A stretch of 64,000 bases of DNA, from contig CAMWNP010000001.1 in NCBI GenBank assembly GCA_947175645.1, positions 1 through 64,000 of the forward strand. The letters are read 5' to 3'. Numbering within the stretch: position 1 is the first letter of the stretch; each line of letters opens with the position of its first letter. The notes beneath the pieces are model-generated. The model was given only the letters and a program-made list of their open reading frames with translations, was not told where the DNA came from and did no database searches. The position numbers and the translations under genes are program-made. Source of the DNA: an uncultured Porphyromonadaceae bacterium. Lineage in GTDB: Bacteria; Bacteroidota; Bacteroidia; Bacteroidales; Muribaculaceae. This document shows, piece by piece, positions 1-64,000 of this stretch.

Positions 1-131
1 CAAAGTTCGCTATCATTAAAGACATTCAAAAGACGGATAGTTTCGGATGGTTACCCAAATCCGAATCACGGCAACAACACTGAATTGGTCAGTTATTGAA
101 CACAGAGAAATGCGGATTGCCCAAACCGGTC

Positions 132-635
132 TCACTCGGTGCGCTTGAGATGAAAGGCTTCTCTCGGTGTGCCGTCCTGACAAATAATGACGCCGCATCT
201 GATGAAGCCTATTCTTGTGGCAGCCTCGAGCATCGGTTTATTGTCAACGTGGGTGTCAAGGCGGATATTGCCTGTTTTACCGAAGCAGAATTCAGTGACA
301 GCCTCAAGCATTCCCCTCTTTTTACCGCTTGATGCCATTCTGTGGATGGTTCCGTAAGGCTCATCGTTAATCCAGTTTCCACCGGAAATCTCGCTATAGG
401 TGGGATCATCTCCAATTATAAAGGCGAAGGTGCAAAGAATTTCTCCTTCAGAATCCACACAGAGATAACTGGTGCCTTGGTTTATGTCACGCAAAATTAT
501 CTCAGCCGATGGATAGCCGTTGACCCACTGCGTCATGTTTCCGTTTAGCCTCATGAATCTGCGTGCGGAATCACAAATCGCCATTATAGCAGGAATATCA
601 CCAGGGGTTGCCTTTCGGAATGAATGTTTTGTCAT
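132..635 (-). CDS. GNAT-family N-acetyltransferase
   Basis: A 167-residue protein of the GNAT acetyltransferase type, which moves an acetyl group from acetyl-CoA to an amine; the substrate cannot be read from sequence. The order of elements fits the fold: an N-terminal beta-alpha unit (RKATPGDIPAIMAI), a central strand (CTFAFIIGDDP), the segment following the acetyl-CoA loop (GMLEAVTEFCF), and the late strands (IRLDTHVDNKPML, GFIRCG) where GNATs place Asn and Tyr/Phe. The start codon overlaps the sprA stop as ATGA, so it is probably translated by coupling as the last gene of the train. The family is clear; a link to secretion is not implied. Confidence 0.85.
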   Translation of the reverse strand: MTKHSFRKATPGDIPAIMAICDSARRFMRLNGNMTQWVNGYPSAEIILRDINQGTSYLCVDSEGEILCTFAFIIGDDPTYSEISGGNWINDEPYGTIHRMASSGKKRGMLEAVTEFCFGKTGNIRLDTHVDNKPMLEAATRIGFIRCGVIICQDGTPREAFHLKRTE

Positions 636-3600
636 CGGGTCAAAGATAAGTTGAAGGTCAAACCATAGGAAGAATTGGTGGTGGGGTAGGAGGAAGTGGT
701 GACAAGCGGGGTGTTTACCTGATGATCGAAGAATGCTCCAACGGTGAGGCGTTTTGACATAATGTAGTTGGCAGTGAAGTTAATGCCAAACGTGCGGCTG
801 CCGCTTGTTGCCTGAGTGTAGTTGCTTTCTATTCGTCGGATAAGTGCCTGATTGTTCTGGAGTGATATGTCGGCCTTCAGTGTAAGATCGTTGCTCACGC
901 CAGTCTGTGACCCTTTCATTTTCAGGAAAGTGTTGAAACCCACAATTTTGTATCCCGCACCTATTACGAATGCACGATTGGTGGCTTCCACAACCTGTCC
1001 GGCCGAAGTATTGAGGGTTAGAGTACGGCTGTCACGATATTCCGCATTCACGCTGATGTCGTTCTTCATTGTCACTTTGGCACCGATCAGCGGAGCGAAT
1101 TTCTCAGTTATGGCAACGGTTGATATGTTGTAAGGAGATGAAGGTATGGGTTGACCGGTCAATTCATCAAGAGTAAACCCAAGCGCATCACCGTCAACAC
1201 TAATCCAGTTCAGATATGATGAGTAGGAACCGACGGAGTATGTACACTGGTAGGCGTGACTCAGGGTGAAACTCTTGAAGATATTTCTGAGGTTTCCGAG
1301 GTTAATAAGGCCGTCGTATGTAACACGCCAGTTAGGGAGAGCCTCGGCGAATGAAGGGAATGGCGTCAGATATATCTTGTGAGGATCCTTGCCGGTATAT
1401 GCGGCGAGAAATGCCGGTACAAGCACATCGCTTCCTGTTTCAGAAACAGTACCGACATTTGGATCAAACGGTGCGCCAGCATGCGCATTGTCTGTCATGA
1501 ACCCTCCCGTGGGGTAGTTGGTGCCGATATATTGGTTCTGCACACGTGATGCAATGACGGGAATGTTTTCCAGGAATTTATTGAAAGCCCCTGAGTTATA
1601 GCCGTCCTTTGCATTTGATGATTCAAAGGCGGTTGCAATGGCGCAATGTGTTTTTGTATAGGAACCTGAGCGTGTGACAGGCATATTTTCATACATGAAC
1701 TGAATCTGGGTATTGCGGTTGTCAGTACGGTTTGTTGTAAGTTGAATCTTCAAGCCTTTCACCGGCTCAATGTTCAGTTCAAGATTCAATTCGTTTGTAG
1801 TCTGCCAGATAGCGGGTGAAGTCTGACCGTCGTCAGTGATAAGCCAGCCACGATCAAGCGCTTTATCAATGTAGCCCTGCCCGGCGAATCCGAACGCGAA
1901 GTCCAGACCCGGTGACATTGGACCGTAAGAAGAAGATTGTCCGAATATGTTCCCCACATCGTTGCGGAAGAGCGGGAGTGTCAGACCGCCGGATTTTCTC
2001 CAGCGTACCGAAGCCGACCGCGGCGACATCAGCAGGCGTGTGGCATACACACCAATCTCCTTCCAGATGTTCTTATCCTCCTCCAGCACTTCCAGGATGG
2101 TGAACTTGATGTTCTGGTCTCCACGGGTAGTGACTTCAATCTGGTTGGCATCAATCACTTTGGTGGTCACTTTGAATGGCTGCCCCTTTGTTGTCATGGC
2201 GGTAACCTTCACTTTCTTATTGCGGAGATTGTGCTTGATGAACAGAGAAGTGTCGCTCTTCAGTTTATATGTGCGCTCAAACTTCTTGGGTTTGCGGGTC
2301 ACGTTAGTCTTGCGGGTGTTGGCAAAGCGTTTATTGACTTCCTTGAGGTAATTGAATTTGTTGTATACCGATTCGAAATTCAGTCGTCCGTCAGCATTCC
2401 AGGTACTTTGGTTCGCAATGGTGTTACCCATCCTGACATCTCCGATGGTGGCACCGCGGTCCCAACGGTATGTTGCGTTGTAGGATGCCGAAGCAGTCAG
2501 GAAGTCAAGAGCGGGAATACGGTTGAACGGAGCCTTGTACTGAGCCACGAAACTCTGATTGTATGCCCAGGGTGTACCCATTGAAAGGATACTGCTCAAA
2601 ACCGTGTCTTTCCATTGTTTATATTCATCAGGGAAGAGTTTTTTGTTAACTGCTCCCGCAGTTTCCTCAATCCTTGCCGAGGTGTTGGAGTTGAACGAAA
2701 GTGAAAGAGACTTGGTAAGATTCCAACTTAGAGCCAACTGTCGGTCCCAAAGGAAATTCTTGCTTACGGAAACCGGTAACTGGAACATCACGTCGGTCTC
2801 CGAACGGGTCTGCTGCTCGTAGTAGTAACGTGACATTGTTGTGAGGAACGATATTGAGGTTGGAAGGTAGTTAAGTTCCCAGTCTTTGATAAACTTCAGA
2901 TTCTTGTCTTTGCTTTTGATGAATCCGAATGGCTTGAAGGGTTTGAAATAAGGTGCGTAGGAGTACTGGAAGGAACCACGGTAGTCGTTAGTGTTCTCGT
3001 ATTCCGTTGTGGGGTTAACCTTCGCCTGTTTGTTAAATGAGAAGTTGAGGGTGAAGTTGGCGGGATCCCACGGCATGGGGTTCTTGCTCTGAACATCGAA
3101 CTTAAGACCGGAGATACTGAAACTTTTCACGGTTGTCTGCTCCACTGCGAATGAGTTGATTGAGTCACGCGCATGTTTGTCAGGAGCATCGTCAAGAGCA
3201 TCCTTAAGCAGAACGTCCTGATCCAGAGGGTTATATTTGGGTGATGATTTTTCTTTAGAGTAGGAGAAGAATACGGGAGCCTTGAGTTTCGCTTTCTCAG
3301 GGAGGAACCGACCCATATCGGCCTGTACTGCAACATTATATTGTACGTAATCATCCATGCGCCTGTCATTGAGCGACTGATCCACTCCTCCGAAACCGGC
3401 AGTTTCCAGATGGCCGCTGAAATTCAATTGTGCGATATCTGACACGCCTATGTTTACGTTTGCCTTAGCCGCCCATCCACCTGATTCGTCGAAGTCAGTC
3501 ACACGGAGTTCGTTAACCCAAACCGTGCCGTCCTTTACCGTGGCGGAGTTATTCCGGACACCAACGAGCATCACACGCACATCGCTGAGTGACGGATTAC

Positions 3601-6600
3601 CCATCACTGCCATAGAATTTCGTTCATTATCAGGATCACGTCCGGTGAACAGGGTGGCATAGCCAACACCGCTCCCTTCCTCGGACTTTGCACGGTTACG
3701 TTCCTTTTTCAGGTCCACCAGATTCTGAAGAGGGAGGTTCATGAAGTTATCCTCAGGCCAAACTATAAGTCGGTCAGATGCGAGATCGTTATTATATAAT
3801 CCTGCCGGGGTGAGTACCAGGGGAATCTCATATTCGTAGAAATTGCTTTTAACATCTGTGCCGAGACGTACGAAAATCGATAGGTCACCGTTGCGCAGAT
3901 TGGTTACGTCATCAATGAGCCGCTCTGCATGGACGAACATCTGCAGGCGGTTGTAGTTGCGGAGGTCAAGTTGGGTGTTTTTGTAGACTCCTCGAGCATC
4001 ACCCGGCTGGAGTCCGACAACTTTCATTGACATTGACTGCTCGTTGAGTTGGGTTATCTGAGATTGCCCCGGGTCAACAATACGGGTGACTCCCGGAGGA
4101 AGAACATAGTTAACCGGTTCACGTTTGGCGTTTTCCTCAATATTTACCACTGATACGTCAAGTTGACCCTCAGCGGGTGCGTCGCCACGACTGTTAAGAT
4201 TGAAGTCATATCCCCGCCATTCTCCTCTCACCAGTTCCAATGTTGCAAAACGCAGGTGAGTCACTTGCTTGAAGCCGGTCATAAATATGCGTGCGAAGCG
4301 AATTGTAGAGAAGTCGCTAATTGAACCTACCACTCGCTCATAATCGCTCAAGGGAATCTTGAACTGATACCACTCAACCTCAGTGTCCTGACCGTCGCGG
4401 GTGCGCACAAGCGACACCTGTTTGTCAGTGATGAAGTTCTTTCCAACAACGAGGTCCTCAGGGCGGATTGACACCTTATACTGGAAGTAGCGTTCGTATT
4501 CATTAAGTGTGTTATCCTGATTTATATCTTCAACATCAGGCACAGAACGGGCTGACTGGTAGAGGGGATTTGGTGAATCCTCAGGTGAAAGGGAGTTCCA
4601 CTCCACACCGTTGTAGCGTTTGTAACGGTCAAGGATACCCAGGCGTTCCTCATCATAGTCGTAGCCACGGAAAAAATGGTAGTTGTCACCGGCCGGATCG
4701 TTGAACGGTGAGAACTGGTCAGTGAGCATGCGTTCCTGTGCTGCCGGCGAGAGTTTACGCCTCAGTTGGTCAAGATATTCCTTATAAGAACTGAAATTGA
4801 ACTCATCATCATTAGGAAGTCCGTCAAGGCCTACATCCTGCACGCGGCGAGAACCTGAGTTGTTGTCAAAAGAGTAGGTGAGAGAATTCTGCTTCGACAC
4901 GCGCCCCCATACAGTTTCCGTAAGCCATTGGTCATCACCGTCGTATGGTATTCCATTCTCATACGATTTCAAACCATCCTTGAGAATGTCCTCACTTATC
5001 TCCCCGAAGTTTAAGTAGAGGTCGCCTCCATCGTAATTCGGATTCTCGGGGTCGAGGAACGGATTCATGAGCCAGAACTGGACATATTCAATATTGCTCT
5101 GTTCAAAGTTCGTGTTTTCCATCTTGCGCATAATTCCACCCCAGCGTTTTTCAGGATACAGCAGATCTCCCTCATCGCTGATGTTTTCGGCATCCATGTT
5201 GTAAGGTCCACGTTCGGTGGGATAGAACGAGAGGTTCAGCGTTTGAATGGTAGATGATTCACCGTAGGTCAGTTCGCGTCCGGGGAAAATCTCACGGTTA
5301 GTGATTTCGCGGACGTAAGGGTTGGAGAGTTGCTTGAGGTCTGATTTGATATATCCCGGGCAAAGCGAGGAGTTCCGTTGTGTGAACATACGGTCGATGT
5401 AATACCAGTTCAGCAGTGCCCTGTTCTTGCCGTAGTTGACATTGTTTGATAGAGCAGCCTCGGGGAACAATGCGTCAGGTGATGGGTCATAGGGAGTGGA
5501 AGCGAGGAACCAGGAGTAGGGTGAGCGCAGATCAATACCTATCTGGGTTGACTCAAAGTCATCGACATAAGAACTTCCTTTGTTGGAGCCTGATTTCTGA
5601 GAATGGGGAACAAGTTGAGCAAACTCTGCGGTTACATTCAGGGTTGAGGGTGCGGTTGCGTTGACTGTGGGAATCTTGTTAAGAAGATTTGTGAGCCACA
5701 TGAACTCGGTATTGTATGACATGTTCAGCCCCCACATGGTGTTGTTCACAACTTCATCTCCAATATTCACCTTCTCAGTCAGGGCCTTCTCGGAAAAATG
5801 AAGTATTGTACCCCCCAAATTAAAGTTCTTGCTGAAAGCATATTGCAGGTCAAGTCCCACCAGTGTCTTACGTTGCGTGCTGAACATCGACTGATTCTCA
5901 AGCGTGACTGATATGCTCTGTCCTGAATCGATTATGCTCTGGTTGGTTATTGTTACAACGCCCATGGAATAATCGACTGTATAATCGCTGTTTTCCGTAA
6001 GACGAACGCCACCGGCCATCACCACCACGGACCCGCGGGGAACGTTCATGGCATTGAGCCTGATCTGTGAGCCTGCTGAAGCCTGATATGAACCCGAGAG
6101 GATGAACTTGTTTTTGTCGGCGAACTGACGGGCTATTATCAGTGTGGAGTCATAGAGTTCCTGATATACATACTCCTTGGCAAGTGTGGGATTATTGATA
6201 CGTTTGGCCAGGTGTTCGCCGAACGGTTCAACAACGGGAAAGATGATCTTACCGTTCTGCGGCATGATAGTGTAGCCTTCAATGAAGTCAAAGAAACCGT
6301 CGGGGTTGCTCTGCTCATTGGAGTCTATACGGTCAAGATTCATCACCTGAAGCAGTGAAATGTTGTTAAGCCCGGGAACGGGAAGATAGTTGATCTGTGT
6401 TCCGGTGGTATCGCTCAAGTACTTGATATTCAGACGAAAATTCTGTTTTTGTACTTGGTATGCTCCTAAAGAATACACGTTCTTCATCATCAGGTCCCAC
6501 ATGGGCAGACGGGGTGCGACCGTGGTGCTCTTGAGCATCTTGACGTAGAGAGACATGTCAGTAGAGGTGATGTCGCCGGAGAATTCACCTACCTGATAGA

Positions 6601-8077
6601 CCTGACCGTTGTATGTATACTCGAATGCAACACCTAAAACTTCATCAGCGTTAAGTTGACTCTTGATCGAGATGTAGCCGAGTGTGGAATTGAGTTCATA
6701 CTCATTGCTGTTCAGCAAACGTGCACTTTCAACTTTCTCATAGTCTTTGCCACCCTCGATACCATAATCGGAAAGAGGTGCGAGCGCCTGGGTTACCGTG
6801 TTTATGTTACGGGCTCCGGGATAATCCTGTTTGATTACACTAAGCAGGTTGTTGGAGTTGTTGGACGGTACTGCAACGCCGGTGTTTGGAATCCAGTGGT
6901 TTGAAGCAAGCACCCCGTTTTCACCGAGATCCATGAACGCCACTATGTTGCGTGACTGATTATAGTTGTTGGTTTTGTTGGTTACCCACACTTCCACACG
7001 GGTAATCTTTATTCCGGAGGTGACGAACGGCAGATTTGCGCAGAATCTGTCGTAATTGTCGCGGAAATAGTGGCTGAGGAAGTAGTGGCGGTTCTGGTCA
7101 TATTCATCGGCGTTGATGGAGAATTCAGTTGCCTGAACTCCACCCTTTGTGTTGACGGTTTTTGATTCAGAGTTCTGCTGTGACACGAGAGCAGTTGCGG
7201 TAAGTTTACCGAACTGAAGTTGTGTTTTGATACCGAAAAGAGCCGTTGACCCTCTGATGAGAGATGACCCGGTTGTCATACTGACATTACCGGCCTCAAT
7301 ACTTTTGACAATGTCATCTTCCTGACCTTCGTAGGCAAGTTTAAGGTTCTTTGAATCAAAGTCAAATGTAGCGTCAGTGTTGTAGGTCATGTTGAATTTC
7401 AGACGGTCGCCTACTGACGCGTTGATGGTAGCCTGTATTTTCTGGTCAAAGTCAAAATAGGTTTTTCTTCTGGAGTTGAGCGATAATGCGGGATTATCCG
7501 TTTTGTTGGAGTTGACCGCGGTCTTGATCTGTATGGAGCCTTGAGTTTTCAACTGAACGCCACCGGGACCGAATATTTTCTCAAGCGGCCCCAGAGCGAA
7601 ATTCATATCAAGGATATTAAAAGGCTCTTTCTCCTTTTCTGTGGCAATCTGACGGTTGCGTTCAGCCAGATACTGCTGCATGGATTTTCGCAGTTGCCAG
7701 TTGTTGTATTCCTGCTGCGAGAGCATGAACGGTGTTCCAACCTGCTGGTCGCCGAGCAGAGTCCGGATGGTATAAAATCCGGTTTCCGGGTCAAATTCTA
7801 CTTCTGTTTTCAGATTGGAAGGTGTTGAAAGGTCAGCCGCAAACTGGTCCTCCATCAATTGCTCGTAGTTCTGCGGAACTGTCTGCTGCACCGGAAACGG
7901 CATCATGATGCTGTCAACGGCAGCAACGTTGAGAGGACTTACGGGTGCTACGGGTGCGGGCGCGCGAAAAGAAGATGAAGGTGTCTGACCAACGGACAAC
8001 AATGCGGTTGCTATAACAGAAAGCAATACTGTTACGGCAACAATGATTGGTTTACGTTTTTTTAGTCCGTTGCTCAT
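632..8077 (-). CDS. sprA: Type IX secretion outer-membrane translocon SprA/Sov
   Basis: A 2481-residue outer-membrane protein, close to the roughly 2400-2500 residues of Flavobacterium SprA and Porphyromonas Sov. The family forms a very large 36-strand beta barrel that carries type IX cargo to the surface. An N-terminal hydrophobic segment (residues 9-30) acts as signal sequence, and the rest alternates short beta-strand stretches with loops. Repeated statements such as YEFEIPLVLTP-like strands, the YVDDFEST segment and the closing strands ending in Arg fit the family. The frame is intact throughout. It follows ruvA after a 99-bp gap holding a hairpin, and overlaps the GNAT gene by 4 bp. The presence of CotH with a C-terminal sorting domain in this window gives a plausible client. 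Confidence 0.96.
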   Translation of the reverse strand: MSNGLKKRKPIIVAVTVLLSVIATALLSVGQTPSSSFRAPAPVAPVSPLNVAAVDSIMMPFPVQQTVPQNYEQLMEDQFAADLSTPSNLKTEVEFDPETGFYTIRTLLGDQQVGTPFMLSQQEYNNWQLRKSMQQYLAERNRQIATEKEKEPFNILDMNFALGPLEKIFGPGGVQLKTQGSIQIKTAVNSNKTDNPALSLNSRRKTYFDFDQKIQATINASVGDRLKFNMTYNTDATFDFDSKNLKLAYEGQEDDIVKSIEAGNVSMTTGSSLIRGSTALFGIKTQLQFGKLTATALVSQQNSESKTVNTKGGVQATEFSINADEYDQNRHYFLSHYFRDNYDRFCANLPFVTSGIKITRVEVWVTNKTNNYNQSRNIVAFMDLGENGVLASNHWIPNTGVAVPSNNSNNLLSVIKQDYPGARNINTVTQALAPLSDYGIEGGKDYEKVESARLLNSNEYELNSTLGYISIKSQLNADEVLGVAFEYTYNGQVYQVGEFSGDITSTDMSLYVKMLKSTTVAPRLPMWDLMMKNVYSLGAYQVQKQNFRLNIKYLSDTTGTQINYLPVPGLNNISLLQVMNLDRIDSNEQSNPDGFFDFIEGYTIMPQNGKIIFPVVEPFGEHLAKRINNPTLAKEYVYQELYDSTLIIARQFADKNKFILSGSYQASAGSQIRLNAMNVPRGSVVVMAGGVRLTENSDYTVDYSMGVVTITNQSIIDSGQSISVTLENQSMFSTQRKTLVGLDLQYAFSKNFNLGGTILHFSEKALTEKVNIGDEVVNNTMWGLNMSYNTEFMWLTNLLNKIPTVNATAPSTLNVTAEFAQLVPHSQKSGSNKGSSYVDDFESTQIGIDLRSPYSWFLASTPYDPSPDALFPEAALSNNVNYGKNRALLNWYYIDRMFTQRNSSLCPGYIKSDLKQLSNPYVREITNREIFPGRELTYGESSTIQTLNLSFYPTERGPYNMDAENISDEGDLLYPEKRWGGIMRKMENTNFEQSNIEYVQFWLMNPFLDPENPNYDGGDLYLNFGEISEDILKDGLKSYENGIPYDGDDQWLTETVWGRVSKQNSLTYSFDNNSGSRRVQDVGLDGLPNDDEFNFSSYKEYLDQLRRKLSPAAQERMLTDQFSPFNDPAGDNYHFFRGYDYDEERLGILDRYKRYNGVEWNSLSPEDSPNPLYQSARSVPDVEDINQDNTLNEYERYFQYKVSIRPEDLVVGKNFITDKQVSLVRTRDGQDTEVEWYQFKIPLSDYERVVGSISDFSTIRFARIFMTGFKQVTHLRFATLELVRGEWRGYDFNLNSRGDAPAEGQLDVSVVNIEENAKREPVNYVLPPGVTRIVDPGQSQITQLNEQSMSMKVVGLQPGDARGVYKNTQLDLRNYNRLQMFVHAERLIDDVTNLRNGDLSIFVRLGTDVKSNFYEYEIPLVLTPAGLYNNDLASDRLIVWPEDNFMNLPLQNLVDLKKERNRAKSEEGSGVGYATLFTGRDPDNERNSMAVMGNPSLSDVRVMLVGVRNNSATVKDGTVWVNELRVTDFDESGGWAAKANVNIGVSDIAQLNFSGHLETAGFGGVDQSLNDRRMDDYVQYNVAVQADMGRFLPEKAKLKAPVFFSYSKEKSSPKYNPLDQDVLLKDALDDAPDKHARDSINSFAVEQTTVKSFSISGLKFDVQSKNPMPWDPANFTLNFSFNKQAKVNPTTEYENTNDYRGSFQYSYAPYFKPFKPFGFIKSKDKNLKFIKDWELNYLPTSISFLTTMSRYYYEQQTRSETDVMFQLPVSVSKNFLWDRQLALSWNLTKSLSLSFNSNTSARIEETAGAVNKKLFPDEYKQWKDTVLSSILSMGTPWAYNQSFVAQYKAPFNRIPALDFLTASASYNATYRWDRGATIGDVRMGNTIANQSTWNADGRLNFESVYNKFNYLKEVNKRFANTRKTNVTRKPKKFERTYKLKSDTSLFIKHNLRNKKVKVTAMTTKGQPFKVTTKVIDANQIEVTTRGDQNIKFTILEVLEEDKNIWKEIGVYATRLLMSPRSASVRWRKSGGLTLPLFRNDVGNIFGQSSSYGPMSPGLDFAFGFAGQGYIDKALDRGWLITDDGQTSPAIWQTTNELNLELNIEPVKGLKIQLTTNRTDNRNTQIQFMYENMPVTRSGSYTKTHCAIATAFESSNAKDGYNSGAFNKFLENIPVIASRVQNQYIGTNYPTGGFMTDNAHAGAPFDPNVGTVSETGSDVLVPAFLAAYTGKDPHKIYLTPFPSFAEALPNWRVTYDGLINLGNLRNIFKSFTLSHAYQCTYSVGSYSSYLNWISVDGDALGFTLDELTGQPIPSSPYNISTVAITEKFAPLIGAKVTMKNDISVNAEYRDSRTLTLNTSAGQVVEATNRAFVIGAGYKIVGFNTFLKMKGSQTGVSNDLTLKADISLQNNQALIRRIESNYTQATSGSRTFGINFTANYIMSKRLTVGAFFDHQVNTPLVTTSSYPTTNSSYGLTFNLSLTR

Positions 8078-8116
8078 TCAATGACTGTGGAGAGAGCAGG
8101 TGATAATATTGTAAAT

Positions 8117-8141
8117 GACCGTCAGGTGTTTCACTGCGGTC
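8117..8141 (-). other. Hairpin in the ruvA-sprA gap
   Basis: The 99-bp gap between ruvA and sprA contains an imperfect hairpin: GACCG pairs with CGGTC around a CAGTG/CACcTG inner stem and an AAA loop. No T-run follows, so it does not look like a full terminator. It may be an RNA processing or stability element ahead of the very long sprA message. No clear TAnnTTTG box was seen in the gap. Confidence 0.35.
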
Positions 8142-8176
8142 AGATAGATGAATAAAACATTGATGCATGAAGCGGT

Positions 8177-8761
8177 CTACATCATGGAAAGCCCTTTCTT
8201 TATGGCCTCTTCCACTTTTAATTCCGGATTGGTTTCAAAAAGTTTTTTCATCACTTTCTGAGCCTGCGGTTTGGGGAATCCGAGCATTACCATTGCTGCA
8301 AGAGCCTCTTCAAACACCTCACTCTGAGCAGAGGTCTGAAGTATTAACGTATCACCTGTGGGTTTTATTTTATCACGGAGGTCAACAATTATTCTTTCTG
8401 CTGTTTTTGCACCGATTCCTTTTACAGATTTCAGGCGTGCGGTGGCTCCGGATGTTATGACCTGTTCCAGTTCGGCAGGGGGTACGGATGAGAGTATCAT
8501 GCGGGCTATGGAGGCACCTACGCCAGACACCCCTATCAGCAGACGGAAAAGTTCACGTTCATGTTCGGTTAAAAATCCGTAGAGAATGTGTGCATCTTCG
8601 CGTATGACTTCGTGCACCCAGAGTGTTGTTTGCTTCTGTCCGTTAAGTGGGGTATAGGTGTTGAGCGATATGTTGAGAAGATAGGCGACACCTGATGAAG
8701 TTTCTATGGTTGCATCAGTTGGTGTCAGGCGGAATATCTCACCTTTTATGTATTCAATCAT
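8177..8761 (-). CDS. ruvA: Holliday junction branch-migration subunit RuvA
   Basis: A 194-residue protein matching RuvA in length and layout. Domain I (residues 1-65) begins MIEYIKGEIFRL with the OB-fold strands, domain II has the helix-hairpin-helix motifs (LIGVSGVGASIARMIL and LKSVKGIGAKTAERII) that grip the junction backbone, and a C-terminal domain III (about 145-194) contacts the RuvB motor. It works in recombination repair by holding the four-way junction for RuvB. It starts 11 bp after murI and is co-directional with sprA. No ruvB or ruvC is in the window. Confidence 0.97.
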   Translation of the reverse strand: MIEYIKGEIFRLTPTDATIETSSGVAYLLNISLNTYTPLNGQKQTTLWVHEVIREDAHILYGFLTEHERELFRLLIGVSGVGASIARMILSSVPPAELEQVITSGATARLKSVKGIGAKTAERIIVDLRDKIKPTGDTLILQTSAQSEVFEEALAAMVMLGFPKPQAQKVMKKLFETNPELKVEEAIKKGLSMM

Positions 8762-8772
8762 AATTGTTAGTT

Positions 8773-9600
8773 TTAAAGTTCAACACGTGTGGCTGTGATT
8801 TTCTCTCCTAAGAACAATGATGCCATATCGGCGAACTTTTCAGGATTTTCAGTCGTGAGAAACCGGCGTGTGCCGTTCTTACCACACTCCTGTTCAATCT
8901 CCGGATGGCGGACAAGATAGTCGTGGAGACTTTCTGCCACGATTTCACCCTGGCATATAATTTTGATGTTTTCCGGTGTGTATTGACGGATTTTTTTGTA
9001 AAGATGAGGATAGTGGGTGCAGGCCAGAACGATTGTATCAATCTCCGGATCGGCTGAGAGCAGCCGGTCAATTTCCTGCTTGACAAAGTAGTCGGCACCC
9101 GGACGGTCAGATTCATTGTTCTCCACAAGTGGTACCCACATGGGACATCCTATACCGGTTGTGGTGAAATTAGGGAAGAGTTTGGCTGTCTCCATCTCGT
9201 AGGACCGGCTGAGAATGGTTCCCGGAGTACCGAAAATGCCTATTCTGCCGTTTTTGCTGATTGATCCAAGTTGCTCAACCGTAGGACGAATCACACCCAG
9301 GACCCTGTGGTCAGGGGCTATAACCGGCAAGTCATGCTGTTGAATGGTTCGCAGTGCTTTGGCGGATGCGGTATTACAAGCCAGAATAACCAGACGGCAT
9401 CCCTGTGAGAACAGGTATTTAACGGCCTGAAGCGTAAACTCGTAGACAATATCGAATGATCTGCTTCCGTAAGGTGCGCGGGCATTATCTCCCAGATAGA
9501 CATAGTCATAGTGCGGGAGTTCGCGCATGATTTCTTTGAGTATGGTCAGACCGCCATAGCCGGAATCAAACACTCCTATTGGTGCCGTACCACGGTTCAT
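8773..9600 (-). CDS. murI: Glutamate racemase
   Basis: A 275-residue enzyme that interconverts L- and D-glutamate, supplying D-Glu for peptidoglycan. Both catalytic cysteines are visible: Cys75 in VILACNTASA and Cys194 in VLACTHYPHL. The N-terminal FDSGYGGL motif (Asp12, Ser13) and the YLGDNARAPYG segment are also intact. The start overlaps the rpiB stop by 4 bp, and ruvA follows after 11 bp. In Bacteroidota murI often lies near sprA or OmpH genes, so envelope context is expected. Cytosolic; length is normal for the family. Confidence 0.97.
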   Translation of the reverse strand: MNRGTAPIGVFDSGYGGLTILKEIMRELPHYDYVYLGDNARAPYGSRSFDIVYEFTLQAVKYLFSQGCRLVILACNTASAKALRTIQQHDLPVIAPDHRVLGVIRPTVEQLGSISKNGRIGIFGTPGTILSRSYEMETAKLFPNFTTTGIGCPMWVPLVENNESDRPGADYFVKQEIDRLLSADPEIDTIVLACTHYPHLYKKIRQYTPENIKIICQGEIVAESLHDYLVRHPEIEQECGKNGTRRFLTTENPEKFADMASLFLGEKITATRVEL

Positions 9601-10046
9601 TTTACCGGAATTTTGTCAATTCTTCCCTGATGGCGTCCTCCTTCAAAGGGTGTGTTAAGGAATATGTCAACAATTTCAAGAGCAACCTCGGGGGCGATGA
9701 ACCGGGCGGGGAGTACCAGAACGTTGGCATCGTTGTGTTGCCGTGCCAGACGCGCTATTTCAGGAGCCCAGCAAAGAGCGGCCCGTATCCCCTGGTGCTT
9801 GTTGAGTGTCATGCTTATGCCTTCACCGCTTCCACACATGGCTATTCCGGGATAACATTCGCCACGTTCGATTGCTTCAGCGCATGGATGGGCAAAGTCG
9901 GGATAATCGCAACTGTCAGTGCTGAAAGTGCCGAAATCTTTGTATTCCAGTTCGTTTGCTTCAAGGTAACCCTGAATGATGCTTTTGAGTTCGAAACCGG
10001 CATGGTCGCTGCACATGCCAATAGGTGTTCCTTTTTTTGCTATCAT
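9597..10046 (-). CDS. rpiB: Ribose-5-phosphate isomerase B
   Basis: A 149-residue RpiB/LacAB-family isomerase converting ribulose 5-phosphate and ribose 5-phosphate in the pentose phosphate pathway. The SDHAGFELK motif (Asp14, His15) and the catalytic Cys71 in the anion-hole segment CGSGEGISM are present. The commoner form of that loop is CG(T/S)GIG, so Glu75 in place of Ile is a small departure. The late HNDANVLVLPARFI segment is typical. It overlaps murI by 4 bp and follows the SDR gene after 14 bp. Allose 6-phosphate isomerisation is possible for some members. Confidence 0.95.
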   Translation of the reverse strand: MIAKKGTPIGMCSDHAGFELKSIIQGYLEANELEYKDFGTFSTDSCDYPDFAHPCAEAIERGECYPGIAMCGSGEGISMTLNKHQGIRAALCWAPEIARLARQHNDANVLVLPARFIAPEVALEIVDIFLNTPFEGGRHQGRIDKIPVK

Positions 10047-10060
10047 GAGATTTATGCTTG

Positions 10061-10798
10061 TTAATCTTTAAGTTTTATTTTCAGTCTACGCCATAACCAG
10101 TTCGGTATCAGTTGCCATCCCCTGACCAGCAGACCCCATTTCCAGTCAATGTAGGCTATCCGTTTTTTCTTTTCAATAGCACGGATTATAAGAGGAACCG
10201 TTTTGTCCACGGTCATTATGCCCGGATAACTGGTTTCATCATCGAGGAGTGGAGTTCGGATGAAACCGGGACGTATGTCTGTGATTCTGATATTGAAACT
10301 GTTGATGCGGCTGAGTTGGTCAAGTGCGTCAAGATAACAATTTTCAAATTGTTTGGATGCGCTGTAAGCCGCCGCCACACCAATTCCCCGCGTGCCGGCC
10401 ACTGAGGTTATGGCAGCAATCTGTCCGCCGCCCCTGGTTTTGAAGTAGTTGAAGGCTGTGTCGACGACGGTTACGAAACCACACACGTTAGTGGCTGCGG
10501 TGGCTTGTTCTTTTTCTATTTCAAGGGTCGGGTTATACCATCCAATACCGGCGCAGTTCAACAGTATGTCCATGCCACCTATCGACTCCGCCAGACTGAG
10601 TATCTTCTCTGCGGCATCTTTGGACGTGATATCAATTTCCGCAATCCTGACATTGTCCGGATATTGGTTTTTCACCGTCTGCAAAGGTATTATCCGTCGG
10701 GCAGCCATTCCCACTTTCCATCCCTTCGCCGCAAGTGACAAGGAAATTTTCAGTCCCAGCCCTGACGATGCTCCTATTATGACTATCTTTGGTTTCAT
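10061..10798 (-). CDS. Short-chain dehydrogenase/reductase
   Basis: A 245-residue classical SDR. The Rossmann glycine motif is GASSGLG (residues 9-15), the NCAG motif sits at 81-84, and the catalytic Ser132, Tyr145 and Lys149 (YSASK) are all in place. The Arg-Arg pair after the second strand (AARR, 32-35) suggests NADP(H) rather than NAD(H). The substrate is unknown. The C-terminal end is basic and hydrophobic (KWGLLVRGWQLIPNWLWRRLKIKL), as in SDRs that sit on membranes and act on lipids, so lipid reduction is a fair guess. The stop lies 14 bp before rpiB, and its start touches the DUF6048 stop. Confidence 0.9.
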   Translation of the reverse strand: MKPKIVIIGASSGLGLKISLSLAAKGWKVGMAARRIIPLQTVKNQYPDNVRIAEIDITSKDAAEKILSLAESIGGMDILLNCAGIGWYNPTLEIEKEQATAATNVCGFVTVVDTAFNYFKTRGGGQIAAITSVAGTRGIGVAAAYSASKQFENCYLDALDQLSRINSFNIRITDIRPGFIRTPLLDDETSYPGIMTVDKTVPLIIRAIEKKKRIAYIDWKWGLLVRGWQLIPNWLWRRLKIKLKD

Positions 10799-11772
10799 CA
10801 GGCTTCAGGTTCGGTTAACCGGGGTACTATTTCTTCATTCTCCTCATGATTCTTCATCTCGGGAAGTTCCGGTCCGGGGTCAGGCAGAGCGTTATCTGCG
10901 GGAAGATCATCTATCACAGGTTTTGATTTTTTCTTTAGTGGCAAGGTGTAGGAAACGGTGAAGGAGGCGCCTACCTTGGAGCCTCGTGTCCCCATTCCCG
11001 GGATATACCACGGGTCACCGTATTGCCCTGTGGTACTGTGCATGAGGTTATGCAGCCTTATACTCCAGCCAAGCGATATATTTTTCACTATCATCACACG
11101 TATTCCTATCAGGAACTCTATATATGTGGCGTTGGCATGCTGGCGTGGAATATTCATGGTGTGTGCCGGAGCCCAGTAACCGTTGGAGATGCTCACATCC
11201 GTGACATCGTAGTTGAATGATGTGAACCCTAACCGGAAACCGCCGTAAAGAAGGTAGTCCGGATTGGAATTATACAGGAAGTTGTAGTCAGCACCTATCT
11301 TGAAGTAGGGTGATACAGGACTCTTGTAGCGGTAATTATTGTTTTCAGGATCATAGTCAGCCTTACCAAAACCAATCTCAACGGTGGGGAGGTAGCGGTT
11401 GTGCATGTTAAGTTGACCGGAAAAGCCGATTAACCCGTATGACGTGCCGAACGCCCTCATTAGGGGAGACCATAGGTCTATGCCTATATTAACGGAATTG
11501 AGCAGCGGGTATATCATTTTGGGAATCTGTTTTTCAATGGATGTGCTGTCAACGAATTCCGTTCCGGCCACTGTGTCGACAAGAATCACGTTCCCCTCCG
11601 CATCCTCCATTCTGACAAGACGTGAACGGTCAACTGAGTCACGTTTTGTTTCATTAATTGACTGCGTCATGGTGGCCGGAGTATTGACGGGTGTGATTCG
11701 CCGCTGTCCCATAACATCGGATACAGGAATCATCAGAACCAATACAATCAGAAGTAATATACCTTTTCTCAT
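10798..11772 (-). CDS. DUF6048-type exported beta-rich protein
   Basis: A 324-residue protein with a signal peptide (residues 1-22, ending VMGQ), a mid-region rich in aromatic-ended strands (GLIGFSGQLN, FKIGADYNFLY, YGGFRLGFTSF) and a final strand KVGASFTVSYTL. This looks like a small outer-membrane barrel of about 8-10 strands. After it comes a Pro/Glu-rich tail of about 45 residues (DLPADNALPDPGPELPE). I recognise it as the DUF6048 family, which in Bacteroidales sits beside DUF6452, exactly as here; the two overlap by 4 bp. Function is unknown. Joint occurrence suggests a two-part envelope unit. Confidence 0.75.
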   Translation of the reverse strand: MRKGILLLIVLVLMIPVSDVMGQRRITPVNTPATMTQSINETKRDSVDRSRLVRMEDAEGNVILVDTVAGTEFVDSTSIEKQIPKMIYPLLNSVNIGIDLWSPLMRAFGTSYGLIGFSGQLNMHNRYLPTVEIGFGKADYDPENNNYRYKSPVSPYFKIGADYNFLYNSNPDYLLYGGFRLGFTSFNYDVTDVSISNGYWAPAHTMNIPRQHANATYIEFLIGIRVMIVKNISLGWSIRLHNLMHSTTGQYGDPWYIPGMGTRGSKVGASFTVSYTLPLKKKSKPVIDDLPADNALPDPGPELPEMKNHEENEEIVPRLTEPEA

Positions 11773-12281
11773 TCTTCTCCGGTTTCAGTGCGGTAAAACA
11801 GTTTGATGTTGACGTGCTCCACGTTTGTTATCAGTGAGTCAACGACAGCCATGGAATCAAGCAGATTGGAGGTGTGCTCGAAATGAGTTATCCTGTAGCG
11901 GTACATTGCCCCACATTCTTCACTTACAAAGTAAGGAGTGGTATCGTATCGGAAAGTCAGGGTATCCGGAAACGGGGCATATTTCCAGTTGTAACTTATG
12001 ACGAAGCGAACCCCGTCAGTTTCGCTTGAAAATGGAAGATAAACCTGACTTGCCTGAGTCCCGGTACTAAGAATCAAAGAGTCGTTGGGCGCTCCTAATC
12101 CGCCTATTGATATGGAATCGATGCTTATTGACCCCCCGGTTTCATAGGAGAAAAATCCTGCGATGGGGAGTGACGAGCGGTTATCAAGACACCCGGTGGT
12201 GTTGCAACCTTGCACGAACAGAATCAAAGGGGAGAGCGCCAAGGAAACCGCAAACAGTGCTGAAAGGTTAAATTTCTTCAT
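11769..12281 (-). CDS. DUF6452-type lipoprotein
   Basis: A lipoprotein of about 170 residues. From the ATG at 12281 it reads MKKFNLSALF, then a hydrophobic stretch, then the lipobox FVQGC, followed by NTTGCLDNRSSLPIAGFF, the signature start of DUF6452 proteins. Upstream in-frame ATGs reach 12320 but would add a charged extension before the signal peptide and extend further into the glycosyltransferase gene, so the MKK start is preferred. The rest is beta-rich and probably periplasmic. It overlaps the glycosyltransferase end by 14 bp and the DUF6048 start by 4 bp. No function is known. Confidence 0.75.
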   Translation of the reverse strand: MKKFNLSALFAVSLALSPLILFVQGCNTTGCLDNRSSLPIAGFFSYETGGSISIDSISIGGLGAPNDSLILSTGTQASQVYLPFSSETDGVRFVISYNWKYAPFPDTLTFRYDTTPYFVSEECGAMYRYRITHFEHTSNLLDSMAVVDSLITNVEHVNIKLFYRTETGEE

Positions 12282-13218
12282 CAATCTCATATTCATTGCG
12301 TCGTGAAGAATTACGTACAATCAGTTCACCCAGAAATCCGGTCAGGAAAAGTTGCGTACCTAAAAGCATGGTGACAAGGGAGATGTAAAAATAGGGGGAG
12401 TCGGTAACCAGAATATAGGGCTGACCGCTATACATGTGATAGAGTTTCATTGCCCCAACGCAAACAACCGCAATGAATCCCAGAAGGAACATGAGTGATC
12501 CGAGCAGCCCGAAGAAGTGCATCGGTTTCTTTCCGAACTTATTGGTGAACCAGAGAGTGAGAAGGTCAAGATAGCCATTGACAAAACGGTCCAGACCGAA
12601 CTTTGTAGTGCCGTATTTACGTGCCTGATGATGAACTACTTTTTCACCAATCTTATTGAAACCGAGGTTTTTGGCAAGATAAGGAATGTAACGGTGCATG
12701 TCGCCGTAAACTTCCAGACGCTGAACCACTTTCTGTTTGTAGGCTTTCAGTCCGCAGTTGAAATCGTGCAGGTTATGTATACCGCTGACTTTTCGTGCGG
12801 TGGCATTGAACAGTTTGGTGGGTATTGTTTTTGACAGCGGGTCATAGCGTTTCTGTTTCCACCCTGACACGACATCATAACCATCGGCGGTAACCATACG
12901 ATAAAGTTCCGGTATCTCATCCGGACTGTCCTGAAGGTCGGCATCCATTGTTATGACAACATCACCTTTGGCACGTCGGAATCCGGTGTTCAGCGCGGGT
13001 GACTTTCCGTAGTTTCTGCGGAATGATACCCCTTTTACAGCAGGATTTGATTTGCTGAGCGAGCGGATTACCTCCATTGAGTCATCTGTGGATCCGTCGT
13101 TGACAAAAATTATCTCATAACTGAAGTTATTTTCGGTCATCACACGGCGAATCCATGCTTCCAGTTCAGGAAGTGATTCGGCTTCATTATATAATGGTAC
13201 GATTACTGATATATCCAT
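12268..13218 (-). CDS. Family 2 glycosyltransferase, membrane-anchored
   Basis: A 316-residue GT2 enzyme of the polyprenyl-phosphate sugar transferase type (DPM1/GtrB/ArnC-like). The N-terminal GT-A fold has VIVPLYNEAESL, FVNDGSTDDS and the metal-binding DxD as MDADLQD (Asp92, Asp94). Two membrane helices follow near residues 230-255 and 270-295, then a short cytosolic tail. Such enzymes load glucose, mannose or similar sugars on undecaprenyl phosphate for use outside the membrane. The exact sugar cannot be told. It lies 4 bp after the DUF4199 gene, in the envelope gene train. Confidence 0.9.
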   Translation of the reverse strand: MDISVIVPLYNEAESLPELEAWIRRVMTENNFSYEIIFVNDGSTDDSMEVIRSLSKSNPAVKGVSFRRNYGKSPALNTGFRRAKGDVVITMDADLQDSPDEIPELYRMVTADGYDVVSGWKQKRYDPLSKTIPTKLFNATARKVSGIHNLHDFNCGLKAYKQKVVQRLEVYGDMHRYIPYLAKNLGFNKIGEKVVHHQARKYGTTKFGLDRFVNGYLDLLTLWFTNKFGKKPMHFFGLLGSLMFLLGFIAVVCVGAMKLYHMYSGQPYILVTDSPYFYISLVTMLLGTQLFLTGFLGELIVRNSSRRNEYEIDEEI

Positions 13219-13222
13219 TCTT

Positions 13223-13744
13223 CTATTTTTTTCTTAGACCACGAATTTTGAGGAAAGATGCAGTCAGCAATGACAGAATCGATCCTATGAATGTGATAAA
13301 CAACCCTAATTGCATGACAATTTGCTGAGGGGTGGGGTAGGCGTTGTTCTTTTCAATCTGTTTGAGCAGACTTACCACTTCACGCGCCTGGTCATCATTC
13401 ATCTCCTCGTATATTTTTATAGTCTGTCTTACCTGGTCAGGAATAAATTCAGGGTTAAGGAACCGAAGGTAGGCGTAAGCAATGAGAGCGTATATCAGAC
13501 TGCCGCAAATAAAAGATATGATACCTTCAAGCCATAATCCTGATATCAGCGATTTGCCTTCTTCCAACACGAACGTACGCCGGAGCATAACGTAACATCC
13601 CGGCGGTATAAGCACAAGCAAGGCCAGTGCCAGTAAATTCATAAGCGTGCTGTCAACCGCCATCACTATTACCCATGAGAGCAACGTGAGGTAAAGCCCC
13701 ACGAACAGTCCATTCTGCGCGCCTCTGTGAAATAAGCCGTTCAT
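13223..13744 (-). CDS. DUF4199-type membrane protein
   Basis: A 173-residue inner-membrane protein with four hydrophobic segments (about residues 10-30, 33-52, 68-92 and 145-165). A soluble stretch between the third and fourth (YEEMNDDQAREVVSLLKQIEK) has the look of the DUF4199 family of Bacteroidota. It is the first gene of the minus-strand train and sits directly behind the promoter at 13763-13793. In this phylum DUF4199 genes commonly precede a GT2 gene as here, which suggests they work together, but no activity is known. Confidence 0.82.
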   Translation of the reverse strand: MNGLFHRGAQNGLFVGLYLTLLSWVIVMAVDSTLMNLLALALLVLIPPGCYVMLRRTFVLEEGKSLISGLWLEGIISFICGSLIYALIAYAYLRFLNPEFIPDQVRQTIKIYEEMNDDQAREVVSLLKQIEKNNAYPTPQQIVMQLGLFITFIGSILSLLTASFLKIRGLRKK

Positions 13745-13762
13745 ATCTCTTTTTTATTGATG

Positions 13763-13793
13763 CAAAGTTAATAAACTATTTCAATATTGACAA
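13763..13793 (-). promoter_or_regulatory. Promoter of the DUF4199-to-GNAT gene train
   Basis: On the minus strand a TTG (13791-13793) is followed after exactly 20 bp by TAACTTTG (13763-13770). This is the Bacteroides-type -33/-7 pair. It lies 19 bp before the DUF4199 ATG and diverges from the marR control region. No other equally good box was seen within the train down to the GNAT gene, so it may serve all ten genes. Confidence 0.7.
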
Positions 13794-13823
13794 CAGACTG
13801 AGGATAAATCCACAATATAATTG

Positions 13824-13849
13824 AAAATGGTTGCGTTGTCAACCATTTT
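13824..13849. promoter_or_regulatory. Perfect palindrome upstream of marR, probable operator
   Basis: AAAATGGTTG (13824-13833) and CAACCATTTT (13840-13849) form a perfect 10-bp inverted repeat with a 6-bp spacer, 25 bp ahead of the marR ATG. MarR dimers bind palindromes of this size, usually at their own promoter. Neither a T-run nor a nearby 3' end supports a terminator. It also lies about 30 bp from the divergent promoter, so it could affect both directions. Confidence 0.65.
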
Positions 13850-13874
13850 GCGCAAAAGGGCGTTATAAATTCAA

Positions 13875-14327
13875 ATGGAAAACAGAAAAGTAAATATAGA
13901 GGCTCCTGCGTTAGGCTGTCTTGTGGGACGAGCCTATCAGTTGATGTTAAAGCAGTTGGAAAAGGGTTTGAAGGACGCCGGTCTGGAGATTACTCCAAAC
14001 GAGTATCTGATACTCCGCTCGCTCTATGTGGCAGATGGTCAGCAGCAGTGTGAGATTGCCGAATCAATTGGAAAGGACAAGGCTATGGTATGCAGGTGCG
14101 TGTCACTGCTCGAACGCAAGCATCTGATTTATACTGTTTCTGTCAGTCACAAGTGTCTGCGGGTGTTCCTCACTGACAAGGCGAAGACGATGCAGCCATC
14201 GGTAATGGAAGTGGCAATGAAAAGGCATAAGGCTCTGACTGAACTTTCCACACCGGAGAACATAAAGATTTTCAATGATATACTTAATCAAATAATAAAC
14301 ACACATCAGAAAGGAATTTTATCATGA
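13875..14327 (+). CDS. MarR-family transcriptional regulator
   Basis: A 150-residue winged-helix regulator. The DNA-binding part includes the helix-turn-helix QQQCEIAESIGKDKAMVCRCVSLLERKHLI, followed by a wing and a C-terminal dimerisation helix. Five cysteines are present (15, 59, 73, 75, 94). Cys15 stands where OhrR-type peroxide sensors of this family carry their reactive cysteine, so thiol sensing is possible. It is preceded by a perfect palindrome and its stop overlaps the next start (ATGA), so it most likely controls its own operon with the DsbA-like and hydrolase genes. The inducer is unknown. Confidence 0.92.
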   Translation: MENRKVNIEAPALGCLVGRAYQLMLKQLEKGLKDAGLEITPNEYLILRSLYVADGQQQCEIAESIGKDKAMVCRCVSLLERKHLIYTVSVSHKCLRVFLTDKAKTMQPSVMEVAMKRHKALTELSTPENIKIFNDILNQIINTHQKGILS

Positions 14328-15043
14328 TGACACTAACAATTTGGTCAGATTTTGCATGTCCCTATTGCTATATTGGGGAAACAAGATTGAAAAATGCTAT
14401 AGAAGAACTTGGTTTAACCGATGATGTTCAGATCGATTACCGAGCATACGAACTTGATCCAGAAGCATCAAAGGAGGTAGTTTCTTCAACTCCCGAACGC
14501 TTTGCAAAGAAATACAGACTTTCTCTTGATCAGGCTAAGGATCAGATTGAACAGATTTCCGCTCTGGGTAGAGAACTTGGCATTGATTTCAGATATGCAA
14601 CCACACAGTACTCCAACACCCGAGATGCTCACCGTTTGATGAAACTTGCGGAATCAAAGTATGACCGTTCAACGGTGGAACGCTTGAACGAATTGCTTTT
14701 CAAGGCTTATTTTGTTGAGAATCTTGTACTTGCTGACCATGATGTGCTTCTTGCGAAAGGTGTTGAAGCCGGTCTTTCCGATAAGGACGTCAGAGAGGCA
14801 CTTGATTCTGATATGTATAATGATGAAGTGCGCCTTGATGAGCGCGAGGCAATGATGCGAGGTGTCCGAGGTGTACCTTACATAGTGTTTAACGGTGCGT
14901 TTGCAGTGCCGGGTGCCATGACAACGGACGGTTTCAAGATGGCGCTTCAGAGAGAATTAAAACGCCAGGCTAAGGAAGCCGCTGCAATTAACGATGCAGA
15001 ACAGGTGCATCAGTGTGGCCCTGAAGGCTGTAAACTCTACTGA
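14324..15043 (+). CDS. DsbA-family FrnE-like oxidoreductase
   Basis: A 239-residue thioredoxin-fold protein with the active-site motif CPYC (Cys12, Cys15) in SDFACPYCYIG and the long helical insertion of the DsbA/FrnE group. The cis-proline loop is visible as RGVPYIVFNG. There is no signal peptide, so it acts in the cytosol. A second cysteine pair lies at the extreme C terminus (CGPEGCKLY), as in FrnE proteins where it takes part in redox exchange. FrnE of Deinococcus is linked to oxidative stress. Translational coupling to marR supports a redox-response role here. Confidence 0.9.
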   Translation: MMTLTIWSDFACPYCYIGETRLKNAIEELGLTDDVQIDYRAYELDPEASKEVVSSTPERFAKKYRLSLDQAKDQIEQISALGRELGIDFRYATTQYSNTRDAHRLMKLAESKYDRSTVERLNELLFKAYFVENLVLADHDVLLAKGVEAGLSDKDVREALDSDMYNDEVRLDEREAMMRGVRGVPYIVFNGAFAVPGAMTTDGFKMALQRELKRQAKEAAAINDAEQVHQCGPEGCKLY

Positions 15044-15054
15044 TGGAGGTGGCC

Positions 15055-15684
15055 ATGATAAGAGAATTGAAAGTACAGGGTGTGTTTGCGGAGAATACGT
15101 ATTTCTATATTGACTCACACTCAAAATCGGGATTTCTTATTGATCCGGGAGCACAGGCGGGTATAATTTATGATACTGTCATCCGTAATGGCTGGAAGAT
15201 TGAGAAGATTTTACTTACTCACGGTCATTTTGACCATTTCGGGGCTGCAGAACATCTCAGGGAAAAACTTGTCGCTCCTGTCTACATTTATCCCGATGAC
15301 AGCCGTTATCTTACCGATACGTATCTTAATTTAAGTGCCAGCACGGGCAATCCCATTACTGTTCCTCATTATGAGGAGATGTATGACGGCGAGATAATCC
15401 GTTTGAAGGAAAACTCAGGATTCTATCTGAAAGTTATTCATACCCCGGGACATACTCCGGGTTCCGTGACATTCTATTCGCCTGTGGAACATGCCGCATT
15501 TGTGGGAGATTTGCTTTATGAGCATGGACCGGGTCTGACGAATTTTCCCGGAGGTGACAGGAGAACACTTGAGGAGACCATCGTCAACAAGATCTTCACT
15601 CTGCCTGATGATACGGTGCTTCTTTCAGGTCATTCATCTCCTATTACCGTAGGTGAGGAAAAACATCTGTTGATGGGTTACTGA
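15055..15684 (+). CDS. Metallo-beta-lactamase-fold hydrolase
   Basis: A 209-residue MBL-fold hydrolase of the glyoxalase II-like group. The metal motif HGHFDH (residues 56-61) is intact, as are the later HTPGHTPGS and GDLLYEHGPG segments that supply further ligands, and the closing SGHSSP. The start at 15055 is chosen because GGAGG stands 5 bp upstream; the in-frame ATG at 15043 would overlap that site. Likely substrates are thioesters such as lactoyl-thiols, but this is inferred. Co-transcription with the DsbA-like gene fits thiol or aldehyde detoxification. Confidence 0.88.
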   Translation: MIRELKVQGVFAENTYFYIDSHSKSGFLIDPGAQAGIIYDTVIRNGWKIEKILLTHGHFDHFGAAEHLREKLVAPVYIYPDDSRYLTDTYLNLSASTGNPITVPHYEEMYDGEIIRLKENSGFYLKVIHTPGHTPGSVTFYSPVEHAAFVGDLLYEHGPGLTNFPGGDRRTLEETIVNKIFTLPDDTVLLSGHSSPITVGEEKHLLMGY

Positions 15685-15742
15685 ACCTATCTCAATCAGA
15701 ACTGTTTATTTGGTAAATTACACAAACAGATAAAATTAAAAA

Positions 15743-16315
15743 ATGAAAAAGAACTTTTCACCAAGAGCGTGGTTCCTGCCACAGCCTGTAATGATTATCG
15801 GAACGTACAATGCCGACGGTACTCCCAATGCCATGAATGCCGCCTGGTGCGGTCAGTGGGATGCAAAACAGATAATGGTGTCGTTGGGAGCGCATGTGAC
15901 AACTGAAAATATCAACCGTGACGGAGTGTTCACCGTGACATTCGCAACGGAGGAAACTCTGGTGGCCTCCGACTATGTGGGAATTGTCAGCGGAAAGAAG
16001 CAGCCTGACAAGGTAGCACGCGCCGGATGGAAATATGTTAAAGGTGAGAATGTTAATGCTCCGGTTTTCAACGATTTCCCAATGACGTTGGAGTGTAGGG
16101 TAGCGGAGAAACTCTATGAATCGGAAACAGGATGTTATCTGATAGCCGACATAGTCAATATTGTGACCGACGAGCGCTATCTGGCAGCCGACGGAAAGCC
16201 TGATGTGGAGAAAATGAAACTGATCACATTTGATCCGGTCCACAACGGATATATCGCTTTAGGCAAACGAGTAGGTGATGCCTTCTCTGCGGGAAATGTT
16301 TTAAAGAATAAGTAA
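15743..16315 (+). CDS. Flavin reductase-like FMN-binding protein
   Basis: A 190-residue protein of the flavin reductase/FMN-binding split-barrel family. It opens FSPRAWFLPQPVMIIGTYNADGTPNAMNAAW, the typical N-terminal strand pair that binds the isoalloxazine ring, followed by VSLGAHVTTENI and the central TFATEE region. Members reduce flavin with NAD(P)H or carry FMN for other electron transfers. It starts 58 bp after the hydrolase gene in the same direction, without an evident terminator between, so it probably joins the MarR-led unit. A terminator follows at 16428-16470. Confidence 0.88.
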   Translation: MKKNFSPRAWFLPQPVMIIGTYNADGTPNAMNAAWCGQWDAKQIMVSLGAHVTTENINRDGVFTVTFATEETLVASDYVGIVSGKKQPDKVARAGWKYVKGENVNAPVFNDFPMTLECRVAEKLYESETGCYLIADIVNIVTDERYLAADGKPDVEKMKLITFDPVHNGYIALGKRVGDAFSAGNVLKNK

Positions 16316-16427
16316 ACTGTTTTTTATGAATAATCGTTCTTGTTGTTCATGAATAATCCACTCGGCGATATCAAGGATGTCTCAGGTATATATTCTATTC
16401 CGAGGCATAAAACAGATTAAATAAATC

Positions 16428-16470
16428 AAGGTTGTATCAAAATTTTCGTATTTGGTACAACCTTATTTTA
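16428..16470. terminator. Terminator after flavin reductase gene, possibly two-way
   Basis: AAGGTTGTATCAAA (16428-16441) pairs with TTTGGTACAACCTT (16451-16464) through one wobble pair, and is followed by ATTTTAT on the plus strand. The stem lies between the converging flavin reductase gene (plus) and the GLPGLI remnant (minus). Confidence 0.7.
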
Positions 16471-16501
16471 TACTAATACGGTGCCGGTATGTAAAAATCT
16501 T

Positions 16502-17342
16502 TCAATAATCCGTTTCGATAAAATCTGTCGTTTGTCTTGACGCGAAGATCGCATTGGAAATGTCATTGCCATTTTCATCCTCCACTTTTTTCACTCTGAT
16601 ACCTCCAATTTGGGCATTAAGCCGACTTAGGGTGTTGTCAAGGAAAGACCGCTTATTTTTTTAGAAAATTCTTTCTTGTTGTTTTTTCATATTGGTTTTC
16701 AAGATATAGTGGGTCTATGGGTTTTTCTGTCTGCTTAACTCCGGTGGCTAAAAAACTATATTCTCCTCCATCAGACACCGCTTCCAGAATTAATCCCGGG
16801 AGACCTCCAAACTTCCAGGGACCATTTTGCAAGGGGATTTCCGGAGAGAACCATACGGTCTATTTTCTGCCATGAAAATGAGTGGTTGCATCCAAACATT
16901 CATACCCGAGAATATCTTTTGTCGCTTCTCCAATTTCCCAGTTCCAGTCATCAAGGAATTCATCGTATGCAAATCTTTCAAGACCGGATATGTCGTATGT
17001 GCTGACTTTATTTTCCGGCAGATATTTCATTATATAGTAATTACCGTCTTTTCGAGGAATATCAGTAATTTTTCCTCCAAAATAGGCGCTGCGGACCATC
17101 TCCTGATATATGGCAACTCCCCCCGGTGAGGAATTCAGGGAGTCGATAAATTCTGTCATAGGGGAATAGAATTTCGATTCCGAGGTATTGGCAAGCAGAA
17201 TATATTGATTCTTAACTTCAATTCTCCCGTTCTTCATATTAGGGGAGGTAGCGGTGTAACTGACCTCAATATTTGCTTTCCCTTGTGCTACTGTGTTAAA
17301 CGCCACTAAGCATATCACTATCATATTGACTATTTTCATCAT
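16502..17342 (-). pseudogene. GLPGLI-family gene, broken by a stop and a frameshift
   Basis: The first 160 codons encode a signal peptide (MMKIVNMIVICLVAF) and a GLPGLI-type domain that align with the intact paralogue next door. A TAG at 16860-16862 replaces the Trp codon that follows HGRK. Reading on in the same frame gives TVWFSPEIPLQNGPWKFGGL, then PGLILEAVSDGGEYSF, and KTTRKNFLK. In the A7 run (16656-16662 on the plus strand) one extra base moves the frame; after removing it the reading continues with NKRSFLDNTLSRLNAQIGG to a natural end DFIETDY. So the gene is nearly full length but carries two lesions. It lies 6 bp after the intact paralogue. Confidence 0.85.
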
Positions 17343-17348
17343 GACAAT

Positions 17349-18206
17349 CTATTTATAATCCGTTTCAATTAAATCATGGGCGGTTTTTGCTTTTACAGAT
17401 GTATCCAAGTTAAGGAGTTTTACTGTTCCGTCGGGCCATTGTTTTTCAGGATTAAGTAGAAGTTCCCACTGAAATTTACGAAAATTCTTACGTGTAGTTT
17501 TTGAATAAGATCGGTTGCCCGGACGATTAGGAATCGGTTGATTTGTGTTCTCTATTCCCGTTATTTCAAACCTATATTCCCCGCTATCAGTTTCAGCATC
17601 CATTATCAAGCCTGGAAGTCCCATAAGTTGCCATGGTCCTGATTGAACGGGAATCCCGGGTGCGAACCATGCTTTCCATTTTCGTCCGTGATAATATGCT
17701 GATGCCACCATACATTCATAACCAAGAATTATCTTAGAAGAATCTCCAATTTCCCATTCCAGATCAGATAACGGAACTGTGTAAGAAAAATCCTCTTGTG
17801 CCGCGTTGTCAGTGATTGTCAGAAAGTCATTGTTGTCGTAACGCGTCACCTGGAATTTTTTTCCATAGGATGGTAAATTTATCTTGTTTCTATCCACTGT
17901 AAGACTACCGTTCTCAATTATTAGAGCGGTAGATGCAGCAGCATTCAACAGTTGACTGTATTTTTCTTTTCCTCCTGGAGATGCCATTAAAGAGTCATAT
18001 TCCTCGGTTTTCAAACTGAAAAAACGAGAGCCGGTCGGTGAGGCGAGAAGCAGCATATTGTCTGAATCCTCAAAATCGTGACCATCTACATGGCGCCGAA
18101 GTTCAGTGTATTTATATGATGCCTTAATCCTTGCATGTTGCATGGTTTGTGCAACGGATGTGATTGTGGCAATACAAAATAAGATTAGGATAAATATTTT
18201 TTTCAT
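17349..18206 (-). CDS. GLPGLI family protein, intact copy
   Basis: A 285-residue exported protein with a signal peptide (residues 1-20, ending SVAQ) and the family-naming motif GLPGLI at 196-201, preceded by HGRKWKAWFAPGIPVQSG with Trp177 intact. GLPGLI proteins are found in Bacteroidota; their biochemical role is unknown, but they commonly stand beside a TonB-type outer-membrane protein with an N-terminal carboxypeptidase-regulatory domain, as here. The ATG overlaps the stop of that receptor gene (ATGA). It ends ETDYK. It is the only one of the three paralogues in this locus without a stop codon. Confidence 0.9.
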   Translation of the reverse strand: MKKIFILILFCIATITSVAQTMQHARIKASYKYTELRRHVDGHDFEDSDNMLLLASPTGSRFFSLKTEEYDSLMASPGGKEKYSQLLNAAASTALIIENGSLTVDRNKINLPSYGKKFQVTRYDNNDFLTITDNAAQEDFSYTVPLSDLEWEIGDSSKIILGYECMVASAYYHGRKWKAWFAPGIPVQSGPWQLMGLPGLIMDAETDSGEYRFEITGIENTNQPIPNRPGNRSYSKTTRKNFRKFQWELLLNPEKQWPDGTVKLLNLDTSVKAKTAHDLIETDYK

Positions 18207-20812
18207 TTTCTTAAAGAGATTGATAACATAAGTTCACGTCCGCGAAGCCATCGCTGGGACTCGTAGGATGATAGTTGGCTGTAGGTTATATAGTTATATG
18301 TCTTTTGATTGTATATGTTGTTCAGCGTTGCGGAGATGTCGATGCGCTTACTCAGTTTAAAGACTAACTTACTGTCAAGCAGGAGTACGTTCTTATAATT
18401 TCCCGCGGTCAGTTCATTGCAGTAGAGGTCTCCCATTAGCCGCCATTCCCATTTTGATCCTGGCATTATGTTGATGAGCAAGGAGTTCTCTATTGCGCCG
18501 ATCCATGAGTTCTTTATTCCGTTCATTTTGAGTTGTCTGTTTGAGAAGTCTATGACATAGTCAAATGTAAGCCAGTTCAGTGGTGCGCCGTTAATTTTTG
18601 CACTGACATTCCATCCCACACTCACTGAATTGACAGAGTTGTTTTCAGACATCAGATGTGTTTCCGCTCGGTTGAACGAGGCGCTGACATTTACTGAACC
18701 TCGCATGAAATCAAGAGTTTTACCTACCTTACCCATTGCCATGAAATTCTGTGCGTCGCTTTTGGCATCGGAATAGGAATACACAATATAGTCGCCATAA
18801 AGTTGCTGCATCATGGTATAAGGCAAATGAGACCATGACTGCATTGCCATAATGTTGGCGAATACTCCTTTACGGGTGTGTTTGTATGTGAAGTTACCAG
18901 ATATTCGTTGGGATGCAGTGTTGTAAAAATCATCTACTCCCTTTTTGAATGTGCGGTAGTCGGTCATGATGAATCCGGATTGAATCATATTTAAATTCAT
19001 TGGAGAACGGCCGGTGCTACCACGTACAGTCATTGAAAAGCGGTTGTTTGGTTTCCAGTTCATGCCGAGCGAGGGGGAGAAGTACACCTCGGAGCGATTG
19101 GCAAGAGCCTTGTCAAAAGTATAATTGGCAAGACTTACCGGAGCGTTGAGGGTGAAATTGACTCGCTTCACCCAGTATTCGAATCGTGGAGTTGCATACG
19201 TGGTAAAGTAATTGGTATTGAGCACATTTTCTGTCTCTCCCGATATATTTTCGACTTGCAAAGCGATTCCGCCTGTGGAGTTGTCCAAACCGTGCAGTTC
19301 AGAATTCAGTGAACGCAAATATCCTTTTATTCCTCCTTCCACGCTGATTGTTATACCTTTTATCAAGAATGCATAGGCTGCACTCTGATTTGTGTAAAAC
19401 GCATGTTCGCCAATATGCTGGCCAAGTGGATTACCGTACATGGAGACATTTAGTGTCTGGGGCAACGATTCCCATTCGGTATTGCTCTGGAATGTTACGA
19501 GGTGTTTACCGTTGAGCCTTTTGATCATCTTGAATTTGTCGGCTACATAACAGTCCGGTAATTGCGTGGACTGTTCGTTTGGCAAAGAGCCTGTCATTCT
19601 GAGTTTAAGATCATTCCAGTTAAAGTTAGCGGATAGAGTGTTGTTAATGAATGTGGCCTTTTGGTTAACCTCATATATGAACTTGCCGGAAAGCGAGTGA
19701 GTGCGGCTTCGACCGTTCCTGTCCTCGGCAATGATGCGGTTTCCTGATTCAAGGAAATATGTGGTGATATCGGTGGCTTTAGCAGTGACACGGTTGAACG
19801 AATAATCAATTTGTGACTTGAACTCGGCGTTTTTCATTTTCCAAAGAGTATTTGCAGATATCAATGCCGAGCGGTTGAAGAGAGTACGCTTCATACTTAG
19901 ATTCGGAACATCAGGCAACATTACACTGACATACCGGCTCAGTCCGGACTCCCGACGCGAAGCAAAAAAATCTGTTGCACTTGCGGAAATATCCTCACCG
20001 AAGTTGTTTGTCCTGACGGTTGTAATATTTTGAAATCCCGGCATTACGGCCATGGCAAACAGTTCTCCGTCCCACAATATCCCTTCAGGTTGTCCGGAAT
20101 AACCTACTCCGGCATCACCGTGAAAAGTCCATGCTGCTTTCGCCTTATTCTTAAGTTTAAGATTAATGGCAGCCTTGTCGGAGAAACTGATACCGGTCAA
20201 TACCTGCATTGGCTGGTGGTTTTCCAGGACCTCTACTGCTCCAACATCCTCATGGCTGATCCCGTTTGTCGCTATGCCATATTTCCCGCCAAGCAGGTCT
20301 GAACCTTCGATATAAAACTTATTGATGTCCTCACCCTGGTATTGTATTTTTCCGGTAGTACCCACGTTTATCCCGGGCATGCGTTTAAGGACGTCACCTA
20401 TGGATCTGTCCTGATTCTGCGCGAAACTGTTCACGAGATAAGATATTGTATCGCCCTGCTCCCTTATCGGATCCGCTTTTACGGTTACTTCCTTCAAAAG
20501 GGTCTGACCAGGCTCAAGTTTTATGATTACCGGAGAATCTAAATTGTTAAGTGACAGAGATTTCACTGTGAATCCTATCATTGTGACTTCAAGGGTAAAA
20601 CCGGGAGAAGCGGTCAGTTGAAGTGAGAAACTGCCGTCACCCTTTGTTGTGGTAAATTTCTTTATTTTCCCATTGTCATCTTTTATTATGACAGATGCGC
20701 CTGAAAGTGGCTCGTTATATTCCTTGTCAATGACTTTGCCTGATACGGTTATTTGGGCGTGGGCGCTATAAGAGATGAAGAATAGAAGAAGTAATATTAT
20801 AAGTCGGTTCAT
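18203..20812 (-). CDS. TonB-dependent receptor-like outer-membrane protein
   Basis: An 869-residue outer-membrane protein. After the signal peptide (1-19, AHAQ) comes a carboxypeptidase-regulatory-like beta-sandwich (about 20-105: VSGKVIDKEYNEPLSGASV), then a plug region with IGDVLKRMPGINV and FYIEGSDLLGGKYG, and a large beta barrel ending LMLSISLRK. It resembles the OMP_b-brl_3 group that pairs with GLPGLI genes. The ligand is unknown. It overlaps the broken upstream GLPGLI gene and the intact downstream one by ATGA on both sides, so three or four genes form one translation-coupled operon under the palindrome-bearing promoter at 21689-21740. Confidence 0.9.
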   Translation of the reverse strand: MNRLIILLLLFFISYSAHAQITVSGKVIDKEYNEPLSGASVIIKDDNGKIKKFTTTKGDGSFSLQLTASPGFTLEVTMIGFTVKSLSLNNLDSPVIIKLEPGQTLLKEVTVKADPIREQGDTISYLVNSFAQNQDRSIGDVLKRMPGINVGTTGKIQYQGEDINKFYIEGSDLLGGKYGIATNGISHEDVGAVEVLENHQPMQVLTGISFSDKAAINLKLKNKAKAAWTFHGDAGVGYSGQPEGILWDGELFAMAVMPGFQNITTVRTNNFGEDISASATDFFASRRESGLSRYVSVMLPDVPNLSMKRTLFNRSALISANTLWKMKNAEFKSQIDYSFNRVTAKATDITTYFLESGNRIIAEDRNGRSRTHSLSGKFIYEVNQKATFINNTLSANFNWNDLKLRMTGSLPNEQSTQLPDCYVADKFKMIKRLNGKHLVTFQSNTEWESLPQTLNVSMYGNPLGQHIGEHAFYTNQSAAYAFLIKGITISVEGGIKGYLRSLNSELHGLDNSTGGIALQVENISGETENVLNTNYFTTYATPRFEYWVKRVNFTLNAPVSLANYTFDKALANRSEVYFSPSLGMNWKPNNRFSMTVRGSTGRSPMNLNMIQSGFIMTDYRTFKKGVDDFYNTASQRISGNFTYKHTRKGVFANIMAMQSWSHLPYTMMQQLYGDYIVYSYSDAKSDAQNFMAMGKVGKTLDFMRGSVNVSASFNRAETHLMSENNSVNSVSVGWNVSAKINGAPLNWLTFDYVIDFSNRQLKMNGIKNSWIGAIENSLLINIMPGSKWEWRLMGDLYCNELTAGNYKNVLLLDSKLVFKLSKRIDISATLNNIYNQKTYNYITYSQLSSYESQRWLRGRELMLSISLRK

Positions 20813-21672
20813 AGGTCATGGGAATAATTCGTTTCTTCAAAATCATGGTTTGGTGATTGTTTCTTTTCCTTAGATGGTTTGGGTACATTACCAAACATAG
20901 CGCTCATTTTGGATGCGAAGTCAGAGTTCACATGTTTCCACTTGTTATTAAAAAACTTTTCACGGCTCACCTGCTGAACACCCCTTTTTTCAGTATAACA
21001 TAGGAACCCAACATCGGGAATCCCGTTTTGCCTTATGCTACTCGCCAGAAACAGATATTCATTATTGCTGTCATTACCTTCAAGTATCAGTCCCGGTAGT
21101 CCGCAGAGTTTCCATGGCCCATCCTGAACGGGAATCTCAGGTGTGAACCATGCTGTTCAGCGTCGTCCTCTGAAATCAGCAGTTGCCTTAAAACATTCAT
21201 ATCCCAGAATTTCTTTTGTTTCATCAAAAATTTACCAGTCCGGTTTTTCCCAATCCTCTTCATATATCCAGTGGGTCATATCGAAGTAGGAGGTTTCCGT
21301 TATTTTCCCCTCCGGATAGTTCTTATGGATTACGCTCCAGTATCTTCCGCTACGTGATAGGATTGTGCGGTCGTGTTCTTTTGGATCTTTTTCAAATGAG
21401 GCGATCTCCATTTGCCAATAAAGATCCGGCGCACAGTACATTAGTGAGTCACGGTAATAGTGGGGAACAGAACAGTAGAATGACATTCTTTCGCCGATTC
21501 TGAGCATGGTTTCTTCACTGTAGAAATCGGATTCACGTCTGGTGGTGTCTGTTATCTCTGTGCGTGTGTAGTGCACCTCAAGCACGGCAGGCTCCGGATT
21601 CCGGAACCAATTGACTGCGCCGGATGAAATTGTAACGAACGCCAGAGTTATGTAAATCAATAACCTTTTCAT
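20809..21672 (-). pseudogene. GLPGLI-family gene, broken by two in-frame stops
   Basis: One reading frame of 287 codons runs from the ATG at 21672 to a TGA at 20809-20811 and is interrupted only twice: a TAA at 21232-21234 and a TGA at 21157-21159. The parts read as a signal peptide (MKRLLIYITLAFVTISSGA), the family core, then KEILGYECFKATADFRGRR, a stop, TAWFTPEIPVQDGPWKLCGL and PGLILEGND. The TAA stands where the paralogue has Glu and the TGA stands at the Trp after GRK/GRR, the same codon that is a TAG in the other broken copy. No indel is needed. The final TGA overlaps the receptor start (ATGA). First gene behind the operon promoter. Confidence 0.85.
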
Positions 21673-21688
21673 AATAAACCGATAATTG

Positions 21689-21740
21689 AACTAAATGTTT
21701 AGTTGGTTGCAAATTTATAACTAAAAATTTAGTTTTGCAA
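21689..21740 (-). promoter_or_regulatory. Promoter with two 16-bp palindromic operators
   Basis: On the minus strand TTGC (21737-21740) and TAAATTTG (21710-21717) form a -33/-7 pair 19 bp apart. Two near-identical palindromes AACTAAA-N2-TTTAGTT lie at 21719-21734, between the two boxes, and at 21689-21704, around the expected transcription start. They are 30 bp apart centre to centre, about three helical turns. This is the arrangement of a repressor operator. BlaI/MecI/CopY-type repressors are a candidate because they bind short symmetric AT-rich sites, but no such gene is in the window. Confidence 0.75.
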
Positions 21741-21757
21741 GGGGGACGGTAAATTTT

Positions 21758-21800
21758 TGCAAAAAAAATATGGGATTGTACCAGTTGGCACAACCCCATT
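21758..21800 (-). terminator. Terminator after the MFS transporter gene
   Basis: On the minus strand ATGGGGTTGTGCCA pairs with TGGTACAATCCCAT (21770-21799, with wobbles) and is followed by TATTTTTTTTGC. It lies 23 bp past the MFS stop and separates that gene from the GLPGLI-receptor promoter. Confidence 0.8.
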
Positions 21801-21822
21801 ATATGACTTGTATGTAAGATAG

Positions 21823-23526
21823 TTACATTTCTGCTGATTCAGTCTCTGCTTCGAACGTTTCGGCTGAGGGTTTGATGTTTGGATCTTCAAGACCGAGATG
21901 CTTGGTTTTATTGATGCGGAGAAGTATCAGACCGAGCACAAGTGCCGCCGCACCGAGGGCTGCGAGCATAACAAGGGGTGCGGTATAATTGTAACTTACG
22001 GCTGCTTCTTCCGGAGTCAATGTTCCGTTGGCTAAGCCTTCCGTTATCTGGGGGTTTGTGTTATCGAGCACCTTACCGATGAGAAGAGGGAAAAGCCAGA
22101 GACCGATATTCTGAATCCAGAAAATCAGTGCATAAGCCGATCCGATGATTTTTTCATCGACAAGTTTGGGAACACTGGGCCAGAGTGATGCGGGGACGAG
22201 GGAGAACGAAGCGCCTAACACAAGAATCGTGAGGTACGCCACGGTTACTCCGGCTATAGGACTATCCTTGAACTGTGGCAGGATGAACGCGAAAGTAAGG
22301 TGGCATGCTATTAGCAGGAGGGAGCCTAAAACAAGCATTGAAGCAGCCTTACCTTTGTTATCGACATAGTTTCCGAGGATGGGGGTGATTCCTACGGCGA
22401 GAAGGGGGAAAACCGCGAAAATTGTACTTGCTGACTGGCGCATATATCCCATGTAACAGAAGGCAATCAATGACACTATAGCCAGTGCAAGCATGGAGTA
22501 TTTGATGACCTTGTTCTTGGAGAAGTTGCTTGCGAAGGATGCTGCGGCAACTACAATCATGATGATGTACTGGATAATGGTGACGGTGTCGGATGCCCAG
22601 AAGGAGTCAGGTGCAACATCAGTGAACGAGAGGTTACACTGGAGCATGTTGACAGCATATTTCTGGAACGGGAAGATGGCCGAATAGTAGAGCACGCAGA
22701 GCAGTGCTACCAACCAGAAGCCGCTGCTGCTGAGGATTTTGCCCAGATCGCTGAGTCGGAAAGGTTCGTCACCTTCCTCTTTGATGTTTGTCTGACGGTC
22801 AAGTTTACGGTCCATGAAGAAGTAGACGATAAACATCATAAGGGCAATCATCAGAAGTATCACTCCGAATGCCACAGAGCGTGAAACACTGATTACTCCA
22901 CCGAGTTCGGCGAACATGGGGGAGAAGATCATACATGTTGCCACACCCAGACGTGCGAGTGCCATTTCAGAACCCATTGCGAGTGCCATCTCACGACCCT
23001 GGAACCATTTTACGATACCGCGGCTTACGGTAATACCGGCCATTTCCACACCGCAACCGAAAATCATGAATCCAACGGCTGAAAACTTGGCTGAGGCCGG
23101 CATCCCTTCATAAAAAGGTGCTATGCCGAGTTCCTGGAAACCGGGGATATAGTTCAGATGGTTGGTGAACCATACGTCAAGACTGCTATCCTGGAACATA
23201 TCGGTCAGTGCATACCAGTTGATGGTGGCACCAATGAGCATGACTGCTCCGGAGAGGAGGGCGGTGAAGCGAACTCCCATTTTGTCAAGTATGATACCTG
23301 CAAAAATTAGGAAGAAGATAAACACGTTGAGGAATGTCTCAGCGCCCTGCATGGTTCCGAATGCAGTGGAATCCCATCCGCGGGTTGACTGCAGCAAGTC
23401 TTTGATGGGTGAGAGAATGTCCATAAAAATATATGAACAGAACATTGCGAAGGCAAGAAGTCCCAAAGCGGTCCAGCGTGCCCAGGCTTTGTCATTCAAA
23501 TTCTGATGTACGGCGGTTGTTTGCAT
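21823..23526 (-). CDS. MFS transporter
   Basis: A 567-residue major facilitator with about 12 membrane segments split by a cytosolic loop near residues 235-265 (MDRKLDRQTNIKEEGDEPF). The N half has GWDSTAFGTMQGAETFLNVF and GIILDKMGVRF, which is the family's loop 2-3 motif G-x-x-x-D-(K/R)-x-G. A long periplasmic insertion follows helix 2 (about 105-150). The closing segment is a charged cytosolic tail. Substrate unknown. A TAATTTTG box stands at 23579-23586, 53 bp upstream of the ATG. Single gene with its own terminator. Confidence 0.88.
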   Translation of the reverse strand: MQTTAVHQNLNDKAWARWTALGLLAFAMFCSYIFMDILSPIKDLLQSTRGWDSTAFGTMQGAETFLNVFIFFLIFAGIILDKMGVRFTALLSGAVMLIGATINWYALTDMFQDSSLDVWFTNHLNYIPGFQELGIAPFYEGMPASAKFSAVGFMIFGCGVEMAGITVSRGIVKWFQGREMALAMGSEMALARLGVATCMIFSPMFAELGGVISVSRSVAFGVILLMIALMMFIVYFFMDRKLDRQTNIKEEGDEPFRLSDLGKILSSSGFWLVALLCVLYYSAIFPFQKYAVNMLQCNLSFTDVAPDSFWASDTVTIIQYIIMIVVAAASFASNFSKNKVIKYSMLALAIVSLIAFCYMGYMRQSASTIFAVFPLLAVGITPILGNYVDNKGKAASMLVLGSLLLIACHLTFAFILPQFKDSPIAGVTVAYLTILVLGASFSLVPASLWPSVPKLVDEKIIGSAYALIFWIQNIGLWLFPLLIGKVLDNTNPQITEGLANGTLTPEEAAVSYNYTAPLVMLAALGAAALVLGLILLRINKTKHLGLEDPNIKPSAETFEAETESAEM

Positions 23527-23578
23527 TTTATATTTAATAAGATGTGTGAATAATCGGTTTATCTTTCTTTACGTTGTG

Positions 23579-23626
23579 CAAAATTATATAAAAACTTTCA
23601 TATCCGAAATTTTTTTTTTAAGTTTG
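23579..23626. promoter_or_regulatory. Divergent -7 boxes for MFS and AI-2E-type genes
   Basis: TAATTTTG on the minus strand (23579-23586) serves the MFS gene, and TAAGTTTG on the plus strand (23619-23626) serves the AI-2E-family gene. The two boxes are 32 bp apart. Neither has a clean TTG at the -33 position, so both are judged by the -7 box and position only. Confidence 0.5.
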
Positions 23627-23695
23627 TAGTTATTTTGGAAACCAAAGCATCTTTATGAAAATAAAGGGGTAAAAAAAGAATCTAAACGTCAGGTT

Positions 23696-24799
23696 ATGCT
23701 CACAAAACAGCCATTTACATTTGACAGGGTAGTGCGACTGCTTATCACCACTGCAGTTGTGGTGGCGGTCATAATTCTGGTCAATCTGCTCAAGGATGTG
23801 CTTCTGCCGTTCCTTGTGGGATGTCTGATAGCCTACATGCTTGAGCCCATAGTGCAGTATAACAGGACAACGCTTCACCTCCGGGGCAGAGTAATTGCCG
23901 TGTTCGTCACTCTGTTTGAAATAACCACACTTCTCTCAATCATAGGATATTTCATGATTCCGTCATTAATTACCGAGATTTCGCAGGTTGGAGATTTGCT
24001 CAAGCAGTATGCCACAAGCGATGTGTCAACTCCGTTTCTGCCTAAGGAACTTCATGAAATTTTGCGTGACAATATCAATTTTGAAGAAATTGCCTTGCAG
24101 TTCACCAATCAGGATTACATGAAGATTATCAACGGCTCATGGAGTGTTGTGACAGGAAGCGTCAATGCCATTCTTTATCTTCTTGAATGGCTGCTCACAT
24201 TTATATATGTGGTATTCATAATGATTGACTATGAAGACCTTATGCGCGGGTTCCGTTCGCTTGTGCCCGGGCCTTACCGTAAGCGGGTTTTCTCACTTGG
24301 AAATGCCGTGAAAAAGTCCATGAATCACTATTTTCGCGGGCAGGCGCTTATTGCCTTTCTTGTAGCCATTCTTTACAGTATCGGATTCTCGATAATTGGC
24401 ATTCCTCTGGCGGTGGTCATAGGAATCATCATCGGCATTCTTTTCATGATACCATACATGCAGTTTATAACCATTATTCCGGTGACATTACTGTGTCTGG
24501 TGTACTCTGTAGACATACACATTGACTTCTGGACACTCTGGTGGGAATGTATGGCCGTATATGCTGTAGTTCAGGCGATAGCGGACCTTGTTCTTACTCC
24601 TAAGATAATGGGGAAGGCCATGGGTTTGAATCCGGCAATCATTCTTCTTTCCATTTCTGTATGGGGAACACTGTTGGGTGTGATCGGACTCATCATAGCC
24701 CTACCTGCAACTACACTCGTGATAGATTACTACAGCCGACTGCTGCAGAAGCGCGAGCGTGAGCGTTTCCAGCGTGAACTGAATAATTTTGAACCATAA
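23696..24799 (+). CDS. AI-2E family transporter (PerM/TqsA-like)
   Basis: A 367-residue integral membrane protein of the AI-2 exporter superfamily. Hydrophobic segments fall near 15-35, 37-55, 65-90, 155-175, 210-250, 255-285 and 305-345, with the family's central amphipathic region between the third and fourth. The SIIGIPLAVVIGIIIGILFMIPY and LNPAIILLSISVWGTLLGVIG stretches are characteristic. Members include TqsA and various sodium/proton antiporters, so signal export is not implied. The relA-like gene starts 50 bp downstream. Confidence 0.9.
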   Translation: MLTKQPFTFDRVVRLLITTAVVVAVIILVNLLKDVLLPFLVGCLIAYMLEPIVQYNRTTLHLRGRVIAVFVTLFEITTLLSIIGYFMIPSLITEISQVGDLLKQYATSDVSTPFLPKELHEILRDNINFEEIALQFTNQDYMKIINGSWSVVTGSVNAILYLLEWLLTFIYVVFIMIDYEDLMRGFRSLVPGPYRKRVFSLGNAVKKSMNHYFRGQALIAFLVAILYSIGFSIIGIPLAVVIGIIIGILFMIPYMQFITIIPVTLLCLVYSVDIHIDFWTLWWECMAVYAVVQAIADLVLTPKIMGKAMGLNPAIILLSISVWGTLLGVIGLIIALPATTLVIDYYSRLLQKRERERFQRELNNFEP

Positions 24800-24849
24800 C
24801 CATTGAGGTTATTAATCCAGTAACAATTTCGTTAAATAAATTCCGGGAC

Positions 24850-27063
24850 ATGGCTGAGAATTATTTCAAACCTGAAGAACGTACAGAGTTCTTCAAACTA
24901 TATAAGAAACTGAACAAAATGGCGGGTCAGGTTGCTGAACCCGGAGATGCCTTGCGGCTGAAGCAACAAATACGTGACGGTATTGCTCGGGGGTATTATA
25001 CACGTGACCGTTTCGGTTTGAATCAGTTGCTCCATAATCTGGAAACGGCCATGATTCTTACTGAAAGTCTGTCGCCTGACAGAAATATGACCGTGGCCAT
25101 ACTGCTTCAGCCACTTGTAGCAAAGGAGTACATTACGGAAAGCGAGGTTGAGGAAGAGTGGGGTGAGGATGTCCTCAAACTTTTGCGTGGGCTGATTAAG
25201 GTATCGACTCTTTATTCTCACCGGGCGGCTGTGGAAAGCGAAAATTTCCGCCGTCTGTTGATGACTTTTGCTGATGACATCCGCGTGATCATCATAATGA
25301 TTGTTGACCGTCTGGCACTTATGCGACGCATCAATCACCATCCGAATGAATCATTCGTTCAGGATGTGGCATACGAATCGAACTATCTTTACGCACCTCT
25401 CGCCCACAGACTGGGTCTATATGCCATAAAGTCCGAACTCGAGGATATGTCGCTTAAATACACCAACCGTGAGGTGTATACTGAAATAGCCCACAAACTG
25501 AATGAAACAAAAGCGGTGCGTGATGCTTATATAGCCTCTTTCATAGCCCCGCTGAAAGAAAAACTGGAAGCGTCAGGACTTAACTTCGAGATTAAAGGGA
25601 GAACCAAGTCAATTTATTCCATCTGGAACAAAATCCAGAAGCAAAAAACTGATGTTGACAAGATCTATGACCTTTTTGCAATACGCATCATTATTGACAC
25701 TCCGCCGGAAAAAGAGAAAAGTGACTGTTGGCTTGCATACTCTATAGTAACGGATATGTATGTTCCCAACACCAGCCGCCTGAAGGACTGGATTTCAATC
25801 CCTAAAAGCAACGGGTATGAGTCGCTCCACATAACAGTTAAAGGCCCCGAGTCGAAATGGGTTGAGGTGCAGATACGCACTCATCGCATGGATCTTGTGG
25901 CTGAAAAAGGTCTGGCTGCCCACTGGCGTTATAAAGGCATAAAGAGCGAGGGAAATCTTGATGCATGGATGAACAATGTGCGTGATATTCTGGAGGCAGC
26001 AGAGTCAGGTCCTTTTGAACTGATCCGTAATTTCAAGATGGACATTTATTCCAAGGAGGTGTTTGTGTTCACTCCAAAGGGTGACCTTTACAAACTCCCT
26101 TTAGGGGCTTCCCTGCTGGATTTCGCTTTCCATATTCATTCCAAATTGGGATGTATATGCACAGGAGGACTGGTTAACGGAGTCAACAAGAAAATCAATT
26201 ATAAACTCCAGAGCGGTGACACTGTGGAGATTCTGACTTCTCCGCAGCAGTCTCCCAAACTTGACTGGCTTGGTTTTGTGGTGACGTCAAAAGCACGTAA
26301 CAAAATCCGTCAGACTATCAACGAACGTAACAAACAAAGCGCCGATCTTGCAAAAGAATTGTTGCAGCGACGTTTCAAAAACCGTAAGATAGAGATAGAC
26401 GAGGGTTTGATGATGCGTCTGATAAAGAAGATGGGCTATAAGACTGTAACAGATTTCTATGTAGCCATCTCTGACGGGCAACTTGATGTCAACGGAGTGA
26501 TTGACCGTTATCTTGAAATGATACAACAGGCTGCCGCACCTGCGGCGGAAACCCGTTCTGCCGATGAGTTTACGTTTCATAATCCTGCCGGTGATGATAC
26601 TGATCAGACAGGGTCTGATGTGCTCATAATAGGAAATAACGAGGTCAAGGGGCTGAATTACAAATACTCCAAATGTTGTAATCCGGGTTACGGCGACAAG
26701 GTGTTCGGATTCATTTCTGCCGATGGATCAATCAATATTCACAGGGAAACCTGCCCCAATGCAGCGCATATCAAAAGCAAATATCCCTATAGGCTCATTC
26801 CCGTAAAATGGTCAGGGAAAGGTGACCACACCATTGCCATGATAACCATAGTGGGACGTGACGATATAGGCATAGTAACTAATATAACTTCAATAATCAA
26901 CAAGGAGAAGTCAATCACCTTGCGCAACATATCGGTGGATTCCTGCGGGTCGCTTTTTCAGGGCTACGTGGTGGTATGTTCCACTGATGATGCGGCGCTT
27001 CGCCGTGTGATTGACAAACTTAAATCAATTAACGGAGTAAGCAATGTACAGAGAAGCAGTTAA
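24850..27063 (+). CDS. relA: RelA/SpoT-family (p)ppGpp synthetase, hydrolase site lost
   Basis: A 737-residue RSH protein. The N-terminal HD hydrolase domain is degenerate: the His-Asp pair expected in LLHDxxED is Gln87-Pro88 (AILLQPLVAKE), while the later DRLALMR is kept. The synthetase domain is intact (IKGRTKSIYSIWNKI, IYDLFAIRI, SNGYESLHITV, WVEVQIRT). A TGS domain follows (about 395-455), then a helical linker, a zinc-finger-like segment YSKCCNPGYGDKV with HRETC, and a C-terminal ACT domain. It makes the stringent alarmone in response to amino acid starvation, probably on ribosomes, and is unlikely to degrade it. The next gene overlaps by 20 bp. Confidence 0.94.
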   Translation: MAENYFKPEERTEFFKLYKKLNKMAGQVAEPGDALRLKQQIRDGIARGYYTRDRFGLNQLLHNLETAMILTESLSPDRNMTVAILLQPLVAKEYITESEVEEEWGEDVLKLLRGLIKVSTLYSHRAAVESENFRRLLMTFADDIRVIIIMIVDRLALMRRINHHPNESFVQDVAYESNYLYAPLAHRLGLYAIKSELEDMSLKYTNREVYTEIAHKLNETKAVRDAYIASFIAPLKEKLEASGLNFEIKGRTKSIYSIWNKIQKQKTDVDKIYDLFAIRIIIDTPPEKEKSDCWLAYSIVTDMYVPNTSRLKDWISIPKSNGYESLHITVKGPESKWVEVQIRTHRMDLVAEKGLAAHWRYKGIKSEGNLDAWMNNVRDILEAAESGPFELIRNFKMDIYSKEVFVFTPKGDLYKLPLGASLLDFAFHIHSKLGCICTGGLVNGVNKKINYKLQSGDTVEILTSPQQSPKLDWLGFVVTSKARNKIRQTINERNKQSADLAKELLQRRFKNRKIEIDEGLMMRLIKKMGYKTVTDFYVAISDGQLDVNGVIDRYLEMIQQAAAPAAETRSADEFTFHNPAGDDTDQTGSDVLIIGNNEVKGLNYKYSKCCNPGYGDKVFGFISADGSINIHRETCPNAAHIKSKYPYRLIPVKWSGKGDHTIAMITIVGRDDIGIVTNITSIINKEKSITLRNISVDSCGSLFQGYVVVCSTDDAALRRVIDKLKSINGVSNVQRSS

Positions 27064-27883
27064 GTTTGCCGGTTTAGGCATTGTGTTTGCAGGTTTATTT
27101 TTTTGTGGATGCTCAAGTAGCGAGAGTGAGGCTGCCGAGTCTCTTTTGGAGCAGGTTTCAGATGCTGTGGAAAACGGAAATTCCACTCTGGCCCTGACTC
27201 TGCTTGACTCACTGCAGCGTACTTATCCTGCCCTGATAAAGGAGCAGCGTGAAGGTATGAAACTTCGTCCCAAGGCAATGGAGATTGCCATTCAGGCTCA
27301 GATACAGTCAGTGGATTCACTGTTGTCATTATATGCTGATTCCCACAAAACATTGGGTGAGAAGATGAAAACCGTGAGCAGCCCTGAGTTGGTGGAGCCT
27401 TACATGACCCCTATGTCAGGTTACCAGGCTGATTTTGTCAACTCAACAGGCGTACAGGCAAGGATTGACCGGGCCGGACAGTTCTACCTCGTATCTTCAG
27501 TTAATCCGGGCGGTGTCGGTCACACCTCGCTTACCTTTATTTCCGGCGAGGATGAAGTCACAACGGGGAATGTGCCATACGATGGTGAATTGAACTACCG
27601 GTTGAATGGTACGGAGGTAGTCACTTTCATGCCGGCAAAATCGGATACTGTTGGCTCCTTTATGGTCTTGCACCGTAATCATCCTGTGACATTGCGTTTC
27701 AATGGTGAAAAGGGGAAGTCACGCCAAATCAAACTCAGTGCAGCACAGACTGAAGGTATTGCTGATGCCTATACCTATTCACTGGCGTCTATCCGCGGGC
27801 GTGACCTTTCGGTTGAACGCGAGAAACTTGACCGCCAGTTGCAGATAGCACGTGACCAGTCAGCACGGCTCTCTGAAGAATGA
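27044..27883 (+). CDS. Lipoprotein of unknown function with coiled-coil ends
   Basis: A 279-residue protein not recognised. It has a signal peptide with lipobox FCGC (lipidation Cys23), a Ser/Glu-rich spacer, a helical stretch (about 33-115) that may be coiled coil, a beta-rich middle (about 120-225), and a charged helical C terminus (REKLDRQLQIARDQSA). It overlaps the relA end by 20 bp, so translation is probably coupled. Anchored in a membrane facing the periplasm or surface. No known domain could be assigned. Confidence 0.8.
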   Translation: MYREAVKFAGLGIVFAGLFFCGCSSSESEAAESLLEQVSDAVENGNSTLALTLLDSLQRTYPALIKEQREGMKLRPKAMEIAIQAQIQSVDSLLSLYADSHKTLGEKMKTVSSPELVEPYMTPMSGYQADFVNSTGVQARIDRAGQFYLVSSVNPGGVGHTSLTFISGEDEVTTGNVPYDGELNYRLNGTEVVTFMPAKSDTVGSFMVLHRNHPVTLRFNGEKGKSRQIKLSAAQTEGIADAYTYSLASIRGRDLSVEREKLDRQLQIARDQSARLSEE

Positions 27884-27919
27884 TCAGTGTCAGTAACCAA
27901 TCTAACTTTCTGTTATGCA

Positions 27920-28828
27920 ATGAAACTTGCGCTGTTACGTCAGAAAATCAAGCCACTGATGCTTCCGATAGCAATGGTGATCGGAGCAGTATTCCATAAC
28001 TATATAGGCTATGTGAAATTCCTTGCGCCATGGCTTATCTTCACCATGCTTTTCATAACGTTCTGCAAAGTGAAGATTCATGAGTTCCGGATAACCTCAC
28101 TCTCCTGGAGTCTGCTTTTCGTGCAGATTGTCGGTTCGCTTGCGGTGTATTTCGCCATACTTCCATTCAACAAGGAAATTGCGGTGTCCACGTTCATCTG
28201 TGTGTTCTGTCCCACCGCAACAGCCGCTCCGGTTATCACGGGTATGCTGGGAGGAAGTGTGCCGCGACTTGCCACATATTCCATAGTGAGCAACATAACA
28301 GTGGCGATTCTCGCACCGCTTCTGTTTTCTCTGATGGGCTCTGACAGCGGATTGGGTTTTATGGAGGCTACCGCAACAATCTCGCTTAAGGTTGTTCCAC
28401 TGATTATCCTGCCGTTGGTTATTGCGTTGATTCTTCAATTGGTTTTACCGAAAGTTCACAAGGTGGTCGCTGAGAAGCAATCCATATCGTTTTACTTATG
28501 GTCAGTATCGCTTATAATTGTGGTGGGTAATGCAGTGAGTTACATGATTCAGCACCATGAACATGGGTGGGAAATGATAATCATGGCATTGCTTTCACTT
28601 ATGGTATGTTGTGCACAGTTTATTATAGGAAGAATAATAGGCCGCCGTTGTGGCGACAAAATTGCGGGAGCCCAGGGGCTGGGTCAGAAGAATACGGTGC
28701 TGGCTATATGGATGGCTCTCACCTTTTTCCATCCGGTAACGTCCGTCGGCGCTGCGGCCTACGTTGCATGGCAAAATATCATCAACTCTGCCCAACTATA
28801 CGTAAAGGCCCGTAAAGGACATATTTGA
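27920..28828 (+). CDS. BASS-type (bile acid:sodium symporter-like) transporter
   Basis: A polytopic membrane protein of about 302 residues with some nine or ten hydrophobic helices. The motif region FCPTATAAPVITGMLGGSVPRLATYSIVSN resembles the first crossing helices of the bile acid/sodium symporter fold, and GAQGLGQKNTVLAIWMALTFFHPV resembles the second (GxxxQNxxLA). The start is placed at the ATG 27920; an in-frame GTG at 27887 would add only CY-type soluble residues. The substrate is unknown; bile acids are not implied. It follows the lipoprotein gene closely. Confidence 0.8.
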   Translation: MKLALLRQKIKPLMLPIAMVIGAVFHNYIGYVKFLAPWLIFTMLFITFCKVKIHEFRITSLSWSLLFVQIVGSLAVYFAILPFNKEIAVSTFICVFCPTATAAPVITGMLGGSVPRLATYSIVSNITVAILAPLLFSLMGSDSGLGFMEATATISLKVVPLIILPLVIALILQLVLPKVHKVVAEKQSISFYLWSVSLIIVVGNAVSYMIQHHEHGWEMIIMALLSLMVCCAQFIIGRIIGRRCGDKIAGAQGLGQKNTVLAIWMALTFFHPVTSVGAAAYVAWQNIINSAQLYVKARKGHI

Positions 28829-28898
28829 CAAATTTTCTGTTTTTGTTAACTTTTTTATACTTTGACGTGTTATAGAATTATAGTCAAACTTCTTAAAC

Positions 28899-29594
28899 AT
28901 GGACAGTGTATATAATATATTGATGAGTCTGCCTCTGCTTAATGGTGTCAGCAGATCCCGACTTATGGAGATTGCCGGAAAAACTAAGTTTCACTTTTTG
29001 AAGTATTTGAAGGGTGATACTATTGTACGTGCCGGAGATGAATGTGATCACTTGAAGTTCATACTTTCAGGATCGGCACGTTCAACAATAACCAATCCTG
29101 ACAACCGTTTCAAGGTGTCACAGACTATTCGCACTCCGCTTGCCATCGCTCCAGAGTTCCTTTATGGAGCAATGACAAGATTCCCATGTGATGTTATAGC
29201 ACTTGAACCCACCGGAATCATGCAGATTTCAAAAACAGAATATCTTAAATTGATGAACAGTGACCCTGTGTTTCTTATCAATTACCTCAATCTGGTATCT
29301 TCAATATCTCAACGTGCCACCACTGGTATGATTCCTCTTACTTCCGGTAATCTTGACGAGCGTATCGCCTATTGGATTGTCGCTCTTACGCAGCGAGGAG
29401 GAACAGATATTGAACTTGAATGTAAGAAACGTGATCTTTATTCTTTGTTCGGGGTGCAGCGTACGTCATTCATGGCTACACTTGACTCCATGAAGTCACG
29501 CGGACTGATTGATTATGACAATGACTGTATAAAGGTGGCTTCCCGTCAGGCTTTGCTTGGCATGCTCAACGCCCATGTGAAATCAGAAGATTGA
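28899..29594 (+). CDS. Crp/Fnr-family transcriptional regulator
   Basis: A 231-residue regulator with an N-terminal cyclic-nucleotide-binding-like beta roll (FLKYLKGDTIVRAGDECDHLKFILSGSARS) and a C-terminal winged helix (KKRDLYSLFGVQRTSFMATLDSMKSRGLIDYD). The usual cAMP-binding arginine-serine motif is not apparent and there is no N-terminal cysteine cluster for an iron-sulphur centre, so the effector is unknown. In Bacteroidota such proteins often control carbon or redox genes. It stands alone: 70 bp after the transporter and before a gene-poor region. Confidence 0.9.
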   Translation: MDSVYNILMSLPLLNGVSRSRLMEIAGKTKFHFLKYLKGDTIVRAGDECDHLKFILSGSARSTITNPDNRFKVSQTIRTPLAIAPEFLYGAMTRFPCDVIALEPTGIMQISKTEYLKLMNSDPVFLINYLNLVSSISQRATTGMIPLTSGNLDERIAYWIVALTQRGGTDIELECKKRDLYSLFGVQRTSFMATLDSMKSRGLIDYDNDCIKVASRQALLGMLNAHVKSED

Positions 29595-29633
29595 CTCCTA
29601 TAGTAAATCCCAAACTTATAGAATAATTTCAGC

Positions 29634-29664
29634 AAGACGCATATCACTGAACACTGCGTTTTTT
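29634..29664 (+). terminator. Short terminator after the Crp/Fnr gene
   Basis: AAGACGCA pairs with TGCGTTTT (one G-T pair) around a 13-base loop and the T-run TTTTTT overlaps the 3' arm. It lies about 40 bp past the stop codon. Weak stem, but position and T-run fit. Confidence 0.5.
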
Positions 29665-29988
29665 GTCATTGGAGAATCTCATCTGCGGGGTTATGTGCAA
29701 AGATTTCAAGGTGTCATAATTCCCCTAAATTATACCCGATTTTTTTTGTTATAAATATTATAGAGGATATATTTTTCCCGATTATAAATAACTTTGAATT
29801 TGAAAAAGAATGTAAATTGAAAGGATTAAGAAAATATCACTTTTGTGTTGATATTTGTGCTCACTATTCAAAGTCTTTTAGGATAAAAATGAAGGAGATC
29901 TTCGATGTGATTGGAAGCAGCGACTACCTGTAAAGCCGTAACGTTTATTGCTTACTTGAGTAGACTACAAAAAATAACGGGAAATAGT
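29665..29988. other. Gene-free AT-rich stretch
   Basis: No coding frame with sense was found on either strand. A single TAACTTTG box lies on the plus strand at 29789-29796 but has no TTG at the right distance and no gene follows, so it is not called a promoter. Confidence 0.5.
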
Positions 29989-30031
29989 AAAAAAGAGGCT
30001 GCGCCGTAATCCTTCATTACTACACAGCCTC
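29989..30031 (-). terminator. Terminator of the decayed T9SS cargo gene
   Basis: On the minus strand GAGGCTGTG pairs with CGCAGCCTC (29995-30031, one G-T pair) and is followed by TTTTTT (29989-29994). It lies just beyond the stop of the T9SS-domain remnant, where its terminator would be expected. Confidence 0.7.
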
Positions 30032-30060
30032 ATACTGAGTTGCGGCTTATGATTACCGGT

Positions 30061-30335
30061 TTACAGTTGGCTCGCTAAGAAATAGGTCCAATTTTTCTTT
30101 ACCGGAAGGCTTTTCAGCGTGATATGTATTTTCGCTTCAATATACAATATATATTCCCGCCTGCAGCGAGCCAATGGTTTTAGATTTATACATTAGTTGT
30201 TTTCCTGATAAGGAATAGACTGTATACTCCTCGGCAATATCGGTGCCGACGTTGTCAATACTAGAAGTGATCTTATCAAAGTGTATCAATTTCAGCAAAT
30301 TTTGTAGCACTGAAACTGCATTATAGGTTTTGTTT
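30061..30335 (-). pseudogene. Remnant of a T9SS-secreted protein: C-terminal sorting domain
   Basis: On the minus strand one frame reads KTYNAVSVLQNLLKLIHFDK, ITSSIDNVGTDIAEEYTVYS, LSGKQLMYKSKTIGSLQAGIYIVY, then a TGA at 30137-30139, then about 24 more codons to a TAA at 30061. The VYSLSGKQL and GSLQAGIYIV strands are the hallmarks of a type A C-terminal sorting domain, whose last strand would normally read on as a G-K/R-x-V-V-K-like end. No start or N-terminal cargo part is found upstream, so only the 3' end of a lost gene remains. A terminator follows at 29989-30031. Confidence 0.6.
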
Positions 30336-30387
30336 CAATGTGAATCAGTCACATCGTTTTGCGATAACATTATATTTTACTGGGGGT

Positions 30388-30418
30388 TTGCTCATGTCGC
30401 CATTATTTTGTATCTTTG
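30388..30418 (+). promoter_or_regulatory. Promoter upstream of the SGNH/CotH pair
   Basis: TTG (30388-30390) and TATCTTTG (30411-30418) are 20 bp apart, a close fit to the Bacteroides consensus. The next confident gene starts 425 bp downstream, so the message would have a long leader. Short frames in it (for example 30430-30534, 34 codons, and 30544-30816) show no recognisable protein. Confidence 0.55.
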
Positions 30419-30843
30419 CACTCAAAGAGATGAGAATCTGCAGGCGGATTCACAAAAAAGCGATTGCTATTAGTTCCGAAAATGATGAAACTTGGGAAAT
30501 TTCTTTTTCGACTGCTAACGAGTTGTATTTATAAAAGATTTTTATGAATGGAAAGGGCAGATTGTCCATGGTTTTATATTTCCCTGGAATTCGTTATTTG
30601 GGTGCGGTGGCATTCGCAGTTTGCGTAACTAACCGAATCTTTTCAGCAATGGATAGGACGGATCGTATCTTTGATTTGTCATTTTTTATCAGCATTTATC
30701 CATGCACTCCGCTCAGCAGAGTGTGGAGCGCGATGGTTTGTCACTCAGGCGTTAAACGCATGGGGCGGATTGCTGTTGGGTTGTGCCAATATAGGTCCTT
30801 TGTCCGGATGGTGTAAATCATGAATTTCATAATCTTCCACAAT
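30419..30843 (+). other. Long leader or decayed sequence before the SGNH gene
   Basis: About 425 bases with no supported gene. A second TATCTTTG box lies at 30666-30673 without a good -33 partner; a promoter there would give a shorter leader of about 170 nt. Small hairpins such as CACTC/GAGTG near 30703-30723 are visible but unremarkable. The 90-codon frame 30544-30816 has a composition unlike its neighbours and no signal or domain. Confidence 0.4.
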
Positions 30844-31881
30844 ATGAAAAGATCAATTATTTCACTTCTTACGTTTCTGTTTCTTGTTTCCTGTTCCGGA
30901 CATATCACTGAGATTGAAGAAAACCGCAATGATATACAGAGACCGGACGAGTCGGAAAAAAGGTTGACTGAAATAAAGGTGCTTTTTATAGGCAATTCTT
31001 TCACGGAGGATGCTTTTTCTTATGTGCCATCGCTGTTTTCCGAGGCTGCTCCTGAGGTCGACTTCGTGTTTGGAATTGCGTATCGTGGAGGCTCCTGCCT
31101 GGCTGATCAATATGCCGCTCTGACGAATTCTGAGGTCGCAATTAATAATTCCATGTTTAAACCTGGTGCTTACACATTCAATGTTTCAAATAATAATGTT
31201 ATTCCTTGGGAAAAAAGATGGGGAGTGTCAATTGATGAAATACTGACGTTCACCGACTGGGATATCATTACATTTCAGCAGAGCGGGTCACAGGCGGCCT
31301 TAGATTACGCAACATACTATGAGCCGTTTCTGTTACCGCTTATCATGCGCGTTAAAGAGAAAATCTCTGACGATACAAAGATAGGCTGGGTATCGATTCA
31401 CGGTTGTTATGAGTCATCTGATGAAGACCTGCACAATCGGTGGGAAGCAATAATCGTAAATACTCAGAATGTTATGGAAAACAGTGGTATCAGTTTGCTC
31501 TTCCCATTCGGTACAGCGTTGCAGAATCTCAGAGAATCTGCTTTCATTGAAAATCAGTCTGATGGTTTGGGTTGGATGGTGGATAACGGCCATCTTCAGG
31601 ATGGACTGGGATGTCTCACCGCAGCCTATGCCAATACCCTTGTTCTGCTTGACTACTGCAATTATCCTGTCAAAAACCTGACATTCAAGTTTATTCCCAC
31701 AGAAGAGAACCTGGTTGAACTGAACATACCGGGTAAGCATCTCGGTGAGAAGGGAGTGGTAGGAATAAATCAAGAGTATTGCAAGGCAGGTCTGGAAGCG
31801 GCAAAAGCGGCTGTCAGTGACCCGTATGTTGTGACGAATATTGAAGATATCTTTAGAATTGATACACCAAATACAGATTAA
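30844..31881 (+). CDS. DUF4886-type SGNH/GDSL hydrolase lipoprotein
   Basis: A 345-residue lipoprotein, from the ATG at 30844: MKRSIISLLTFLFLVSC with Cys17 as the lipidation site. The start at 30820 would put extra residues before the signal. The nucleophile motif VLFIGNSFTED (Ser52 in GNS) and a late D-x-x-H as VDNGHLQDG supply the SGNH triad. The family (DUF4886) is frequent in gut Bacteroidales and is thought to remove esters, for example acetyl groups, from glycans; the substrate here is unknown. The CotH gene follows after 28 bp. Confidence 0.85.
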   Translation: MKRSIISLLTFLFLVSCSGHITEIEENRNDIQRPDESEKRLTEIKVLFIGNSFTEDAFSYVPSLFSEAAPEVDFVFGIAYRGGSCLADQYAALTNSEVAINNSMFKPGAYTFNVSNNNVIPWEKRWGVSIDEILTFTDWDIITFQQSGSQAALDYATYYEPFLLPLIMRVKEKISDDTKIGWVSIHGCYESSDEDLHNRWEAIIVNTQNVMENSGISLLFPFGTALQNLRESAFIENQSDGLGWMVDNGHLQDGLGCLTAAYANTLVLLDYCNYPVKNLTFKFIPTEENLVELNIPGKHLGEKGVVGINQEYCKAGLEAAKAAVSDPYVVTNIEDIFRIDTPNTD

Positions 31882-31909
31882 ACAGATTATAAACCAACTT
31901 TAATATATT

Positions 31910-33430
31910 ATGAAAAAAATAGTTCTATTTTTTACTATGATTCTCTTTATATCCTCCGCTGTTAAAGCACAGGATATAACACAACCTCATCCCGGTGATG
32001 AAAACATACCTGTCACCGGCACGCTGCCCGTACTTTACATCAATACGGACGACAATATCCCTATCACCCAGAAGGAAACCTATCTCTCAGGTACATACTG
32101 GTTCGACAGCATGGGTCTTGAAGGTATTGAATCCGTAGGGTCACAGGAGAACCCTCTCCCTTTGGAGATCCGTCAGCGTGGCAATTCCTCACGCCAATAC
32201 CCCAAAAAGCCTTATAAGATTAAACTCGGTAAGAAAGCCGAGATCTACGGAATGCCTAAGCAGAAACATTTCGCACTGCTGAATCACTGGACACCCAATG
32301 TAGGGATGCTCGAGATGACCGGATTTGAAATAGGACGCCGTGCCGGTCTTGCATGGACACCGAACGAAAAACCGGTGGAAGTGATGCTTAACGGCTATAA
32401 CATAGGCCTTTACTATCTTGCTGAGTCCGTAAAAATTGACTCGAAACGCATCAACATCTACGAACAGGAGGATCAGAATACAGACGAGTCACTTGTTGAA
32501 GGTGGATGGCTCCTTGAGATCGACAACTACCCCGATCCCTGTCAGGTGAAGATCGTTCAGGATCCTGAAGGAGAACCGTTCGAGATACGATTCACATATA
32601 AGACTCCGGAGGATCTGTCGGAACTTCAGAAGGAATGGCTCGTAAACGAACTCACCACTATCTCCAACATGATATACTCCGAGGATAAGAGTGACTGCAC
32701 CTGGTTCGAGAAGATCGATGCCGATGAACTTGCGCGTTATTACATAGTGCAGGAAGTATGTGGTAATCAGGATGCTTTCGTGGGCAGTACATATCTGCAT
32801 AAGGATCTCGGTGAGAAATGGAAGTTCGGCCCCCTGTGGGATTTGAGTTGGTCATCAACCCGAGGTGATCGTGGAAAAACCTTTGTTGAGATGCGTCATG
32901 ATTTAGCCCCCGAATTCAGATTCGCCTGGATTGAGGAGATGTGGAAGTTCCCCGCATTCAGAGATAAGGTTTATGAAGTGTGGAAGACTATCTACCCTGA
33001 TAAATTCGCAGGAATGGATAAGTTCATCACCGATGCAGCCAATAATATCAGCACAGCGTATGAGTTGAACTACAACACTTTGTGGCCACAGGATCATCCC
33101 ACAACTGCCAATGTCGCCGATCGTCTGAAACAGGCTATCCCCCAATTTACTTCATGGTTCAACAACTATCTATCAATGAGTTCGGTGGCGGACGTTCAGA
33201 GTGACTCCGATGCACCCTTTATATCATTAGAAAATAATGCCGACGGTTCGTTCAGCATCAAGGGTGCGGAGGTTACATCGGTTCGCCTGGTGGATCTTAA
33301 AGGACGCAGTATCGACGTGAAACTTACAGCGTCAAACCGATTTGTAGCGGATGTTGAAGCCGGACTTTATATACTTGCGGCAACTACAGCCGACGGCCCC
33401 TGTTTGCCAATAAAATTTGTAGTACGTTAA
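31910..33430 (+). CDS. Secreted CotH-like protein with C-terminal sorting domain
   Basis: A 506-residue protein with a signal peptide (residues 1-20, AVKAQ), a beta-rich lead-in (VLYINTDDNIPI), and a CotH kinase-type core: IRQRGNSSRQYPKKPYKIKL, FALLNHW, VEVMLNGYNIGLYYLAESV and later FGPLWDLSWSS. CotH proteins have an atypical protein kinase fold. The last about 75 residues (FISLENNADGSFSIKGAEV, VRLVDLKGRS, FVADVEAGLYILAATT, KFVVR) look like a type A C-terminal sorting domain, so export by the type IX system is likely, consistent with sprA in this window. The target and whether it is active are unknown. Confidence 0.88.
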   Translation: MKKIVLFFTMILFISSAVKAQDITQPHPGDENIPVTGTLPVLYINTDDNIPITQKETYLSGTYWFDSMGLEGIESVGSQENPLPLEIRQRGNSSRQYPKKPYKIKLGKKAEIYGMPKQKHFALLNHWTPNVGMLEMTGFEIGRRAGLAWTPNEKPVEVMLNGYNIGLYYLAESVKIDSKRINIYEQEDQNTDESLVEGGWLLEIDNYPDPCQVKIVQDPEGEPFEIRFTYKTPEDLSELQKEWLVNELTTISNMIYSEDKSDCTWFEKIDADELARYYIVQEVCGNQDAFVGSTYLHKDLGEKWKFGPLWDLSWSSTRGDRGKTFVEMRHDLAPEFRFAWIEEMWKFPAFRDKVYEVWKTIYPDKFAGMDKFITDAANNISTAYELNYNTLWPQDHPTTANVADRLKQAIPQFTSWFNNYLSMSSVADVQSDSDAPFISLENNADGSFSIKGAEVTSVRLVDLKGRSIDVKLTASNRFVADVEAGLYILAATTADGPCLPIKFVVR

Positions 33431-33460
33431 GCAACCGCTAAACATATCTACGGTATACGG

Positions 33461-33500
33461 ACAGTCTCTATCGAATTTCACGATGGAGACTGTTTTTATT
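33461..33500 (+). terminator. Terminator after the CotH gene
   Basis: ACAGTCTCTATCG (33461-33473) pairs with CGATGGAGACTGT (33481-33493; one G-T pair), with a 7-base loop, followed by TTTTATTT. It lies 31 bp past the CotH stop and just before the rplM promoter. Confidence 0.85.
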
Positions 33501-33526
33501 TCTGCGATAAAAATAATGTAAAAATC

Positions 33527-33557
33527 TTGTGTAATATACAGGAAATTAGTACCTTTG
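33527..33557 (+). promoter_or_regulatory. rplM-rpsI promoter
   Basis: TTG at 33527-33529 and TACCTTTG at 33550-33557 with 20 bp between. Transcription would start near 33564, giving a leader of about 105 nt before the rplM GTG. Confidence 0.75.
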
Positions 33558-33564
33558 CAAGCCG

Positions 33565-33672
33565 ATTTTATCCAAAATCAATCAACGGCGACCGCAAGTG
33601 GAAACTTTTGGCCGAGTTATCTGTTTGTGTGTCACCACTTTAATTAATTATTTTTTAAACTTTAAGAAGTGG
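33565..33672 (+). promoter_or_regulatory. Candidate rplM leader RNA with alternative pairings
   Basis: The leader has CCACTT at 33635-33640 and two identical partners, AAGTGG at 33596-33601 and AAGTGG at 33667-33672. The second copy contains the GTG start codon (33669-33671), so the two pairings exclude each other: one leaves the start free, the other hides it. AACGGC (33583-33588 region) can also pair with the GCCGAGTT segment near 33611. Autogenous leaders for L13 have been proposed in Bacteroidia; whether this one matches that motif was not checked. Confidence 0.5.
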
Positions 33673-34148
33673 ATACTTTAAGTTACAAAACTCTTACCCC
33701 CAACGCAGAAAGCGTAGATCGTAAATGGGTTGTAGTAGACGCAACTGACCAGGTTCTCGGTCGTCTGTGCTCTAAAGTCGCCAAAATCCTTCGCGGCAAA
33801 TACAAACCCTGCTACTCTCCCAATGTGGAATGTGGCGATAACGTAATTATCATCAATGCCGACAAAGTTCGTCTCACCGGCAAAAAAATGACCGACAGAA
33901 TTTATCTCAGTTACACCGGCTATCCCGGCGGTCAGCGTGAGACTACTCCCGAAGTGCTCATGAAAAAATCATTCAACAAGCACCTCAAACCCGGCTACAA
34001 CCCCTTGTTCATCCATGTGATGAAAGGTATGCTGCCCAAAAACCGTATGGGTCGCCGCATCATTGAAAACATGCATGTTTACAATGGTCCCAGCCACCCC
34101 CACGAGGCTCAGAACCCTGAAGTTATCGACATTAACAAACTGAAATAA
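33669..34148 (+). CDS. rplM: 50S ribosomal protein L13
   Basis: A 159-residue uL13. The N terminus MDTLSYKTLTPNAESVDRKW is the form seen in Bacteroidales and requires the GTG at 33669 as start; there is no ATG nearby in frame. Core motifs are intact: VVVDATDQVLGRLCSKVAKIL, GDNVIIINADKVRLTGKK, YLSYTGYPGGQR and VKGMLP-like MKGMLPKNRMG. It helps early assembly of the large subunit by binding 23S rRNA. rpsI follows after 9 bp, the usual partner in all bacteria. Confidence 0.97.
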   Translation: MDTLSYKTLTPNAESVDRKWVVVDATDQVLGRLCSKVAKILRGKYKPCYSPNVECGDNVIIINADKVRLTGKKMTDRIYLSYTGYPGGQRETTPEVLMKKSFNKHLKPGYNPLFIHVMKGMLPKNRMGRRIIENMHVYNGPSHPHEAQNPEVIDINKLK

Positions 34149-34157
34149 TAAAAGAGT

Positions 34158-34544
34158 ATGGAAACAGTAAATGCAGTTGGACGACGTAAAGCGGCTATCG
34201 CTCGCGTTATTGTCAAAGAAGGTAACGGCGCTATCACTATCAACAAACGCCCCCTGGAAGTTTACTTCCCCTCTTCTATTCTTCAGTTCATTGTTAAACA
34301 GCCCCTCAATACACTTGATTGCGTAGAAAAATATGACATCCACGTCAACCTTGACGGTGGTGGCTACAAAGGTCAGGCTGAAGCACTCCGTCTGGCTATT
34401 GCACGCGCTCTTGTAAAAATCAATCCCGAGGACAAACACGCTCTCCGTGTTGAAGGCTTCATGACCCGTGACCCCCGTTCTGTTGAACGTAAGAAACCCG
34501 GTCAGCCCAAAGCACGCAAACGCTTCCAGTTCTCAAAACGTTAA
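34158..34544 (+). CDS. rpsI: 30S ribosomal protein S9
   Basis: A 128-residue uS9 with VNAVGRRKAAIARVIVKEG at the N terminus, the GGGYKGQAEALRLAIARAL helix region, and the basic tail DPRSVERKKPGQPKARKRFQFSKR whose final Lys-Arg reaches the P-site tRNA. Length and ending are normal. It is co-transcribed with rplM. The 140 bp to rpsB hold two hairpins rather than a clear promoter, so read-through into rpsB is possible. Confidence 0.97.
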   Translation: METVNAVGRRKAAIARVIVKEGNGAITINKRPLEVYFPSSILQFIVKQPLNTLDCVEKYDIHVNLDGGGYKGQAEALRLAIARALVKINPEDKHALRVEGFMTRDPRSVERKKPGQPKARKRFQFSKR

Positions 34545-34560
34545 TATTCACTTCTCGGAA

Positions 34561-34666
34561 TGCGGCATGAATGCCGCAGCCTGACAAGGTTTATTATACA
34601 GTGTTTAGTATCTAAATCTCGGAGATGGACACGTTCCCTACTCACGAGGTTGAATTTTCGGAACGT
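34561..34666 (+). promoter_or_regulatory. Structured region before rpsB
   Basis: Two stems lie in the rpsI-rpsB gap: TGCGGCA/TGCCGCA (34561-34578, loop TGAA) and ACGTTCC/GGAACGT (34631-34637 with 34660-34666). No convincing TAnnTTTG box was found. The second stem ends 18 bases before the rpsB ATG at 34685. S2 is known to control its own operon in other bacteria, so this may be an autoregulatory leader; that is inference. Confidence 0.45.
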
Positions 34667-34684
34667 AAACAATTATTATTTAAA

Positions 34685-35506
34685 ATGTCAACACCTAATT
34701 TTGACCAACTTTTAGAAGCAGGTTGCCATTTCGGTCACCTTAAAAGAAAATGGAATCCTGCAATGGCGCCCTACATCTTCATGGAGCGCAACGGTATCCA
34801 CATCATTGACCTCTACAAGACTGAGGCTAAACTCGCTGAAGCAGCCGCAGCCCTGAAGAACATAGCAAAATCAGGCAAAAAAGTTCTCTTTGTTGCCACC
34901 AAAAAACAGGCCAAACAAGTTATCGCCGACAAAGCATCAGCAATTTCAATGCCTTATGTGATTGAACGCTGGCCCGGCGGTATGCTTACCAACTTTCCCA
35001 CTATCCGTAAGGCTGTTAAAAAGATGACCGCTATTGACAAAATGGCAACTGACGGTACTTTTGACAACCTTTCAAAACGCGAGAAACTTCAGATTACACG
35101 TCAGCGTGCGAAACTCGAAAAAACTCTCGGTTCTATCGCTGACCTCAATCGTCTTCCTTCCGCTCTCTTCGTAGTTGACGTTCTCAAAGAACGTATCGCA
35201 GTTGCAGAAGCAAACCGTCTCGGTATTCCCGTTTTCGCAATCGTTGATACCAACTCTGATCCCAACAGCGTAGACTTCGTTATTCCCGCAAACGATGACG
35301 CTTCAAAGTCAATCGAGATCATCCTTGACACTGTTTGCGGTGCAATGGCTGAAGGTCTGGAAGAACGCAAGGCTGAAAAAGTTGACGCACCCGCTGCTGA
35401 AGGTGAGGCTCCCGCCGCTCCCAAACGCGAACGTCGCCGTGTAAGCCGTAAGGCTGAAAATGCTGAAGCACCCGCTGCTGAGACTGAGGCACCTGCTGCT
35501 GAATAA
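34685..35506 (+). CDS. rpsB: 30S ribosomal protein S2
   Basis: A 273-residue uS2. The start at 34685 (MSTPNFDQLLEAGCHFGHLK) matches S2 proteins; an in-frame ATG at 34625 would add 20 residues that overlap the leader hairpin. Core motifs: GHLKRKWNPAMAPYIF, VLFVATKKQAKQVI, ERWPGGMLTNF and VVDVLKERIAVAEANRLGIPVFAIVDTN. After the core (about residue 225) comes an Ala/Glu/Pro-rich low-complexity tail of about 45 residues with a basic RERRRVSRK centre, longer than in E. coli. tsf follows after a hairpin. Confidence 0.97.
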   Translation: MSTPNFDQLLEAGCHFGHLKRKWNPAMAPYIFMERNGIHIIDLYKTEAKLAEAAAALKNIAKSGKKVLFVATKKQAKQVIADKASAISMPYVIERWPGGMLTNFPTIRKAVKKMTAIDKMATDGTFDNLSKREKLQITRQRAKLEKTLGSIADLNRLPSALFVVDVLKERIAVAEANRLGIPVFAIVDTNSDPNSVDFVIPANDDASKSIEIILDTVCGAMAEGLEERKAEKVDAPAAEGEAPAAPKRERRRVSRKAENAEAPAAETEAPAAE

Positions 35507-35528
35507 TCAGCGACTTAACAAAATATTT

Positions 35529-35570
35529 CGCTCGTCGGTTAAGGTTTTTTCAATCCTTAGCCAGCGAGCG
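35529..35570 (+). other. Strong rpsB-tsf intercistronic hairpin
   Basis: CGCTCGTCGGTTAAGG (35529-35544) faces CCTTAGCCAGCGAGCG (35555-35570): a 16-position stem with two G-T pairs, one mismatch and a T-rich 10-base loop. No T-run follows, so full termination is unlikely. It may set the S2:EF-Ts ratio by partial termination, processing or message protection. Confidence 0.65.
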
Positions 35571-35609
35571 TAAATTAAATTTAAACACAATCCATAACAC
35601 CTTACAACT

Positions 35610-36602
35610 ATGGCTGTTACTATTGAAGATATTAAAAAACTCCGTAACCTTACAAGCGCCGGTCTGACTGACTGCAAGAACGCACTCAATGAAACTAACG
35701 GCGACATGGAGGCTGCTATTGAAATCCTCCGTAAAAAAGGTCAGGCAGTTGCCGCTAAACGTGAAGACCGTGAGGCTGCTGAAGGTTGCGTAATCGCAAA
35801 ACATACAAATGACTTCGCTGCTATCGTGGCTCTGAAGTGTGAAACTGACTTCGTTGCCAAGAATGCAGGTTTCGTTGAACTCACCAACAAAATCATTGAT
35901 GCTGCTGTGGCAAACCGTGTAGAGTCAATCGAGGCTCTCAAGTCTCTTGCCATCGATGGCACTACAGTTGCGGATCTCATCATTGAGGAAACCGGTAAGA
36001 CCGGTGAAAAATGTGAACTCGGTGCATACGAATGTCTCACTGCTCCCACTGTAACATCTTACAACCACTTCGGTAACAAACTCGCCACTATCGTTGCCCT
36101 TAACATGGCTGGTGTCGATGACGCAGTTGCACGTGATGTTGCCATGCAGGCTGCTGCAATGAATCCCGTTGCCGCTACCCGTGAGCAGGTTCCCGCTGCT
36201 GTAATCGAATCAGAACGTAACGTCGCTATTGAAAAGACTAAGGAAGAGCAGGTTAAGAAGGCAGTTGAAGCAGCCCTCAAGAAAGCCGGCATCAATCCTA
36301 ACCTCGTAGACAGCGAAGATCACATCAGTTCTAACATCGCCAAAGGGTGGCTCACTCAGGAAGAGGCTGACAAAGCACGTGTTATCGCTAAAGAAGCCGC
36401 TGAGGCTAAAGCCGCTAATCTTCCCGAGGCTATGATTCAGAACATTGCCAACGGTCGTGTCAACAAGTTCTACAAAGAATCAGTTCTTGTTGAACAGGAA
36501 TTTGTGAAGGACTCATCAATGACAATCTCTCAGTATCTTGCAAAAACTGCTGATGGTCTGACTGTTGTTGACTTCAAACGCGTAAATCTTAACGAGGACT
36601 AA
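35610..36602 (+). CDS. tsf: Elongation factor Ts
   Basis: A 330-residue EF-Ts, longer than the 283 of E. coli. The N-terminal UBA-like part reads IEDIKKLRNLTSAGLTDCKNAL, followed by the nucleotide-exchange core with CETDFVAKN (the TDFV motif that inserts into EF-Tu) and a second half with VLVEQEFVKDSSMTISQYL. It regenerates EF-Tu-GTP in the cytosol. It shares an operon with rpsB and is followed by a strong terminator at 36634-36670. Confidence 0.97.
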   Translation: MAVTIEDIKKLRNLTSAGLTDCKNALNETNGDMEAAIEILRKKGQAVAAKREDREAAEGCVIAKHTNDFAAIVALKCETDFVAKNAGFVELTNKIIDAAVANRVESIEALKSLAIDGTTVADLIIEETGKTGEKCELGAYECLTAPTVTSYNHFGNKLATIVALNMAGVDDAVARDVAMQAAAMNPVAATREQVPAAVIESERNVAIEKTKEEQVKKAVEAALKKAGINPNLVDSEDHISSNIAKGWLTQEEADKARVIAKEAAEAKAANLPEAMIQNIANGRVNKFYKESVLVEQEFVKDSSMTISQYLAKTADGLTVVDFKRVNLNED

Positions 36603-36633
36603 TCCTCAGGTAAGAAAATATTATATTAGTATT

Positions 36634-36670
36634 AGAGGAACTGCCCGGAAGGCGGTTCCTCTGTTTTTTA
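36634..36670 (+). terminator. Terminator of the rpsB-tsf operon
   Basis: AGAGGAACTGCC (36634-36645) pairs with GGCGGTTCCTCT (36651-36662), one G-T pair, loop CGGAA, followed by GTTTTTTA. It lies 31 bp past the tsf stop. Confidence 0.9.
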
Positions 36671-36675
36671 TCAGA

Positions 36676-36717
36676 AACAAAATGAGAGAAAGCCGGATGG
36701 CAATCTCTCATTTTGTT
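36676..36717 (-). terminator. Terminator of the bL25-pth-S4 operon
   Basis: AACAAAATGAGAGA (36676-36689) and TCTCTCATTTTGTT (36704-36717) form a perfect 14-bp inverted repeat. On the minus strand it lies 21 bp past the stop of the S4 gene and its 3' arm is T-rich, so it most likely ends that operon and faces the tsf terminator. Confidence 0.75.
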
Positions 36718-36738
36718 ATTCGTGAATTCAATTATTAT

Positions 36739-37188
36739 TTATAAGTCATCCTCGGAATCGTCATCGTCGAAATCAAAATCAAAGTCCCATGTGCTGTCGT
36801 ATGCTTCTTCAGTGAATCTGGCAAGATCACGCCCCTCTCGTTTAGTGGGACGTCCCAGTCCTTTCCTTCTGTCTATAAAGCCGTTGATTTTGACAATTTC
36901 AAGAAGATCAAGTTCTGATTTGGGTGTGATATTTTCCATATATTCCGGAACGAGTTTCGCACCTAACCTGTTTTCAGTGAGTGCAATCACCCGGAATGAG
37001 TAGGTAACGGGAGGTTTTCGCACATTGATGATGTCACCGACCTTGATCATTCGGCTCGGTTTCACTGCAACCTGTGTGTCACCCATTGTGACACGTCCTT
37101 TTTTGCAAGCCTCAGTGGCGACGGTACGGGTTTTGAATATCCTTACCGCCCAGAGCCATTTGTCAATTCTGACTTCTGATTTAGCCAT
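36739..37188 (-). CDS. hslR: S4-domain RNA-binding protein (Hsp15-like)
   Basis: A 149-residue protein with an N-terminal S4 domain (VRIDKWLWAVRIFKTRTVATEACKKGRVTMG), matching Hsp15/HslR, which binds stalled 50S subunits carrying nascent chains and recycles them. The family core is about 130 residues; here the protein ends in a very acidic tail of Asp/Glu and Phe (FDFDFDDDDSEDD). It follows pth after 6 bp, a sensible partner since both deal with peptidyl-tRNA remnants. Confidence 0.88.
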   Translation of the reverse strand: MAKSEVRIDKWLWAVRIFKTRTVATEACKKGRVTMGDTQVAVKPSRMIKVGDIINVRKPPVTYSFRVIALTENRLGAKLVPEYMENITPKSELDLLEIVKINGFIDRRKGLGRPTKREGRDLARFTEEAYDSTWDFDFDFDDDDSEDDL

Positions 37189-37194
37189 TTGAGA

Positions 37195-37758
37195 TTACTT
37201 ATTATTGAAGTTACACATGGCGAACTGCATCCCTGAAAGGCAGAACGCTTTTATCGCATCTATAGCCACGTCTATTCTTGTTGGAAGTTGCTGCCTCTGA
37301 TCCAGGGTGAAATGTCCGAGCACATAATCAATCTGTCCACCGCGCGGAAAATCATTGCCGATTCCGAATCGCAGACGGGGATAAGCCTGGGTGCCAAGCA
37401 TCTCTGCAATGTTTTTCAATCCATTGTGTCCGGCATCGCTCCCTGACGGTTTAAGCCTGATGGCGCCGAAGGGTAGGGCGAGGTCATCAACAACCACAAG
37501 AATATGGTCTATGGCAATATTTTCTTTGTCTTTCCAGTAGCGAACCGCGTTACCGCTCAGATTCATGTAGGTGGAGGGCTTAAGAAGAACGAGTTGCTTG
37601 TTTTTCAGGCGCATCCGTGCAACATCCCCATAACGTTCTGTAGAAAAAGAAATATTGGATGCCTCGGCAAAGGCATCCAATACTTTAAATCCTATGTTGT
37701 GGCGTGTGTTGCGGTATTCGTCACCTATGTTTCCAAGCCCAACAATCAGATATTTCAT
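37195..37758 (-). CDS. pth: Peptidyl-tRNA hydrolase
   Basis: A 187-residue Pth that cuts the ester bond of peptidyl-tRNA released from ribosomes. The substrate-binding Asn10 and catalytic His20 are seen in [19 protein letters not shown], the Asp of [11 protein letters not shown] follows, and the [12 protein letters not shown] motif is intact. Length is standard. It lies 12 bp after the bL25 gene, a pairing found in many bacteria. Confidence 0.96.
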
Positions 37759-37770
37759 GCTCTGATGTTA

Positions 37771-38421
37771 TTATTTGGAAGCGGCAGCCTGAGCACCACG
37801 GGCGGCACGGGTGAGTTGAACTGCGCAAACAACAGCGTTCTTAGCGTTAACCAGTTCAAGACCTTCAAAGTGGAGGTCACCGATCTGCATTGTTTTGCCA
37901 AGGCCGAGGTTGTCAACGTTGATTACAACACGTTCAGGGATGGCGGAGTAGATAGCCTTAACTTTAATTTTTTTCATAGAGAGGCTCAGTTTACCACCGG
38001 CTTTAACACCTTCTGCGTGACCTTCAAGTTTAACGGGAACTTCAATCACAACAGGTTTCTTATCTGTTACTTCAAGAAGATCCATGTGGAGCAGGGTGTC
38101 TTTAACGGGATCAAACTGGAGTTCTTTCAGAACTGCCATTTTTGTTTCACCGTTGTAAGTGAGTTCTACTGCATAGATGTCGGGAGTATAGATAAGTTTG
38201 CGGACTGCATCGGTAGTAACGGCAAGATCAGTAGTGATCATTGCTTTGTTGTTGCCGATTTCAACCAGTTTTTCACCGGGTTTCAGTGTGCCGGTAAAAG
38301 GAAGGTCAAAAGGTTCGCCACCATTAAGAACTACGGGAATTTTACCTTCGCTGCGAAGCGTTTTCGCTGCTTTTTTGCCGAGATCAGTACGTGGTTCGGC
38401 TGCAAGTTTGAATGTTTTCAT
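37771..38421 (-). CDS. rplY: 50S ribosomal protein L25 (CTC form)
   Basis: A 216-residue bL25 of the long general-stress (CTC/TL5) type. The N-terminal 5S rRNA-binding barrel (AAEPRTDLGKKAAKTLRSEGKIPVVL) is followed by a second beta domain (about 100-185) found in this long form and a short Ala/basic end. First gene of the bL25-pth-S4 operon, with a good promoter at 38513-38544. Confidence 0.95.
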   Translation of the reverse strand: MKTFKLAAEPRTDLGKKAAKTLRSEGKIPVVLNGGEPFDLPFTGTLKPGEKLVEIGNNKAMITTDLAVTTDAVRKLIYTPDIYAVELTYNGETKMAVLKELQFDPVKDTLLHMDLLEVTDKKPVVIEVPVKLEGHAEGVKAGGKLSLSMKKIKVKAIYSAIPERVVINVDNLGLGKTMQIGDLHFEGLELVNAKNAVVCAVQLTRAARGAQAAASK

Positions 38422-38512
38422 TTGTTTAATTTAATTGTGTTACTCAAAATTAAGTTGTTTTTTGCTCCTTAATTTCCCATCACACGGTTGGGTTTACCCT
38501 TAAAAAGCAGTG

Positions 38513-38544
38513 CAAAATTACAATTTTTTCTTTATACAGGCAAA
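38513..38544 (-). promoter_or_regulatory. Promoter of the bL25-pth-S4 operon
   Basis: On the minus strand TTTG (38541-38544) and TAATTTTG (38513-38520) are 20 bp apart. The ATG of the bL25 gene is 92 bp downstream of the -7 box, so the leader is about 85 nt. Confidence 0.75.
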
Positions 38545-38547
38545 TTT

Positions 38548-38580
38548 TTTGGTGTAATCTGATATTATTTTTTAAATTTG
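38548..38580 (+). promoter_or_regulatory. Promoter of the LTA-synthase-like gene
   Basis: TTTG (38548-38551) and TAAATTTG (38573-38580) are 21 bp apart on the plus strand. The -33 element lies just 3 bp from that of the divergent bL25 promoter, so the two probably compete or share control. The coding start is about 130 bp downstream. Confidence 0.65.
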
Positions 38581-38710
38581 CACATTGTTATAAATATAGT
38601 AGGGAATACCATATCCATCTGAGAGTTACCTGATACTTGTTCCGGGGATTACGGACAACAGGTTCGGAGAGGATAGAACCCTCCCGGTTATCACTATTTA
38701 CGTGAAGATT

Positions 38711-40531
38711 ATGATACAATGGTTTTTTGGCTCGGACCTGTGGAAAAGCCGTTTCGGAGTGATGGTCGCCACATGTTTTCTGACTATGATATGGTTTGTG
38801 GTCGACTGGTGCATGGGCACCACTTTCAGGGCCATGAGCATCTGGGAACTTTGGGTTAACAATATACTTGCGGCGTTGTTGCTGATGATTCCGTTCATGA
38901 TCACACGGAAAGTGTGGGTTCAGTTCTTCTGGCTTATACTTGTCGATTTGCTTCTTATGGCCAATCTGATGTATAGTCGCACTTACTTCACGGGTATACC
39001 TCTTGAAAGTTACATGCTGGTCACCAATCTGAAGGATTTTTCAGCAAGTGTTGTTGACTCTCTTCGTTGGAGAGATATAGGGTTCCCTATCATTTTAATA
39101 GGAGGAGTGATTGTGTCGGCACGTATGCCAAGAGACAAGTTCATAGCGGGAATCTGGCCCCGTTATATAACTTTGCTTGTCTTACCGGCCGTCGGTTCAT
39201 TTCTGGGAAACCATTATAAGGGAGGCTTTTATAACGCGTATGACTCATTAGGGCGAGTTGCCTACACTAACAGTTGCGGTGTGCCTGTCTACACCGTTGT
39301 GGGACATGCTTTATTCACCGCTATGGATAGCGGTTTAGTCCCTGTCAACAACAATAACGATGAAAACAATTTCATAGCCGAATGGATTGATACACATAAT
39401 GCGTTATCCGGTCAGGTTTCGCTACCGGATAATGTAAAACCAAAGAAAAATCTGGTAATCATCCTGCTTGAATCATTTGAATCATGGCCCATAGGACAGA
39501 GTGTGGAAGATAAGGAAATCACCCCATTTCTCAACTCACTTGTTGCTGACTCAACTACTTTCTACGCCCCGTATGCCTTGACGCAGGTTGATGGTGGCCG
39601 ATCCATTGACGGACAATTGCTGATCACTGCGGGACTGTTACCCACAAAAGGTGCCGTGTTCAGCACACGCTTCCCTAACTCCACGTATCTCACTCTTAAC
39701 AAGGCATTGAAAGAGAAATACGGTTCTGAGTCATTGCTGCTGACTGTTGACCAACTCATAACCTGGAATATGGGGGTCATAGCACAATCTTTTGGATATG
39801 ACAGAATTTTGGAACGTTCTACTTGGGAAACCGATGAGAAAGTAGGTTCATCCCGAAAACTCAGCGATGGTTCGTTCTTCCGCCAGAGCATTGACAAAAT
39901 CCGTACGGAAAATCTTTGGCGCCCCGGAGAGCACAAGATGCTGACCTTTGTCACTTATTCCGGCCACAATCCTTTCATACTGCCGGATTTCCTCAGAGAC
40001 CCGGAATTTGACTTACGTGACAAAGGATATCATACCACGGTTGAAAACTATCTGACCATGGCTCATTACACTGATTCTCATCTTCATACAATCCTCGATT
40101 ATCTGCGTTCACGTCCAGACTGGGATGAGACAATGGTACTGATCACAGGTGACCATGAAGGTCTTGCGGCCCAACGTCAGGAAATCCTTAACAGTGGCAT
40201 GAAAGGTTCAGAATTGGTTAGTTCCGGTCAATATACACCTTTCATAGTTGTGAACGCACCGGTTGGAATGAAATATGACAAAGTATTCGGTCAGATTGAC
40301 ATTTATCCAACGTTGCTCACTATGCTTGGATTGCAGGATTACAAATGGCAAGGAATAGGTGAAACGCTGTTTTCAAGAAAAAAGATTCCCGCAGCAATTT
40401 CATCCATGACAGGAGTAATTGACGGCGACATAACGGCAGTGGATTCAATACGTTTGGATAACTGGAAAGAGAGCCGCAATATCAGTGATGCCATAATCCG
40501 TCAGGACTACCTCAGTAACTACACTAAATAA
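38711..40531 (+). CDS. LTA synthase/alkaline phosphatase superfamily membrane enzyme
   Basis: A protein of 606 residues from the ATG at 38711 (a GTG at 38702 would add three). Five membrane helices fill about residues 15-170, followed by an extracytoplasmic domain of the sulfatase/LTA synthase fold: KNLVIILLESFESWPIG (metal-binding Glu), VDGGRSIDGQ where the nucleophile is expected, and VLITGDHEG (metal-binding Asp-His). Gram-positive relatives polymerise glycerol phosphate using a Thr; here Ser stands at that place. In Bacteroidota the likely role is moving a phospholipid head group to a glycan or lipid, but the acceptor is unknown. Confidence 0.88.
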   Translation: MIQWFFGSDLWKSRFGVMVATCFLTMIWFVVDWCMGTTFRAMSIWELWVNNILAALLLMIPFMITRKVWVQFFWLILVDLLLMANLMYSRTYFTGIPLESYMLVTNLKDFSASVVDSLRWRDIGFPIILIGGVIVSARMPRDKFIAGIWPRYITLLVLPAVGSFLGNHYKGGFYNAYDSLGRVAYTNSCGVPVYTVVGHALFTAMDSGLVPVNNNNDENNFIAEWIDTHNALSGQVSLPDNVKPKKNLVIILLESFESWPIGQSVEDKEITPFLNSLVADSTTFYAPYALTQVDGGRSIDGQLLITAGLLPTKGAVFSTRFPNSTYLTLNKALKEKYGSESLLLTVDQLITWNMGVIAQSFGYDRILERSTWETDEKVGSSRKLSDGSFFRQSIDKIRTENLWRPGEHKMLTFVTYSGHNPFILPDFLRDPEFDLRDKGYHTTVENYLTMAHYTDSHLHTILDYLRSRPDWDETMVLITGDHEGLAAQRQEILNSGMKGSELVSSGQYTPFIVVNAPVGMKYDKVFGQIDIYPTLLTMLGLQDYKWQGIGETLFSRKKIPAAISSMTGVIDGDITAVDSIRLDNWKESRNISDAIIRQDYLSNYTK

Positions 40532-40551
40532 TAAAGGAACTATATCACAAG

Positions 40552-40585
40552 TGCTGTGCCAGATTGTTATATATTTGGCACAGCA
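40552..40585 (+). terminator. Hairpin after the LTA-synthase-like gene
   Basis: TGCTGTGCCA (40552-40561) and TGGCACAGCA (40576-40585) form a perfect 10-bp stem with a 14-base loop, 20 bp past the stop. The following bases (ATTATATAG) are AT-rich but without a true T-run, so efficiency is uncertain. Confidence 0.6.
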
Positions 40586-40649
40586 ATTATATAGACTATG
40601 GGAAAATAATAGATACCTAAATGTGAGCGCAAAAAGCGTCTTAAAGTTT

Positions 40650-40679
40650 TTGAAATATCAAATATAATCACTAATTTCG
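40650..40679 (+). promoter_or_regulatory. Possible promoter of the candidate RNA
   Basis: TTG (40650-40652) and TAATTTCG (40672-40679) are 19 bp apart; the -7 box differs from TAnnTTTG at one place. Transcription would begin near 40686, at the edge of the first hairpin of the candidate RNA. Confidence 0.4.
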
Positions 40680-40680
40680 C

Positions 40681-40918
40681 AAGCGGATGTGGCAGAGGCT
40701 ATGTCCGCTTTATTATAAGAATTAATAGCGTTTAATGCTATTGTACTCGATTCAGAAAACTGCCAATTTTCAACACAACGAGGACAATACACTGAACGTC
40801 CACAATATGTCTGTACCTATACGGTACGGCTTATTGGTGGGCTTGGTGTCGTTGTATGTTGTGTGGGTATGGCAGTACCTCTGAATCGTACAGGATGCTG
40901 CAGCCCACCATTTTTTTT
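40681..40918 (+). ncRNA. Candidate structured RNA, about 235 nt
   Basis: No sensible protein frame lies in this 450-bp gap, but it is rich in pairing: AAGCGGA/TCCGCTT (40681-40710), AATAGC/GCTATT (40724-40742), GTACC/GGTAC (40813-40827) and a 9-bp closing stem TGGTGGGCT/AGCCCACCA (40835-40843 with 40902-40910) followed at once by eight T. ACAACGA (40775-40781) can also pair with TCGTTGT (40849-40855), which would make a pseudoknot. A promoter-like pair precedes it. It could be a stand-alone small RNA or a leader with an attenuator for the gene at 40982. It does not match an RNA family that I recognise. Confidence 0.4.
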
Positions 40919-40981
40919 GGAGTGGTGGCAATAATAATTGCAATATTGCAACCCAACCAAATCAATTAATTTACAAATTTT

Positions 40982-41524
40982 ATGGAAAAACATTTTGATT
41001 TTTTTAAGAGTGTAGTTTCGTGCGTACTGGTTATTTCGTTAATGGTCTGCGCACCAGTAGAATCGTTAGCACAATCAGCAAACAACAGAGGGAATCTATT
41101 GGAGAGCGGAGAGCAGTTAGTTCTTCGTGTAAATGAACTCTTCAAATCAGATAGCAAGGCTGAATCCGGCACCATTAATGCTATCGTAGACAATGATGTA
41201 TACTCCGCTGATGGAACAAGGGTCCTAATAAAAGCAGGAACTCCTGCTTTTATAGAATTTTCAGCAGAGCCTAATGGGTCTTGGGGTAAAGCGGGAAAGA
41301 TATGCTTAACAAACGCCTATACTAAGACAATAGACAATAAGCGCGTCTCACTTCGTTTGAGCAGTTGCAAGAATGGCGGTAGTAAATTAGGCGGTGTTAT
41401 TGTGTTGTCTGTTTTATTCTTCCCAATCGGCCTTATTAGTGGATGTATGAAAGGATCTATGCCCAAAATTCCACAAGGCACAACATTCACTGCTTCAGTA
41501 ATGCAAGATATTAATGTTGAATAA
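40982..41524 (+). CDS. Small exported protein of unknown function
   Basis: A 180-residue protein not recognised. It has a signal peptide (about residues 1-31, ending SLAQ), a beta-rich region with a pattern like NAIVDNDVYSADGTRVLIKAGTPAFIEFS, then a hydrophobic segment near 132-152 (LGGVIVLSVLFFPIGLISG) and an end TTFTASVMQDINVE. The alternation 'value set - tolerated - TxxxA' is reminiscent of conjugal-type pore proteins, but this is weak. It stands alone between the candidate RNA and a strong terminator. Confidence 0.75.
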   Translation: MEKHFDFFKSVVSCVLVISLMVCAPVESLAQSANNRGNLLESGEQLVLRVNELFKSDSKAESGTINAIVDNDVYSADGTRVLIKAGTPAFIEFSAEPNGSWGKAGKICLTNAYTKTIDNKRVSLRLSSCKNGGSKLGGVIVLSVLFFPIGLISGCMKGSMPKIPQGTTFTASVMQDINVE

Positions 41525-41565
41525 ATAAACCTTAAAAAAAGGATATTATTCCTTGTTTTAACTTA

Positions 41566-41598
41566 AAATAGAGCGAGAAGTTAAGTCTCGCTCTATTT
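41566..41598 (+). terminator. Terminator after the small exported protein gene
   Basis: AAATAGAGCGAGA (41566-41578) and TCTCGCTCTATTT (41586-41598) are a perfect 13-bp stem with a 7-base loop, followed by CTTATT. It lies 41 bp past the stop. Confidence 0.85.
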
Positions 41599-41860
41599 CT
41601 TATTAGATAATCCTAATCGTTAAAAGTTCCTTTCTAATTGTTGATTAATTATTCTTTCTATATAAAACGGAAGAAAGCGCATAACACGTGCTTATGCAGG
41701 AATGGGAAAATCTAAGTTTAGGATATAAAAAGAACTATATGATTACACAAAGATGGCTACTGTTGCTGATCAAACTATCAAAGCATATAGCCAGAGTGTT
41801 TAATCAAAATCAACTTATTATTTTTGACATGAAAAAATTCCCAACGGTAGGATTGGGGGG
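41599..41860. other. Gap before mlaF end, no gene seen
   Basis: An AT-rich gap. A weak hairpin GCATAA/TTATGC lies at 41679-41697. A plus-strand frame at 41688-41894 runs into the mlaF gene antisense and has no family resemblance, so it is not called. Confidence 0.5.
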
Positions 41861-42637
41861 CTATTTCATTGGTTTGGCTGTTTCAACAATGTAGTCTTTC
41901 ACTTCTTGGAAAAGCCGTGTTGCAAATACGAAATCCGAAACCGCTTTATTGGTTGTTGTGAAGATTTTCTCCTTGTCACCCACCCAGTCACGGTAGCCTT
42001 TGTTGATGAAAATGATGTTTTCACCTATCCCCAACACCGAGTTCATGTCGTGAGTATTGATAATCGTGGTTATATTGTATTCATGGGTGATATCACTCAG
42101 CAATTCATCAATAAGGATGGATGTTTTCGGATCAAGTCCGGAATTAGGCTCATCGCAGAACAGATATTTCGGGTTAAGGGCAATGGCTCTGGCAATGGCC
42201 ACACGTTTCTGCATACCACCGGATATTTCTGACGGGTATTTGTTTTCCGCTCCTTTAAGATTTACGCGTTCCAGGCAGAAATGTGCGCGTTCAAGTATCT
42301 CCTCATTGCTCATGGTGGTGAACATTGTCAACGGAAACATGACATTGCCCAGGACTGTCTCCGAGTCGAATAGCGCGGAACCCTGGAACAACATACCGAT
42401 TTCTTTGCGTATTTCTTTCATCTGGACAGTAGTCATTTTCATGATGTCACGCCCGTCATAAAGAATCTCCCCCTGTTCCGGCTTGATAAGTCCTACAAGA
42501 GATTTCATCAACACGGTTTTCCCTGAGCCGCTCTGACCAATGATGAGGTTGGTCTTACCGGTATAGAAAGTTGCCGATACGTCATGCAGAATAGTTTTTC
42601 CGTCAAATGACTTTGTGATATCCTTAACTTCAATCAT
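41861..42637 (-). CDS. mlaF: Mla-type ABC transporter ATPase
   Basis: A 258-residue ATPase of the MlaF/Mkl group that powers phospholipid movement between the two membranes to keep the outer membrane asymmetric. Walker A is GQSGSGKT (34-41), the signature is SGGMQKRVAIARA, Walker B is YLFCDEPNSGLDP and the switch His lies in INTHDMNSV. The ATG overlaps the permease stop. The usual substrate-binding MlaD/MCE gene is not adjacent. Confidence 0.93.
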   Translation of the reverse strand: MIEVKDITKSFDGKTILHDVSATFYTGKTNLIIGQSGSGKTVLMKSLVGLIKPEQGEILYDGRDIMKMTTVQMKEIRKEIGMLFQGSALFDSETVLGNVMFPLTMFTTMSNEEILERAHFCLERVNLKGAENKYPSEISGGMQKRVAIARAIALNPKYLFCDEPNSGLDPKTSILIDELLSDITHEYNITTIINTHDMNSVLGIGENIIFINKGYRDWVGDKEKIFTTTNKAVSDFVFATRLFQEVKDYIVETAKPMK

Positions 42638-43383
42638 TGCAGTAACATTTTTGTTAGTACGACATCAAAAAGCAGAATCATGATGGAACTGCACACAACA
42701 GCGTCCGTACTGGACTTGCCCACATCCAGCGCTCCACCTTTCACGTAATATCCGAAGAAAGAACTGACCGAGGCAATAATGAACGCGAATACAAGCGATT
42801 TTATCAGTCCGTACCAGACATACCATTCGTTGAACATGGCTTGCAGACCGTAAGTGAATTTGCTAAGCGAAATCAGATCAGTGAACAACGCCACGCCAAT
42901 ACCTCCAAGCATGGCGGTGAATATGCAGAATGCTCCTAAAACCGGCATGAACAGCACAAATGCAACAATTTTTGGAAGTACAAGGAAGTTGGCCGAATTG
43001 ACTCCCATTATTTCCAGTGCGTCAATCTGCTCGGTGACACGCATGGTGCCTATCTCGGACGCTATGTTTGACCCCACTTTACCCGCAAGAATCAGACACA
43101 GAATTGAGTTGGAAAATTCAAGCAGTACAATGTCACGGGTGGCTAAGCCGACAGCATACGCCGGCATAAGGGGGGAAGTGGTGTTAAGTTCCATCTGAAT
43201 GGCACAGACCGCACCTATAAAGATTGATATGATAATCACCAGAGGTATGGAGTCGACACCCAACTTGGAGATTTCAGTAACCGTACGTCGGAAAAAGACT
43301 TTCCATTTGTCAGGAATGGAGAAAACCCTGGATATAAAGAGGCAATATCTGCCGAAGTCTGATAGTGATTTAGTAATAAGCAT
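42634..43383 (-). CDS. mlaE: Mla-type ABC transporter permease
   Basis: A permease of about 249 residues of the MlaE/YrbE family. Starting from the ATG at 43383 (MLITKSLSDFGRYC) gives the usual N-terminal amphipathic helix; the ATG at 43413 would add ten residues unlike the family. Five or so membrane helices follow, with the family motif QMELN and GLATRDIVLLEF, and GSNIASEIGTMRVTEQIDALEIMGVN, the loop that couples to the ATPase. It overlaps mlaF by 4 bp. Confidence 0.93.
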   Translation of the reverse strand: MLITKSLSDFGRYCLFISRVFSIPDKWKVFFRRTVTEISKLGVDSIPLVIIISIFIGAVCAIQMELNTTSPLMPAYAVGLATRDIVLLEFSNSILCLILAGKVGSNIASEIGTMRVTEQIDALEIMGVNSANFLVLPKIVAFVLFMPVLGAFCIFTAMLGGIGVALFTDLISLSKFTYGLQAMFNEWYVWYGLIKSLVFAFIIASVSSFFGYYVKGGALDVGKSSTDAVVCSSIMILLFDVVLTKMLLQ

Positions 43384-43484
43384 GATGTTAGTGTGACAGT
43401 TAATGAACTGCAATTTCTTTTATCTATCCGGAGGATTGATTAAAATCTTGCAGCAGTTGACAACCCGCAGTTGTTATCACTCCA

Positions 43485-43564
43485 CAAAGTTAATGAAAAA
43501 AAACAGTGACAGCCCATGTTTTGTCGGTTTTTTTCGTAGAAGTCATAAAGTTTTATTACTTTTG
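43485..43564. promoter_or_regulatory. Divergent promoters for mlaEF and udk-lptB
   Basis: TAACTTTG on the minus strand (43485-43492) points to mlaE, and TACTTTTG on the plus strand (43557-43564) points to udk. The latter overlaps an in-frame ATG at 43564, which rules out that codon as the udk start. Clean TTG -33 elements were not seen. Confidence 0.6.
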
Positions 43565-43653
43565 TGGAGAGAAACAAACCTAATGTCCGGTATCTAATCC
43601 GCTTTGCTCTGGAATATGGACCGGGCTCATCAAAATTTAAACAAACTATAAGC

Positions 43654-44286
43654 ATGTTAATCATTGGTATAGCCGGAGGAACAGGATCAGGTAAGACCAC
43701 GGTTGTCAATAAAATCATAGACAGCCTGCCGGTAGGCGAGGTGTCAGTAATTCCTCAGGATTCATATTATAAGGACTCCAGCCACATTCCGCCGGAGGAA
43801 CGGTCAAAAATAAATTTTGATGAACCGGGAGCAATAGAATGGACACTGCTTGTTGAACACCTTAAGAAACTTAAGGCCGGCGAGAGCATTGAGATGCCTA
43901 CATATTCTTATCTGACATGTACTCGCCAGAAAGAGACTGTCACAGTCCATCCTACTGATGTGGTGATAGTGGAAGGAATCCTTGTTCTATGTGAACCTAT
44001 CATGCGTGAGATGATGGACGTGAAATGTTTTGTTGATGCAGATCCTGACGACCGTCTGATAAGAGTAATCGCAAGAGACTGTGTGGAACGTGGACGTACT
44101 CCCCAGATTGTCATAGACCGCTATCAGGAAGTGCTCAAACCTATGCATGCGCGCTACATAGAACCCTCCAAAAAGTATGCAGACCTTATCATTCCGCAGG
44201 GTGGAACCAACACTGTTGCCATAGGGTTGCTCACGGACTATATCGACGGTCGTCTGGCACGAGCCAGAAATTACAATCGCAGATAA
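43654..44286 (+). CDS. udk: Uridine kinase
   Basis: A 210-residue uridine/cytidine kinase of the pyrimidine salvage pathway, making UMP or CMP with ATP or GTP. The P-loop [12 protein letters not shown] (5-16) is intact, as are [21 protein letters not shown] and VIVEGILVL. The start at 43654 is chosen because it puts the P-loop at the usual place and lies behind the promoter box at 43557-43564. lptB follows after 11 bp. Confidence 0.96.
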
Positions 44287-44297
44287 CCATTTCCGTT

Positions 44298-45227
44298 ATG
44301 GCAAAGTTTTTTAATCTTGGAAATAATATAGAGGATACCGGAAAAGATTTTCCCACACCTGACTTTTCGGAAAAGGTGATTGAAGATGTCCCGCCGGTGA
44401 TTGATGAAAATCAAAATCTTGGCGAGGTTGTGGCAGCCAATGAGGATATTTCGCTGAGAAATCAGAACACCATGACGCTCCGCACGGATAATCTGGTGAA
44501 AATCTATGGTAAGCGAACCGTGGCAAACCACGTATCCATTGAGGTTCATCAAGGTGAAATAGTTGGGTTGCTGGGACCGAACGGGGCAGGGAAGACAACT
44601 ACATTCTACATGACTGTAGGTTTGATAACCCCGAACGAAGGGGAGATTTTCCTCGATGACATGAACATTACAAAACTCCCGGTTTACAAACGCGCCAAAC
44701 TCGGCATAGGTTATCTGGCTCAGGAAGCGTCAGTATTCCGAAAAATGAGTGTTGAAGATAACATCCGTTCGGTTCTTCAGATGACAAATTTCTCTCCTGA
44801 AGAGCAGAAGGAGCGTCTGGAAAGTCTTATTCAGGAATTCAGACTGGCAAAAGTACGCAAAAATCTCGGTGACCAGTTGTCGGGTGGCGAACGGCGCCGA
44901 ACTGAAATTGCCCGCTGCCTGGCTATTGATCCGAAATTCATCATGCTTGACGAGCCATTTGCCGGTGTTGATCCAATTGCGGTGGAGGATATTCAGTATA
45001 TTGTCTACAAATTGAAAGAGAAGAATATCGGAATCCTGATTACTGACCACAATGCCACCGAAACATTGAATATCACAGACCGCGCCTATTTGCTGTTTGA
45101 AGGAAAAATTCTGTTTCAAGGCACCTCGGAAGAACTGGCTGAAAATCCTACGGTACGCGAGAAATACCTTGGAACCAAATTTATTTTCAACCGCAAACAG
45201 TTCGACAGTCAGCCACCGGAACGATAA
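44298..45227 (+). CDS. lptB: LPS-export ABC transporter ATPase
   Basis: A 309-residue ATPase of the LptB type: Walker A GPNGAGKT (93-100), [28 protein letters not shown] and [11 protein letters not shown], the last a strong LptB mark. It powers LPS extraction with LptF/LptG. Usual length is about 240; the extra is an acidic N-terminal stretch of 58 residues ([20 protein letters not shown]). Starting at the ATG 44472 would give the normal length, but the long start lies just 11 bp behind udk and stays in frame, so it is kept as the full call with doubt. Confidence 0.92.
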
Positions 45228-45274
45228 TGTCCGGTATATTAGTCCGGAACGATTATTGAAGTTGCCGTGTAATC

Positions 45275-45679
45275 TTATTTATCAAGCGATTTCTTGATTA
45301 TTTCAACATAACTCCGCGGAAGGCGTATGTTGTAGTAGTCAAGAGCATCTGTAAACAGCGGTGCGATATCCTTATCCGGGAATCCGCCTTCAACAACCCC
45401 CAGGGGAGTAATTAAGAATGTGGTCTGATCCCACTCATATATAAGGTCAAGCAATGTTGATATCCGGGATTTGAGTTCTTCAAAAGTCACCCCTGCAACA
45501 ACTACAGAATAGGTTTCTCCTTGTAGCCCTTCCGGATTATTCAGTTCAGCACCGAAACTGGCACGTGCCGTCCGTGCTATGGCTGTATCGGCGTTTCCCG
45601 CACTGTTATTTCCGAAAACCAGAATTTCATCTTCTCCGAGAGCGGTGATCTTATCCGGTGTGTATACCCTGTTATCCAT
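45275..45679 (-). CDS. A1S_2505-family small protein
   Basis: A 134-residue protein that fits a small family seen in phages and bacteria (A1S_2505-type): it begins NRVYTPDKITALGEDEILVFGNNSAG, has a central RTARASFGAELNNPEGLQGETYSV and ends PLFTDALDYYNIRLPRSYVEI. The N-terminal VFGNN-AG pattern recalls nucleotide-binding loops of macro-like folds. Function is unknown. It follows the LptF/G gene after 5 bp as the last gene of the minus-strand train. Confidence 0.7.
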   Translation of the reverse strand: MDNRVYTPDKITALGEDEILVFGNNSAGNADTAIARTARASFGAELNNPEGLQGETYSVVVAGVTFEELKSRISTLLDLIYEWDQTTFLITPLGVVEGGFPDKDIAPLFTDALDYYNIRLPRSYVEIIKKSLDK

Positions 45680-45684
45680 ATATT

Positions 45685-46767
45685 TTATCCTTTTGAAGCC
45701 CTGCGGTAGAGGACGATGGCAATAATAAGATAGATCATGTTAGGAATCCACATTGCAATCATCGGGGATGTGTAGCCGGATATTGCAAATGTTGATGTCA
45801 CGGTCATGAAAAGGATGTAACTGAAACTCAGCACCAGCCCTATTCCGATGTTTATGCCCATACCTCCTTTCACTTTTCTGGAGGATAGTGACATGCCTAT
45901 GACTGTCAGGATAAATGCAGCGGCACACATGGCATATCTGCGGTGGTATTCAATTTCAAATGACTTTATGTTGGCAACACCTCGCTCATGCTGGCGTGAA
46001 ATGTATTCAGCCAACTTCGGTGTTGTGAGCATTTCATGGTCATTTTTTGAAATAAGGAAGTCTCGCGGTTCAATAGGAATGATTGTGTCAAGTGAACTCC
46101 CGCGTGTGATGTATTCACGTGTTCCTTTGAAATCGCGTATCATGTAGTCTCTCACCTGCCACTGATGGAGAGTGTCGTAACGGATGGTGTGAGCCGTCAT
46201 TCGTGACACTAATTTTTTATCCTTGAACGATTCAAGAGAGAACCTGTAGCCGGTTTTTGTTCCGTTGTCATAGCGGCTCATGAATGCTATCTGACCGGGA
46301 GCAACCTGCAGCATGATGTTAGAACCGTAATCTACCCGACGGTTTTTTACATAAGTATTGGTATAATCTATTCGCTTTACATTCGCCGGCGGGATGATAT
46401 AAGCACTGAGTACAAATGTGAATATGGCGATAATTGCCGCTGAAATCATATACGGACGAAGCAGTCGCCTGAAACTGACACCCGCTGACAGCATTGCAAT
46501 AATTTCGGAGTTATCGGCAAGTTTACTTGTAAAGAATATTACCGCTATGAAGGTGAACAGCGGGGAGAACTGGTTGGCGAAATAGGGGAGGAAGTTCAGA
46601 AAGTAATCGAATATGGTGGCACTCAAGGGTGCTTTCAGGAAGGCATCGAGTTTCTCGTTTATGTCAAACATGATGGTAATTGCCAGAATAAGTATTATGG
46701 CAAAAATATATGTTCCGAGGAACTTTTTGATTATATAAAGGTCAAGAATCTTAACCGGAGCCTTCAT
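45685..46767 (-). CDS. lptG: LptF/LptG-family LPS export permease
   Basis: A 360-residue permease. Three helices at each end (about 15-35, 55-80, 100-125; 275-295, 305-325, 335-355) flank a periplasmic beta-jellyroll domain (about 130-265), the layout of LptF and LptG. The start LDLYIIKKFLGTYIFAI is typical. With LptB it pulls LPS from the inner membrane. Only one such gene is present; its partner must lie elsewhere or be replaced. It lies 6 bp after tgt, an arrangement usual in Bacteroidota. F versus G cannot be told with certainty. Confidence 0.88.
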   Translation of the reverse strand: MKAPVKILDLYIIKKFLGTYIFAIILILAITIMFDINEKLDAFLKAPLSATIFDYFLNFLPYFANQFSPLFTFIAVIFFTSKLADNSEIIAMLSAGVSFRRLLRPYMISAAIIAIFTFVLSAYIIPPANVKRIDYTNTYVKNRRVDYGSNIMLQVAPGQIAFMSRYDNGTKTGYRFSLESFKDKKLVSRMTAHTIRYDTLHQWQVRDYMIRDFKGTREYITRGSSLDTIIPIEPRDFLISKNDHEMLTTPKLAEYISRQHERGVANIKSFEIEYHRRYAMCAAAFILTVIGMSLSSRKVKGGMGINIGIGLVLSFSYILFMTVTSTFAISGYTSPMIAMWIPNMIYLIIAIVLYRRASKG

Positions 46768-46773
46768 AATTCT

Positions 46774-47910
46774 TCAGAGTCTGTTTGTTACTTTTACTAT
46801 CATTTCCTTTTTCCACAGGGCGAAGTCGCCGGCAATTATGTGCTTGCGTGCCTCTCCAACAAGCCAAAGGTAGAAAGCAAGGTTGTGGATTGACGCTATC
46901 TGCATGGCAAGCAGTTCGTTGCTGATAAAAAGGTGTCTCAGATATGCCTTGCTGTACTCACGGTCAACAATACTTGGCCCGTCTTCCTGTATAGGAGAGA
47001 AGTCGTCAGCCCATTTTTTGTTACGCATGTTCATGATTCCGTGTTCCGTGAACAGCATGCCGTTCCTTCCGTTACGTGTGGGCATCACGCAATCGAACAT
47101 ATCAACGCCACGGTCTATGGCTTCAAGGATATTGGCAGGAGTTCCTACACCCATCAGGTAGCGGGGGCGGTCAGCCGGAAGAATTTCATTGACAACTTCA
47201 ATCATGTCGTACATCACTTCGGCCGGTTCTCCAACGGCAAGTCCGCCTATGGCATTACCTTCGGCTCCGAGTTCCGCCACACGAAGTGCCGATTCACGTC
47301 TCAGGTCGGGATACGTACATCCTTGAACAATTGGGAAGTAAGCCTGATGGTGACCATAAAGCGGTGAAGTCTCGTTATAATGTTTCCAGCCTCGTTGAAG
47401 CCACCTTAGCGTGAGATCAAGAGATTTCTTTGCGTATGAACGGTCGGCTGTTCCGGGAGTACATTCATCAAGAGCCATCATTATGTCGGAACCGATGATC
47501 CGCTGGATATCTATGACATTTTCAGGAGTGAATATGTGTTTTGATCCATCGATATGGCTTCGGAAGTGAGCGCCATCCTCCTTCAATTTGCGGTTTCCTG
47601 ACAAAGAGAACACTTGAAAACCGCCGCTGTCAGTAAGAATGGGACGTGTCCATCCGTTAAATTTGTGAAGGCCGCCGGCCTTGTGGAGAACGTCACAACC
47701 GGGACGCAGATAGAGATGATAAGTGTTGCCTAAAATTATCTGCGCCTTGATATCGTCACGCAATTCGTGAATGTGTACACCCTTAACCGATGCGACAGTT
47801 CCCACAGGCATGAATATGGGAGTGAGTATCTCCCCGTGGTCCGTGGTGATTCTGCCGGCTCTGGCGCTGGTGTCAGGTGCCGTGGCTTGAAGTTCAAATG
47901 TCAGGGGCAT
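46774..47910 (-). CDS. tgt: tRNA-guanine transglycosylase
   Basis: A 378-residue enzyme that swaps guanine 34 for preQ1 in GUN-anticodon tRNAs on the path to queuosine. The catalytic base Asp94 (LTDSGGFQVFSL), the nucleophile Asp in MFDCVMPTRNGRNG and GGLAVGEP are intact. The usual zinc motif CxCxxC before the tyrosine-rich YSRAYLxHL is replaced here (QEDGPSIVDREYSKAYLRHLF): no cysteine remains, although the fourth ligand His (ASIHNL) stays. The fold probably holds without zinc; similar loss seems common in Bacteroidota. Confidence 0.95.
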   Translation of the reverse strand: MPLTFELQATAPDTSARAGRITTDHGEILTPIFMPVGTVASVKGVHIHELRDDIKAQIILGNTYHLYLRPGCDVLHKAGGLHKFNGWTRPILTDSGGFQVFSLSGNRKLKEDGAHFRSHIDGSKHIFTPENVIDIQRIIGSDIMMALDECTPGTADRSYAKKSLDLTLRWLQRGWKHYNETSPLYGHHQAYFPIVQGCTYPDLRRESALRVAELGAEGNAIGGLAVGEPAEVMYDMIEVVNEILPADRPRYLMGVGTPANILEAIDRGVDMFDCVMPTRNGRNGMLFTEHGIMNMRNKKWADDFSPIQEDGPSIVDREYSKAYLRHLFISNELLAMQIASIHNLAFYLWLVGEARKHIIAGDFALWKKEMIVKVTNRL

Positions 47911-47913
47911 CTG

Positions 47914-49911
47914 TTATTTTGTCAATGGTGAGTAATCACGTGAGTAACGGAGCATCTGTGTGGGGTAATCCTCAGTATAAGAGATTGTTACGTTAGATAT
48001 TTCACCATTTTCATTATACACCGGAGAATATACGGGGTTAACAAAGCCCCGATAAGGTGCGATGGTGAGTCTGGAGTATCTGTCAAGTACTTCCTTATGG
48101 ATTTCGGGATCAACTTTCACCGCGTACTGTTCAACCAGTGCTGCACCTGCATCATAATCACCCTCACTTTTTATACGCTGAATCTCCGCAAGCAGTTCAC
48201 CAAAAAGACCACGTAGTTTTTCGTAATCGTTTATCTTGATGAAGTGTTTGCCATTGACTTCAACTATTTCTATGACGTTATCTTTCTTGCCATGTTCAAA
48301 AGCCCATGCTGCAATCAGTTGCCGGTTGCGCATGTGAGCCTCCTCAATATCTTTACCCGGTTCAATACGAACGAGTTGGGTCATCAGACCGTTCAGAATG
48401 TACTTGTAGTATTCCGCTTTGTAGGCTTCAGGGTTGTCAAGGAGCCCAAGTTCAATAAGTTTAGGGTCAGCAAGATAATAGAGTGCGAACAGGTCTGCGC
48501 GTGTTTCCTCAAGTGTAGAGCCATGGGCTTTCATAGCATCCGGGTCAACCCCGGGAAGTAATCTGCCTGAACCGTGCCCCAGACATTCATGAAGGTCAGT
48601 GTGAAGATTGTCGGTGATGAACAGGTAATCATCAAGCAACTTGCGTGTGGGTTCATCAATTACAAATTCTTCATTGAAACCATTGCCATGCGATGCCGCA
48701 TCGTAGGCTTGAGTGATATTCTCTATGGTAACTGATTTGGAACCGTGGGCGGCACGAATCCAGTCAGCGTTAGGTAAGTTGATGCCTATTGGAGTGGAGG
48801 GGTAGGAATCACCTGCAAGAATTGCAGCGGTGATAACTTTTGCCGAAACTCCTTTCACAACCGGTTTGCGGAAACGGGGATCAACCGGTGAACGGTCCTC
48901 GAACCACTGCGCGTTGTCTGACAGAAGTTCCGTGCGGTGTGACGCCTCCTGATTCTTGAAGTTTACGATTGATTCCCAAGAACCGGTCATACCTAACGGG
49001 TCTCCGTAAGATTCAATAAATCCGTTGATGAAGTCAACCTGAGAGGCGGTATCATCAGTCCAGAGGATCGAGTAGGTGTCAAAATCATGCAGATCACCTG
49101 TCCTATAGTATTTTATCAGGGCTTCAATGATTTTTTTCTGGGCATCATTCTCAGCATATTCAGAAGCCTTTTCCAGGTTCGCTACAATTTTCTCGATTGC
49201 AGGAGAGTAAAGTCCTCCCACTTTGTAGACCTGTTCTTCAATGATACCGTTTCTCTTGACAAGGCGCGTGTTCAATCCGTGAGATACCGGGGTAAGGTCA
49301 GTGGTGTCTTTACGCTGTGCATAAAAATCTTCAACTTCCTTTTGGGTTAAACCTTCATAGAAGTTTACGGCTGAAGTGGCTACAAGGTCATCACCGGCAG
49401 CCTGATTCACACGTTTCGCCATCACTTTCGGGTTGAATATCACTTCGCATAACTCATTGAAGTTATCAGGACGTTTCTCCGCCGGTATAAGAATTTCAAG
49501 ATACTCACGTGTAAACTCAGGAATAAACTTATCGGTGGAGTAATGGTGATGGATACCGTTACCAAACCAAACCTGCTTGAGGTATTTTTCAAACGCCTTG
49601 TATTCAGGGGTGTTCTTGTCTCCGGAGAATGAAGTGTAGGCATCTTCAAGCATACCGCGTAACTGAAGATTATACTTGCCGTTCTGATCCCAGTAAATAT
49701 CACGGCCGTTCAGAGCCGCCTCAGTCAGATAGTAAATCAATCGTTTCTGATTAAGAGATAGATCCTCGAAACCGGGAACTTTGTAGCGGAGAACTTCTAT
49801 ATCGGCAAAGTTGTCTACGGTATAATTGAAGTTGTCAGTAGCGTTCATTGTATTGAATGATAGTGATGCCACACAGAATGTCGCAGCAAGATATTTGGTT
49901 AATTCAGTCAT
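47914..49911 (-). CDS. Dipeptidyl-peptidase III-like metalloprotease (M49)
   Basis: A 665-residue M49 peptidase that removes dipeptides from peptide N termini. The zinc motif is HECLGH (residues 441-446), the Bacteroides form of HELLGH, followed by LEETRADLFALYYL, which supplies the third ligand. The N terminus (MTELTKYLAATFCVASLSFNTMNA) looks like a signal peptide, so the protein may be periplasmic rather than cytosolic as in eukaryotes. It lies between the rlmI-like and tgt genes, 3 bp before tgt. Confidence 0.92.
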   Translation of the reverse strand: MTELTKYLAATFCVASLSFNTMNATDNFNYTVDNFADIEVLRYKVPGFEDLSLNQKRLIYYLTEAALNGRDIYWDQNGKYNLQLRGMLEDAYTSFSGDKNTPEYKAFEKYLKQVWFGNGIHHHYSTDKFIPEFTREYLEILIPAEKRPDNFNELCEVIFNPKVMAKRVNQAAGDDLVATSAVNFYEGLTQKEVEDFYAQRKDTTDLTPVSHGLNTRLVKRNGIIEEQVYKVGGLYSPAIEKIVANLEKASEYAENDAQKKIIEALIKYYRTGDLHDFDTYSILWTDDTASQVDFINGFIESYGDPLGMTGSWESIVNFKNQEASHRTELLSDNAQWFEDRSPVDPRFRKPVVKGVSAKVITAAILAGDSYPSTPIGINLPNADWIRAAHGSKSVTIENITQAYDAASHGNGFNEEFVIDEPTRKLLDDYLFITDNLHTDLHECLGHGSGRLLPGVDPDAMKAHGSTLEETRADLFALYYLADPKLIELGLLDNPEAYKAEYYKYILNGLMTQLVRIEPGKDIEEAHMRNRQLIAAWAFEHGKKDNVIEIVEVNGKHFIKINDYEKLRGLFGELLAEIQRIKSEGDYDAGAALVEQYAVKVDPEIHKEVLDRYSRLTIAPYRGFVNPVYSPVYNENGEISNVTISYTEDYPTQMLRYSRDYSPLTK

Positions 49912-49923
49912 GATTTATATATG

Positions 49924-51105
49924 TTATTCTACGTAAAGGACGAGCCCCTTGAGATATTCTCCTTCAGGGTGGTAAATGTTAATCGGATGATCTGCTGGTT
50001 GGGTAAGTTGATGAAGTATCCTTACCTTGCGTCCGGTTTGGGCGGCTGCTGAGAAAACCGCTAATCTGAACTGTTCGCGGCTGACTGCCTGAGAACAAGA
50101 GAAAGTGAACAATATTCCACCGTGAGCGATTTTTTCAAAAGCACGTGCATTGATGCGCTGATAGCCACGCAAAGCATTTTTCAGGGCACTGCGATGTTTA
50201 GCGAAAGCCGGCGGATCAAGAATTATGAGATCATATTTTCCTTTCTCCATCTTGTCAAGGAATTTGAACGCATCTTCAGCGAATGCTTCGTGACGCCTGT
50301 CACCGGGAAAGTTGAGTTCCACGTTGGCAGATGTCAGTGTTATCGCCTTTGATGATGAATCAACAGAGTGAACCAATTCCGCACCGCCACGCATGGCATA
50401 GAATGAGAACCCTCCGGTGTAGCAGAACATGTTCAAAACTTTGCGTCCGCGAGCGAATTTTTCAAGCAGAGACCTGTTTTCGCGCTGGTCAACGAAGAAT
50501 CCGGTTTTCTGACCTTTAAGCCAGTCAACATAGAACTGGAGTCCGTTTTCCGTGGCGAGATTTGTTTCAAAACCTCCTATCAGATAGTCGTTGACAGGGT
50601 CAAGACTTGCTTTATAGGGCAGCGTGGTTTCAGATTTGTAATAGACATTGCGGATGTTTATTCCGTCAAGTTCAGTTAGTGCCAGTGCTATGATGTTGCG
50701 TGCGAAGTGCATCCCCGGAGAATGTGCCTGAAGCACAGCAGTATTGCCGTAAATATCTATCACGAGCCCGGGTAAGAAGTCCCCCTCGCCATGAACAAGA
50801 CGAAATGCGGTGTTATCCGGTCGCATCAACCCGAGTGCGTTCCTGAGCGCAAGTGATTCAGTAAGCCTCTCCTTGAAGAAATCCTTGTCAATTTTCCTAT
50901 CCGAAAAGTCGAGAATTCGGACCGCGATACTACCGATCTGATAGTGTCCGGTTCCAATCAGACGTCCGTCATCAGCCCGGACGTTGACAATTTCACCTTC
51001 TTCGATATCTTTGGGCAGGGAGGCTATTGCTCCGGAAAACACCCAAGGGTGGAATCTGTCAAGCGAACCCTCTTTGCCTCTTTTAAGTTTTACCTCTTTT
51101 ATCAT
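49924..51105 (-). CDS. RlmI/RlmK-type rRNA cytosine methyltransferase
   Basis: A 393-residue SAM-dependent methyltransferase. The N-terminal PUA domain (about 1-75: LKRGKEGSLDRFHPWVFSGAI) is followed by a hinge and a Rossmann core with GRKVLNMFCYTGGFSFYAMRGGA (SAM motif I), VHSVDSSSKAI and YDLIILDPPAFAKHRS, then FSCSQAVS holding the motif VI cysteine. Related RlmI methylates C1962 of 23S rRNA. The ATG overlaps the rseP stop by 4 bp. Confidence 0.9.
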   Translation of the reverse strand: MIKEVKLKRGKEGSLDRFHPWVFSGAIASLPKDIEEGEIVNVRADDGRLIGTGHYQIGSIAVRILDFSDRKIDKDFFKERLTESLALRNALGLMRPDNTAFRLVHGEGDFLPGLVIDIYGNTAVLQAHSPGMHFARNIIALALTELDGINIRNVYYKSETTLPYKASLDPVNDYLIGGFETNLATENGLQFYVDWLKGQKTGFFVDQRENRSLLEKFARGRKVLNMFCYTGGFSFYAMRGGAELVHSVDSSSKAITLTSANVELNFPGDRRHEAFAEDAFKFLDKMEKGKYDLIILDPPAFAKHRSALKNALRGYQRINARAFEKIAHGGILFTFSCSQAVSREQFRLAVFSAAAQTGRKVRILHQLTQPADHPINIYHPEGEYLKGLVLYVE

Positions 51106-52547
51106 TTTATCAGGAATCTGTATATATCGTTAGCATTAGCGTAAAGCAGAAGCAAAACAAGGAAAAGCATGCCTACATACTGTGAGTAGATAAGTACTTT
51201 CAATGCCGGTTTCCTGCGCGTTATGACTTCCCACAGAGCAAACACTATGTGTCCGCCGTCAAGTGCCGGAATAGGCAATACATTCATGAAGGCGAGTATC
51301 ACTGACAGAAAAGCCGTGATTTCCCAGAATGACAGCCAACTCCATTTGTTGGGGAACATATTTCCAATAGCGGCGAATCCACCTACTGATTGCGCACCTT
51401 CCTTCGTAAAGATATATTTGAGCGAGGAAACGTATGAGGTCAATTGGTTGACACCATCCTTAACACCTTTAGGAACAGACTCAAGCAAGTTGTATTTTAT
51501 GGTCTTTACTTCATAAACTTCAGTTATAGGCTTGAACTGGAACCCAAGTTTCCCTTCCGGGGTGGGATGAGCATGAAGTTTGATTTGCTCTGAGCCGCGG
51601 AGAACTGTAAGATCCACATCTTTGTCTGCGTAGGACTGTATGGCCCGTGCGAATTCGGTGTAGGATGGAGTAACAGAATCACCAATGGCAACGATCCGGT
51701 CATCGGTGAGAAGTCCTGCATCTGCGGCAGGCTCTCCGCTCATTACTTCCTTTACCACAACAGGCAGACGATAGCCCATGAAACCACCGGCTTCTGAGAT
51801 GGAAAGGATAAATTTCTCCGGAATCGCTATGCTGACAGTGTCATAGCCTGAACCATCTTTTTTTCTTAAAACCGTAACTTCTTTGGCTTCAGCCATTTTT
51901 ATAAGAACGCCGTTTTCTTTGGCATCAAGCAGTTCTCCATCAGCCATATATGGTATGTCACCGTTACGGAATCCAACGGCTTGAGCGGCTTCCACAAAAT
52001 CCATTCCCTCGGTGGCATTTTCGTAGGGTATATATTTCTCTCCCCAATGATATGCTATCCCGATGTATATAACAATGGCAAGGATGAAGTTGAAAACAAC
52101 ACCACCGGCCATCACAAGAAGACGTTTCCATGCCGCCTTGGCACGGAAGTCTGTAGGATGAGGTGGAAGTTCCATCTGTTCCTTCTGCTTGTCGTCCATG
52201 CTTTCGTCAATCATACCACCGATTGATACGTATCCACCTAAGGGTACCCATCCTATTCCATAGACAGTGTCGCGCCAGGATGATTTCCCATTCTTCTCGG
52301 TATCGGTTTTCACTGCCTGTGAACGTTCGAAATCCTCTTGTTCAGTTAAGTTACGTTTGAAAAATGACCATTTTTTTGTTCTTGGGTCGTAGCGCAGTAT
52401 TGAAAACCACGGGTTAAAAAACAGGTAGAACCTGTCAGCCCTCATTCCAAAGAGTCTTGCGAAAAAGAAATGTCCGAATTCATGGATTGTTACGAGCAGC
52501 GCTAAGGCAAGCACCAACTGTAATCCTTTTATAAGTATTGTTTCCAT
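51102..52547 (-). CDS. rseP: Site-2 zinc protease RseP
   Basis: A 481-residue inner-membrane metalloprotease. The zinc motif HEFGH begins at His22 in the first helix, and the third-ligand motif appears as FMNVLPIPALDGGH near the C terminus. Two PDZ-like regions fall between (about 190-350). The charged insert after the first helix (RNLTEQEDFERSQAVKT) lengthens it compared with the 450 of E. coli. It cuts transmembrane segments, classically anti-sigma factors. It abuts dxr by one base. Confidence 0.94.
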   Translation of the reverse strand: METILIKGLQLVLALALLVTIHEFGHFFFARLFGMRADRFYLFFNPWFSILRYDPRTKKWSFFKRNLTEQEDFERSQAVKTDTEKNGKSSWRDTVYGIGWVPLGGYVSIGGMIDESMDDKQKEQMELPPHPTDFRAKAAWKRLLVMAGGVVFNFILAIVIYIGIAYHWGEKYIPYENATEGMDFVEAAQAVGFRNGDIPYMADGELLDAKENGVLIKMAEAKEVTVLRKKDGSGYDTVSIAIPEKFILSISEAGGFMGYRLPVVVKEVMSGEPAADAGLLTDDRIVAIGDSVTPSYTEFARAIQSYADKDVDLTVLRGSEQIKLHAHPTPEGKLGFQFKPITEVYEVKTIKYNLLESVPKGVKDGVNQLTSYVSSLKYIFTKEGAQSVGGFAAIGNMFPNKWSWLSFWEITAFLSVILAFMNVLPIPALDGGHIVFALWEVITRRKPALKVLIYSQYVGMLFLVLLLLYANANDIYRFLIK

Positions 52548-53723
52548 TTATTGTCGTTGGGAGTATTTTTCTGTTATTTCAGTGGCTGCTGAACGGGCTT
52601 CCTCGTTGCAGGCCACATAGTCTTCGTAGGATGGAGTGGCTATGAACGGAATGCGTGAGAGCGTATCGGAGATAACCGGGTATATTTGAGTGAATTTAAT
52701 CTTTTCATTAAGGAAGGCCTTGACAGCAATTTCATTTGCCGCATTTATGACACATGCGGTGTTGCCCCCGCGTGTCAGCGCATATTTCGCAAGGGTTATG
52801 CAAGGGAATCTGGTTTCATCAGGTTCCTCGAATGTGAGGGTGGGATACTTGCTGAAGTCAAGGTGCTCTTGAGGTGCATCCAGGCGGAATGTCTCTCCAA
52901 GAGCGTAGCGTATCGGCAGTTTCATGTCAGGGATGCCAAGTTGGGCTTTGATGGCACCATCAGTAAACTCTACCATGGAATGAACAATTGACTGAGGGTG
53001 GACGATAGGTTTAATCTTATCGGGTTTCAGATCAAAAAGCCATCTTGCCTCAATAATTTCAAATGCTTTATTCAGCATGGTTGCAGAGTCAATGGTTATT
53101 TTTGCACCCATGTTCCAGTTGGGATGATGGAGGGCATCCTTTACAGTAACTTTTGATATCTGTTCGGCGGTTAATGTGCGGAACGGACCTCCGGATGCTG
53201 TTATTAAAACTTGTCTTACTCTGTCCGAATCTTCTCCGACAAGGCACTGGTAGATTGCAGAATGTTCAGAGTCCACAGGAAGCATGGTTGAGCGAGATTC
53301 AGACAAAGCCTTGCATACTATGTCACCTGCCACTACAAGAGTCTCTTTATTGGCCAGTGCAATCTTTTTCCCCGCTTGAATGGCACGCAGGGTGGGTGTG
53401 AGACCGCTGTAGCCTACGGTGGCGGTAACAACAGTGTCGAAGCAGTCAAACATCATGGAGTCATTGATGGCTTCCTGTCCGGCTGCAGTTCTAATTCCTA
53501 ATGGTTCAAGAACTTCGCTCAATTTCCGGTATTGCGTGGCATCTGCAATTATTGCCCATTCCGGCCGGAATTGCAGCGCCTGTTGAATCAGTGTGTCAAC
53601 CCTGGTTCCGGCAATGAGAACAGTGGCTTTGAAGCGGTCGGGGTATTGGGCGATCACTTCAAGTGTTTGTGTCCCTATTGAACCAGTGGAACCAAGTATT
53701 GCTATTTTTTTATGATTGGTCAT
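52548..53723 (-). CDS. dxr: 1-Deoxy-D-xylulose-5-phosphate reductoisomerase
   Basis: A 391-residue DXR, the second enzyme of the MEP isoprenoid pathway, turning DXP into MEP with NADPH. GSTGSIGTQTLEV opens the NADPH fold; ANKETLVVAG, VDSEHSAIYQCL with the metal-binding Asp and Glu, SGGPFR and MVEFTDGAIKAQLGIPDMKLPIRYAL are all family marks. Its neighbour rseP is a usual companion in many phyla. Length is normal. Confidence 0.97.
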   Translation of the reverse strand: MTNHKKIAILGSTGSIGTQTLEVIAQYPDRFKATVLIAGTRVDTLIQQALQFRPEWAIIADATQYRKLSEVLEPLGIRTAAGQEAINDSMMFDCFDTVVTATVGYSGLTPTLRAIQAGKKIALANKETLVVAGDIVCKALSESRSTMLPVDSEHSAIYQCLVGEDSDRVRQVLITASGGPFRTLTAEQISKVTVKDALHHPNWNMGAKITIDSATMLNKAFEIIEARWLFDLKPDKIKPIVHPQSIVHSMVEFTDGAIKAQLGIPDMKLPIRYALGETFRLDAPQEHLDFSKYPTLTFEEPDETRFPCITLAKYALTRGGNTACVINAANEIAVKAFLNEKIKFTQIYPVISDTLSRIPFIATPSYEDYVACNEEARSAATEITEKYSQRQ

Positions 53724-53762
53724 TTCTGATGATTAACAGAGGATGTTTTCCAGTTTACAAAA

Positions 53763-54302
53763 TTACTGAAAAAATTCTAATTCATCAAGTAACCTGCGTG
53801 TAATTGACAATGTTTCACTCTCTTGCCTTGACAATTCTTCAGCGCACACTTTCCGTGCAACCTCTTTGGAGGAAGGTAGAAGGTTGAAAAGCAGTCGCAG
53901 TGCCACGTAGCGGTCCATCGCTTTGTCACTTTCCGCCAGTTTTTCCGCCAGTTCAAGTGCATAGGGAGTGTGTCGTAGAAGTTTATGGCATAGAATGTCT
54001 GCAATCTCCTGCGTGGCGGCTTCAGATGCCCATTTCTCTCCTTTTTCGTAAGGGAAAGTGGTCGGATCAGATATCATCGGTGCCAGCATCATAGATTCAC
54101 GCGTGGATTTATTGTTCCATAGTGCATCGGCCAGTTCTTCATTTTTTCCTATCGATGACGCTATTTCAGTTAACTGCGGAAGATTCAGACCGAAAATGAT
54201 TTTGTATCCTCCGCATGATCTGCGGATAACATCTGCAATTACACCGTTGCGCAAGGCAAAGAACTGCCGTTTTACTGACTGCATGGCATTGAAAGTGCTC
54301 AT
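53763..54302 (-). CDS. DNA alkylation repair-like protein (HEAT repeats)
   Basis: A 179-residue all-helical protein resembling AlkD/AlkC-type DNA alkylation repair proteins, built from HEAT-like helix pairs. The N part (KRQFFALRNGVIADVIRRSCGG) and LWNNKSTRESMMLAPMISDP resemble the family. It is shorter than AlkD (about 230) and I cannot point to the catalytic Asp and Trp, so glycosylase activity is uncertain. It lies 39 bp before dxr and just downstream of the tRNA-Glu terminator. Confidence 0.75.
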   Translation of the reverse strand: MSTFNAMQSVKRQFFALRNGVIADVIRRSCGGYKIIFGLNLPQLTEIASSIGKNEELADALWNNKSTRESMMLAPMISDPTTFPYEKGEKWASEAATQEIADILCHKLLRHTPYALELAEKLAESDKAMDRYVALRLLFNLLPSSKEVARKVCAEELSRQESETLSITRRLLDELEFFQ

Positions 54303-54316
54303 TTCGTAAAGATATA

Positions 54317-54356
54317 ATTAAAAAAATTAAGGCCAACCCTGTTCTGAGTCAGCCTT
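54317..54356 (-). terminator. Terminator of tRNA-Glu
   Basis: On the minus strand AAGGCTGACTC pairs with GGGTTGGCCTT (54329-54356, three G-T pairs) and TTAATTTTTTTAATT follows. It begins 8 bp past the tRNA end. Confidence 0.75.
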
Positions 54357-54363
54357 TTCTGAG

Positions 54364-54436
54364 TAGCGAATCCGGGAATCGAACCCGGGTCTCCACCGTG
54401 AGAGGGTGGCGTGCTAGGCCACTACACTAAATCGCC
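54364..54436 (-). tRNA. tRNA-Glu (anticodon CTC)
   Basis: A 73-nt cloverleaf. The anticodon stem CCACC/GGTGG holds the loop CTCTCAC, giving anticodon CTC, so it reads GAG as glutamate. The T stem is CCGGG/CCCGG with loop TTCGATT, and the D arm has GTG/CAC. The acceptor 5' strand GGCGATT faces ATTCGCT: position 1:72 is G-T and position 6:67 is a T-T mismatch. The discriminator is A and CCA is not encoded. A promoter lies at 54463-54494 and a terminator at 54317-54356, so it is a single-gene unit. Confidence 0.95.
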
Positions 54437-54462
54437 TTGCGTGTCATTCGCTTTTGACAATG

Positions 54463-54494
54463 CAAAGTTAGGTTAAAAAATTCAATTAACCAAA
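54463..54494 (-). promoter_or_regulatory. Promoter of tRNA-Glu
   Basis: On the minus strand TTTG (54491-54494) and TAACTTTG (54463-54470) are 20 bp apart; the -7 box lies 26 bp before the tRNA. It begins just after the stop of the CBM9-like gene. Confidence 0.8.
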
Positions 54495-55151
54495 CTATTC
54501 AAGAATTATTTTTCCAAAAAAGGCGGGCTGATGGAAGTCAGGTTCAGGAGTGTCAATGGGGAAGAGCGACATGAAGTGTGGCTGGGATGTTCCGGATGCA
54601 CACTTATTGAAGTTGGCACGCATCTCAATTGGCTCACCCTTATATTCCACCCCTAATAAATCCAGCGGCAGCCCAATCAATACATTCCACGCGAACAATC
54701 CTTCTATTTCCTGGAACGGGCGAGTGCCACATGACGCATACCGGAGCACTCTGGAAAGTTCTTCATCTGTGAGTCGGTGGGGATTCTTTCTTTCCGAGCG
54801 GTGGGAAGCATTTATTGTGCCGATGCAATTGAACTCAAAGTTCCAGTAGTGGTTATCACATGTAGGTGATACAAAAAACTCTATACATGAGTCACTTGCC
54901 ACCGGTGAGTTATTGGTGTAGTTGACAGCGCACAGGTAGTTGCATCTGACAAAGAAGTCAATATAGATCATCTTGCCGTTATGCGCCACGTTGACAACTG
55001 TAAGCGGCTGATATGGATATTTGTCACGCCAGTTTACACATTCAACGGATGCCTTGTTTCCCTGATCCTGTAGAACGGAAAGAACCTCATCAGGATTGAA
55101 ACCCTGAAGTGCAGGAATGTATGGAATCTTTAATTCATTAATTTTGTGCAT
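54495..55151 (-). CDS. Family 9-like carbohydrate-binding protein
   Basis: A 218-residue protein that fits the CBM9-like beta-sandwich family common in Bacteroidota: FFVRCNYLCAVNYTNNSPVASDSCIEFFVSPTCDNHYWNFEFNCIG, and WNVLIGLPLDLLGVE. There is no signal peptide and no catalytic domain, so a cytosolic binding or accessory role is likely. It contains many cysteines (about nine) for a cytosolic protein. It lies 10 bp after the LysE gene. Confidence 0.82.
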   Translation of the reverse strand: MHKINELKIPYIPALQGFNPDEVLSVLQDQGNKASVECVNWRDKYPYQPLTVVNVAHNGKMIYIDFFVRCNYLCAVNYTNNSPVASDSCIEFFVSPTCDNHYWNFEFNCIGTINASHRSERKNPHRLTDEELSRVLRYASCGTRPFQEIEGLFAWNVLIGLPLDLLGVEYKGEPIEMRANFNKCASGTSQPHFMSLFPIDTPEPDFHQPAFFGKIILE

Positions 55152-55161
55152 GATATTTTTA

Positions 55162-55803
55162 TTAAGAAAGCATGCTTTTCACACTCATGTAGCATCCGAC
55201 TATGGCCATAATGAAAAGGATAATGGCAATTATTCTGTTAAACAACCACATGGAGCGTACATTGAAATGAGCGCGTACTTTGTTGACGAAAAATGTTATC
55301 ATGTACCACCAGAGCAGGGCTCCCAAAAATATACCTGCATATCCTACGGTGTAATGATAGTACCGGAACTCCTCCTGAAGAAAGTTGAAGCGGGCAAATA
55401 ACCCGATGATAAAGAACAGTATCAGCGGATTAGAGAATGTGAAGAGAAATCCTGTTCCGAAATCTGCGAAAAAGTTGTTTGAAATCTCTTCCTGAGGTTT
55501 TAACTGACGGGCGGGGTTCTTCCGGAAGAGAAAGAAAGCGAACCCTGCCAGAACCGCACTACCCAATATCTGAAGGATGTTCTGGTTGGCTTGAATGAAG
55601 TCTGTGACAAATGAAAGACCAAGACCGGTCAGAAGGCAGTAAATCAGGTCTGACAATGCAGCCCCTATGCCGGTGAAAAATGCCGGCCATCTCCCTTTAT
55701 TAAGTGTTCTCTGGATGCACAACATTCCAATGGGTCCCATAGGAGCGGATATGAGAATCCCTATGATGACTCCGCTTGTGGCTATGTCTATGAAATGGTG
55801 CAT
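55162..55803 (-). CDS. LysE-family exporter
   Basis: A 213-residue membrane protein of the LysE/RhtB type with six helices. The early motif ISAPMGPIGMLCIQRTLNKGRWPAFFTGIGAALSD is characteristic (G-P-x-G/N and G-xx-x-D). Members export amino acids or other small amines; the substrate cannot be told. It stands between the DUF4293 and CBM9-like genes in one transcription unit. Confidence 0.88.
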   Translation of the reverse strand: MHHFIDIATSGVIIGILISAPMGPIGMLCIQRTLNKGRWPAFFTGIGAALSDLIYCLLTGLGLSFVTDFIQANQNILQILGSAVLAGFAFFLFRKNPARQLKPQEEISNNFFADFGTGFLFTFSNPLILFFIIGLFARFNFLQEEFRYYHYTVGYAGIFLGALLWWYMITFFVNKVRAHFNVRSMWLFNRIIAIILFIMAIVGCYMSVKSMLS

Positions 55804-55843
55804 CTTCTTGAAGGTGGTATTTTGGATATGTTATCCCGGAGGA

Positions 55844-56260
55844 TTATCTTATCCTGTCGGAGTCGCGTAGTTTTTTTTCGTCTTTTTTCATTCCGTTGTA
55901 GGCGAGCAGTGCAAAGAGCATAGCGCCTATCAGAATCAGGACCCCGCCAACCCACATTATTTCGGCACCCGGGACGGATCCGTAGATTATGAACAGTGCG
56001 GATACGCAAAGGGTTGCCATTAACAGTAAAGAGATAAGGGTTACCCGTTTCTGTAAATGCAGATTCTTGAAAAGGAAAATGTTAATCAAAAGCAGTACGG
56101 CAGTTACAATACCCACGATTAGAAGCACCGGGTAGTCTTTTACCATGATTTTGCTGATTGAATCCTCCAGGGCAAGCGAGCCGAGTGAAGATGTGCAAAA
56201 AAGCCCGATAAGTATTACTGCAATTATCAGATAGACTGTTTGAATACGTTGTATTTGCAT
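55844..56260 (-). CDS. DUF4293-type membrane protein
   Basis: A protein of 138 residues, four helices, beginning MQIQRIQTVYLIIAVILIGL, the mark of DUF4293. The start at 56260 is chosen because the in-frame ATG at 56293 lies inside the -7 promoter box. The C-terminal tail is short and charged (KKDEKKLRDSDRIR). Function unknown. First gene of the DUF4293-LysE-CBM9-like unit. Confidence 0.85.
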   Translation of the reverse strand: MQIQRIQTVYLIIAVILIGLFCTSSLGSLALEDSISKIMVKDYPVLLIVGIVTAVLLLINIFLFKNLHLQKRVTLISLLLMATLCVSALFIIYGSVPGAEIMWVGGVLILIGAMLFALLAYNGMKKDEKKLRDSDRIR

Positions 56261-56290
56261 CTGTTGACGGTATTTGAACAATTTAGTATG

Positions 56291-56321
56291 CAAATTTAAT
56301 CAATCCTCTGCTTTTTACCAA
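56291..56321 (-). promoter_or_regulatory. Promoter of the DUF4293-LysE-CBM9 unit
   Basis: On the minus strand TTG (56319-56321) and TAAATTTG (56291-56298) are 20 bp apart, 30 bp before the DUF4293 ATG. Confidence 0.75.
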
Positions 56322-56524
56322 ATAAATTCATATCCTTATGAACTGAATTCAATGACAAAGCAAATATTGAATATCTGAGAAAATTTGGTTAAATTTTATC
56401 AAATATCTGACGGTGACATAATTAGTCATCTACAAGGTTGCTTTCGGGATTCTGATTCGGTTGCACACTCATGTTTGCTTCCTTCAGTCTCATTCATATC
56501 CTCAAAGCCTTGTATTGAAAACTT

Positions 56525-56568
56525 TAAGAGACAGTGTCAAGATTTTGAATTTTTGACACTGTCTCTTA
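56525..56568 (-). terminator. Terminator after the M23 peptidase gene
   Basis: TAAGAGACAGTGTCAA (56525-56540) and TTGACACTGTCTCTTA (56553-56568) form a perfect 16-bp stem with a 12-base loop, 24 bp past the stop. The 3' side on the minus strand reads AAGTTTTC, so the T-run is short. Between this and 56322 no gene was seen. Confidence 0.75.
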
Positions 56569-56592
56569 TGAATAAGTTAGGGATATAGATTT

Positions 56593-57582
56593 TTATCTGA
56601 GTCGGAGTTTCTGACCGGGTTGAATTTTTGTCGTGGTTTTCAATCCGTTAACCTTGCATAGTTGTTTTACTGACACACCTGTACGAGAGGCAATCTTACT
56701 GAGGCTATCACCTTTACGGACCGTATATGTTGAGGATTTTCCGGTTGAAGATTTCTTTGAGGCGGAAGCCTGCTGGGGATGATTCTTCAGATACTCGGCC
56801 TGATACTGCTTTGCGTATTCAGTGTTTGCATTAGGATCAAAGTTGCGTGCATTCTGATAAGTGTTCTTATCAAATGTATAGGTGTCAGTGTGAACAGTCT
56901 GGTTTGCGAAGTCAAAAATTGCAGCGGGGTTGATCGGATAACCCATGAAGCGAGTTTCAAAGTGGAGGTGAGGACCGGTTGAACGGCCGGTGTTACCTGC
57001 CAACGCAATGGGGTCGCCGGCCTTAACGTATGTGTCTTCTTCAACAAGGAATTTCGAAAGGTGACCGTAGACTGTTTCCAGTTCGTTTTCATGGCGAACA
57101 ATTACATAGTAGCCATAACCTCTTCGGTCAAAATTGGTGAGTCGTACCTTTCCGTCAAATGCTGCTCTGACAGTATCACCAATGTGTGATTTTAGGTCAA
57201 TTCCTTTATGCATGCGTTTGAAGCGTCGACGGTAGCCGTAGGGAGATGTGACATAGCCGGGGTGAGGCATAGAGAAATTGCTTACGTCAATCACTCGGGT
57301 CTGGGGTACATCCGCACCAGCGTAGGCGTTGACGCGACGGCTATCCCATCCTTCGGTGTAAATATCCAGTTCCGGTTCTTCTTCTTCCTTGAAGAGGTTG
57401 TCCAGGAACTGCTGGGCATTTTCAGCCTTTATTTCGTTGGGGATATTTTCCTGTTTGGCTATGAGATCATTGTGTTCAGCAATGTGAGCCCCGGGCAACC
57501 GATAGGTCTGTGCGGAAAGTGACAAAGCACCACTTGCCAAGGTGAGTACTAATAATGATATTTTAGATTTAAGTAATTGCAT
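56593..57582 (-). CDS. M23 peptidase with LysM domain
   Basis: A 329-residue exported protein with a signal peptide (1-24, SLSAQ), an M23 (LytM-like) domain (about 112-225: MHKGIDLKSHIGD with the first His and Asp, VYGHLSKF, and HLHFE), a linker rich in Asn, Lys and Ser, and one LysM domain at the C terminus (about 285-329, YTVRKGDSLSKIASRTGVS). The zinc ligands are intact, so it can cut peptidoglycan cross-links. It follows ndk after 9 bp. Confidence 0.93.
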   Translation of the reverse strand: MQLLKSKISLLVLTLASGALSLSAQTYRLPGAHIAEHNDLIAKQENIPNEIKAENAQQFLDNLFKEEEEPELDIYTEGWDSRRVNAYAGADVPQTRVIDVSNFSMPHPGYVTSPYGYRRRFKRMHKGIDLKSHIGDTVRAAFDGKVRLTNFDRRGYGYYVIVRHENELETVYGHLSKFLVEEDTYVKAGDPIALAGNTGRSTGPHLHFETRFMGYPINPAAIFDFANQTVHTDTYTFDKNTYQNARNFDPNANTEYAKQYQAEYLKNHPQQASASKKSSTGKSSTYTVRKGDSLSKIASRTGVSVKQLCKVNGLKTTTKIQPGQKLRLR

Positions 57583-57591
57583 TATGATAGA

Positions 57592-58062
57592 TTAGTTTAA
57601 TTCGTCAGGGGCGTAAATAAAGTTAATACACACCGGAGTATAGTCAAAGATTTCTTCCGGTTTGAAGAAACGTTTTGTTTCAATCACTCCGTTTTCCGGT
57701 GAGTCGGATGCATGGACTATGTTTTCCTGTGAACTCATGCCATAATCACCTCTGATGGTACCGGGTGCGGCATTCCTTGCGTTTGTTGTGCCCACCATGC
57801 CGCGAACAACGGCAACAGCGTCTACCCCCTTAAGGCAGATGACAACAACCGGAGTTGCCATCATTGATTTCAGAAGAGTAGGGAAGAAGGGTTTCTCAAC
57901 AAGATGAGCATAATGTTCACGGAGTAACTCTTCACTCAAATTCATCATTTTTAATCCACAGATTATCAGGCCTTTCTGCTGAAATCTGTCAATAATTTTA
58001 CCTATCAGACCGCGCTGAACGCCTGATGGCTTGATTATTACGAGTGACTGTTCCATGTTCAT
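57592..58062 (-). CDS. ndk: Nucleoside diphosphate kinase
   Basis: A 156-residue NDK that balances nucleoside triphosphates by phosphate transfer through a histidine intermediate. The catalytic His117 is in NIVHASDSPENG; SLVIIKPSGVQRGLIG and GTTNARNAAPGTIRGDYG are standard. It has the slightly longer C-terminal part of the Bacteroidota forms. Either ATG 58062 or 58056 could be the start. First gene of the ndk-M23 unit. Confidence 0.96.
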   Translation of the reverse strand: MNMEQSLVIIKPSGVQRGLIGKIIDRFQQKGLIICGLKMMNLSEELLREHYAHLVEKPFFPTLLKSMMATPVVVICLKGVDAVAVVRGMVGTTNARNAAPGTIRGDYGMSSQENIVHASDSPENGVIETKRFFKPEEIFDYTPVCINFIYAPDELN

Positions 58063-58113
58063 AAAAGTGTTTTAAGGTTGAACATCCATATAGATAGATG
58101 GATTTTCACACCG

Positions 58114-58145
58114 TAAAGTTACAAATTTCATGTGAAATATTCCAA
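58114..58145 (-). promoter_or_regulatory. Possible ndk promoter
   Basis: On the minus strand TTG (58143-58145) and TAACTTTA (58114-58121) are 21 bp apart; the last base of the -7 box is A rather than G. It lies 52 bp before the ndk ATG. Confidence 0.45.
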
Positions 58146-58226
58146 CTGACGGAGTGTAAATTTCGTAATCAAATCTAATATTTTGTTAAATTAGAAGTTA
58201 AATTGTTGATTTATAACAAGATATTC

Positions 58227-58250
58227 AAAATATGTTATAAAACATATTTT
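58227..58250. repeat. AT-rich perfect inverted repeat
   Basis: AAAATATGTT (58227-58236) and AACATATTTT (58241-58250) are a perfect 10-bp inverted repeat with spacer ATAA, in the gap between ndk and glgP, about 170 bp upstream of ndk. It could be an operator or a weak hairpin. The rest of the gap holds no gene. Confidence 0.45.
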
Positions 58251-58319
58251 TAACTTCTGTAAACAATCACATCACTATGTGGGTGTTTCTGTTTAGATTA
58301 TTATAAAGGTTTATAATAG

Positions 58320-58353
58320 AACAACGAGGAAACCGAAAAGTTTCCTCGTTGTT
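58320..58353 (-). terminator. Terminator after the glycogen phosphorylase gene
   Basis: AACAACGAGGAAAC (58320-58333) and GTTTCCTCGTTGTT (58340-58353) form a perfect 14-bp stem with a 6-base loop, 21 bp past the stop of the phosphorylase gene. Confidence 0.85.
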
Positions 58354-58374
58354 GATTTTGTATCTGTTGTTCGA

Positions 58375-60936
58375 TTATACCCAACGGGTGTAAGCGAAGT
58401 CCATACGGTGGGGAAGTGCGGGATTGTAGGGATAGATACGATAAGCGTAGCGATAAACGCCGGCGTTATTGATATCCTCTGACAGATCGTAAGTGATTAC
58501 GTTACCCTCTTCTTTTATGATGTCAAACTGGCGGATTTCACAAAGTTTTTCCTCACCCTCTTCCTGACGGTAGAACACAGCCTCAACACGAAGGTCGCGG
58601 CCAATGCCGTTTGTGTCGATTATTATGCGGGTGTTGAGTTTATCACCTGTGATTGTGCTGGTATTTTCAGATGCGATAACATCAAATACCTTGATACCGT
58701 CCCAGAGTGATGCGATGCGTTCTTTCCATGCAACAATTTCCTTAGCCATTTTATAGTTGTCGGCCATAAGTTTTTCTGCACGAGACGCTTCTTTATCATA
58801 GAAACGGCTGATGTAGTCATCGATCATACGTTTCATTGTAAAGTGAGGTGCGATGTCACCGATTGATCCTTTGATATATTCAATCCACTTGGGTGAATAG
58901 CCTTTGGAGTTCTGCTCGAAGTACATGGGTATGATTTCGTTCTCGAGCATTGAATAGATTGTGGCTGCATCAAGTTTATCCTGCTGATCCTGCTGCTCGG
59001 GTGAGAAGGTACGTTTGTCAGTAAGAGCCCAACCGGCTTTTTCATTGAAACGATAGCCTTCATACCACCATCCGTCAAGTACTGAGAAGTTGAGTACACC
59101 GTTCATCTCTGCCTTTTCACCGGAAGTACCGGATGCCTCGAGAGGACGAGTGGGGGTATTCAACCAGATGTCCACACCGCTTACAAGACGTTTTGCAACA
59201 ATCATGTTGTAGTCCTCAAGGAAGATGATCTTACCGAGGAACTGGGGCATGCGTGAAATCTCCATGATACGTTTGATCAGACCCTGACCGGCACCATCGG
59301 CGGGGTGAGCCTTGCCGGAGAAGATGAACTGAACAGGGAAACGCTCGTTGTTTACGATGCGAGAGAGACGCTCAAGGTCAGTGAAAAGCAGATGTGCACG
59401 TTTGTAAGTTGCGAAACGACGTGCGAAACCAATGATGAGAGCATTGGGGTTGATTTTGTCAACAATTTTTATAACTGCAGAGGGATCTCCCTGATTTGCG
59501 AGCCATTTCTGTGTGAAGTCACGTTTAACGAAGTTTATGAACTTGTTCTTCATTGTCATTCGCATGTTCCATATTTCTTCGTCGGGCACTGAGAAAATGC
59601 CTTTCCATGCTTCGGGATTGCTCTGATCGGAGAATACTTGCTCCCCGAGTTTTTCAGCATAGAATTCCTTCCATTCAGAAGCAGCCCAAGTGGGCATGTG
59701 TACACCGTTTGTCACATAGCCTACGTGAGATTCCTGCCATCCGTAGCCTTTCCAGATTCCCGCGAACATTCTCTTTGACACTTCACCGTGCAGCCAACTT
59801 ACACCGTTTGCTTCCTGGCAGGTGTTCAGAGCGAACACACTCATTGAGAAACGTTCGTTAGTGTTGGGGTTCTCGCGGCCCATGTTCATGAGATCGTTCC
59901 AACTTATGCCGAGTTTGGCAGGGTATTCACCCATATATTTTCCGAACAGGCTTTCATCGAAGTAGTCGTGACCTGCGGGAACGGGAGTATGAACAGTGTA
60001 AAGAGATGTTGCACGCACAAGTTCAAGTGCTACATTGAAGTCAAGCCCTTTTTCCTGGACATAGTCAACCAGACGCTGGAGATTGAGCAGTGCGGCATGA
60101 CCTTCGTTGCAGTGGTAGAGTTGTGAGTTTATACCAAGTTTTTTCAACATCAGAACGCCACCGATACCAAGCATGTACTCCTGTTTGATACGGTTTTCCC
60201 AGTCACCGCCATAGAGTTGGTGAGTGATCTGACGGTCGAAGTCGCTGTTCATGTCGAAATCGGTGTCCATCAGGTAAAGGTTCATTCGGCCTACGTTTAC
60301 TCGCCATATATGGCTGTAGATGATGCGACCGGGGAAAGGAACTTCCAGAATCATGGGACGGCCGTTTTTGTCCATCACCTGTTCCAGGGGAAGTTGGTTG
60401 AAGTTCTGAGGTTCGTAGTTAGCAATCTGCTGACCGTCAACAGAAAGAGTCTGTGTGAAATATCCGTAGCGATAGAGGAAACCTACAGCGGTCATATCAA
60501 CGCGGCTGTCTGATGCTTCCTTGATGTAGTCACCGGCGAGAACACCAAGACCACCAGAATAGATTTTCAGTGCGTTGCAAAGACCGTATTCCATAGAGAA
60601 ATATGACACGGACGGAACATCCTTACGCATGGGCTGTGCCATGTATTCCTTGAACATACCGTATACTTTGTTGATACGTGCCATGAATTCTTTATCAGCC
60701 TGGATTTCCTGCTGGCGTTCATAAGAGAGTTGCTGGAGTAACATCACAGGGTTTTCACCTGTAGAGCGCCATAATTCGGGACTAAGGTCGCGGAACAGGG
60801 ACTTACCTTCACTATTCCATACCCACCAGAGGTTTCTTGCTAACTCATCGAGTGGTTTGAGACGAGTAGGCAATTCAGCGCGTACGTTGAGTTCGCGCCA
60901 GGCGGGGGCATTAGTGTTGCTTACTTGAAGTTTCAT
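58375..60936 (-). CDS. glgP: Alpha-glucan phosphorylase
   Basis: An 853-residue enzyme of the short alpha-glucan phosphorylase type (GT35), releasing glucose 1-phosphate from glycogen or maltodextrin. It opens with the DUF3417 region ([25 protein letters not shown]) found in this group, then [39 protein letters not shown], and [12 protein letters not shown]. The pyridoxal phosphate lysine motif is [19 protein letters not shown]. It is cytosolic. It lies 34 bp after the glycogen synthase gene; the two build and degrade the same polymer. Confidence 0.95.
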
Positions 60937-60970
60937 ACTTAAAATGTGTATATTTATGGTTACTAATTAT

Positions 60971-62629
60971 TTAATGTGAAAAATGTTTCTGACGTTTAGC
61001 GGCATTATTCAGTGCCGTTTCAAATGTTTCAATATAGAATTCCATGAAGTGAAGCCACTGTGCTTTTTCCGCGGTTGCTTTAGCCGCTTCGGAATATTTC
61101 ACAAGGGTGGCTTTATCTGAACAGTTCAATCTTACAATAGCAGAGGTGATTTCATCAACCACGTTGTGATAATTCCCGTCAGTGCGGTTGACTACTTCTA
61201 CTCCTGATTTTTCAAAACCTTCCCCTACGGACGAACGTATCCACTGTCCGAATCCTGATAGGGAAGTTGTGACGGTGGGAACACCGAATGCCACGCTCTC
61301 AAGAGGTGTGTAGCCCCATGGTTCATAATAAGACGGGAACACTGTGGCGTCCATTCCTATGAGAAGATCATAATATGTGCTATTGAAAATGCCATCCTTA
61401 CCATCAAGATAACATGGAACGTAAATTACACTTACATTTCCTGAGTTGTCAGATTCGTACCCTAACTGACGCATGCGGCAGGCAATGGGATCTTCGAAAG
61501 GATTGTTTACTGTGTGGGAACTGCAACGGTTGTAAGTGGCGATAATGTTTTCGTTACCAACCTGCATCCGGATTTCCTCGCGGGGGGCTTTTGTCCAGGC
61601 CGGTACCATTACGAACGCAAGTATATTGCGTGAAAGTTTAGAATGACCCAGTTTTTCCGTTACATCAAGAAAGAGATCGATACCTTTGTTACGGTATTCG
61701 CAGCGGCCGGAGGTGGCAACTATGAAAGTATCATCTTCAAACCGCTTACCTGCAATGTGAGAAGCAACATCAAGAAGTTGTTTACGTGCGTTTTTTCTGG
61801 CGGTATTGAATCTTGATTTTGCCGGAACAAAGTTAAGTTCAAACCCATTGATTGTGATCACATCCGGCTTACGTTCCAGCAACTGAACACATTCACGTGC
61901 AGTTACTTCGCTTACCGTAGTAAATGCATCTGCGGCATGAGCCGCCGCTTTTTCCAGGGAATGTTTCGATTCCATGTTGAGTTCGCGGGCCATCTGGTCG
62001 CCGTTATACCCGGGGAGATAATCGTAAAGAGGTTTGCCGTTACCACAGATGCTGCGTCCGATGCTGGTTGCATGAGTGGTGAAAACTGTTGCGATTGCCG
62101 GCCGGTTTGCTTTGATATAAAGCAATCCCATTCCGGTGGTCCATTCGTCAAAATGTGCTACGACATTGTTGCTACCGGGGGTGTAAAAGTCATAAATGCT
62201 TTGAATGACCAGTGCGGCAGCGTGGGAGAATGCACAAGCCTCATCATAATCGCCGTAGGCATGAAGTGAATCAACATGAAAAAGATTCCACATTTCACCG
62301 TAGAATCTGTCTTTTACGGCATACATTGATGAAAAGTCCACCAAAACGACTATAGGTTTGCCGGGAATATCCCATCGGCCCACTCTTATTTTAAGTCCTT
62401 CCGGCAATATGCCATTTTTACGCCAATCCTTAAGGATTGATTTTGATTCTTTGAAGTAAGGTGACTCATTATCTCCCGACCAAACGTCAGGACCAATGAA
62501 AATTACCTTGTCTTTATATATTGATTGGAGGGTTTTGGCCTTGGTGGAAAGCACGGTGTAAATGCCTCCGACCTTGTTGCAAACCTCCCAACTTGTTTCA
62601 AACAGTAAATCTATCTTTACCGAGTTCAT
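60971..62629 (-). CDS. Glycogen synthase, GT3-like
   Basis: A 552-residue glycosyltransferase resembling eukaryotic glycogen synthase (GT3) rather than bacterial GlgA. It begins LLFETSWEVCNKVGGIYTVLSTKA, where Lys-Val-Gly-Gly binds the nucleotide sugar, then VVAHFDEWTTGMGLLYI, FTTHATSIGRSICGNG, and MDATVFPSYYEPWGYTPLESVAFGVPTVTTSLSGFG with the E-x7-E type motif. This form uses UDP-glucose or ADP-glucose; which one is not clear. Promoter box at 62655-62662. Pairs with glgP. Confidence 0.93.
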   Translation of the reverse strand: MNSVKIDLLFETSWEVCNKVGGIYTVLSTKAKTLQSIYKDKVIFIGPDVWSGDNESPYFKESKSILKDWRKNGILPEGLKIRVGRWDIPGKPIVVLVDFSSMYAVKDRFYGEMWNLFHVDSLHAYGDYDEACAFSHAAALVIQSIYDFYTPGSNNVVAHFDEWTTGMGLLYIKANRPAIATVFTTHATSIGRSICGNGKPLYDYLPGYNGDQMARELNMESKHSLEKAAAHAADAFTTVSEVTARECVQLLERKPDVITINGFELNFVPAKSRFNTARKNARKQLLDVASHIAGKRFEDDTFIVATSGRCEYRNKGIDLFLDVTEKLGHSKLSRNILAFVMVPAWTKAPREEIRMQVGNENIIATYNRCSSHTVNNPFEDPIACRMRQLGYESDNSGNVSVIYVPCYLDGKDGIFNSTYYDLLIGMDATVFPSYYEPWGYTPLESVAFGVPTVTTSLSGFGQWIRSSVGEGFEKSGVEVVNRTDGNYHNVVDEITSAIVRLNCSDKATLVKYSEAAKATAEKAQWLHFMEFYIETFETALNNAAKRQKHFSH

Positions 62630-62654
62630 ATAATGTTTTCGTATTTTGAAAGTG

Positions 62655-62662
62655 CAAAGATA
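62655..62662 (-). promoter_or_regulatory. -7 box of the glycogen synthase-phosphorylase operon
   Basis: TATCTTTG on the minus strand, 26 bp before the glycogen synthase ATG. The -33 position has TGTGG rather than TTG. No better box was seen. Confidence 0.55.
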
Positions 62663-62798
62663 CTAAAATTTCGGCAACTTGCCACATGTTTTTCACATTT
62701 TTTGTATTTTAGGCCTTCTTTACGCCTTCTATACGTCCATTAATCGGTGCTTCAACAGAGGACCGGCTTAATGTATCAGACGTATTCACCAGTAGTTA

Positions 62799-64000
62799 TC
62801 AGGTTGCTGTGTTGGTAGTCTTTTCTTTTTTCTTTCTTTTGTTTATCAAGGCCACTACAGCCCACTGAATTGCTGCAAAACCAATCAGGAAGAGCAGATA
62901 GTTGCGGATCATAAATGTGAGTCGGGCACTGTTTCCGGTTACAAGATGGAGCGGGAAATCGCTTCCATACTCTTCTTCAGCCTTGTCAATATCGTTAGTG
63001 GCGAATGATGAAACAGTCCGTTTCCATTTTATGATGCCGTCCTCAATGTAAACAAGTGACATATTACCGCGAGAGAGTTCTTTCAGTTGCGTGTCATCAG
63101 CCGAGTAGCATTTGTAATCAGCCAGCGAGAAGTCGATCCACGCATCTATCGACTCAGGATCGGTTGCGATAATACCGATAAAATCAATGTCATGTTTCTG
63201 ACACAGTCTGACAAGATTATTTATAAAGAATGTATACGACACATCGGCACGAACAAGTTCCGGAATTATCAGCAAAATCTGTTGACCGTCAGTAAGGATG
63301 ACATCATCAGTGACATCTTCTTCTCCATCAAACACAGTGAACTGTCCGGAAAGGTCTGGATTCTCAGGCTCTATTCTTTCTACGAATTTCCATAATGTGT
63401 CAGTGGGAAGATTTTCTGCAGTAAAACTGCGGGTTACAACCCCGTCGGTGTAGATAAACTCAATATTTGAATTGTCAGAATCTGATAAAATAGGACTACC
63501 TTCTGGATAGTGCCGGAAATCTATCAATGGTTGAACGTTGTAGCATGTGAGTCCTAATTCAATTGCGAACCAGCATGAGGCTACCAATGGAATCCACTGC
63601 ACGTCAGGGAAAAAGAGGTGTTTGGTTACCTTATAATTATTAAGGCACAGGTATATCAGCAATGCAGTAAGGACAATGTTCTTCAAGAGTGTGGCGCCAT
63701 TGCTGATTTTCCATGCATCGCCGAAACATCCGCAGTCGCTGACCGGATTCGCAAAATAGATGTATGCGGTCAAGGGGAGCATAAAAAGCATCATTAGAGT
63801 CAAAATCCATGTTGCCGTACGCTTGTAGCAACCGGTCATGAGCATTATCCCCGATACAAACTCTGCTGTTGACAACAGCAGTGCTCCTGTCAGGTTGACA
63901 GAGCGCGGCACATCCGCTCCCCATACGCTCAGATACTCTTCTATCTTGTATATGAATCCCCACAGATCGATCAATTTCACGAAACCGGAGTAGACAAAGA
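62799..64000 (-). CDS. BT_3928-family DoxX-type protein, 5' end cut by window
   Basis: The frame is open to the last base and reads FVYSGFVKLIDLWGFIYKIEEYL across the first in-frame GTG (63980), the typical DoxX start after a missing N-terminal part, so the gene begins beyond 64000. The visible 400 codons hold DoxX-like helices (SVNLTGALLLSTAEFVSGIML, and CGCFGDA, a family mark), a thioredoxin-like periplasmic region (about 150-340) that lacks a CxxC pair, and a last helix with a basic end (INKRKKKEK). Function unknown. Confidence 0.85.
   Translation of the reverse strand, partial: FVYSGFVKLIDLWGFIYKIEEYLSVWGADVPRSVNLTGALLLSTAEFVSGIMLMTGCYKRTATWILTLMMLFMLPLTAYIYFANPVSDCGCFGDAWKISNGATLLKNIVLTALLIYLCLNNYKVTKHLFFPDVQWIPLVASCWFAIELGLTCYNVQPLIDFRHYPEGSPILSDSDNSNIEFIYTDGVVTRSFTAENLPTDTLWKFVERIEPENPDLSGQFTVFDGEEDVTDDVILTDGQQILLIIPELVRADVSYTFFINNLVRLCQKHDIDFIGIIATDPESIDAWIDFSLADYKCYSADDTQLKELSRGNMSLVYIEDGIIKWKRTVSSFATNDIDKAEEEYGSDFPLHLVTGNSARLTFMIRNYLLFLIGFAAIQWAVVALINKRKKKEKTTNTAT

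Follow-up and report, generated by a model that had tools for sequence, protein, structure and literature searches.

Why do two of three GLPGLI genes grouped around one receptor carry a stop codon at the same conserved tryptophan position? The question is raised by a 64,000-nucleotide stretch of DNA (the window) from an uncultured Porphyromonadaceae bacterium (Muribaculaceae), in which an operon-like row on the minus strand consists of GLPGLI copy 1, an outer-membrane receptor, and GLPGLI copies 2 and 3. Copy 1 (20809-21672) and copy 3 (16502-17342) are pseudogenes, the former with two in-frame stops and the latter with one in-frame stop and a frameshift, while copy 2 (17349-18206, 285 amino acids) is intact and has TGG at residue 177. 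The receptor-like protein (18203-20812, 869 amino acids) has an open frame and contains a CarboxypepD_reg-like domain; its TonB plug match lies under Pfam's cut-off. Read from the sequence, the 3' end of copy 1 and the start of the receptor overlap in ATGA, as do the receptor stop and the start of copy 2, and these overlaps suggest that copy 1, the receptor, and copy 2 are probably carried on one transcript with coupled translation. Searched with the family model, the 3.17-Mb genome (139 contigs) yields three GLPGLI genes, all within the window. The curated TIGR01200 cut-off of 50 bits is passed by copy 2 (151.8 bits, also above the cut-off of PF09697, Porph_ging) and, with the stops read through, by copies 1 and 3 (160.1 and 157.2 bits, respectively). 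When the pieces were scored separately, the N-terminal part of copy 1 reached 25.8 bits (below the cut-off), its C-terminal part 75.1 bits, and the N-terminal part of copy 3 61 bits.

The lesions that the initial annotation had described in copies 1 and 3 are both found in the sequence. The frame of copy 1 runs from 21672 to 20809 over 288 codons including the terminator and is open apart from a TAA (21232-21234) and a TGA (21157-21159). The TAA had been described as replacing a Glu codon, and it indeed falls in family column 139, where Glu is the commonest residue (102 of 235). In copy 3, a TAG is located at 16860-16862 and the reading frame shifts at an A7 run (16656-16662): the start frame meets a TAA directly past the run, and the family C-terminus (...FIETDY*) lies in a frame one off from the start frame. 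The shift at the run, previously attributed to one added base, thus holds, but which base is the extra one cannot be assigned from the sequence. Genome-wide, the family model likewise reports in-frame stops in copy 1 (TGA and TAA) and copy 3 (TAG, and TAA past the frameshift) and none in copy 2. The HMM alignment places the TGA of copy 1, the TAG of copy 3, and Trp177 of copy 2 in the same match column, 164, just as the initial annotation had proposed. The window's ORF list holds no restart ORF of at least 60 amino acids in frame past the stops, and unlike members of the GLPGLI family (TIGR01200/PF09697), copies 1 and 3, read with the standard code, cannot yield the GLPGLI motif. Trp codons number 10 in copy 1, five in copy 3 (up to the A7 run), and six in copy 2.

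The two stops were claimed not to stem from one event, and the ancestry of the copies agrees. Copies 1 and 3 do not share a best relative (69% and 63% identity to their respective closest genes), so the copies are old paralogues and the stops arose separately. Identity between copies ranges from 29 to 70% per 30-column block, with none near-identical; the block with column 164 is the most alike (0.66-0.70), which fits a conserved motif. Gene conversion and duplication of an already broken gene were considered as well and rejected on the lack of a near-identical block and on the different best relatives.

Whether the codon is often a stop in related bacteria, as the initial annotation had wondered, was examined in GLPGLI stretches from 195 loci and the window, using an HMM trained on 152 open frames. 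After exact and contained duplicates were dropped, 244 stretches were left (three from the window), 234 of which reach column 164; these counts do not equal independent events, since the set may still contain near-identical copies and includes fragmentary stretches. Column 164 is occupied by TGG in 217 stretches, TAT in 12, TAC in two, TTC in one, TGA in one, and TAG in one; stops hence account for 2 of 234, both in this window, and Tyr or Phe for 15. Together with columns 138, 167, and 179, it is nearly always Trp in the family. A motif search of 398 family genomes (a subset of a larger group, this genome included) found TAA or TGA at the site in one genome, the present one. The corresponding TAG/TGG pattern occurred in 89 of the 398 genomes, and among the 150 matches listed (out of a larger number), 149 places were TGG and one was TAG (this window), as counted by eye. 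The motif is strict and covers just part of the family. The 10 stretches short of column 164 are apparently contig-end cuts, fragments, or frameshift pieces (not each was followed up); naturally short GLPGLI versions were rejected on this basis.

Internal stops (columns 10-230) are present in seven other genes among the 241 non-window stretches, at seven distinct columns: 82 (L104), 64 (L168), 179 (L075), 126 (L079), 160 (L077), 189 (L044), and 93 (L151). Those of L044 and L151 stand at the end of the matched piece and are thus likely frameshifts, and L075 (from G152:C9) has a TGA at column 179, another near-invariant Trp. Outside these seven, late stops occur in L081 and L154, and a gene of L122 is split between frames. 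With seven stops at seven other columns, column 164 is no stop hot spot, and lesions elsewhere are scattered. The initial annotation had stated in advance that its observation would reduce to assembly error or random decay if relatives had intact genes and lesions that were scattered and unrelated, and this is the picture obtained. The local rate (two of three copies broken) stands against seven genes among 241 stretches elsewhere.

Taken together, these data make it highly probable that two of three redundant GLPGLI genes were lost recently, locally, and separately by ordinary decay, which had been offered as the plain explanation and is supported by the relatives' retention of the Trp codon. 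Copies 1 and 3 would each have lost the same Trp codon by a point mutation of their own, and copy 1 would have gained a second stop and copy 3 a frameshift at the A7 run, in whichever order. The products of both would be lost rather than made by suppression, the receptor is presumably served by copy 2 as before, and the persistence of this copy may be why the loss was tolerated (or favoured). The row resembles ordinary bacterial pseudogenes in rows of paralogous surface genes in its in-frame stops, homopolymer frameshift, intact relatives, and intact redundant neighbour; it differs in that two copies are hit at one Trp codon, with very little other damage so far.

How unusual the shared column is was estimated by simulating decay from 107 intact relatives (4000 pairs for each of four mutation spectra, with two stops in one gene and one in the other, up to column 230 and without indels). 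The two genes of a pair had a stop column in common in 1.9-4.9% of cases, and in 17-19% of the pairs in which TGG was lost in both genes. TGG was the codon most often turned into a stop (17-38%, by spectrum), and one such Trp site makes up 1.5-9% of a gene's nonsense opportunity, again by mutation spectrum. The coincidence of the site would follow from this susceptibility of TGG and from the few Trp codons of short GLPGLI genes. The shared column is uncommon but not extreme, and represents a mild coincidence that was picked out after being seen. A seemingly striking match is therefore possible: as TGG is the most stop-prone codon, short genes with few near-invariant Trp positions will sometimes break at the same one.

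The clean state of the broken copies is the second point that counts against ordinary decay. Up to column 230, the 24 near-invariant columns are all family-like in copies 1 and 3 save the stop. In the neutral simulation, it took an average of 39-47 mutations to reach two stops, accompanied by 2.6-2.8 losses at these 24 columns, and no near-invariant loss in either gene was seen in 6-8% of pairs. Conservation past the stop (columns 165-225) lies within the range of other genes (copy 1 ranks 65 and copy 3 ranks 190 of 227 from the worst). Judged from the sequence alone, which cannot separate these cases, the lesions may be young, the first of them may have been selected, or the genes may be under persisting constraint. 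We read the scarcity of other damage as recency; it speaks against old neutral decay, and recent or selected loss makes it less odd. Ordinary decay thus has to accommodate both a shared column that is a 2-5% event and the 6-8% event of such clean damage, and persistent constraint would look alike.

Among the rival explanations, a sequencing or assembly error, by which the stops and the frameshift would be absent from the organism, survives best and is still improbable. Homopolymers are a classic error site, and the draft genome, with its 139 contigs, was judged from the assembly and not from reads. Errors would nevertheless have to have struck two genes in a single row with three substitution-type stops and a frameshift, while most of the window is tiled by long ORFs and neither the 18 SusC-type hits (six above the cut-off) nor the three SusD-type hits in this genome contain a stop.

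It is about as improbable that the loss of full-length GLPGLI proteins was selected, with the N-terminal halves kept as short exported products, or with copies shed under pressure from phages or immunity directed at the surface system, so that truncation at the site would be favoured. If true, such selection would account for a pair of clean nonsense hits at the same site and for the near absence of other damage, and the high local rate of broken copies would fit as well. However, the relatives examined contain no truncation at the site and no natural protein ending at column 164, which leaves the short N-terminal product suggested by the initial annotation without support, and the receptor has stayed open. 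The cut would also fall where strand 175-182 begins in the fold modelled for copy 2, so that truncation would remove strands 175-182, 200-206, and 211-220 together with the C-terminal helices, making a stable short product unlikely.

Stop suppression or recoding, also raised initially, by which UGA, UAG, and UAA would be read through to give full-length proteins, is rejected as next to impossible: the sequence past the stops is well kept, but three kinds of stop codon would need reading in the presence of both RF1 (458 bits) and RF2 (433 bits; both above the cut-offs and without internal stops), no stop anticodon was named among the 43 tRNAs called by ARAGORN (tRNA-Sec and SelB lay outside the search), relatives keep the Trp, copy 3 is frameshifted besides, and selenocysteine machinery would leave TAG and TAA unexplained. 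Applied to 30 loci and to another 13 stretches, ARAGORN called 43 of the 45 tRNA hits in the genome; the two uncalled hits (G000:C31:2515-2743), which are less certain, match the relatives' tRNA-Ser(GCT) and tRNA-Tyr(GTA) with about 27 and 24 extra bases, respectively. The 53 main ORFs of the window terminate in TAA (32), TGA (16), and TAG (5).

Decay of the wider operon, including the receptor, was considered and found not convincing, its private changes being without clear excess. The receptor has five private changes at otherwise invariant columns, which ranks it 4 of 64 by raw count and 10 of 52 per branch length (from 77 receptors, after removal of near-duplicates above 97% and of receptors with no more than 56% identity, and for the second rank without terminal branches of at most 0.05). 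A first look at the whole receptor set, which is of mixed divergence, had given 11 private changes versus a median of three. Among the receptors of relatives, 76 of 80 were matched in one stretch. Of the other four, L167 has a split match within a single open frame (1003 residues), L163 begins at the edge of its locus, and both L118 and L151 are in pieces; in L151, a split GLPGLI gene is found as well. The receptors in pieces in L151 and L118 suggest that operons decay now and then elsewhere too, or that these are draft errors. For the GLPGLI family, the present row suggests that single copies can be lost while the receptor and one copy stay.

A by-product concerns the structure model of copy 2 (pLDDT 93.3). 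In the fold test, the match to the N-terminal domain of PNGase F-II stands clear of the other rows of the comparison, and copy 2 is predicted to have this fold; the corresponding Pfam family PF22252 scores copy 2 at 19.1 bits versus a cut-off of 27.6, which does not give membership. Compared with PNGF-II, copy 2 is much shorter (versus a chain of 544 amino acids), and no glycosidase domain is reported for it. The model links the GLPGLI family to the N-terminal fold of PNGase F-II, and perhaps to LolA, although a shared PNGase F-II N-terminal or LolA/RseB fold does not show function. In the literature passages that match 'GLPGLI' in full text, GLPGLI proteins appear in lists and are given no function (PMC9603813, PMC8757827, PMC5771137). 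As far as these passages go, the predicted fold provides a testable lead for a family whose function was not found there.

Some minor observations concern the same genome outside the window. At G000:C9:51085-51165 (L241) lies a second tRNA-Trp(CCA)-like gene, which scores low; ARAGORN's Trp(CCA) call there has a longer anticodon arm and 39.9 bits, making the anticodon less sure. The two uncalled tRNA hits (L242 316-421 and 429-544, minus strand) are a tRNA-Tyr-like and a tRNA-Ser-like gene beside a tRNA-Arg(ACG), with the extra bases in the anticodon loop of the former and in the D region of the latter. Relatives (L244-L246, L248, and L250) have normal tRNA-Tyr and tRNA-Ser copies within tRNA arrays, and neighbouring tRNA-like genes with apparently unrelated insertions are odd; we would guess that this array is phage-like.

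Within the window, the 53 main ORFs, whose completeness was not verified one by one, leave six gaps longer than 300 bases, and two of these gaps are the pseudogene copies 1 and 3. A stretch of 1.2 kb without a long ORF extends over 29595-30819, in which a short ORF (30137-30310, minus strand) may resemble the C-terminus of a secreted protein.
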